Source: Candidatus Uhrbacteria bacterium CG10_big_fil_rev_8_21_14_0_10_48_16
GTDB lineage: Bacteria; Patescibacteriota; Patescibacteriia; UBA9934; GWF2-40-263
Direction of reading: 5' to 3'
Length of the DNA: 32,732 nucleotides
Assembly (NCBI GenBank): GCA_002793515.1
Contig: PFEU01000016.1
Span: forward strand, 3,205-35,936
The notes under the pieces: generated by a model
Database searches by the model: none
Told to the model about the DNA's origin: nothing
Seen by the model: the letters and a program-made list of their open reading frames with translations, nothing else
Program-made: the position numbers and the translations under genes
Shown here: one piece after another, positions 1 to 32,732 of the stretch
Position numbering within the stretch: position 1 is the first letter of the stretch
Layout of the letters: the number at the start of each line of letters is the position of its first letter

Positions 1-2
1 CG

Positions 3-55
3 ACAAACGGGCTGGCACGGACAGTCGCCCGTTTGTGTACCGGCTCCGCCGGTAC
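3..55 (-). repeat. Two hairpins downstream of tRNA-Gln(TTG)
   Basis: Hairpin A has arms ACAAACGGGC (3-12) and GCCCGTTTGT (27-36). Hairpin B has arms GTACCGGC (37-44) and GCCGGTAC (48-55) with a 3-nt loop. Both have counterparts at 24076-24128. In hairpin A one A-T pair is swapped to T-A between the two copies with pairing kept, which suggests the fold matters. The role is unknown; neither has a T-tract. Confidence 0.8.
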
Positions 56-105
56 GGAACCAAGAAAAAAGCTTCACCTTTCGATGAAGCTTTTTTCTTG
101 GTTCC
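56..105 (-). terminator. Long perfect hairpin overlapping the tRNA-Gln(TTG) 3' end
   Basis: A 21-bp perfect inverted repeat (56-76 with 85-105, loop 77-84). Read on the minus strand, the proximal arm begins in the last bases of the tRNA (GGAACCA) and the distal part is rich in T, so it looks like a Rho-independent terminator. Because the arm includes the mature tRNA 3' end, this hairpin would compete with the acceptor stem. The downstream copy at 24026-24075 has the same design with a different inner sequence. Confidence 0.8.
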
Positions 106-172
106 CGGACAGGGATTCGAACCCCGATTATCTGGACCAAAACCAGACGTCCTGCCCTTAGACGATCCGGGA
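99..172 (-). tRNA. tRNA-Gln (anticodon TTG)
   Basis: A 74-nt tRNA including an encoded CCA. The acceptor stem is TCCCGGA paired with TCCGGGA, discriminator A, then CCA. The T-arm carries GGTTCGAATCC. The anticodon stem TCTGG/CCAGA encloses loop TTTTGGT, giving anticodon TTG (reads CAA, and CAG by wobble). It differs from the tRNA at 23959-24032 at four positions only: one D-loop base, the first anticodon base, and a swapped T-A/A-T pair in the anticodon stem. It is transcribed outward (leftward). Confidence 0.95.
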
Positions 173-279
173 ATGTAGTGAGGCAGTGAAATCAAGAGCT
201 GTTTATTTATCAGCTCTTGATTTCACTGCCGAACGGAATGACTGGATATGGCGCACCGCCATATCCGGGAATGTAGTGA
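165..279. repeat. Palindromic cassette flanked by 17-bp direct repeats of the tRNA 5' boundary
   Basis: The 17-mer ATCCGGGAATGTAGTGA occurs at 165-181, spanning the tRNA 5' end, and again at 263-279. Between the copies lie a 20-bp perfect palindrome (182-201 with 211-230, 9-nt loop) and a 10-bp perfect hairpin (244-253 with 257-266). This layout resembles an inserted element with a duplicated target, or an attachment-like duplication of the tRNA start. The same arrangement is present at 23852-23966, so it predates the locus duplication or has been homogenised. Confidence 0.7.
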
Positions 280-350
280 ACGAATCTCCACACACAGACC
301 AAGATATGACCCTGTCCTATCACGGGAGAAGCGTGTCCATAGTCATAGCC

Positions 351-542
351 CCCTTACTCCTTTCGTTCGACATAGTACTCGATCCATTTATTTTGTTCAA
401 GGAGCGAGGATTTCCCTCACTTCCAGTAACAATCGTTTCTGCCCAACAGCAACAGGATCGTTTGGCATTGAACGTAAGATATGGCACCATAGAGGGACAG
501 AAACGTTTATCATTGAACAACTAACTGATTTATCTGCGTCGT
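351..542. other. Gene-free leader upstream of nadM-like gene
   Basis: No protein gene is supported. An imperfect inverted repeat lies at 434-444 (CGTTTCTGCCC) and 494-505 (GGGACAGAAACG), pairing with a single bulge. Just before the next start codon, TTATCA and TTATCT are spaced by 17 nt (about 512-540) and the latter ends 7 nt before ATG 543, a possible promoter for a nearly leaderless transcript; the match to consensus is only fair. Confidence 0.4.
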
Positions 543-1040
543 ATGTCAAAACCTACGTGTTTATTTATTGGGCGTTTTCAGCCTTATCACATTGGTCACC
601 AGATGGTGATTCAAGGAATGGTGAAGTTGTGTAAGAAAGTTGTGATTGGGATTGGAAGTTCAGAGAAATCTGGAACGGCCGAGAATCCCTATACGACCGC
701 AGAACGCAAAGAGATGATCCAACAGGCGCTTCAGGATCAAGATATTATCCCGTTGTTTGATGTGGTGTTTGTCGACCTTCCAGACCATGATGACGATGCT
801 CAATGGACAGAACATGTTTTGGAGAAGGTGGGGCACGTGGATATGGTCTGGACGGGAAACGAATGGACAAAGAAGTGCTTTGAAGGAAAACTTGAAATCA
901 AAGATATTAAAGAAGTTCCAGGAATCAGCTCGACCGCTATTCGTGAGATGATCAAGTCAAAAGACATGGACTGGAAAACAAAGGTTCCTGGTTCTGTGGT
1001 AAAATCTATTCAAGATTTAGGATACGAACGGATTACATAA
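543..1040 (+). CDS. nadM: Nicotinamide-nucleotide adenylyltransferase-like protein (NadM type)
   Basis: A 165-residue cytidylyltransferase-fold protein. The nucleotide-binding motif GRFQPYHIGH is at residues 10-19, with the HxGH signature. The C-terminal part has ISSTAIR near residue 130, typical of the family loop that binds the ATP triphosphate. Length and motifs match archaeal-type NadM, which joins NMN and ATP to give NAD. Substrate is inferred from family resemblance; a related nucleotidyltransferase acting on another mononucleotide is possible. The ATG at 543 is the first in frame before the HIGH region. The next gene starts 1 nt after the stop, so the two are probably co-transcribed. 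Confidence 0.8.
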   Translation: MSKPTCLFIGRFQPYHIGHQMVIQGMVKLCKKVVIGIGSSEKSGTAENPYTTAERKEMIQQALQDQDIIPLFDVVFVDLPDHDDDAQWTEHVLEKVGHVDMVWTGNEWTKKCFEGKLEIKDIKEVPGISSTAIREMIKSKDMDWKTKVPGSVVKSIQDLGYERIT

Positions 1041-1041
1041 C

Positions 1042-1347
1042 ATGTTTCGCCGACTTCCACACCTCCTCATGTTTAGCATCATCTTTGGATCTATCTGGAT
1101 CCAGGGGATGGTTCCTGATGTTCATGGAGATCATGGCATGATGGATCAGAACTGTTTGGAGCATTGTCTTTCCAGTTTTCATTTGGGAACGGTAGACGAT
1201 GGGATTGTTGTTTCTATCGCCTATCTTGCGGTTGAGTCTTCTGTGAGAGAAGAGCGCTATCGGATTCAAGATGAGGTAACACAAGAGAGAGATTTTGCAT
1301 CTCATCATGATCCTGGAAGGATACTGACTACGATAAAACGCGAGTAA
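1042..1347 (+). CDS. Small exported Cys/His/Met-rich protein, possible copper-binding
   Basis: A 101-residue protein with a basic start and a hydrophobic segment at about residues 7-24, reading as a signal peptide or N-terminal anchor. It is followed by a cluster rich in metal ligands, HGDHGMMDQNCLEHC, at about residues 29-43. I do not recognise a family. The cluster and its position directly before the copper fusion protein and CopA suggest a periplasmic/extracellular copper ligand, which is inference. It begins 1 nt after the nadM-like stop. A 91-residue antisense ORF overlaps it but lacks such features. Confidence 0.65.
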   Translation: MFRRLPHLLMFSIIFGSIWIQGMVPDVHGDHGMMDQNCLEHCLSSFHLGTVDDGIVVSIAYLAVESSVREERYRIQDEVTQERDFASHHDPGRILTTIKRE

Positions 1348-1348
1348 G

Positions 1349-1397
1349 ACTCAAGAATCGAGTAATCTTTTTACCTTATTCATTTCTTGAGTTTTTT
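1349..1397 (+). terminator. Terminator-like hairpin reaching into the start of the next gene
   Basis: ACTCAAGAA (1349-1357) pairs with TTCTTGAGT (1384-1392), followed by a T-run to 1397. The loop is long (26 nt). The T-run ends only 3 nt before ATG 1401, so the element fills the leader of the following gene. It may end transcription of the upstream pair, or act as an attenuator for the copper genes; the sequence does not decide. Confidence 0.55.
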
Positions 1398-1400
1398 ATT

Positions 1401-2750
1401 ATGTCAGAAAAAGTAAAGTTCTGTGTCACAGGCACGACTTGCGCAAGTTGTGAGGTGCTCCTTGAACGTGAGTTAAAAAACGTAAAAGGGGTTCTTCAAG
1501 TAGAGGCTTCTCATGCTCAGCAGTGTGTCGAGATTGATGTGGCTCACGGAGCATCGATTTCTATTGATGATCTGGCTCAGGCGGTTGCGGGTCATCCGTA
1601 TACGTTTTCTCCTTGGAAAGAATCCGCCTCTCATGCGTGGGATCTTCCACGAATTGGGGCCGTGCTTCTTCTCGTTTGGGTGGTTTGGTATGTTCTTAAT
1701 TCATTCGGGTTTCTTACAATTACTCCTACGGTGAGTGGATCAGGTGGGTTGATGGCCATCTTTACGATTGGGGTAATCGCCTCGCTGTCATCATGTACGG
1801 CTATTTTGGCTGGGCTTATTTTGGCCATCTCGGCGAATCATGCGAAGCGGAATACCTCGGAATCAACACACGATCGGCTTCGACCACACATTCTGTTTAA
1901 TATCGGACGTGTGATCGGGTTTGGACTGTTTGGGGCGTTGATCGGACTTGTTGGGTCGCTTCTTGTTCTTACCCCAGGATTGAATGCTATCTTCGTGCTT
2001 CTTGTTGCGCTATTGATGCTTGGAATCGGGGCAAACTTGTTGCATCTTGTTCCAAAGGGGGCGTTTAGCATTCGTCCTCCAAAATGGGTGAGTCATAAGA
2101 TTCATGCGCTTCAAGATTCTCCTCATCCGGCGATGCCGTTTATTCTCGGAGCCCTCAGTTTCTTCCTTCCTTGTGGATTCACCCAGTCGGTTCAACTCTA
2201 TGCGCTTTCAACGGGCGAGCCTTTGACGAGTGCGGTGATTATGATGGTGTTTGCGTTAGGAACGGTTCCCGCACTATTTGGTGTCGGAGCTGCCACATCG
2301 CTCACAAAAGGGAATACGCTCAAGTATCTCACGCAGGGAGCGGGAGTGTTGGTCCTCGTGATTGGATTTTCCCAACTCGGAAACGGGTTAACGCTTTTGG
2401 GAGTTGGGTCCATTTCGGCTCCAACACAAGAACAGCTTGCGATGGCAGAAGGAGCGCTCGTTCTGGTTGATGGAAAGCAGGTGATTCAAATGGAGGTTGC
2501 GAGCGCGGGATTCTATTCCCCTGAGGTCTTACAAGTCGTTGCCGGCATCCCTGTTGAATGGGAGATTTATGGTCCTGAGTTTATGGGTTGTTTCGATACG
2601 CTGATCTCTCGCGGGCTCGGAATCTCGACACGTCTGAAGCCGGGAATGAATACGATTGAGTTTACTCCAACCAAACCCGGGAACTACACATTTAGCTGTT
2701 CGATGGGAATGAGTCGCGGGACAATGGTTGTCGTCCCTAATGAGAATTAA
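1401..2750 (+). CDS. HMA-TauE/SafE-cupredoxin fusion, putative copper-handling membrane protein
   Basis: A 449-residue three-part protein. Residues about 4-70 form a heavy-metal-associated domain with TTCASC (Cys14, Cys17). About 80-340 is a multi-spanning membrane region of the sulfite exporter TauE/SafE (DsbD-like) type with repeated Gly-rich helices and LPCG. From about 365 to the end is a cupredoxin-like domain with candidate copper ligands Cys397 and the Cys433-Ser-Met-Gly-Met run. This combination is known from copper-resistance loci; transport direction is not shown here. The ATG at 1401 has no Shine-Dalgarno. The stop is followed after 1 nt by the CopA start (TAATATG), implying translational coupling. 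Confidence 0.85.
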
Positions 2751-2751
2751 T

Positions 2752-4845
2752 ATGACACAAACAACATTTAAGATTTCGGGAATGCATTGTGCGTCGTGCG
2801 CCGTGAATATCGAATCTGAGCTGGGAAAGATTTCAGGCGTGAAAAAAGCGAATGTGAACTATGCGCTGGCGAGTGCTTCTGTGGAGCATGAGGCGTCTGT
2901 GATGGATCACCAGCTTCATGAAACGGTGAAAGGACTTGGCTATCAGGTCCAGATGCCTGGAATGGAGGGAGATGCACATGCGCATCATGGTTCAGATGGT
3001 GCAGGTCGTCGGGCGTTTATTTCCATGGGTTTGGCTGTGCCAGCTGTGATCATGGCGATGCTCGGGTTTTGGCCATGGGGACAGGCCATTCTTGCAACGA
3101 TCGTTGTGCTTGGACCGGGGATGGAATTTCACAAGACGACCGCAAAACAATTGAAGCGTGGAAAGGCAAACATGGACACCTTGATTACCATAGGAACTGG
3201 AAGTGCTTTGCTCGTGAGTTGGTGGCAAATCTTTGTCGGAGGCCACATCTACTTTGAGACCGCCGCGCTTATCACGGGGTTTATTCTTCTTGGTCGTTAC
3301 TTTGAGGCGCGCGCAAAAGGGCGTGCCAGTGAAGCGATTTCTCGACTGATGGAACTTGGTGCCAAAATGGCTCACCTGATAGCAGAAGATGGAACTACCC
3401 GCGATGTCCCTGTGGAATCCTTGAAGGTGGGGGATCAGGTGCTCGTAAAGCCAGGGGAAAAAGTGCCTTTGGATGGATTGATTGTAAAAGGATCGTCGAA
3501 TCTGGATGAGTCAATGCTGACAGGAGAGAGTATGGCTGTCTCGAAGAAAGAGGGGGATGATGTTTTTGGAGCAACGGTGAATCAGGACGGGGCGCTTACG
3601 GTCAAGGTGAAAGCATTGTCTGGGAATACGGTTTTGGCGCAAATAGTAAAAATGGTGGAACAGGCTCAACAGGAGAAAGCACCGATTCAGAAACTTGTCG
3701 ATAAAATTTCAGGAATCTTTGTTCCGATTGTAATCGTGATCGCAGGGGTGACGTTTGTGGCATGGTACGCAATAACGGGGGATATCAGCGCATCATTTAT
3801 CCCCGCTATTGCCGTTCTCGTGATTGCATGCCCTTGTGCGCTTGGTCTTGCTACACCTACCGCCATTTTGGTTGGAACAGGGCGTGGAGCCAAAGAGGGG
3901 ATTCTCATCAAGAGTGGAGAAGCGCTGGAACGAAATCGTCATATTGATGTGGTGCTATTCGACAAAACAGGAACCCTGACAGAGGGTCGACCTTCTGTGA
4001 CGAATACCGATTTGAGTTCTGAACAGATGAGTTTTGTAGCATCTCTTGAAGCCTCTTCTGAGCATCCTCTCGCTATGGCGGTTGTGCGCTACGCGAAGGA
4101 TCAGGGAGTTGTTCTTAAGCCCGTTGATCAGGTGAAGTCGATTACCGGAAAAGGGATTGAGGGAATGGTTGATGGAAAGAAGGTGGTTATTGGATCTCCA
4201 TCGTTTGTCTCTGCAAAGAATGTCCCACAAGTAGAGTTGTGGCAGTCCGAGGGGAAAACCGTGGTTGTTGCTATGGTTGAGGGGGTTGTTATTGGAACAC
4301 TTGCGATTGCGGATGCGCCAAAGGAGTCAGCAAAGGAAGCTGTGGCTGAACTGAAGCGAATGGGTCTTGAAGTAGTGATGGTCACGGGAGATAACCGTCG
4401 GACCGCAGAAGCGATTGCGCATCAGTTGGGAATTGATCAAGTGGAATCTGAAGTGATGCCAGGAACAAAACTCGATGTCGTTAAAGCGCTTCAAGAAAAA
4501 GGAAAGAAAGTGGCATTCGTGGGGGATGGAATTAACGATGCGCCTGCGCTCACGCAAGCCGATCTTGGAATCGCGATGGGAACGGGAACAGATATCGCCA
4601 TTGAAGCCGGACAGATTGTGTTGGTCGGTGGGGGTCCTGAGAAAGTTGTTTCCGGGCTTAAACTTGCCTCAGCAACCTACAGAGGCATCCGTCAGAACCT
4701 CTTCTGGGCGTTCTTCTACAATGTTGCGGCAATTCCACTCGCTGCGTTCGGGCTTTTGAACCCGATGATCGCATCAGGTGCTATGGCGTTCTCAAGTATC
4801 TCCGTCGTCCTGAATTCACTCAGAATACGACGCGCAAAAATCTAA
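2752..4845 (+). CDS. copA: Copper-translocating P-type ATPase (P1B-1 type)
   Basis: A 697-residue ATPase. It has an N-terminal HMA domain with GMHCASC (Cys13, Cys16), the actuator motif LTGES, the membrane metal site Cys360-Pro-Cys362, the phosphorylation motif DKTGTLT (Asp404), the HP motif in SSEHPLA, and GDGINDAP near 591. The CPC motif plus YN and MxxSS in the last two helices fit the Cu(I) exporter group. It should pump cytosolic Cu+ outward at the expense of ATP. The in-frame TTG at 2728 lies inside the previous gene; the ATG at 2752, 1 nt after the previous stop, is the likely start and places the HMA domain at the usual distance. Confidence 0.93.
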
Positions 4846-4854
4846 GGTAAAAGG

Positions 4855-4874
4855 CCGGGGAAACCCGGTTTTTT
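4855..4874 (+). terminator. Rho-independent terminator after copA
   Basis: CCGGG (4855-4859), GAAA tetraloop, CCCGG (4864-4868), then six Ts. It closes the copper gene group. Confidence 0.9.
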
Positions 4875-4940
4875 GTTTTTCTCTTCCTTGCCTTTTTTGG
4901 TCTATTTGTTACCCTGGAGCTTGTGAATACACAGATCCCA

Positions 4941-4965
4941 CCCCCTGGAACTCCCGTTCTCGGGG
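4941..4965 (+). promoter_or_regulatory. Hairpin containing a LexA-like GAAC-N4-GTTC box upstream of uvrB
   Basis: CCCCC (4941-4945) and GGGGG (4962-4966) flank GAAC (4948-4951), TCCC, GTTC (4956-4959). GAAC-N4-GTTC is the core of the Gram-positive type SOS box, and uvrB is a common LexA target. However, the same bases form a hairpin, so this could simply be structure. A weak promoter candidate, TTGTTA (4906-4911) and TACACA (4928-4933) spaced 16 nt, lies just upstream. Confidence 0.35.
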
Positions 4966-4980
4966 GATTATGCGTTTTCT

Positions 4981-5102
4981 GATTGTTCTTAAATGAGCGA
5001 TCTACTTGCTCTTCACCGTGAAAACCTTTCACCGACCAATGAGGTCGGCTCAAGTTTTTCACGGTTCCAGAGCGCCGTATCTCATCTCATTTAGGAACAA
5101 TC
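4981..5102 (+). ncRNA. Structured uvrB leader or small RNA candidate (four nested helices)
   Basis: The outer stem pairs 4981-4997 with 5086-5102 over 17 bp, the only departure being one T opposite G (a G-U wobble in RNA). Inside are GCTCT/AGAGC (5008-5012 with 5069-5073), ACCGTGAAAA/TTTTCACGGT (5015-5024 with 5056-5065) and CCGACC/GGTCGG (5032-5037 with 5043-5048) closing an AATGA loop. The element ends 12 nt before the uvrB ATG. No known RNA family is recognised. It may be a cis-regulatory leader, a separate RNA, or a DNA-level palindrome. Confidence 0.5.
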
Positions 5103-5114
5103 ATATATGTATGT

Positions 5115-7148
5115 ATGAAATTTAAGCTTACATCAGATTATCAACCTGCCGGAGACCAACCTAAGGCGATTAAAGACCTTACGAGTGGCATCAACGCTGG
5201 AGAGTCATTCCAGACGCTTTTGGGGGTGACTGGGTCCGGAAAGACATTCACGATGGCGAATGTTATTCAGAATACACAGAAACCAACATTGGTGATTGCT
5301 CACAATAAAACACTTGCCGCTCAACTCTGTAATGAATTTCGGGAGTTCTTTCCTGAGAATATCGTCGAGTATTTCGTGAGCTATTATGATTACTATCAGC
5401 CAGAGGCATACATGCCTCGGACAGATACGTATATTGAAAAGGAATCGCAAATCAATGACGAGATTGATCGACTGCGTCACTCGGCCACGCAAGCTCTCTT
5501 GTCTCGCAGAGACGTGATTATTGTGGCAAGTGTTTCGTGTATTTATGCTCTTGGGAGTCCGGATGAGTATAAAAAGACCGTTTTACATATCGAAAAAAAC
5601 GAAGGTCTTGAGCGGAATGAATTATTGCGAAGGCTGACCGCCATGCAGTTTGAGCGCACAACGGCAGATATCACACGCGGACATTTTCGCGCGCGCGGTG
5701 ATATCGTCGAGGTGATGCCGATGAATGAAGAAATAGTCTATCGCATCATGTTTGAAGAGGAGAAGATTATCGATCTTCAAGCGCTGGATCCGATCACACG
5801 GAAGCTTCTTGATCATCCGCAGGACATTTGGATTTTCCCCGCAAAACATTATGTCGTTTCTTCCGATCGGCAAGAAGGAGCAATAAAAGAGATTCGTCGT
5901 GACTTGAAAGAACGTCTTGCACAGTTTGATAAAGAGGGAAAAGTCCTTGAGGCAGAGCGACTTTCTCGTCGAACTCGATTTGATCTTGAGATGATGGAGA
6001 ATATTGGGTACTGCAGTGGAATCGAGAACTACTCTCGACACTTTGATGGAAGAGAACCCGGACAACCTCCGTACACGCTCATCGATTATTTTCCAGATGA
6101 TTTCTTGACGATTATTGATGAGTCGCATGTCACGATCCCTCAGATTGGGGGGATGTATAACGGAGATCAGGCCAGAAAAGGCACACTGATTGAACATGGC
6201 TTCCGTCTTCCAAGTGCCAAGGACAATCGACCGCTCATGTTTGAGGAGTTTGAGGAGCGGATGAATCAAATGGTGTTTGTCAGTGCGACACCGGGATCCT
6301 ATGAGATCAAAAAGTCGTCAAAGGTGGTCGAGCAGATTATTCGACCAACAGGGCTCGTTGATCCTGTGGTGACGATGCACCCTGTAACAGAGGAAGGGGA
6401 TTATCCAGGGCAAGTTGAGCACTTAATCGGAGAAATTCAAAAACGTGTGGCTCTGCATGAACGTGCTCTTGTCACGACCCTTACAAAAAAGATGGCAGAA
6501 GACCTTACAGAGTTCTTGTTACAGAAAGGGGTGAAAGTTCAGTATCTTCATTCAGATGTTCAGACACTTGATCGTATTACCATCCTCTCAGATCTCAGAA
6601 AAGGGCTGTACGATGTGATTGTGGGAGTAAACCTTCTTCGTGAAGGATTGGATTTGCCGGAGGTGACGCTCGTGGCGATCTTAGATGCGGATAAGGAAGG
6701 GTTTCTTCGTTCTGAAACGGCGATTGTGCAGACCATTGGTCGGGCCGCGCGAAACGTGAAAGGAGAGGTGATCGTATATGCGGATCACATAACTGGATCT
6801 TTGGAGCGAGCGATGAAAGAAACAACACGTAGACGCAATATTCAACTCGCACACAATACAAAGGAAGGGATCACTCCACAGACGATCATCAAAGGGATCA
6901 AAGATATTCGAGCGATGCTTGGGGGAGAAGATGAACAGAAGATCGAAGAGATTTTGAAACTCGAAATGACGGCTGAACCCCATGAGATTGAACAGGTGAT
7001 CAAAGAGAAAGACTACGAGATGAAAGAGGCGGCTAAGAAGCTCGATTTCGAAACAGCCGCTATTTTGCGTGATGAAATATCGCTATTAGCCAAAGAACTT
7101 GATAAGAAAATGAACGTTTCTAAGAAAAAGGTCCCAAAGAAGAAATAG
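5115..7148 (+). CDS. uvrB: UvrABC excinuclease subunit B
   Basis: A 677-residue helicase-like damage-verification subunit that UvrA loads onto DNA and that recruits UvrC. Seen: Walker A GVTGSGKT (37-44), the beta-hairpin region with [14 protein letters not shown] (about 87-100) that inserts between strands, DESHV near 335, the motif TIGRAARN near 540, and a C-terminal UVR domain (about 632-665) that contacts UvrC. Length is normal. The ATG at 5115 gives the standard N-terminus; another ATG at 5111 is out of frame. No Shine-Dalgarno is visible, and a large fold lies just upstream. uvrA follows after 2 nt. Confidence 0.97.
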
Positions 7149-7150
7149 GT

Positions 7151-9679
7151 ATGCAAGATAAAATCACTATTAAAGGGGCGCGAGAGCATAACCTTAAGAA
7201 TATCTCGTTGGAGCTTCCTCGGAATAAACTGATTTGTTTTACCGGCGTGTCCGGATCGGGGAAGTCGAGCTTGGCGTTCGATACAATTTTTGCGGAAGGT
7301 CAGCGACGCTATGTTGAATCATTGTCCGCCTATGCTCGGCAGTTCTTAGGTCAGATGGAAAAGCCTGATGTTGATGAAATTGAAGGGTTGTCTCCAGCCA
7401 TTTCTATTGATCAAAAAGCGCACGGAAGTAATCCTCGTTCAACGGTTGCAACGATTACGGAAATTTATGATTATCTTCGGGTGCTGTATGCACGCGTTGC
7501 ACAGCCACATTGTGTGACGTGTGGGGAGAAGATTCAAAAGCTCACAAACGAAGAAATGGTCGATCTCATCCTCGCCAATCTGTCAGGGGAGAAGGGTTCG
7601 GTTAAAGTGCTAGCGCCTGTGGTGAAAGGACGTAAGGGAGAGTATTACCAGCTTTTGTATGACCTCTATAATTCAGGATTTGCACGCGTGCGGATTGATG
7701 GGAAGGAACATCGTCTTGATGAGTCTATAAAGTTGGCCCGATACAAAGCGCATGTTATCGAAATTGTGGTTGATTCTATTCCGTTAGCCTCTTTCAAAAC
7801 ACACGAGAAAGATGCACGTCAACGTTTGTCTGATGCGCTCGAGATTGCCGTAGATCGTGGCGAAGATGTCGCGAATATTGTCTATCCAGATAATACTGAG
7901 CAACTTTTGTCTTCAAAGTTTAGTTGTCCAAAGGACGGGTTCTCTTTTCCAGAAATTGAGCCTCGACTGTTTTCGTTTAACTCTCCGTATGGGGCATGTC
8001 CTGAGTGTACGGGGCTGGGAACGGCTGAACTGTATTCCGAGGAATTGTGTGGCAAGTGCTCTGGAGCTCGACTTCGCGAGGAGGCCCTTTTCGTCTGGCT
8101 CCCAAGACCTGGGAAAGGAAATGAGAAGGGGATTTCTATTGTGGAGATATCGGCAATGTCGATTGCGGATGCTGTGGACTTCTTCACGCATCTTTCATTG
8201 AACGAGAAGGATACACAGATTGCGGGTTCGATCTTGAAGGAGGTTCAGAACCGTCTTCACTTTATGCTTGATGTTGGCTTGCATTATCTGACACTCGATC
8301 GTATGGCGGGAACGCTCTCCGGTGGTGAAGCTCAGCGCATTCGTCTTGCTTCCCAAGTGGGTTCACGTTTGGTGGGGGCGATGTATGTTCTTGATGAACC
8401 GACGATTGGGCTTCATCAGCGAGATAACGATCGACTGATTAAGACGCTCGAGGATCTTCGGGATATTGGAAATACCGTTATTGTGGTCGAGCATGATGAA
8501 GATACGATGCTTGCGTCTGACTTCATGGTCGAGATTGGTCCTGGGGCTGGAGTCAATGGTGGGCATGTGGTTGTCGCTGCCGAGACACAAGAAGCCCTTA
8601 AGGACAAGAATTCGATTACGGCTGCGTATATTCGGGGAGATAAGAAAATTGAGATTCCCAAAGAACGGCGAGCTCCAGGAAAGGATGTCATCAAGATTAA
8701 GGGCGCTTCGGCAAATAATTTGAAGAATATTGATGTGGAGATTCCGCTAAGACGTTTTGTGTGCGTGACAGGTGTTTCAGGATCAGGAAAGTCAACACTG
8801 GCGTACGAGACGATGTATAAGGCCGTGTCTAAAAAACTGAATGGAGGAAAGCAAACACCCGGGAAGCATAAGGCCGTTCTTGGGGTTGAGTATCTGGATA
8901 AGACCATTTTGATTGATCAGGGAGCCATTGGGCGAACATCTCGATCAAATCCAGCGACGTATACCGGTATTTGGGGGCCTGTTCGAGACATGTTTGCAGA
9001 AACATCCGAGGCCCGATATCGCGGATATAAGAAAGGGCGGTTTAGTTTCAATCGACCGGGTGGTCGTTGCGAGAACTGTGAGGGGCATGGAATGATTGCC
9101 ATTGAGATGCACTTCCTTCCAACGGTGTATGTCACGTGTGATGTTTGTAAAGGAAAACGTTTCGATCGGGAGACGTTGGAGATTTTATACAAGGAGAAGA
9201 ATATTTATCAGGTGCTTGAAATGGAAGTGGCTGAAGCATCGGAGTTTTTCAAGGATGTGCCTCCTATCTCTGATCGTCTTGAAACGCTCAAACAGGTTGG
9301 ATTGGGATATGTAAAGCTGGGTCAGCCTGCTCCAACGTTGTCTGGAGGAGAGGCACAGCGTGTGAAACTCTCAACAGAGCTCGCAAAACGCCAAACAGGG
9401 AAAACACTTTATCTTCTTGATGAGCCTACGACAGGTCTTCATTTTGAAGATGTGAAGAAACTTCTCGAGGTGTTGCATGAGCTTGTAAATAAAGGAAACA
9501 CGGTTGTGGTCATCGAACATAACCTTGATGTGATTAAGACGGCCGACTGGGTGATCGATCTTGGTCCTGAGGGAGGGGATTTAGGGGGAGAGGTTGTGCT
9601 CGCGGGAACTCCGGAAGATATCGCTCGACACGGAAAGAGTTACACGGGGCAGTATCTAAAACGTGTGTTGAAAAAATAA
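7151..9679 (+). CDS. uvrA: UvrABC excinuclease subunit A, short form
   Basis: An 842-residue tandem ABC ATPase that scans for DNA damage. Seen: Walker A GVSGSGKS at about 31-38 and again near 541-548, ABC signatures LSGGEAQR near 390 and 730, and an intact second zinc module CENC (about 640) with CDVC (about 663). The family usually has about 940 residues. The missing part lies between ACPECTGLG (about 282) and CGKCSGARL (about 300): only some 13 residues where E. coli has roughly 90, so the insertion domain is absent. In the first zinc module the usual CxxC reads CPKD, so one Cys is replaced by Asp. It starts 2 nt after uvrB. Confidence 0.96.
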
Positions 9680-9681
9680 GT

Positions 9682-10749
9682 ATGCGCTATCTCATCCTCG
9701 GTTTGTTCCTTGTCGGTGTTGGGTGTCTCACATCGGTAACCCCCTCTAACTCCCCCTTGGAAAGGGGGAGGACCGAAACGACTTCGATCCCCCTCCTTGG
9801 GCAGGAGGGGCTGGGGGAGGTTGCCGTCCAGGAGGAAATACTTCTCATCGATGCCCAAATTCTCTATAAGGGATTTGGTGAATACTTTGAGGATCGTTTC
9901 TCGGGTTATCACGTGGCGATTGATCTGGAGGCACCGGCTGACACCCCTGTGTATGCGATCGATGATGGAAAAGTCACCTATGCGACAACCGTGTCAGGTT
10001 ATGGAGGGGTGATGATCGTGCGACATGAGGTAAACGATAGAATCGTGAGTGCGATCTATGGACATCTTGATCCGGCCTCCATGCGAGGGGTCGGTGAGTC
10101 GGTTGCCAAAGGTGAGCAACTTGCCGTGCTTGGCGAGGAAGGCGAGGAAACAGATGGAGAGCGCGAGCATTTGCATTTTGCGATGTATGAAGGAGATGAG
10201 ATTCGTCTGCAGGGATACGAAACTGTTGCGAGCGCGGTGAATAACTGGCTCAATCCCATTGACGAATTAAGAGGTTCGTTCACTGAGTCAGATCGTTATG
10301 CCTCGGATCTTGGATTTGATGAGGAGGGAGAAGCGTTGTTCCAGATCGATTTTGAGATTCCATACGGTTGGGATATTGAGTACATTCCATCGATCCAGGC
10401 GCTCAATCTCTATACCCTTTCTGGTGAGGGAACCGCGCGCGAACGTTCGCAGATCTTGATTCGATACTTTGACGCCAGTTCGTTTCTCACCCTCTCAAAC
10501 GTCACGATTCATTCCGTTGAAGATGCGGTGATCGGGATAGGTGATTATGTGGCACGACGGTACGACATCGAGAAGAAGTCTGGGATCACTGATTTCGCTG
10601 ACCAACCTTCTTGGCGTAATGAACGTCACAGGGTCACTGACTTCCGACTAGAAGAAGGATACACGCGATATTACGTTGTCGCGGGACATCCAGACCTCGA
10701 TCCGGTCGTGTACGAGACCGTGCTGGCGAGCATGCGAGAAATTGAATAA
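9682..10749 (+). CDS. M23-family peptidase lipoprotein
   Basis: A 355-residue protein with a lipoprotein signal ending LVGVGC (lipidated Cys15). A linker at about residues 20-47 is encoded by an inserted GC-rich repeat. The LytM/M23 zinc peptidase domain covers about 65-185, with HxxxD (His77, Asp81) and HLH (His163, His165) as predicted zinc and catalytic residues, so it should cleave peptidoglycan crosslinks or be a related envelope factor. The last 160 or so residues have no family I recognise. It begins 2 nt after uvrA (TAAGTATG), so it seems co-transcribed with uvrBA although the functions are unrelated. Confidence 0.88.
   Translation: MRYLILGLFLVGVGCLTSVTPSNSPLERGRTETTSIPLLGQEGLGEVAVQEEILLIDAQILYKGFGEYFEDRFSGYHVAIDLEAPADTPVYAIDDGKVTYATTVSGYGGVMIVRHEVNDRIVSAIYGHLDPASMRGVGESVAKGEQLAVLGEEGEETDGEREHLHFAMYEGDEIRLQGYETVASAVNNWLNPIDELRGSFTESDRYASDLGFDEEGEALFQIDFEIPYGWDIEYIPSIQALNLYTLSGEGTARERSQILIRYFDASSFLTLSNVTIHSVEDAVIGIGDYVARRYDIEKKSGITDFADQPSWRNERHRVTDFRLEEGYTRYYVVAGHPDLDPVVYETVLASMREIE
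9738..9822. repeat. GC-rich double-hairpin repeat inserted in frame in the lipoprotein gene
   Basis: Two G/C-rich inverted repeats: CTCCCCCTT/AAGGGGGAG (9750-9758 with 9762-9770) and CCCCTCCT/AGGAGGGG (9790-9797 with 9803-9810), bounded by AACCCCCTC and GGGGGAGGTT. Composition is sharply unlike the surrounding gene. Elements of this look are common dispersed intergenic repeats in environmental bacteria. Here it is translated without a stop as a Pro/Leu/Gly-rich linker (SPLERGR, PLLGQEGLGE) just after the lipobox. Confidence 0.75.
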
Positions 10750-10754
10750 AAAAC

Positions 10755-10782
10755 ACAGGCTTTAGAACTTTCTAAAGCCTGT
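10755..10782. terminator. Bidirectional terminator between convergent lipoprotein genes
   Basis: ACAGGCTTTAGA (10755-10766), loop ACTT, TCTAAAGCCTGT (10771-10782), a 12-bp perfect stem. A-rich sequence on the left gives a T-tract for the minus strand; the plus-strand side is moderately T-rich. It serves the M23 gene and the cupredoxin gene. Confidence 0.85.
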
Positions 10783-10806
10783 ATGTTATTTCGTTTATTG
10801 TTTACG

Positions 10807-11274
10807 CTATTCAACAATAAGCGTTCCTTCCATGCCGAACTGTCGGTGTGAACCAATATCGCAGTAGAATGCGTAGGAACCGGCTTTGTCTGGTGCGGTG
10901 AAGTAATAGGTTTCGCCTTCAGCGATCTCATATCGGATATCGAGTTCGTCGATCACGAAGGTGTGTGTTCCTGCATTTTTTGCGAAGGTAATAGCAACCG
11001 TTTCACCTTGATTGATCACGAGTTCACTTGGCGAAAAAAAGAAGTTTCCACTCTCCATCTCGATTTCTACATCCGCAGGTTCGCCAAGCATAATTTCTGT
11101 GACGAGGATCCCATCTTCTGTGGTTGTTGTGGTGTTTGTGCCCACTTGTTGAGTGATAACAGATCCTGAAGAGGTTGTGATGTCGAGCGTTGTAACATCA
11201 AGGGCATCATCTTGTTGGGTGCATCCTGCGCCTAGAAGAACGAGAGCAAGAGAGAGCATCAAAAATGGTTTCAT
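10807..11274 (-). CDS. Cupredoxin-domain lipoprotein (plastocyanin-like)
   Basis: A 155-residue lipoprotein: signal peptide with LLGAGC (Cys18), a Thr/Ser-rich linker to about residue 60, then a cupredoxin domain. The type-1 copper ligands can be assigned as His104 (GTHTF), Cys138, His143 and Met148 in FYCDIGSHRQFGM. It should hold one copper outside the membrane, as an electron carrier or copper buffer. It is separated from the copper ATPase group by the repair genes but may belong to the same physiology. It is divergent from uvrC across a 41-bp gap. Confidence 0.88.
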   Translation of the reverse strand: MKPFLMLSLALVLLGAGCTQQDDALDVTTLDITTSSGSVITQQVGTNTTTTTEDGILVTEIMLGEPADVEIEMESGNFFFSPSELVINQGETVAITFAKNAGTHTFVIDELDIRYEIAEGETYYFTAPDKAGSYAFYCDIGSHRQFGMEGTLIVE

Positions 11275-11315
11275 ATGATAGGGTATTAGATAATAAGGTA
11301 AACGAAGCTTAACCC
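11275..11315. promoter_or_regulatory. Short divergent promoter region between cupredoxin gene and uvrC
   Basis: Only 41 nt separate the two starts. The near-palindrome TATTAGATAATA (11284-11295) offers a -10-like hexamer on each strand: GATAAT at 11289-11294 for uvrC and TATTAT/TAATAC on the minus strand. No clear -35 is seen on either side. Confidence 0.35.
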
Positions 11316-12644
11316 ATGATCCCGTCTAAGATCAAGATAACGCAGAAAGTTCTTCCAGATGCTCCTGGAGTGTATTTGTATTATGACTCGTTGGGGGAAC
11401 TTCTGTATGTGGGGAAGGCGACATCGTTGAAACGCAGAGTAGGATCGTACTTTGCAAAGGCTCATGAACGACGGATTGAAGAGATGGTCCTTCAAATTGC
11501 GCGCATTGATTATATCCAAACCCCGACGGTGATTGAGGCGCTTGTGTTGGAAGCAAACAAGATTAAAGCTCTGCGACCAAAATACAATATTCTTCAGCGT
11601 GACGATAAAACGTTTTTGTATCTTGTTGTGACGAATGAAACATTTCCTCGACCACTTCTGATGCGAGGGCGTGAGTTGCAACACATGGGAGTGAATCCGT
11701 TCCAAACTACCCTTACCGGAGTAGCAAAGAAGAAATTTCTCCGTGTTTTCGGACCCTATACGAGTAGTCGTTCGTTGAAGATGGCGCTTGACCTTATTCG
11801 TCATGTTATTCCGTGGAGTGATTGTGAGCCTCCTGTCGTGACAGGGCGTACACGGGGGTGCTTTAATTCTCAAATTGGAAAATGCCCTGGGGTGTGTTCT
11901 GGGAAGATTACTGCTTCAGCATACAAGCGTTATATTCGGCAACTCATCTATTTTTTTGAAGGAAAGAAATTGCGTATTGAGCGTGAGTTGGAGAGGGAAA
12001 TGAAACAATCTGCAAAAGAGTTGCGATTTGAGGATGCGACGATATTGCGCAGACGATTAGGAGCGCTTCAACACATTCAGGATGTCGCACTTCTTTCTCG
12101 GGAGGATCATGATCTTCCGTTTTCGCAGGAGGAGGTTGGGGACAAGATTCATCTTGAGGGGAGAATTGAGGCGTACGATATTAGCAATATTTCAGGAACA
12201 AGTGCTGTGGGGTCGATGGTGGTGTTTGAGGATGGGGTTCCCGCAAAGGATAAGTATCGGAAGTTCAAAATCAAGACGGTGGACGGCCCCAATGATGTCG
12301 CCATGATGGATGAGGTGATCCGACGTCGATTAAAAAGAGCAGAACAGTATCCAAAGGCATGGCCGTTGCCAGAGGTGATGGTGATTGATGGCGGAAAGCC
12401 CCAAGTGAATCGTGTTCAAGCTATTTTGGATGAATTCGGAGTTTCTGTCCCAATCGTGGGTCTCGCAAAGGGGTTTGATCGAAAACAAGATCGCATGGTT
12501 CTTGATCGAAATAATGACGAACTTGTGCGGATTTCGACAAGAGGGAAAGAATTGTTTCAAAAAGCGCGCGACGAAGCACATCGATTTGCGGTTAGTTATC
12601 ATCGAACCGTACGAGCCCAGAAACTTATTCCTAAAAAGAAATGA
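11316..12644 (+). CDS. uvrC: UvrABC excinuclease subunit C, lacking the C-terminal HhH domain
   Basis: A 442-residue dual-incision nuclease. The N-terminal GIY-YIG domain has GVYLYYD and YVGKA. Four cysteines, in CEPPVV...GC...KCPGVC at about 170-195, match the UvrC iron-sulfur cysteine cluster. A UVR segment (about 230-260) binds UvrB. The RNase H-like domain has YDISNISGT, VIDGG and DEAHRFA, so its catalytic Asp/Asp/His set is present. The protein ends right after this domain, whereas typical UvrC (about 600 residues) continues with a helix-hairpin-helix pair. Both nuclease centres look intact. No Shine-Dalgarno precedes the ATG. Confidence 0.95.
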   Translation: MIPSKIKITQKVLPDAPGVYLYYDSLGELLYVGKATSLKRRVGSYFAKAHERRIEEMVLQIARIDYIQTPTVIEALVLEANKIKALRPKYNILQRDDKTFLYLVVTNETFPRPLLMRGRELQHMGVNPFQTTLTGVAKKKFLRVFGPYTSSRSLKMALDLIRHVIPWSDCEPPVVTGRTRGCFNSQIGKCPGVCSGKITASAYKRYIRQLIYFFEGKKLRIERELEREMKQSAKELRFEDATILRRRLGALQHIQDVALLSREDHDLPFSQEEVGDKIHLEGRIEAYDISNISGTSAVGSMVVFEDGVPAKDKYRKFKIKTVDGPNDVAMMDEVIRRRLKRAEQYPKAWPLPEVMVIDGGKPQVNRVQAILDEFGVSVPIVGLAKGFDRKQDRMVLDRNNDELVRISTRGKELFQKARDEAHRFAVSYHRTVRAQKLIPKKK

Positions 12645-12671
12645 CCTGAGCAGGGTCCTATATCTATCTTT

Positions 12672-12920
12672 ATGAAACCACAAACGGAACGGCTTACAGA
12701 ATTTGTTGGATGGGCGGGTGTGTTATGCATTCTCCTGGCGTATGGACTATTGAGTTTTGAGGTGGTGGAGTCGAGCTCTGTTGCGTATCATTCACTTAAT
12801 TTGCTTGGTGGCGCCGGTATTATTGTTGATGCGGTGGCAGATAAGAATTATCAACCAGCCGTATTGAATGTTGCATGGATTGGAATCGCCCTATTCTCGA
12901 TTATAAAGATTAGTAGTTAG
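12672..12920 (+). CDS. Small membrane protein, CBU_0592-like
   Basis: An 82-residue protein with three hydrophobic segments (about 12-30, 37-53, 60-80). Its length, the N-terminal GWxG and the NLLGGAG pattern resemble the CBU_0592-like family of unknown function. The spacing to the next gene is 3 nt (TAGCGTATG), suggesting an operon with uvrC and the following gene. Confidence 0.7.
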   Translation: MKPQTERLTEFVGWAGVLCILLAYGLLSFEVVESSSVAYHSLNLLGGAGIIVDAVADKNYQPAVLNVAWIGIALFSIIKISS

Positions 12921-12923
12921 CGT

Positions 12924-13550
12924 ATGGCGATGGAACTGACACATGTGCGATTTGCTCAAGATTTGAAAAATCGGCTTGGAATTGAGAATGAATCGGCCTA
13001 TTATGCAGGAACGATTTATCCAGATTCGCGATACATGACGAAGATCGATCGCAATTTGACGCATGCAGGGACGAGCCCACAAGATCCGTTCGTAGAGGGA
13101 CTTACCGACTTTGAAAAGGGGTGGGCGACACACTTGTTGTATGACCGGTTGGCACATCCGCAGTATGCTCAACTTTCGCCGTGGCCGAGCGAGACAGTAG
13201 AGCAGGGGAATCATGTGTGGCAGTTCATCTCGGCCGCGAAGGTGGTCGAGGACATGCAGAGCTATGAAGTGATGGGTGGGACTGTTGATATGATCCTGAA
13301 CATCGATTTCCAACAACGACCTAACGACGAAGATCCCTCAATCATGCGAGCTTATGCCCAGATTCAGAAAACGCTTTATCAACAGACACCGGCACTCGAA
13401 CACTATAGAAATTTTTGGGTGACCTTGAGTTCGAATACGGTGGTCATTGATGGTGTGATGAAGCATGTTACGGAGATGTTGAGTAATGATTCCCTCCAAA
13501 AGAACATTCGAGGAATTTATGCGAGTGTTCTCGACGAATTAGCAATCTAG
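12924..13550 (+). CDS. Hypothetical protein, resembles zinc-dependent phospholipase C fold
   Basis: A 208-residue soluble protein without signal peptide. The pattern of an early THVRFA, then YYAGTIYPDSRY with a nearby His, then KGWATHLLYD resembles the ligand spacing of the zinc-dependent phospholipase C / S1-P1 nuclease-like family (PF00882 type). A start at the second Met (12930) is equally possible. Substrate unknown; the family assignment is by eye only. Confidence 0.5.
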   Translation: MAMELTHVRFAQDLKNRLGIENESAYYAGTIYPDSRYMTKIDRNLTHAGTSPQDPFVEGLTDFEKGWATHLLYDRLAHPQYAQLSPWPSETVEQGNHVWQFISAAKVVEDMQSYEVMGGTVDMILNIDFQQRPNDEDPSIMRAYAQIQKTLYQQTPALEHYRNFWVTLSSNTVVIDGVMKHVTEMLSNDSLQKNIRGIYASVLDELAI

Positions 13551-13581
13551 GTTTTCCGCATCTTTAAGAATGAGATTTACG

Positions 13582-13601
13582 CCAGGGAAACCTGGTTTTT
13601 T
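13582..13601 (+). terminator. Rho-independent terminator
   Basis: CCAGG (13582-13586), GAAA loop, CCTGG (13591-13595), then six Ts. It uses the same GAAA tetraloop design as the copA terminator and closes the uvrC group. Confidence 0.9.
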
Positions 13602-13626
13602 CGTACACAACTGTGGGTAAGTTTGG

Positions 13627-13680
13627 TTGACCTGTGTCATAGGGTGGCATAAAATGGGTGCAGGTGGAGAAAAGTGGGGA
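13627..13680 (+). promoter_or_regulatory. mraZ promoter with four-unit MraZ-box array
   Basis: TTGACC (13627-13632) and TAAAAT (13650-13655) are spaced by 17 nt, a good housekeeping promoter. TGG triplets begin at 13645, 13655, 13665 and 13675, exactly 10 bp apart (TGGCA, TGGGT, TGGAG, TGGGG). This matches the known MraZ operator, repeats of TGGGN with 5-nt spacers, so MraZ most likely represses its own cluster here. Two more TGG units lie at 13614 and 13624, out of register by one base. Confidence 0.85.
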
Positions 13681-13745
13681 TTGCTGAGACGTATTTCAGC
13701 GGTGCTCACTTTTGTTTAATAAAACCACTCAAGAACGGCCCCAAT

Positions 13746-14177
13746 ATGTTTATAGGCGAGTATAAACATGCCATCGACGAAAAAGGACGTCTTGCGATTC
13801 CGTCAAAGTTTCGCAAAAGTCTTGTGAAGGGTGCCGTTGTCACACGAGGTTTAGATTCATCTCTATTCCTGTTCCCCAAGGAGGAGTGGGGTAAGCTTGC
13901 AGAAAAGCTTGCGAGTTTGCCCCTGGGGCAATCTAATTCACGCGCCTTCGCCCGACTCATGCTTGCGGGTGCCATGGATGTGGAATTAGACAAACAGGGA
14001 AGAGTCGTTTTGCCAGAGTATTTACGTCAGTACGCTGGTTTGAAAAAGACTACGATCGTTGCTGGTCTCTATAACCGGCTCGAGATATGGGATGAAGAAA
14101 AATGGGAGACGTATAAGAAAAAGGTCGAAAGCGACGCAGATACCGTCGCGGAGAAATTAGGCGAATTAGGTATTTAA
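13746..14177 (+). CDS. mraZ: Transcriptional regulator MraZ
   Basis: A 143-residue protein with two SpoVT/AbrB-like halves: IDEKGRLAIPSKFR near the start and LDKQGRVVLPEYLR in the middle. MraZ forms rings that bind repeated TGGGN boxes and represses the division and cell-wall cluster. The frame is open upstream to 13674, but the ATG at 13746 gives the standard MFIGEY start and leaves the promoter and boxes outside the gene. The next gene is rsmH, the conserved order. Confidence 0.95.
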   Translation: MFIGEYKHAIDEKGRLAIPSKFRKSLVKGAVVTRGLDSSLFLFPKEEWGKLAEKLASLPLGQSNSRAFARLMLAGAMDVELDKQGRVVLPEYLRQYAGLKKTTIVAGLYNRLEIWDEEKWETYKKKVESDADTVAEKLGELGI

Positions 14178-14184
14178 ATTGGTC

Positions 14185-14251
14185 GCCGAAGTTTGAAGTG
14201 CCGTTTGGGGTTTACTGAACCTTTTCCCTGAATGGAGCTTCAATCTTCGGC
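14185..14251 (+). promoter_or_regulatory. Hairpin in the mraZ-rsmH gap
   Basis: GCCGAAGTTTGAAG (14185-14198) pairs with CTTCAATCTTCGGC (14238-14251), 14 bp with one mismatch; an inner GGTT/AACC pair can add to it. There is no T-tract. An AGGAGG follows at 14260-14265. It may stabilise the mRNA end or set the ratio of MraZ to RsmH. Confidence 0.5.
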
Positions 14252-14277
14252 AACTAATGAGGAGGCAGACCATCATT

Positions 14278-15144
14278 ATGGAACACAAACCTGTCCTTCT
14301 TGCTGAGGTAAGCAACTATCTCAAACCGGAGCCGAACGATCTTTTGATAGACGGCACTGTGGGGCTGGGAGGGCATGCGGCGACCCTATTGTCACATGTC
14401 CTTCCTGGCGGCCGTCTCCTTGGCATCGATCGTGATGCCTCGAATCTAGAGCTTGCGCGAGAGCGTTTATCTGGATTCGGTGAAGCTGTTGTGCTTGTGC
14501 ACGACAGCTACGCCAATGTCACAGATCATGCAAAAACTCATGGGTTTACGCAGGTCAATGGAATACTCTTGGATCTTGGATTTTCCTCAGTTCATGTGGA
14601 CGATCCGGAGCGAGGGTTCTCCTTTCGGTCCGATGGACCGTTAGACATGCGTTATGACCGCACGCAATCACTGACCGCTGAAGTCATTGTGAATGAGTGG
14701 TCGGAAGACGAGTTGGCGCAGATTTTTCGACAGTATGGCGAAGAACGTGAAGCACGTCCTATTGCTCAATTAATCGTTTCATCTCGGGCAAAAATACCTA
14801 TTCGTCGCACAACGCAACTTGCTGATTTGATCGCTGGTCTCAAGCGACAGCACGGCAAAACGCATCCTGCGACGCAAACTTTTCAAGCCTTGAGAATCGC
14901 CGTAAACGATGAATTTGGCGAATTAGAGCGTGTCCTACCAGAGTGTGTGAACTTACTTAAACCCGGTGGTCGATTGGCCATCTTGAGCTTCCACTCCCTT
15001 GAGGATCGGATCATCAAACAGTTTTTCAAAAACACTCCGAGCCTCAAGGAAGTCACGAAGCGTCCTATCGTTGCCACACGTGAAGAGCAGATAGAGAACC
15101 CGCGTTCTCGAAGTGCAAAATTGCGTGTCGCAGAAAAAATTTAA
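14278..15144 (+). CDS. rsmH: 16S rRNA (cytosine1402-N4)-methyltransferase
   Basis: A 288-residue SAM-dependent methyltransferase that modifies C1402 in the ribosomal P site. Seen: HKPVLLAEV at the start, GTVGLGGHA (SAM loop), GIDRD, LLDLGFSS, the DMRYD segment, AVNDEFGEL, and LSFHSLEDR near the end. The ATG at 14278 gives the usual N-terminus; an in-frame ATG at 14257 overlaps the AGGAGG at 14260-14265, which sits 12 nt before 14278. This is one of the few Shine-Dalgarno sequences in the window. Confidence 0.96.
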   Translation: MEHKPVLLAEVSNYLKPEPNDLLIDGTVGLGGHAATLLSHVLPGGRLLGIDRDASNLELARERLSGFGEAVVLVHDSYANVTDHAKTHGFTQVNGILLDLGFSSVHVDDPERGFSFRSDGPLDMRYDRTQSLTAEVIVNEWSEDELAQIFRQYGEEREARPIAQLIVSSRAKIPIRRTTQLADLIAGLKRQHGKTHPATQTFQALRIAVNDEFGELERVLPECVNLLKPGGRLAILSFHSLEDRIIKQFFKNTPSLKEVTKRPIVATREEQIENPRSRSAKLRVAEKI

Positions 15145-15194
15145 ATCAGGAGGATCTCATCAGGAGATCGTTGTAGACACCCCACTGTCTATTT

Positions 15195-15560
15195 ATGTCC
15201 CCAGTTGCCATACAAACAGCTACGTTTTCATCATCTCAAGTTTCGCATCGGATTTCGATGCGGATGTGGGTGCATGACCATGTCGTTGCCATCAATATCG
15301 TTTCGCTTGCCGTTCTTGGATTATTGGTTGTCTCGTACATTGTTCAGGTGAACGCAACAACGTCTAAAGGATATGAGATCCGCGATTTAGAAACACAGGT
15401 TCATGAGCTTTCGCTTCTGAATCAGAATCTCGAGCTTGAAACACGTCGGTCACAATCGCTTACCCATGTGGCGGAATCTGTGAAGATGCTTGGGTTCGTG
15501 AAAGCTGAGATGCCGAACTATATCGACAGTTCAGAGAGTTCGTTCGCATTTGTAGACTAG
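15195..15560 (+). CDS. ftsL: FtsL-like septum protein
   Basis: A 121-residue protein with a short cytoplasmic end, one membrane helix (about 30-51), then a coiled coil (about 60-95, repeated Leu and Glu/Gln) and a short tail. Size, layout and the position right after rsmH are those of FtsL, a divisome scaffold with FtsB and FtsQ. Sequence alone is too weak for certainty. A small hairpin, GATCTC/GAGATC, lies in its leader (about 15153-15169). The group ends here: no penicillin-binding protein gene follows. Confidence 0.75.
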   Translation: MSPVAIQTATFSSSQVSHRISMRMWVHDHVVAINIVSLAVLGLLVVSYIVQVNATTSKGYEIRDLETQVHELSLLNQNLELETRRSQSLTHVAESVKMLGFVKAEMPNYIDSSESSFAFVD

Positions 15561-15566
15561 ATTGAT

Positions 15567-15588
15567 AAACGGCGTGTGCCGTTTTTTT
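15567..15588 (+). terminator. Rho-independent terminator after ftsL
   Basis: AAACGGC (15567-15573), GTGT loop, GCCGTTT (15578-15584), with a T-run to 15588. It ends the mraZ-rsmH-ftsL unit. Confidence 0.9.
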
Positions 15589-15764
15589 GTTTAGAGTGTT
15601 ATACTGGAGACATCTAGGAGGATATGCTCAGGAAAACAATTTGGACAATCTTTTCATTCTTTAGACAAAGAAAAGATTTTTTCGCATGCTTTCTATATTT
15701 TACAAAATGATGATCCGTATTGAGTGTGTGTAAGTGAACTCAATTCGAAATCGTTTTACTGAGT
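15589..15764 (+). promoter_or_regulatory. Promoter and leader of the 183-residue membrane protein gene
   Basis: TGTTATACT (15597-15605) is an extended -10 element; no convincing -35. About 10 nt on is AGGAGG (15616-15621), only 2 nt before ATG 15624, which opens a 28-codon frame ending at 15710. Within it, the T-rich 15649-15657 can pair with AAGAAAAGATT (about 15670-15680) followed by Ts, a possible attenuator. The 28-codon frame is not claimed as a gene. Confidence 0.35.
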
Positions 15765-16316
15765 ATGTTTCAAACAGCAATTTTTGATCAAGAGACCGTC
15801 ATGCAGGCGGTGAATAATGTGAACTGGCTCCAGCCAACGTGGGATCTTTTTATTATCCTCTTTTTTGTCGTTGCGTCGCTCATCTACGGAATTTCACTTG
15901 GTCGAGATCGGATTATTGTGATTCTTGTTTCGATTTACATGTCGCTCGCCATCGTGAACCAAATTCCATTTCTAAGTGATTTCAATGCAGGTATTTCGGT
16001 GAACGACACATTCGCTCTACGTGTTTCCGTATTTCTTGGAATCTTTATTCTCTTGTTTTTCTTTCTTTCTCATTCCGCGCTCATGAAAGCGTTTGGACAC
16101 AATGGAAATCAAGGGAAGCTTTGGCAGGTCATGATTTTCTCGTTTTTGCATGTAGGGCTTCTCATCAGCGTGACACTTTCATTTTTCCCAGCTGATCTTG
16201 CGAATGTGCTTTCTCCCATGACTCAAGGATTGTTTATGAGTGATATTGCCCAAGCCGTGTGGGTGACGCTTCCTGTTATTGCCATGGCCGTATTTGGAGC
16301 GGGTGAGGAAAAATAG
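15765..16316 (+). CDS. Hypothetical multi-spanning membrane protein
   Basis: A 183-residue protein with about five hydrophobic helices (roughly 24-45, 47-66, 85-108, 121-142, 155-177). GRDRIIV between the first two helices and the overall plan slightly recall CvpA-like proteins, but no family can be named. It precedes the sigma factor gene by about 55 nt. Confidence 0.75.
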   Translation: MFQTAIFDQETVMQAVNNVNWLQPTWDLFIILFFVVASLIYGISLGRDRIIVILVSIYMSLAIVNQIPFLSDFNAGISVNDTFALRVSVFLGIFILLFFFLSHSALMKAFGHNGNQGKLWQVMIFSFLHVGLLISVTLSFFPADLANVLSPMTQGLFMSDIAQAVWVTLPVIAMAVFGAGEEK

Positions 16317-16371
16317 CGTAACGTTGCACGTGTTTTTGGGTACTAAGTAAACGTGGGCGAAAACCAGAAAC

Positions 16372-16869
16372 ATGGATAAACGCGCATTTGAACAGTTTTA
16401 TAAGGTGAACGTTGATCGTATCTATCGATACGTTTTTTTTCGTGTTGGCCGGAATCAGACCGTGACGGAGGATCTGGTGTCAGAAATATTCATGAAAGCC
16501 CTAAAACATTTTCATAAGTACGATCCAAAAATATCGGAATCGGCATGGATTTACCGCATTTCACACAATCATTTAGCAAATTACTTCCGCGATCAAAAGA
16601 AGCATGTGGATCTGGAAGACGTAAGTTTTACGCTGGTAGGAGAGGACGGAAGAGCTTCTTTTGAGCGTCATGAGGAGGATCTCAAATTGTACACCGCTCT
16701 GGACGAACTTTCGTTAGATGAGAGACGTCTGGTAACCATGAAGTATCTGGAAGGGTACTCATATAAGGAAATGGCACACATTCTTGAAAAAACAACCGAT
16801 GGGTTAAAGGTTGCGACGCATCGTGCCATGAAAAAACTCAAATTATGTTTCCCCTTAAAAGACAATTAA
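16372..16869 (+). CDS. ECF-type RNA polymerase sigma factor
   Basis: A 165-residue sigma-70 family protein with two domains: sigma-2 (about 8-78, with EDLVSEIFMKAL and the WIYRISHNHLANYFRDQ segment that melts and reads the -10) and sigma-4 (about 105-155, with YKEMAHILEKTTDGLKVATHRAMKKL as the -35-binding helix-turn-helix). The two-domain form is that of extracytoplasmic function sigmas. The next gene overlaps by 25 nt and has the features of a membrane anti-sigma factor. Confidence 0.93.
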   Translation: MDKRAFEQFYKVNVDRIYRYVFFRVGRNQTVTEDLVSEIFMKALKHFHKYDPKISESAWIYRISHNHLANYFRDQKKHVDLEDVSFTLVGEDGRASFERHEEDLKLYTALDELSLDERRLVTMKYLEGYSYKEMAHILEKTTDGLKVATHRAMKKLKLCFPLKDN

Positions 16870-17510
16870 AGAAAACACGGAAAGCGATTGTTCCATCCGC
16901 GGTATTTCGGGCGCAACTGTTGTCTGAGCTTTCGCTGGCGTATGACCAGGAACATGGGTGTCCACGTCCACGTTCCTTCTTGTTTCGTTTTGCCACCGTA
17001 GGACTGACCTCGCTTGTTCTCATATTCACGATGGGAGCTGGGGTGTATGCGTATGAAAGTCCTGAGGTGACAGAGGGACACCCCCTGCATTTCATGAAGT
17101 CGGGTGTTGAGCGTATTCAAGAAGGCGTTTCACGTTCTCCTGAGGCGCGAACACGTTTTCATGCACGCATGATGGAACGTCGCTTAGAGGAAGGAGAATA
17201 TCTTCTTTCACATCGACCCCAAGACGTTCCACCTTCGCTAGATGCAGCCGCAGACCAGTTTGAGCACTCAATTCAGGCTCTTGAGGATGGAGTTGAAGAT
17301 GCGGAAATGCGAAATGCGTTTATTGAAGTACTTTCCGTACGCCGAGCACGTTACGTTGAGCTGTCTTCACGTGTATCAACTACAGAGGAAGAGAGTGGAA
17401 AGTTTGATCGTCTTCGTATGCGCATCGAAGGACATGAGCTTTCTGAGGAAGAATTCATACACCTGTTTGAAATGGGGCGTCGCGCGAATGACTCTCTCAA
17501 CGGGCGTTAA
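16845..17510 (+). CDS. DUF5667-like membrane protein, putative anti-sigma factor
   Basis: A 221-residue protein: cytosolic N-terminus (1-45), one membrane helix (about 48-68), then an outer domain with YAYESPEVTEGHPLHFMKSGVE and helical repeats of Arg/Glu-rich sequence. The post-membrane part matches the pattern of DUF5667, often found with ECF sigma genes. The 25-nt overlap with the sigma gene supports a role as its regulator; no zinc-binding anti-sigma motif is seen, so the mode of binding is unknown. Confidence 0.75.
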   Translation: MFPLKRQLKKTRKAIVPSAVFRAQLLSELSLAYDQEHGCPRPRSFLFRFATVGLTSLVLIFTMGAGVYAYESPEVTEGHPLHFMKSGVERIQEGVSRSPEARTRFHARMMERRLEEGEYLLSHRPQDVPPSLDAAADQFEHSIQALEDGVEDAEMRNAFIEVLSVRRARYVELSSRVSTTEEESGKFDRLRMRIEGHELSEEEFIHLFEMGRRANDSLNGR

Positions 17511-17527
17511 TCCTAAATAGACTTACT

Positions 17528-18283
17528 ATGACATCGATACTTACATCCATGCGTCTACCAGTTGCGGTCCTTGCGCTCGCATCTATGATTCTTGTACCTT
17601 TCGCATCTGCATTTGCTCATGGTCCTGGAAATGGATCTGAGGGGAATAGACCAGAACACCGACCTCCTGCGATCGCATTTGAAATCGTCTCTGCAAGTGC
17701 CAGTGAAACAGGCGAAGGGACGATTACCGCAACCATAGAGAAGGTTTCTCCAAAACTGACAGAAGAAATGGGTCTTGAAGAAGGGGAAGAGATGACGATT
17801 ACCTACACGTCAGAAACAACATTTATTGTTGATGGGGGAGAAGTTGAGCGTGATTCGTTCGAGACTGGTGAAATTCTTTTCGTCATTGGAGAGGTTGATG
17901 CCGAAGGAATGACCATTACGGCTAAGGTTATTGCCGATAAGCCAGCATTTTCACATCCACGTGGATTATTTCGAGTGGGGGAGGTGGTAGAAATTGATAC
18001 AGAGGCAAATACAATTCTTATTCAGTCACTTCGATCGCTCCAAGAAGGAGAACTCCAGCAATATGTTCTTGTATCCTACGACGACGAGACAACCTTTGAT
18101 AAAGACCGCCAAGCGGTGAGCGAATCAGGTGTCTCTGTTGGAGATAAGATTCATGTCCGTGGGGATGTGAATACAGAATCAGAAGCGTATTTTGCTGAAA
18201 TTGATGCGGAACACGTTCTTCTCTGGACGGAGCTTGAGCCAAAACGTCCTTTCTTTCAGCAAGGACATCGTCAAGCCGAATAA
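17528..18283 (+). CDS. Secreted DUF5666-like protein
   Basis: A 251-residue exported protein with a signal peptide (about 1-31, ending ASAFA), then two beta-rich units (about 50-145 and 150-230) of the GTITAxI...VGD...ITAKVI type, as in DUF5666 domains. The function is unknown. It is the third gene of the sigma operon, 17 nt after the anti-sigma-like gene, and may be an envelope target or sensor partner. Confidence 0.75.
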   Translation: MTSILTSMRLPVAVLALASMILVPFASAFAHGPGNGSEGNRPEHRPPAIAFEIVSASASETGEGTITATIEKVSPKLTEEMGLEEGEEMTITYTSETTFIVDGGEVERDSFETGEILFVIGEVDAEGMTITAKVIADKPAFSHPRGLFRVGEVVEIDTEANTILIQSLRSLQEGELQQYVLVSYDDETTFDKDRQAVSESGVSVGDKIHVRGDVNTESEAYFAEIDAEHVLLWTELEPKRPFFQQGHRQAE

Positions 18284-18301
18284 TACATATAAGGTGAACA
18301 T

Positions 18302-18331
18302 AAAAAACCAGCCTTCGCCGGCTGGTTTTTT
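18302..18331 (+). terminator. Rho-independent terminator after the sigma operon
   Basis: AAAAAACCAGCC (18302-18313), loop TTCGCC, GGCTGGTTTTTT (18320-18331): 12-bp perfect stem ending in Ts. The A-run lets it work in both directions. Confidence 0.92.
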
Positions 18332-18430
18332 GTTCTATCTAAGTTTTTTCGCATGCGATAAGGGTTTGATTCGCTTTCGTGATGGTGTTTTGCGCTTCGT
18401 GCACAGGTGAGCCATGCTCTTTTCATTCTA

Positions 18431-18448
18431 TGGTAGAATATAGGCGAT
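18431..18448 (+). promoter_or_regulatory. Extended -10 promoter for a leaderless operon
   Basis: TGG-TAGAAT (18431-18439) is an extended -10 element, with no good -35. The ATG at 18449 is 9 nt after it, so transcription would begin at or just before the start codon. The same TGGTAGAAT precedes the small ORF at 26056. Confidence 0.6.
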
Positions 18449-19015
18449 ATGGTAAAAGATATTCGTCCTATTGATCTAGAATCCTCCGCAAAGCAGGAGG
18501 TTGTACCTTCGTCTTCTGAGTCGAAGGAAATTCCTTCCGTTCCGGAGATCCAGCCTGACAAGCAACGAACTCCTGAAACAGGTGTTGAACAACTGGCTAC
18601 GGAAAGAGAGAGCGGGACTGAAAATGAGGAGTCAGAAGTTAATGAAACCCCTTCTGAGGCGGTTGCCACCACGACGCACGTAACGGCTCCACCTCCTCTG
18701 GTGAAGAAGGTTGACCGACTGGAGGAAGAGATTGAGCATATTCTTGAGGAAGATTTGAAAGAGTTATATTTATCGATGCCTCCAGATAAGCAAGCGAAGT
18801 TTCGTGAGAAAGGAGAAGAAACACGTTCCAAGATTCGAGATCTTGTGGGATCAGCAAAAGTAAATGCGAAGAAGATTTTTCAGTTGATTCGAGGATGGTT
18901 GAAGATCGTCCCAGGGGTGAATCGATTTTTTCTTGAACAGGAGGCAAAGATTAAAACAGACAAAATTCTGTTTGTGACAGAAGAAGAAAAACGAAAACAA
19001 AACGAAAACGTGTGA
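18449..19015 (+). CDS. Hypothetical protein with disordered N-terminus, first gene of the TraD-like operon
   Basis: A 188-residue protein. Residues 1-80 are rich in Glu, Ser, Pro and Thr and look disordered. From about 84 there is a charged helical region (LEEEIEHILEEDLKELYLSMPPDKQ) and a basic-hydrophobic part KIFQLIRGWLKIVPGVNRFFLEQ. No family recognised. Its stop overlaps the start of the ATPase gene (TGATG), so the products are probably made together and may interact. Confidence 0.75.
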   Translation: MVKDIRPIDLESSAKQEVVPSSSESKEIPSVPEIQPDKQRTPETGVEQLATERESGTENEESEVNETPSEAVATTTHVTAPPPLVKKVDRLEEEIEHILEEDLKELYLSMPPDKQAKFREKGEETRSKIRDLVGSAKVNAKKIFQLIRGWLKIVPGVNRFFLEQEAKIKTDKILFVTEEEKRKQNENV

Positions 19016-21570
19016 TGTACTTGTTTCAATTTGGATTCCAAGCTGACCCGCAACCTGTCAGTGTGTCTGCTCAAGGGGATCTTTTTATTGCCACGATTAT
19101 TTTGTGGGCGATTCTCGGTTTAGCGATTTTCGTTGGATTATTGTTTGTTGTTCGGTTCTTTTTGAGACGGCTGTCTTTGGCAAAACAAGCAACGTTTCGT
19201 CGGGTCACTCTGCTTATAACGCTTCCGAAGTTTCGTCGAGAAGAAGACAGTGAGCGAGGTCCTTCTAAGGATCAGATTCAAGAGGGGATTGCCTCGGCAG
19301 AAACATTTTTTTCCTCTGTTGGAGGATTGACGGCTCAGCGTGGGATAATGGCCTGGCTGTTAGGACGGCGAGATGAATTTTCTTTTGAGATTGTCGTTGA
19401 AAAGAAACTCATCAAGTTTTTCATGACCGTTCCTGTAGAGCTCCGTGAGTTTCTTGAGCAACAGCTGTCTGCCGCCTATCCTGACGCGTACATCGAAGAG
19501 GTGGAAGACTACAATATTTTTCAACCAGATGGTGTGATTCTCGGAAGTCATCTTGTCTATCGTCGAGAGAGTGCGTTTCCCGTTAAGACCTATACAGAAC
19601 TAGAGAAAGACCCATTGAATGCCATCACAAATGTGCTCTCAAAAATTCCTGAAGGGGATGGAGCCGCGTTTCAGTTTCTTGTTCGATCAGCGCACGCAAA
19701 ATGGAGAAAGAAAGGCATCAAAATTGCTTCAAACATGCAACAAGGCATGAAGCTTGATGAAGCGATGAAAGGAAAGAAAAAGGGAAAGGGAGGATGGGCA
19801 GAACTTGCAGGATTCGGAGGAGAGAAACCACAAGAACCGGAAAAGGATTACCGACTTTCTCCTCTTGAGGATCAGATTGTGAAGGGGCTTGAGACAAAAG
19901 CGAGTAAGGCGGGTATGGATGTCTGTATTCGCCTCATTGCAAGTTCGAAGTCTCCCGTCAATGCGCAAACTCTTCTTCAGAACATGTTGAATGCCTTTGC
20001 GCAATACAACATTTACGAATACGGAAATTCATTTGTCAAAGTTGTCCCTCGTGGAAAAAAGAAGATCATCAAGAATTTCATTTATCGAGGTTTTGATGAA
20101 GCGAATACGATCGTCATGAATGCGGAAGAAATGGCGAGCCTTTGGCATCTTCCTTTACCCTGGACCGAAACGCCAAACATTAAGTGGCTTGGATCTCGAA
20201 AAGGTCCTGCTCCTTCGGGGGTTCCCGGTCCTGATGAGGGAGATATTGAGTTGGGATACAACACGTTCCGTGGGATTAAGACGCCTATTTGGATGAAGAG
20301 TGAAGACCGAACGCGTCACATGTATCTCATTGGAAAGTCTGGTTCTGGTAAATCTCAGACCATGGCGAAGTATATTATCGAAGATATTCGAGCGGGGCAT
20401 GGGGTGGCGGTTGTGGAACCGCATGGAGATTTGATCGAGCAAGTGTTAGGAAACATTCCGAAGGATCGAGTCGATGATGTGATTGTCTTCAATCCATCTG
20501 ATTTAGAGCGTCCGATGGGTCTGAATATGCTTGAAGCGCCGAATGAGGCGATGAAAGATTTTGCGGTTCAGGAAATGATTTCCATTTTCTATAAGTTGTT
20601 TCCGCCAGAAATGATTGGACCAATGTTCGAGCATCAAATGCGAAACTTCATGCTGACCCTCATGTCAGATTTGGATAACCCCGGAACGATTGCGGAGATT
20701 CCTCGCATGGTGACAGATCAGGAGTTTCAAAATATGTGGCGTGCGAAGTTAAAGGATCCCGTCGTGCGAAGTTTTTGGGAGGATGAAATCGATAACACCA
20801 GTGATTACCACAAGTCTGAGATGATGGGATACCTTGTTTCAAAGGTTGGTCGTTTCGTGGAAAATGAGATGATGCGTAACATCATTGGTCAGAGCAAGTC
20901 GAGTTTCAATTTCCGTGACGTGATGGATAACAAGAAAATTCTTCTGGTGAACCTCTCAAAAGGAAAGACGGGAGATGTGAACGCAGAACTTCTTGGATTG
21001 GTGATCGTCTCAAAGCTTCAGATGGCCGCTCTGACACGTGCGGATATGCCAGAAGAAGATCGACATGACTTCTATCTCTATATCGATGAGTTTCAAAACT
21101 TTATTACAGATTCGATTGCAACGATTTTGTCTGAGGCACGTAAGTATCGTCTCAACTTGATTATTGCGCATCAATACGTTGGTCAGCTCGTAAAAAATGG
21201 AGATACAAAGATTAAAGATGCGGTGTTTGGAAACGTTGGAACCATGTATGTCGCTCGTATTGGTCCAGAGGATTCAGATATTTTCCAAAAGATTTTTGCT
21301 CCAGAGTTTACCCCGTACGACTTGATCAATTCTGATAAGTACACGTGGTACGTCAAGATGATTGCCGACAACTCTCAACTGAAGCCATTCACGATGAATA
21401 TTAATATCGTCGGAAATGGGGATCGTGAACTGGCGAATGCGATAAAGGAACTCTCACGATTAAAGTACGGGCGAGACCGCGCGATTGTTGAAGCAGATAT
21501 CATGGAACGTACAACCGTTAAAAAGGGGGGAGGGGCGGTGCCGGCCCTGCCTGAAGCAAGTGAATTTTAG
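19015..21570 (+). CDS. TraD/VirD4-like membrane ATPase (type IV secretion DNA-binding type)
   Basis: An 851-residue protein. A membrane segment lies at about 22-50. A long N-terminal domain follows (about 60-400). The ATPase core begins with GKSGSGKS (about 440), the VVEPHGDL segment, and Walker B FYLYIDEFQNF (about 690), then LIIAHQYVGQL. These are features of the HerA/VirB4/TraD group of pumps that move DNA or protein across membranes. Widespread in CPR genomes, the substrate is unknown. Alternative start GTG 19012 adds one residue. No other secretion genes are in the window. Confidence 0.88.
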   Translation: MYLFQFGFQADPQPVSVSAQGDLFIATIILWAILGLAIFVGLLFVVRFFLRRLSLAKQATFRRVTLLITLPKFRREEDSERGPSKDQIQEGIASAETFFSSVGGLTAQRGIMAWLLGRRDEFSFEIVVEKKLIKFFMTVPVELREFLEQQLSAAYPDAYIEEVEDYNIFQPDGVILGSHLVYRRESAFPVKTYTELEKDPLNAITNVLSKIPEGDGAAFQFLVRSAHAKWRKKGIKIASNMQQGMKLDEAMKGKKKGKGGWAELAGFGGEKPQEPEKDYRLSPLEDQIVKGLETKASKAGMDVCIRLIASSKSPVNAQTLLQNMLNAFAQYNIYEYGNSFVKVVPRGKKKIIKNFIYRGFDEANTIVMNAEEMASLWHLPLPWTETPNIKWLGSRKGPAPSGVPGPDEGDIELGYNTFRGIKTPIWMKSEDRTRHMYLIGKSGSGKSQTMAKYIIEDIRAGHGVAVVEPHGDLIEQVLGNIPKDRVDDVIVFNPSDLERPMGLNMLEAPNEAMKDFAVQEMISIFYKLFPPEMIGPMFEHQMRNFMLTLMSDLDNPGTIAEIPRMVTDQEFQNMWRAKLKDPVVRSFWEDEIDNTSDYHKSEMMGYLVSKVGRFVENEMMRNIIGQSKSSFNFRDVMDNKKILLVNLSKGKTGDVNAELLGLVIVSKLQMAALTRADMPEEDRHDFYLYIDEFQNFITDSIATILSEARKYRLNLIIAHQYVGQLVKNGDTKIKDAVFGNVGTMYVARIGPEDSDIFQKIFAPEFTPYDLINSDKYTWYVKMIADNSQLKPFTMNINIVGNGDRELANAIKELSRLKYGRDRAIVEADIMERTTVKKGGGAVPALPEASEF

Positions 21571-21573
21571 TGT

Positions 21574-22188
21574 ATGAATGAAGAGGAAGAGACATTTGAA
21601 TTCGATGTGGAGCCAGACGTGGAGGTGCATGCGCATACACGTGAGCACGCAGATGCACGCACACGTTTGGCGTTGCAGATGTTGAAACAAACACGTGATA
21701 GCTTAACGTATGTGATTCAACTCCTTGATGAAGGGGACACGGCGAAGGCCACCCGTCATCTTGTCGATTTTGTGGTGCAGAAAAAGGCGACCGAATCAGA
21801 TATTCAGATGCGAAGTGGTGCCCGAATGATCGAAGGAGTCTTTGATGGACAAGGAATGGTTGGTTCAGATGGGGTACGTTATGCGATTCCTGAAAACTAT
21901 TCATCCAAGTCAAAACTTGTTGAAGGAGACATGCTGAAACTCATTATTAAGACGGATGGAGGGTATTTGTTTAAACAAATTGGCCCTGTTGAGCGTAGAC
22001 GATTAACCGGGACGCTCTCGATTGATTCATCCACACGTGAGCCGGTTGTTGTCTGTGGGGAGGACGTGTATAAAGTACTTGCCGCAAGCGTCTCGTACTT
22101 CAAAGGGATTCAGGGAGACGAGGTTGCGATTCTTGTCCCAGCGGGCGGAACGTCTGTTTGGGCAGCGGTTGAACGATTGATTGATTAG
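21574..22188 (+). CDS. Conserved hypothetical protein between the ATPase and dnaX
   Basis: A 204-residue soluble protein. N-terminal acidic stretch (1-20), a His/Arg-rich segment (HAHTREHADARTR), a helical hairpin (about 35-75), then a beta-rich half (about 80-204) with IEGVFDGQGMVGSDGVRYAIPENYSS, suggestive of an OB or small barrel fold. No family recognised. It starts 3 nt after the ATPase stop (TAGTGTATG) and is followed by dnaX with 3 nt spacing. Confidence 0.75.
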   Translation: MNEEEETFEFDVEPDVEVHAHTREHADARTRLALQMLKQTRDSLTYVIQLLDEGDTAKATRHLVDFVVQKKATESDIQMRSGARMIEGVFDGQGMVGSDGVRYAIPENYSSKSKLVEGDMLKLIIKTDGGYLFKQIGPVERRRLTGTLSIDSSTREPVVVCGEDVYKVLAASVSYFKGIQGDEVAILVPAGGTSVWAAVERLID

Positions 22189-22191
22189 CGT

Positions 22192-23721
22192 ATGGCAAAG
22201 GCGATTTATCGCATTTATAGACCTTCGACATTTAAGGAGGTGAGCGGGCAGGAACATGTGGTTCGCACATTGCAGAACCAGTATGCGTCCGAGACTCTTG
22301 CTCACGCTTATTTGTTTACGGGTCCACGAGGCGTAGGAAAAACAACGACCGCTCGGCTGATTGCCAAGTTGGTGAATTGTGAGTCTGTAAAAGAAAACGA
22401 ACCCTGCAACCACTGTTCTTCGTGTGAGAGTATTGCGTCTGGTCAAGCATTAGATGTGTATGAAATCGACGCCGCTTCTCACACGGGAGTTGAGAATGTT
22501 CGAGAAACCGTGATTGATTCTGTTCGATTTGCCCCAAATAGCTTGAAGAAAAAAGTGTACATTATTGACGAGGTGCACATGCTTTCAACATCGGCGTTTA
22601 ACGCGCTCTTGAAGACCCTAGAAGAGCCACCAGAGCATGCCATGTTCGTGCTTGCGACCACAGAGATTCATAAAGTTCCTGAGACGATTATTAGTCGTTG
22701 TCAGCGCTTTGATTTTAAGCGGATTGCGACGAGTGAGCTTGTTGCGCGCATGCAGGGTATTGTGAAGGCGGAGGGGATTCAGGTTGATGAGGATGTTTTA
22801 AAAGAGATTGCACGTCACAGTGGAGGATGTGCCCGTGACTCAGAAAGTCTGCTCGGACAGGTTCTCGCGCTTGGAGAAAAAGAGATCAACATGGAACAGG
22901 CGAGTCTTGTGCTTCCTGTAACGCAAACACTTCTTGTAGAAGCATTCGCACGCGCACTCCATGCGCGTCAGGCAGGAGAGGGAATTACCCAACTCAATAC
23001 GTATCTCGAACAAGGGGTCGACCTCCGACATTTTGTTTCAGATGTGATTTCTTGGTTGCGTGATCGGCTTCTCGATGCCGTGGCGGGGAACGAAGGGGAC
23101 TTTGATGTCGCATTCCTCCAACAAGCCATAGAGGAGCTTCTCCAGGCGGAAAGAGCGATTCGTGGGGAGAATATCCCACAGCTTCCTGTGGAGCTTGCGA
23201 TCGTCAAAATTTGTGGAGTCCAAGAAAAACCAAACATAGATCCTCCAAAGGATTTTAAGAAGCAGGGGGTTGTTTCGAGTCGTGTAGAAGAGGAGGCTCC
23301 GAAGCCTGTAGAGCCTTTCATTGAGGCCCGTGTTATAGAATCGGCGGGGAACGTTGAGGTTCTTGAAGAGATTGAGGCTGTTGATAACGTTTTCGATTCT
23401 GTACCAGTGATCAGTCTCGAGGAAGTCATGAAGAAGTGGCCACAAGTGTATGAGCAGATCAAGTCCTGTAATGCCTCTTTGCCGATGATGATGAAGACGT
23501 GCGAGGTGAGTGGGGTGGAGGGGGAGTATGTCGAACTTGGATTTGAATATGATCTCTACGTCCAGACTGTGAATCAAGAAAAGAATAGTCGTTTGATCGA
23601 AGGAGTGTTTGAGCAAGTTCTTGGAAAGCGTATGCGGGTTCGCGCCATCCAAACAAAAAAAGCAGAGCAAGATGAGGCTGTTCAAGGGCTGATTCAAGAG
23701 TTTGGAGGAAGTCTGGTGTAG
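22192..23721 (+). CDS. dnaX: DNA polymerase III subunit gamma/tau
   Basis: A 509-residue clamp-loader ATPase. Walker A GPRGVGKT (44-51), zinc module Cys63, Cys72, Cys75, Cys78, Walker B with DEVHMLS, sensor 1 in TTEIHKVPETIISRCQRF. The C-terminal part from about 370 is acidic and then folds into a tau-like tail. Length sits between bacterial gamma and full tau. It is the last gene of the operon; the palindrome-rich tRNA region follows. Start ATG 22192 after TAGCGT, without Shine-Dalgarno. Confidence 0.95.
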   Translation: MAKAIYRIYRPSTFKEVSGQEHVVRTLQNQYASETLAHAYLFTGPRGVGKTTTARLIAKLVNCESVKENEPCNHCSSCESIASGQALDVYEIDAASHTGVENVRETVIDSVRFAPNSLKKKVYIIDEVHMLSTSAFNALLKTLEEPPEHAMFVLATTEIHKVPETIISRCQRFDFKRIATSELVARMQGIVKAEGIQVDEDVLKEIARHSGGCARDSESLLGQVLALGEKEINMEQASLVLPVTQTLLVEAFARALHARQAGEGITQLNTYLEQGVDLRHFVSDVISWLRDRLLDAVAGNEGDFDVAFLQQAIEELLQAERAIRGENIPQLPVELAIVKICGVQEKPNIDPPKDFKKQGVVSSRVEEEAPKPVEPFIEARVIESAGNVEVLEEIEAVDNVFDSVPVISLEEVMKKWPQVYEQIKSCNASLPMMMKTCEVSGVEGEYVELGFEYDLYVQTVNQEKNSRLIEGVFEQVLGKRMRVRAIQTKKAEQDEAVQGLIQEFGGSLV

Positions 23722-23851
23722 GGAGGTGAATCGTTGACGAGGAAAAGGGGAAATGTTATTCTTTTGCCCAAGAAGAGGGGGCTGTGGGCGATGGACACGC
23801 TTCTCTCGTGATATGAAGGGGTCATATCATTGTCTGTGTGTGGAGATTCAT
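23722..23851. other. Gene-free stretch with small hairpins after dnaX
   Basis: No gene is supported. An inverted repeat GCCCA/TGGGC lies at about 23766-23789. TGATATGA/TCATATCA (23809-23816 with 23822-23829) is an 8-bp perfect hairpin; its equivalent in the left copy is imperfect. No clear tRNA promoter could be assigned upstream of the tRNA-Gln at 23959. Confidence 0.5.
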
Positions 23852-23900
23852 TCACTACATTCCCGGATATAACGGTACGCCATATCCAGTCATTCCGTTC

Positions 23901-23949
23901 GGCAGTGAAATCAAGAGCTGATAAATAAACAGCTCTTGATTTCACTGCC
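23901..23949. repeat. 20-bp perfect palindrome just upstream of tRNA-Gln(CTG)
   Basis: GGCAGTGAAATCAAGAGCTG (23901-23920), 9-nt AT loop, then its exact complement to 23949. It ends 9 nt before the tRNA 5' end and is identical to that at 182-230. It could be a terminator for dnaX, an RNase processing site or part of a mobile cassette. Confidence 0.85.
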
Positions 23950-23958
23950 CCACTACAT

Positions 23959-24032
23959 TCCCGGATCGTCTAACGGCAGGACGACTGGTTCTGGTCCAGT
24001 TAATCGGGGTTCGAATCCCTGTCCGGGAACCA
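23959..24032 (+). tRNA. tRNA-Gln (anticodon CTG)
   Basis: A 74-nt tRNA with encoded CCA. Acceptor stem TCCCGGA/TCCGGGA, T-arm GGTTCGAATCC, anticodon stem ACTGG/CCAGT with loop TTCTGGT, anticodon CTG (reads CAG). It is a near-copy of the tRNA-Gln(TTG) at 99-172; the swapped pair in the anticodon stem keeps pairing, which argues that both genes are functional. Confidence 0.95.
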
Positions 24033-24075
24033 AAGAAAAGAACCGACATTTACGTCGGTTCTTTTCTTTGGTTCC
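24026..24075 (+). terminator. 22-bp perfect hairpin overlapping the tRNA-Gln(CTG) 3' end
   Basis: Arms 24026-24047 and 24054-24075 are fully complementary with a 6-nt loop. The first arm begins in the tRNA 3' end (GGAACCA). The inner sequence (AAAGAAAAGAACCGAC) is unrelated in its core to that of the left copy, though each is perfect. T-rich distal arm fits a terminator. Confidence 0.8.
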
Positions 24076-24128
24076 GTACCGGCGGAGCCGGTACACATAC
24101 GGGCGACGATCGGTGTCAGCCCGTATGT
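24076..24128 (+). repeat. Two hairpins downstream of tRNA-Gln(CTG)
   Basis: GTACCGGC/GCCGGTAC (24076-24083 with 24087-24094) and ACATACGGGC/GCCCGTATGT (24095-24104 with 24119-24128). They correspond to 3-55, the second with a paired A-T to T-A swap. Confidence 0.8.
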
Positions 24129-24331
24129 CGGACAGGGATATTGCTGAAGCGGAGCAACGTCCTCGTAAGTGACGTTGCGGGAGCGAAGCAACATCCCTGG
24201 TAGGTAAGTCGGACAGGGATATAGCGAACGATGAAAGGTCGCATGTGTCACCTTTCAAAGAGTGAGCGTCCATGCCTGGTAGATAGGTCGGGCGACGATC
24301 GGTTTCAGTTCATTCATCAAATAGTCCCTAC
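24129..24331. repeat. Array of nested hairpins and short direct repeats
   Basis: No gene here. GCAACGTC/GACGTTGC (24154-24161 with 24171-24178) sits inside CAGGGATATTGCT/AGCAACATCCCTG (24133-24145 with 24187-24199, one mismatch). TGAAAGGT/ACCTTTCA is at about 24232-24257. GTCGGACAGGGATAT repeats at 24127-24141 and 24208-24222; GGGCGACGATCGGTGTCAG at 24101-24119 returns at 24290-24308 with one change. GGACAGGGAT equals the reverse complement of the tRNA-Gln T-arm, so part of the array may derive from the tRNA. It lies at the 3' end of the minus-strand oxidase gene. Confidence 0.65.
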
Positions 24332-25987
24332 CTATCTTATAGGAATATCTAGATGATCCATGGCATAGGCGAAATCGCCGTTTACTTTTTTGCCAGGGTT
24401 GAAGATGTTTTGTGGATCGAAGATGTTTTTGACTTGCGCAAAGAGTGCCGTCATTTCTTTTCCATACATCTGTTCAAGAAACGGGGTGCGTATCAGCCCA
24501 TCGTTGTGTTCTCCGGTAATGGATCCGTGATAGCGCAGGACGAGATCGTATACCTCTTTTGAGAGCTTTTCGATGGTCTGTCGTGTTTCAGGTTTTTTTA
24601 CATCCATGAGGGGAATGATGTGAAAGTTTGCATCTCCGACATGGCCTGCAACGGTCAGGACGAGTTTGTAGGGGTTAAGAATCTGATAAAGTTCTGGAAG
24701 GAAGTCAGAGAGTTGGTTTGGATGGACAACAAAGTCATCGATGAACGGAGCGGTTCGAAGATCTTTGATGTGTTTTCGCAACAGCGAAAAACTTTCTCTA
24801 CGGATCGTCCAGTATTTCTGTCCCTCTTCTTCTGAGCGGGTGGTTCGACACGTGATCCCCATTTTTACGATGTCCTTGCGGGCAGATTCAGCCAGGCGTT
24901 GGGCTTGTTCTTCTGACTCAGCAGTAAACTCTGCCATGAGGACAAGCTTGGGGAGTCCCCCGGTGAGAGTCATCCAGGCTTCTGGTAAAAATTGAAAGGC
25001 GAGTTTAATGAGGTTCCCTTTCATTTTCCGTATGAGATCCGGGAGTACTTTCATGGCAATCGAAAGCGTATGGTCGTCATAGGATTCAAAACTTTCTGGC
25101 TTATGTTTCAAGATTGTTTGTGCGACTTCTGCAACGCGTTTCATGTCAGGAAGGAAGACGATAAGCATGCGTGCATGAGGTTTGGGTTTGATGAGGGCGA
25201 ATTCAATCTGCGTGATGATTCCAAGTGTTCCTTGTGACCCAACCATGAGTTGTGCGAGATCATACGACCGATCTGTCGGATCATACACATTCCAAAGCGC
25301 ATACCCAGCAGAGTTTTTGGTCACGTCGGGCTTCATGTAGTGGATCAGAGAGAGGTTTTTCTGAATAAGCGTATCCATGTCTCGATAGATTTTTCCTTCA
25401 AGGGTTTTGAGTTCTTTCTTGTTGCTCCATTCTTGACGAGAGAGTTTTCTCATGGTGCAAATACTTCCATCTGAAAGAACAACACGAAGGGATTTGACGT
25501 ACTTCTCTGTTTTTCCATAGGCGAGCGTTTTCTCCCCTCCAGAATTATTTGCCACCATGCCTCCAACCGTACAAAGTTCGCGACTGGCGGGATAGCTCGG
25601 AATAAAGAGACGGTGTTCGAGAGTTGCCTTCTCAAAGTCTCGATAATAAACTCCTGGTTCTGCGGTCGCCGACTGCGTTTTTGCATCAACCTTCAGGATA
25701 TGAGAGAAATGCTTTGTCATATCCATGACAATGGACTCTGTGAGAGGACCTCCACTCATGTCTGTACCGGCGGCTCGTGCGGTGATCGAAAGAGTGGATT
25801 GATGCGTTTTATTTTTTGCGATCACACGAACGATCTGTTGCACCTCTTCTTCTGACTTAGGATGGACAACCGCTTCTGGGCGAACACGAAACAAACTCGC
25901 ATCACGACTTGCGAGATCAAGACTTTTTGCATCAATGGATATTTCGATTCCAAGATGAGCGATTTGTGTGAACGCATCCTGTTTCAT
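24332..25987 (-). CDS. FAD-linked oxidase (GlcD / D-lactate dehydrogenase family)
   Basis: A 551-residue flavoprotein. The FAD-binding PCMH-type domain covers about 35-215, with VHPKSEEEVQQIV, TARAAGTDMSGG, and PSYPASRELCTVGGMVANNSGG. The C-terminal oxidase cap contains GHVGDANFHI and GEHNDG, which carry the metal and substrate histidines, and ends with IFDPQNIFNPGKK. It should oxidise a 2-hydroxy acid such as D-lactate or glycolate; substrate not fixed. There is no C-terminal iron-sulfur domain. The ATG at 25987 lies 6 nt after a TGA-TAAACT extended -10 (minus strand, 25994-25999), so the mRNA may be leaderless. Confidence 0.9.
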   Translation of the reverse strand: MKQDAFTQIAHLGIEISIDAKSLDLASRDASLFRVRPEAVVHPKSEEEVQQIVRVIAKNKTHQSTLSITARAAGTDMSGGPLTESIVMDMTKHFSHILKVDAKTQSATAEPGVYYRDFEKATLEHRLFIPSYPASRELCTVGGMVANNSGGEKTLAYGKTEKYVKSLRVVLSDGSICTMRKLSRQEWSNKKELKTLEGKIYRDMDTLIQKNLSLIHYMKPDVTKNSAGYALWNVYDPTDRSYDLAQLMVGSQGTLGIITQIEFALIKPKPHARMLIVFLPDMKRVAEVAQTILKHKPESFESYDDHTLSIAMKVLPDLIRKMKGNLIKLAFQFLPEAWMTLTGGLPKLVLMAEFTAESEEQAQRLAESARKDIVKMGITCRTTRSEEEGQKYWTIRRESFSLLRKHIKDLRTAPFIDDFVVHPNQLSDFLPELYQILNPYKLVLTVAGHVGDANFHIIPLMDVKKPETRQTIEKLSKEVYDLVLRYHGSITGEHNDGLIRTPFLEQMYGKEMTALFAQVKNIFDPQNIFNPGKKVNGDFAYAMDHLDIPIR

Positions 25988-25993
25988 GCATAA

Positions 25994-26002
25994 AGTTTAT
26001 CA
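25994..26002 (-). promoter_or_regulatory. Extended -10 promoter for the FAD oxidase gene
   Basis: On the minus strand TGA-TAAACT ends 6 nt before the ATG. No -35 is evident. The spacing implies a leaderless transcript. Confidence 0.45.
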
Positions 26003-26038
26003 TGATTCAGACTCCTGTGTGAGGGGACATTTAAGGCG

Positions 26039-26055
26039 TGGTAGAATAATCACCT
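26039..26055 (+). promoter_or_regulatory. Extended -10 promoter for a small leaderless ORF
   Basis: TGG-TAGAAT (26039-26047), 8 nt before ATG 26056. It is identical to the element before the operon at 18449. No good -35. Confidence 0.5.
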
Positions 26056-26160
26056 ATGGAGCCATGGTTCTTATCTGTCCTGACGTTTCGCGAGCATATG
26101 GATAAAAAGAAAGTGGCTGCTCTTGTTGCTACGATTGTTTCGTTGATGTTGCTGAAATAG
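26056..26160 (+). CDS. Candidate 34-residue small protein
   Basis: A short frame from ATG 26056 to TAG 26158-26160: an N-terminal part with MEPWFLSVLTFREHMDKKK and a hydrophobic C-terminal helix (VAALVATIVSLMLLK), so a possible single-span membrane peptide. It is a complete unit: promoter directly before it and a palindromic terminator 10 nt after it. This arrangement, not homology, is the support. Alternatively the transcript could be a small non-coding RNA. Confidence 0.5.
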   Translation: MEPWFLSVLTFREHMDKKKVAALVATIVSLMLLK

Positions 26161-26170
26161 AGACCACATC

Positions 26171-26200
26171 AAAAACACCCTCCAATTGGAGGGTGTTTTT
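26171..26200. terminator. Perfectly palindromic bidirectional terminator
   Basis: A 30-bp exact palindrome centred on AATT, with AAAAACACCC and GGGTGTTTTT at the ends. It ends the small ORF on the plus strand and the RimK-like gene on the minus strand, whose stop codon begins at its edge (26200-26202). Confidence 0.9.
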
Positions 26201-27081
26201 TATTTGATTGCTTGTTCAATGGCGTAGTCAATGATGATTCCCGCAACATCGAGTCCGGTTACACGTTCGAGTTCCTTGAATCCTGGGTTTCCATTGATCT
26301 CTAGAAGAAGAGGACCGCGTTTTGAGCGAATGATATCAACTCCTGCAATATTGAGTTCAAAGACGTCTGTGGCACGTAACGCCAGAGCCGTTTCTTCTTC
26401 GGTGAGTTCTACTTGGTAGCCAATCCCTCCGATAGAGGTATTTGCACGCACTTCCCCTTTGAGGGCCTTGCGTTCCATGGAAGCGATAACTTTTCCGTTT
26501 ACCACGTAGACACGCAAATCACTATTTTGTGCTTCCTCGATAAATTCTTCAATAATGAGAGGGTTGCGATCTCGAATGGCAAGGTAATCAACAATCGGAC
26601 GGAGGGTCTCTTCGTCAGGGGCATAGAATACGCCTTTTCCATGCGTCCCAAATGCGACTTTTAGGATAGACGGGAATCCAATCGTTTTTGCAATGGCAAT
26701 CGCATCGGCTGGTTTTCGAGCAATTCCCCAATGTGGGCAGGGGAGATCGTGTTTTTCAAATAAGACGTGTTGGGTGAGTTTGTTCTTTGCCCAGGTAAAT
26801 CCATTGCGACCGTTGAGAATTTTGTATCCTGCGTTCTCAAGAATCTGGACGGCATAGGTACGCAAACTTGGCTCTTCTACAAAGTTTGGTCGTGAGATAA
26901 TAATGTCGAGTTCTGGAAGAGCTTCTCCTTGATGCAAAATATTGCCGTTCACAAAGGAGAGATACGGTTCATAGATTTTGATCGCTTTGTGACCGCGAAG
27001 TTCTGCGGCTTCTTCAAAACGATCTGCGCCTGTTGGGATTTCTTCTGGGGGTTCTGAGAAAACGAGTATGCCGATATTCAT
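26200..27081 (-). CDS. RimK-family ATP-grasp ligase
   Basis: A 293-residue ATP-grasp enzyme: N-terminal domain to about 100, then central and ATP-binding segments with KNKLTQHVLFEKHDLPCP, PSILKVAFGTHGKGVF, IIEEFIEEA, DLRVYVVNGKVIASMER and the Mg-binding LLEINGNPGF near the end. RimK relatives join an amino acid, often glutamate, to a carboxylate of a protein or small molecule; the acceptor here is unknown. It is the second gene of an operon with dus (TAATATG junction, 1 nt gap). Confidence 0.9.
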   Translation of the reverse strand: MNIGILVFSEPPEEIPTGADRFEEAAELRGHKAIKIYEPYLSFVNGNILHQGEALPELDIIISRPNFVEEPSLRTYAVQILENAGYKILNGRNGFTWAKNKLTQHVLFEKHDLPCPHWGIARKPADAIAIAKTIGFPSILKVAFGTHGKGVFYAPDEETLRPIVDYLAIRDRNPLIIEEFIEEAQNSDLRVYVVNGKVIASMERKALKGEVRANTSIGGIGYQVELTEEETALALRATDVFELNIAGVDIIRSKRGPLLLEINGNPGFKELERVTGLDVAGIIIDYAIEQAIK

Positions 27082-27082
27082 A

Positions 27083-28144
27083 TTATTTTTTCATAAAGAC
27101 ACGTTCTGTGGCCTGTGGGTGTAGAGCGTCTCGATCCGAGAGCCCTTGAAGTTCTAATCCGTTTGCAAGCATTTCATCTAGGACGGCGTAAACTTCCTCC
27201 GCCATTTTGGTTTGATGAAGTCTGAGCTTATAGGGCTTTGCTCCATGAATGCCTCGGAAGTACCAAGAAAGATGTTTACGGAACGTCACCACTCCACGTT
27301 CTCCATATTGTTCCAAGTGAAAGTTCAGATGTTGTTTTATGACACGGATGCGCTCCTCAAGGAAAATCGGTTTTACCTCGTTCCCTGCAAGCAGGTCTTC
27401 AATCTGAGGGAAGATCCAAGGATTTCCAAGCGCTCCGCGAGCGATAAGCACTCCATCACAACCGGTCGCTTCAAGAGCATCCAAAGTCAATGGAGGTGTG
27501 TGGATATCACCGTTGGCGAGTAATGGAATGGATAATCCTTTCTTTACCTCGCGAATCATTCCCCAATCTGATTGTCCTGAGTAACCCTGAGCTTTTGTTC
27601 GTCCATGGAGCGTAATAAGATCGGCACCTGCTGATTCAACGACTTTTGAAAATTCGAGGCACTCACGAGGATCATCCCACCCGGTTCGGATCTTGATGGA
27701 AAGAGGAACCTGCGTAACCGCCTTAATCGCCTTGATAATTTTTGTTGCGAGGTCTGGTTCTTTCATGAGAGCGGCTCCGTTGAAATTATGAACGATTTTA
27801 TACACGGGGCATCCCATGTTCACATCAAACCCCTCTGGATGGTGTTGTTCCTCGATGATCCGTGCGGCTTCCGCCATGGTGGCAGGGTCGCTTCCAAATA
27901 ATTGTTGGACGATCGGTCGTTCATCGTCGTGAACATCCGTCATGTTGAGCGTCTTGTCGTTGCCTCGCACAACGGCTTCCGCACTCACCATTTCTCGAAA
28001 GACGATGGGAGCTCCTATCCCGTTCATGATCGATCCGCCTTTTGAAACGTCTTTTACCACACGACAAAAAGCCGAATCCGTCATGTCAGCCATGGGGGAT
28101 AAAGCAATGATCGGTTGAGGGATTTTTGCCCAGTTAAGTTCCAT
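27083..28144 (-). CDS. dus: tRNA-dihydrouridine synthase
   Basis: A 353-residue flavin enzyme that reduces uridine to dihydrouridine in tRNA. Seen: ALSPMADMTDSAFCRVV at the start, QLFGSDP, VNMGCPV with catalytic Cys112, SIKIRTGW, TLHGRTKAQGYSG, LLANGDI, and GVLIARGALGNPWIF. The frame extends to a TTG at 28153, but the ATG at 28144 gives the standard start. A DusB-type assignment is likely but not certain. First gene of the dus-rimK-like operon. Confidence 0.93.
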   Translation of the reverse strand: MELNWAKIPQPIIALSPMADMTDSAFCRVVKDVSKGGSIMNGIGAPIVFREMVSAEAVVRGNDKTLNMTDVHDDERPIVQQLFGSDPATMAEAARIIEEQHHPEGFDVNMGCPVYKIVHNFNGAALMKEPDLATKIIKAIKAVTQVPLSIKIRTGWDDPRECLEFSKVVESAGADLITLHGRTKAQGYSGQSDWGMIREVKKGLSIPLLANGDIHTPPLTLDALEATGCDGVLIARGALGNPWIFPQIEDLLAGNEVKPIFLEERIRVIKQHLNFHLEQYGERGVVTFRKHLSWYFRGIHGAKPYKLRLHQTKMAEEVYAVLDEMLANGLELQGLSDRDALHPQATERVFMKK

Positions 28145-28160
28145 AACGGACAAAGACTAC

Positions 28161-28197
28161 TCGAAATATCTATTTCAATCAAGTATACTGGTCCTGT
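28161..28197 (+). promoter_or_regulatory. Promoter of the thioredoxin-like/VKOR operon
   Basis: TCGAAA (28161-28166) and TATACT (28184-28189) spaced 17 nt. The ATG at 28198 is 8 nt after the -10, so the mRNA is probably leaderless. GTATAC is itself palindromic and lies between divergent genes. Confidence 0.65.
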
Positions 28198-28593
28198 ATG
28201 AAAAAGAAACAATCATCGTATTATTTGTATGGAGCCACAGCGCTTGTTGTTGTGGGTCTTATTGCGTTTGCGGCAAATGACTCTCTCAAAGAGACGGCTC
28301 CGTCACCGTATGAAGAATTTGCCCAGTGTCTCACGGAACGTGGGGCTACCATGTACGGTGCGTGGTGGTGTCCGCATTGCGATAATCAAAAGGAATTATT
28401 TGGAAGTGCCTTTGATCAAGTGAACTATGTTGAATGTTCAACAGCGGCACGGACGATGAATCAAACCTGTCAGGATGCGGGGATCGAAGGGTATCCAACA
28501 TGGAAGTTTGAAGATGGTTCACGTCTTGGAGGAGAACAATCGCTCGAGAGTCTGTCGGCAAAATCAGGGTGTGAATTACCTCTTAGTGAATAG
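28198..28593 (+). CDS. Membrane-anchored thioredoxin-like protein, partner of VKOR
   Basis: A 131-residue protein with an N-terminal membrane helix (about 8-26) and an outer thioredoxin-like domain whose active site is WCPHC (Cys58, Cys61); a cis-Pro lies in GYPTW. Extra cysteines (44, and others near 79, 90 and 126) may pair. Such proteins receive oxidising equivalents from VKOR and form disulfides in exported proteins. The VKOR gene follows after 2 nt. Confidence 0.88.
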   Translation: MKKKQSSYYLYGATALVVVGLIAFAANDSLKETAPSPYEEFAQCLTERGATMYGAWWCPHCDNQKELFGSAFDQVNYVECSTAARTMNQTCQDAGIEGYPTWKFEDGSRLGGEQSLESLSAKSGCELPLSE

Positions 28594-28595
28594 CT

Positions 28596-29039
28596 ATGAA
28601 AAAAAACACGTCTTCAGTGGTTCGTTGGATGGCGTTCCTTGCTTTATTCGGGGTGGTTTTATCGGTTTACTCACTTCTGCACAAAGAGGGTTTTACCTCT
28701 GGCGCGGTGTGTAATCTCAACGATACATTTAACTGTGATGTCGTAAATCAGGGGCCGTATTCAGACCTGTTTGGAATTCCTGTCGCGTTGATGGGAATTA
28801 TTGGGTACGGGTTGATTATGACGGCTTCATTACTTAAAGTGAAACAACAAGAGGATAAAGGAATAACCACCTTCCTGGTTCTCGCCTCCCTAGGAGGATT
28901 CGGTTTCGCTTTGTATCTTTCAGGGATTGAGGCATTTGTGCTTCAGACATGGTGTATCGTCTGTCTTGGATCTCAAACGGTGATGACGGCCATCATGATC
29001 CTAGCCCTGGTCAATTACCGAAATGAAAAAAACGTCTAA
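28596..29039 (+). CDS. Vitamin K epoxide reductase (VKOR) family protein
   Basis: A 147-residue membrane protein with four helices. The outer loop pair Cys39 and Cys47 (CNLNDTFNC) and the quinone-proximal pair Cys120-Ile-Val-Cys123 are the four conserved VKOR cysteines. GIPVALMG is a family signature. It should pass electrons from the thioredoxin-like partner to quinone. The pair makes a two-gene oxidative folding system. Confidence 0.93.
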   Translation: MKKNTSSVVRWMAFLALFGVVLSVYSLLHKEGFTSGAVCNLNDTFNCDVVNQGPYSDLFGIPVALMGIIGYGLIMTASLLKVKQQEDKGITTFLVLASLGGFGFALYLSGIEAFVLQTWCIVCLGSQTVMTAIMILALVNYRNEKNV

Positions 29040-29049
29040 CGGACACGCT

Positions 29050-30420
29050 ATGAAACTTTCTTTTCACGGAGCCGCACGCGGAGTTACCGGTTCATGTCAC
29101 CGACTACAAGTTCAGGACACGAGCGGGAAGAATCACCAGATCCTTTTTGATTGTGGAATGTTTCAGGGAGAACAAATGTGTGGAAGCGGGAATAGTGAAG
29201 ACTTCGGCTTTGACGCAAAAGCGATCGATGCCGTTTTTATTTCCCACCCACATGCAGACCACACGGGTCGTCTTCCGAAACTTATCAAAGAAGGTTTTCG
29301 TGGTTCGATCTACATGATTGAGCCGTGTCGAGGACTGGCGAAGCTTGTCTTAGAAGATGCTCACCACATCATGCAAGAGGATGCCAAAAAATGTGGGAGT
29401 TCCGTGTTGTATGAACTTGAAGATCTTGAGCGGGCTTTTGAACAAGTCAAAACCGTTGGATATCATCAGCAAGTGGAAGTCGCCCCTGGAATTGTGGCGA
29501 TGTTCCATGAAGCCGGTCATGTGCTTGGCTCGGCGTTTATTTCTGTTGATGGAGAAGGAAAGCGAGTTGTGTTTTCAGGGGATATTGGGAATGACGATGT
29601 TCCGATTTTACCGCAGACAGAAGCGATCTCTCATGCGGATGTGGTGATCTGTGAATCGACGTACGGCCATCGAAAGCATGAAGGGATTGAAACACGAAAA
29701 AAGTTACTGAAAGAAGCGATCGAAGAGGTGATTCATAATCGTGGGGTCTTGATGATCCCAGCGTTTTCGATTGAGCGAACCCAAGAACTTTTGTATGAAA
29801 TTGATCGGTTGCTTCTTGGAGAGCTGAAAACAAAACTTCCAATTTTTCTTGATAGTCCCATGGCGATTAAGGCAACAGCGCTGTATCGTCAGTATAAACA
29901 GTATTTGAAGTTTGATGCACCGATTTTGAGCGAACCGGACAGAGATTTTTTCAGCTTTCCAAATCTTCATGAAACGTTAAGTGTGGAGGAGTCTAAACAC
30001 ATTAACGATTCCCCCGCTCCAAAGATTGTTATTGCGGGTTCTGGAATGATGTCTGGCGGAAGAATCATGCACCACTTGATTCGCTATCTTCCGGATTCAA
30101 AGAATCACCTGTTGATTATTGGATATCAGGCGCGTGGGACCATTGGGCGACAACTCTACGAGGGGGCAAAAAAGGTACACATCTATGGGGAGGAGGTACT
30201 GGTGCGAGCAAAGATTAGTGCGATCGGAGCGTTCTCGGCACACGGGGATACCGACAAGCTCACACGTTGGTTACAGCCAGAAGATGGGAAAATCCCAGAA
30301 AAGATTTTTTTGGTACACGGAGATCCTGAGTCAAAGGAAGTGTTTGCCACTCATGTGCGACATACATTAGGAACAGAGGTGATCATTCCGGAGTATCAAA
30401 GTACACATGACATCACCTAA
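29050..30420 (+). CDS. Beta-CASP metallo-beta-lactamase nuclease-like protein
   Basis: A 456-residue protein. The zinc-binding motif HPHADH is at 66-71, with further His/Asp in FHEAGHVLGS and FSGDIG. The beta-CASP part contains ESTYGHR, IPAFSIERTQE, DSPMA and IAGSGMMSGGRI, and SAHGD near the end. These match bacterial RNA-processing exonucleases of the CPSF/RNase J group. An in-frame ATG at 29023 would overlap the VKOR gene; 29050 gives the standard start. RNA target unknown. Confidence 0.9.
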   Translation: MKLSFHGAARGVTGSCHRLQVQDTSGKNHQILFDCGMFQGEQMCGSGNSEDFGFDAKAIDAVFISHPHADHTGRLPKLIKEGFRGSIYMIEPCRGLAKLVLEDAHHIMQEDAKKCGSSVLYELEDLERAFEQVKTVGYHQQVEVAPGIVAMFHEAGHVLGSAFISVDGEGKRVVFSGDIGNDDVPILPQTEAISHADVVICESTYGHRKHEGIETRKKLLKEAIEEVIHNRGVLMIPAFSIERTQELLYEIDRLLLGELKTKLPIFLDSPMAIKATALYRQYKQYLKFDAPILSEPDRDFFSFPNLHETLSVEESKHINDSPAPKIVIAGSGMMSGGRIMHHLIRYLPDSKNHLLIIGYQARGTIGRQLYEGAKKVHIYGEEVLVRAKISAIGAFSAHGDTDKLTRWLQPEDGKIPEKIFLVHGDPESKEVFATHVRHTLGTEVIIPEYQSTHDIT

Positions 30421-30427
30421 GGATTTT

Positions 30428-31609
30428 ATGAACGATAGCTCAAACGTTTTCAAAATGATTGCTTTTGGGATTGGGGGAATCGTTATTGTGTTTGGAGGAT
30501 ATCTGTTTGGTCAATTTGGTATGGCTCGGCTTATGAACGTAGGCGGGAGTTCTGACATTACTGAAACGGAAACACTCTTGATTGAACAGGAAAACGATGA
30601 GGAGTCCGTTGTCAGGAAGGAACCTGTGTACGTCATATTAGAGTCTCATAATGAAGATTCGTGGGGGCCGAAAGTGAACCGTCCAGAGGCGTACAGGGCC
30701 TATCGTGAGAATTTAGTGGAACGTCTCGACCTGATTGCCTCGTACGGAGGAAAGCTCGACTGGCAATCGGATTACGTGGTGCTTGAGGCGATGATCAAAT
30801 ATGAAACGCAACCGGACTTATTAGCTGAAACAGATGGGGTGAATATTTTGCAGTACATGGAAAAATTGGGGTTTAGTATTGATCCTCATGTCCATACATC
30901 AAATCATGCAGATGTCGCTTATCTTATAGAGCAACTAGGGGTGTCAGCTGGATCTGTGATTGGGGGTGTGGAGGTGTTTCGTTGTGGAGACCCTCTTTAT
31001 GCGTTTAGTGATTGGCATACTATTCTGGATCTCGAAGCGGATGGAACCATTCGTGGGGTGAAGTATCCAGAGGCGGAATGGACTCCGACCATTCTTTCTG
31101 GCGCTGCCTTTCCTGGTCATTGGTATGGGGACTACACGTCTGGTGTCTGGAGACCTGGAAATGGAGATGCATTTTATACAGACCAACCAGACGGTCAGAT
31201 TGCGATAATCGGTTCAGGATATCCCTATGATGAATGGATGATTGGAGAGGTGCATACGGGGGGATCCCTCGTTGCTTCACGTGATGCGGAGTACGTAAAG
31301 GAGTTGATTCAGAACATCCAAAGTGGTGAGGCTCCATCTGGGCAGATGTATACGGCCGCTTTTCAAATTCGGGACGAAATGGTTGTGCGCGATGAGGATG
31401 AACCACTCTACGTGAATGAAAACCTCGCTCTTTTATTGGACGAGTTAAAGCCTCATGTAGATGCGGGGGAGATTGTCTATGTGACGTTTCAGGAAGCCCT
31501 CCAGATTTGGAAAGATACGTATCAGTCAAAGCCGAGTCAGTACGTGATTGAGAATTTTAGTTTGTATGCGGATATTGTGGTTAATTTGCAATCGCATTGT
31601 CGAAGATAA
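30428..31609 (+). CDS. Membrane-anchored protein, possible polysaccharide deacetylase-like
   Basis: A 393-residue protein with an N-terminal membrane helix (about 9-30), an acidic linker, then an outer domain. HNEDSW (74-79) and HVHTSNH (154-160) recall the metal-binding motifs of NodB-type deacetylases (an Asp pair, then H[ST]xxH), but the resemblance is partial. AAGGA lies 5 nt before ATG 30428, supporting this start over ATG 30407, which overlaps the upstream gene. The next gene encodes an esterase, so both may act on envelope or external carbohydrate. Confidence 0.6.
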   Translation: MNDSSNVFKMIAFGIGGIVIVFGGYLFGQFGMARLMNVGGSSDITETETLLIEQENDEESVVRKEPVYVILESHNEDSWGPKVNRPEAYRAYRENLVERLDLIASYGGKLDWQSDYVVLEAMIKYETQPDLLAETDGVNILQYMEKLGFSIDPHVHTSNHADVAYLIEQLGVSAGSVIGGVEVFRCGDPLYAFSDWHTILDLEADGTIRGVKYPEAEWTPTILSGAAFPGHWYGDYTSGVWRPGNGDAFYTDQPDGQIAIIGSGYPYDEWMIGEVHTGGSLVASRDAEYVKELIQNIQSGEAPSGQMYTAAFQIRDEMVVRDEDEPLYVNENLALLLDELKPHVDAGEIVYVTFQEALQIWKDTYQSKPSQYVIENFSLYADIVVNLQSHCRR

Positions 31610-31621
31610 TAGGATTTTGAT

Positions 31622-32638
31622 GTGAACGATATGAATCGATCTCTTCTTTTTTCGCTTGGAGGTGGTGTCCTTTTATTTTTGCTCTCTGCGAGTGTCGGTG
31701 CGCTTGTCTATGTTTTTTCGTATCCATCGGACGTATCTGAAGACACATTTGCCGAATCGTCTGAAACCGTCATTGACGAGGGTGATGAAGCTTCTTCAGA
31801 AGGAGAAGCATCTCTCTCGATCGAATTTTCTGCTTCCAAACTTGGAACAGTGGATCGTGATTTGCCCTACTGCACCATGGACGGGATCACATTGGACATG
31901 GATTTCTATTGGCCTCAAGAGGGGGAAGGACCATTTCCTGTGGTGGTATACGTCCACGGCGGAGGGTGGATATCAGGAGACAAGAGTGAAGGGATCGATA
32001 AATATCGCGACGATCTTGTTTCTGCAGGATTTGCTATTGTGGCGGTGAATTATCGTTTAGCGCACGAAGCACAATTTCCTGCCATGATTGAAGATGTGAA
32101 GTGTGCCGTTAGACACCTGAGAGCGCATGCAGAAACATACAACATAGATCCAGATGCGATTGGAGCGTTAGGAACAAGCGCCGGTGGTCATCTCGTTAAT
32201 TTATTGGGAACGGCAGATAGGTCGGCAGGATGGGATGTCGGACCGTATTTGAGCGAATCAAGTCATGTCAATGCGGTGGTGTCCATGTATGGTCCCGCTG
32301 ATTTGCGTATCGAGTTTCCTGGAAACACTTCGAAGGGGATTCGAACAATTTTTGGAATAACGGATTTTTCAGAGATGGGATTTGCGAGTCCGGTTACCTA
32401 TGCAACCGCTGATGATGCTTCATTTTTGTTGATTCATGGAGAAGATGATCAGCTGGTTCCTATTGAGCAATCTGAATTGTTTCGTTCAGCTCTTGAAGAC
32501 GCAGGGGTTTTTTGGGAAGTTACTTCCGTGGGCAATGCTAATCACGGACTTATTCCTGAACAAAAAGGACTGCCAATAACCCCACCGATGTCAGAAATTC
32601 TCACAGAAATCGTCGATTGGTTTGAGGTACATTTATAG
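31622..32638 (+). CDS. Membrane-anchored alpha/beta hydrolase (BD-FAE/carboxylesterase type)
   Basis: A 338-residue protein with an N-terminal helix (about 8-33), an acidic linker to about 65, and a hydrolase domain with oxyanion motif HGGGW (112-116), nucleophile Ser186 in GTSAGG, an Asp in HGEDDQLVP (about 279), and His in NANHG (about 314). It should cleave small esters, perhaps acetyl or feruloyl groups. Start codon GTG 31622 (an ATG follows at 31631). The context AGGATTTT...TGAACGATA is repeated from the gene at 30428. Confidence 0.88.
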   Translation: MNDMNRSLLFSLGGGVLLFLLSASVGALVYVFSYPSDVSEDTFAESSETVIDEGDEASSEGEASLSIEFSASKLGTVDRDLPYCTMDGITLDMDFYWPQEGEGPFPVVVYVHGGGWISGDKSEGIDKYRDDLVSAGFAIVAVNYRLAHEAQFPAMIEDVKCAVRHLRAHAETYNIDPDAIGALGTSAGGHLVNLLGTADRSAGWDVGPYLSESSHVNAVVSMYGPADLRIEFPGNTSKGIRTIFGITDFSEMGFASPVTYATADDASFLLIHGEDDQLVPIEQSELFRSALEDAGVFWEVTSVGNANHGLIPEQKGLPITPPMSEILTEIVDWFEVHL

Positions 32639-32732
32639 CGGGTGGAGGGGGAGAATCGTTTTGCTCATCCTCGACGAATATCCTATTTTCCGATAGGATA
32701 CCGGTGATTATGATGGACCAATCACACATTCG
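32639..32732. other. Right edge, intergenic with one hairpin
   Basis: TATCCTA/TAGGATA forms a 7-bp perfect hairpin (about 32680-32701) with an 8-nt loop, without a T-tract. No gene start is evident before the window ends. Confidence 0.4.

Follow-up and report, generated by a model that had tools for sequence, protein, structure and literature searches.

Hairpins behind two tRNA-Gln genes of a Candidatus Uhrbacteria genome: predicted terminators among structured repeat units

Two tRNA-Gln loci on the arms of an inverted repeat

The window, by which we mean the whole stretch of 32,732 nucleotides that was analysed, carries two tRNA-Gln genes, one with the anticodon TTG and one with CTG, that lie on the two arms of a long inverted repeat (Table 1). 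The flanks of the two loci are 93% identical across 249 nt and 88% identical across 69 nt. Each gene is followed by a hairpin that starts within the 3' end of the tRNA and abuts the CCA. The left stem (56-76/85-105) has 21 bp and a loop of 8, the right stem (24026-24047/24054-24075) has 22 bp and a loop of 6, and the complementarity is 100% in both. Their RNA folding energies are -36.7 and -37.2 kcal/mol, respectively, with z about -10.5, and none of 200 shuffles matched the two hairpins in stability. Outward from the CCA the layout is the same in both hairpins, namely, an A-tract, a GC core, the loop, the complementary core, a T-tract and TGGTTCC, and yet the cores, GCTTCA in the left and GAACCGAC in the right, do not align with each other. 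These data bear out three claims of an earlier note on this DNA, that the hairpins are perfect with 21 and 22 pairs, that their inner arms are unrelated, and that the flanking DNA is well conserved.

The outer 7 bp of both stems are formed by the tRNA 3' end, GGAACCA, pairing with TGGTTCC, which is an inverted copy of that end placed behind the terminator, and it is because this copy follows that the stems extend into the tRNA. Inverted copies of the tRNA 3' end are found behind the terminator at other array loci as well, and at the tRNA-His gene of the relative G033 the copy is exact over 13 nt. Both loci have a second and a third hairpin further downstream. The second one, in the TTG copy of the genus mate G004, has the arms GTCCGGC/GCCGGAC, both of which are shorter than in this genome (G000), and the arms of the third differ by a change that is paired on both sides, AAACGGG/CCCGTTT versus ATACGGG/CCCGTAT. 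The units on the 5' side of the two genes each have a perfect 20-bp tip, at 182-230 on the left and at 23901-23949 on the right, and units similar to the tandem pair of the right locus occur at the TTG locus of G004.

Table 1. Coordinates of the features in the window
Feature	Position	Strand	Remarks
tRNA-Gln (TTG)	99..172	-	ARAGORN; Rfam RF00005, 56.9 bits; sequence identical to G004 orthologue
Predicted terminator hairpin of tRNA-Gln(TTG), 21 bp perfect	56..105	-	Core conserved in G004 TTG orthologue
tRNA-Gln (CTG)	23959..24032	+	Sequence identical to G004 and G005 CTG orthologues
Predicted terminator hairpin of tRNA-Gln(CTG), 22 bp perfect	24026..24075	+	A-tract, core GAACCGAC, T-tract, TGGTTCC
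Second downstream hairpin, left locus, GTACCGGC-GGA-GCCGGTAC	37..55	-	
Second downstream hairpin, right locus	24076..24094	+	
Third downstream hairpin (10 bp), left locus	3..36	-	
Third downstream hairpin (10 bp), right locus	24095..24128	+	
Two tandem GA-type hairpin units	24129..24279	+	Frame CGGACAGGGAT...ATCCCTG, tRNA T-arm-like
GA-ladder hairpin unit 5' of tRNA-Gln(TTG), reads away from tRNA	164..248	+	Model R1, 39.2 bits
GA-ladder hairpin unit 5' of tRNA-Gln(CTG), reads away from tRNA	23883..23967	-	Model R1, 36.3 bits
Small hairpin hpC beyond left 5' unit	244..266	+	
Small hairpin hpC beyond right 5' unit	23865..23887	-	
Long inverted repeat, left arm with TTG locus	92..340	+	Pairs with 23791-24039, 93%
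Long inverted repeat, right arm with CTG locus	23791..24039	-	

Hairpins behind tRNA genes and the changes in their stems

When the distinct 3' flanks of tRNA genes in this genome and its relatives were examined, a terminator-type hairpin was found within 45 nt in 75 of 98, whereas this anatomy was seen in 79 of 3000 45-mers drawn at random and in 1 of 294 flanks after shuffling. The window hairpins are predicted to be ordinary rho-independent terminators of their tRNA-Gln genes, and this function would constrain the A-tract and T-tract that adjoin the outer 7 bp. What they have in common with intrinsic tRNA terminators is a stable hairpin with a GC core and a T-tract that pairs with the A-tract, placed directly after the gene, and a sequence that is free to change while pairing is kept and G.U is tolerated on the transcript strand. 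They differ in that the stems run into the tRNA 3' end through the inverted copy and in that inserted units can push the terminator away from the gene. All 68 classified terminator stems are distinct in sequence. The perfection of the window stems is not universal because only 36 of the 75 tRNA-flanking hairpins are paired by Watson-Crick pairs throughout and the others have G.U pairs or mismatches; many relatives have imperfect arms, and so the decayed arms that the earlier note regarded as evidence against its proposals are in part found. When departures from Watson-Crick pairing in these hairpins were scored in a strand-symmetric manner, there were 30 G.T and 7 A.C (p=2e-4), and this excess of G.U over A.C argues that it is the transcript strand that is the target of selection. 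The hairpins would be selected as RNA structures, and the cores would be free to vary while they remain paired because selection acts on the RNA structure.

Orthologous terminators of G000 and G004 were compared by a home-made pair alignment in which 14 of 18 pairs could be aligned, the Gln-ctg pair being among those that did not align. In the 14 alignable pairs there were 10 two-sided changes, 15 base pairs gained or lost whole, and 6 one-sided changes. These counts, together with the pairs that could not be aligned, indicate that concerted change is the common mode and that replacement also occurs. The strong selection on the fold that it had considered is upheld by the strand-asymmetric tolerance of G.U and by pair changes between same-genus orthologues that are mostly concerted. 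Terminators probably evolve by two routes. In one, base pairs change in a concerted manner; in the other, whole hairpins are exchanged or displaced when GA-ladder units, described below, join tRNA ends.

Another explanation is that template switching during replication copied one arm from the other and thereby made a new perfect stem in one event. The question of how long stems can change in sequence and yet keep perfect pairing is still open, and template switching is an established mechanism for RNA hairpins (PMC8794818). It would fit with the perfect stems, with two-sided changes and pair gains or losses outnumbering one-sided changes, and with the second downstream hairpin, both arms of which are shorter in G004 than in G000. 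However, template switching alone would not yield the excess of G.U over A.C, hairpins also move whole, and no ancestor with half-changed arms was found; concerted arm changes are seen among the G000/G004 orthologues but none is a polarised single-event case. We regard this explanation as rather unlikely, although it is possible that template switching is one source of the two-sided changes, and it may act together with selection.

Structured repeat units at tRNA and tmRNA ends

Several tRNA genes are followed by tandem units, each about 200 bp long, which came to light because antisense-tRNA alignments at array loci pointed to them; a simple antisense-tRNA scan gave near-background scores at most loci. 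A unit consists of the last ~19 nt of the tRNA, the terminator, an antisense and degenerate tRNA 3'-end copy, GGTTCGATG, a hairpin, the small hairpin hpC, and then the tRNA 3' end again. The unit hairpin has a short basal stem followed by three tandem G.A/A.G steps with pairing dinucleotides between them and often one bulged base. Its tip, hpB, has Watson-Crick pairs throughout in 35 of 67 units and differs in sequence between units, the mean identity of the outer 10 nt being 0.42. In an alignment of 49 units, which was fitted to the model and hence leans towards structure, 92.5% of the pair cells were paired compared to 66.9% when shuffled and 33-47% when slid, 19 of 21 pairs had a double change, and the cells with a double change numbered 269 compared to 86 when shuffled and 24-43 when slid.

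A covariance model built from six hand-picked units gave 12 matches in this genome, where 8 of the 9 unit loci have a tRNA or tmRNA gene no more than 500 bp away (p about 1e-10, assuming a target of 4.4% as estimated from 40 genes). Among order relatives, 25 of 59 genomes and 15 of 32 genera had matches, and across the phylum 22 of 380 genomes did, often away from tRNA genes; there were none in 30 genomes of a mostly non-Patescibacteria set. Among units at most 300 bp from a tRNA or tmRNA gene, 45 of 52 point away from the gene. All 21 of the 3' units start at the GTTC or GTAC|GATG T-loop junction, and in 18 of them a copy of the 3' end of the host tRNA follows on the far side. No credible Rfam match to the units was obtained in a gathering scan or in an E-value scan of nine loci, and no description of the unit system was found in the literature searched, a partial library in which absence is weak evidence. 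The wider system of hairpin repeats at tRNA and tmRNA ends is apparently undescribed, and that it is an unusual structured repeat family is well supported. The same units were also observed at the tmRNA 3' end together with a copy of that end (L077, G000 C29:14495-14603; and L127). In two genomes from other families of the phylum (G113 and G157) there are 13 GA-ladder hairpins each, and those examined are largely intergenic, away from tRNA genes, and followed by small hairpins with GCGAAGC-like tips.

Exchange and DISPLACEMENT can be seen in the tRNA-Glu array of G000, where units a and c have a common terminator, frames and hpC but different tips, and an identical copy of the unit c tip occurs in the tRNA-Gly array. 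The tips at tRNA-Cys and tmRNA in G000 are similar to each other, and the orthologous Cys and tmRNA units of G004 have other tips. The tRNA-Leu unit, on the other hand, changed between G000 and G004 through compensated substitutions. In the relative G005 the tRNA-Glu(ctc) gene is directly followed by its terminator and there is no array at the locus. This terminator (32 nt identical) is found in G000 617 nt downstream, behind three units, where it sits directly after a tRNA 3'-end copy. The extra unit that G000 has at tRNA-Gly was probably added next to the tRNA, since the second unit of G000 there corresponds to the proximal one of G004. At tRNA-His of G012, the proximal and distal terminators are identical, which indicates that an added unit can carry a duplicate of the host's own terminator; a displaced ancestral terminator was looked for at tRNA-His and not found. 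The units would be added at tRNA ends by a recombination step. We tentatively propose, at slightly less than even confidence, that Patescibacteria have a family of noncoding mobile units with strand-specific, tandem-G.A-ladder hairpins that enter tRNA and tmRNA genes at the T-loop (and at the 5' end), duplicate the gene end, form arrays and swap variable perfect hairpins, which would change the terminators repeatedly. In the arrays, small noncoding repeats remodel the ends of essential tRNA and tmRNA genes in streamlined genomes. Since orthologous stems with concerted changes stand beside exchanged or displaced hairpins and thus give many natural replicates, the two routes of change can be distinguished.

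Elements that integrate into tRNA genes have their att sites at tRNA 3' ends, and the units resemble them in that the insertion lies in the T-loop region and a copy of the tRNA 3' end is present beyond it. They differ in being ~200 bp long, gene-free, without an integrase of their own, tandem, and present also on the 5' side and at tmRNA. Integron gene cassettes carry attC, and the likeness to them lies in tandem small units with a strand-specific hairpin and in one instance where the unit nearest the anchor is the newly added one, whereas the units here have no genes and the anchor is a tRNA gene. We consider it improbable that Y1/RAYT transposases move the tRNA-flanking units as REP-like elements. 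They do resemble REP/BIME in being small noncoding palindromic repeats outside genes, tandem and with strand-specific mismatches, and some have GTAG or GGAG near the foot as in REPs, which are small palindromes with such a tag (PMC3733652). However, the tag is found in only part of the units, beside tips that vary rather than a palindrome conserved in the family, and the units have three tandem G.A steps and target tRNA and tmRNA. Across 59 genomes there was no association with the Y1 transposase (TnpA-REP), as Y1_Tnp was present in 16 of 25 unit-bearing genomes compared to 22 of 34 others and several unit-bearing genomes lack it, and for this reason a RAYT/Y1 origin was rejected.

It could also be that the hairpins are not terminators but sites of recombination or transposition, maintained for their structure as DNA or as a single strand. 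They do stand among arrayed GA-ladder hairpins that are strand-specific and accompanied by copies of tRNA ends, but the A-tract, GC core and T-tract right after the CCA are found at tRNA genes without arrays too and the G.U asymmetry tracks the tRNA strand, which makes this very improbable.

History of the two tRNA-Gln loci

The left (TTG) terminator is nearly identical in the TTG orthologue of G004. The CTG locus of G004 has a different terminator, with the core ACTGATG, and lacks the downstream array that G000 has at both Gln loci, and each tRNA body in the window is that of its G004 orthologue. The CTG terminator of the window had no match among the CTG orthologues of G002-G005, its sole near match being the tRNA-Gln(TTG) terminator of another family (L041), and in the right flank we noticed no displaced CTG terminator. 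The most likely explanation, judging from this one same-genus relative, is that the flanks were homogenised between the two loci of the window and that the terminators remained gene-specific. The window loci would share their flanks because the surrounding arrays were homogenised between the inverted copies, each gene retaining its own tRNA body and its own terminator. As G017 has two tRNA-Gln genes at a spacing similar to that in the window, the two paralogues are probably old. That the two loci are att-type ends of one mobile element was considered and rejected because the 23 kb between them holds ordinary genes (uvrA, uvrB, dnaX) and the spacing in G017 is similar.

The interpretation offered in the earlier note stands in part. 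Wholesale hairpin replacement is real, as seen from the displaced tRNA-Glu terminator and from identical variable hairpins in different tRNA contexts, but a template switch is not needed for the window pair because the TTG terminator is kept in the orthologue and the CTG terminator of the relative differs where the array is absent. It is likely that the hairpins are rho-independent terminators under selection as RNA, that the shared flanks were homogenised, and that terminators change by two routes. That the difference between left and right is an artefact of assembling a metagenome-derived genome is barely credible since, even though the draft is fragmented in 29 contigs and has Ns immediately before the left edge of the window, the separate genome G004 has the left terminator too and the same architecture is present in many genomes.

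A few other observations were made. The small hairpin TGATATGA/TCATATCA (window 23809-23838) is intact in the right repeat copy and its left counterpart near 300-325 is partly decayed. At the tRNA-Glu loci of this genome (L033 1551-1811 and L006 1340-1516), a GIY-YIG endonuclease gene (PF01541, E 2e-11) lies directly 5' of tRNA-Glu(ttc), with its reading frame ending within the tRNA. The gene is bounded on its other side by a tRNA 5'-end copy, and a weak GIY-YIG remnant is at the equivalent place of tRNA-Glu(ctc). At L010, around 1430-1650, a complete tRNA-Ala(tgc) lies within a long inverted repeat that is itself within a split second copy of tRNA-Ala(tgc). At tRNA-Arg(gcg) (L023/L084), a second tRNA-Arg copy lies ~120 nt downstream, and the short palindrome CCTGCCTGCCGGTAGGCAGG interrupts it close to the anticodon.
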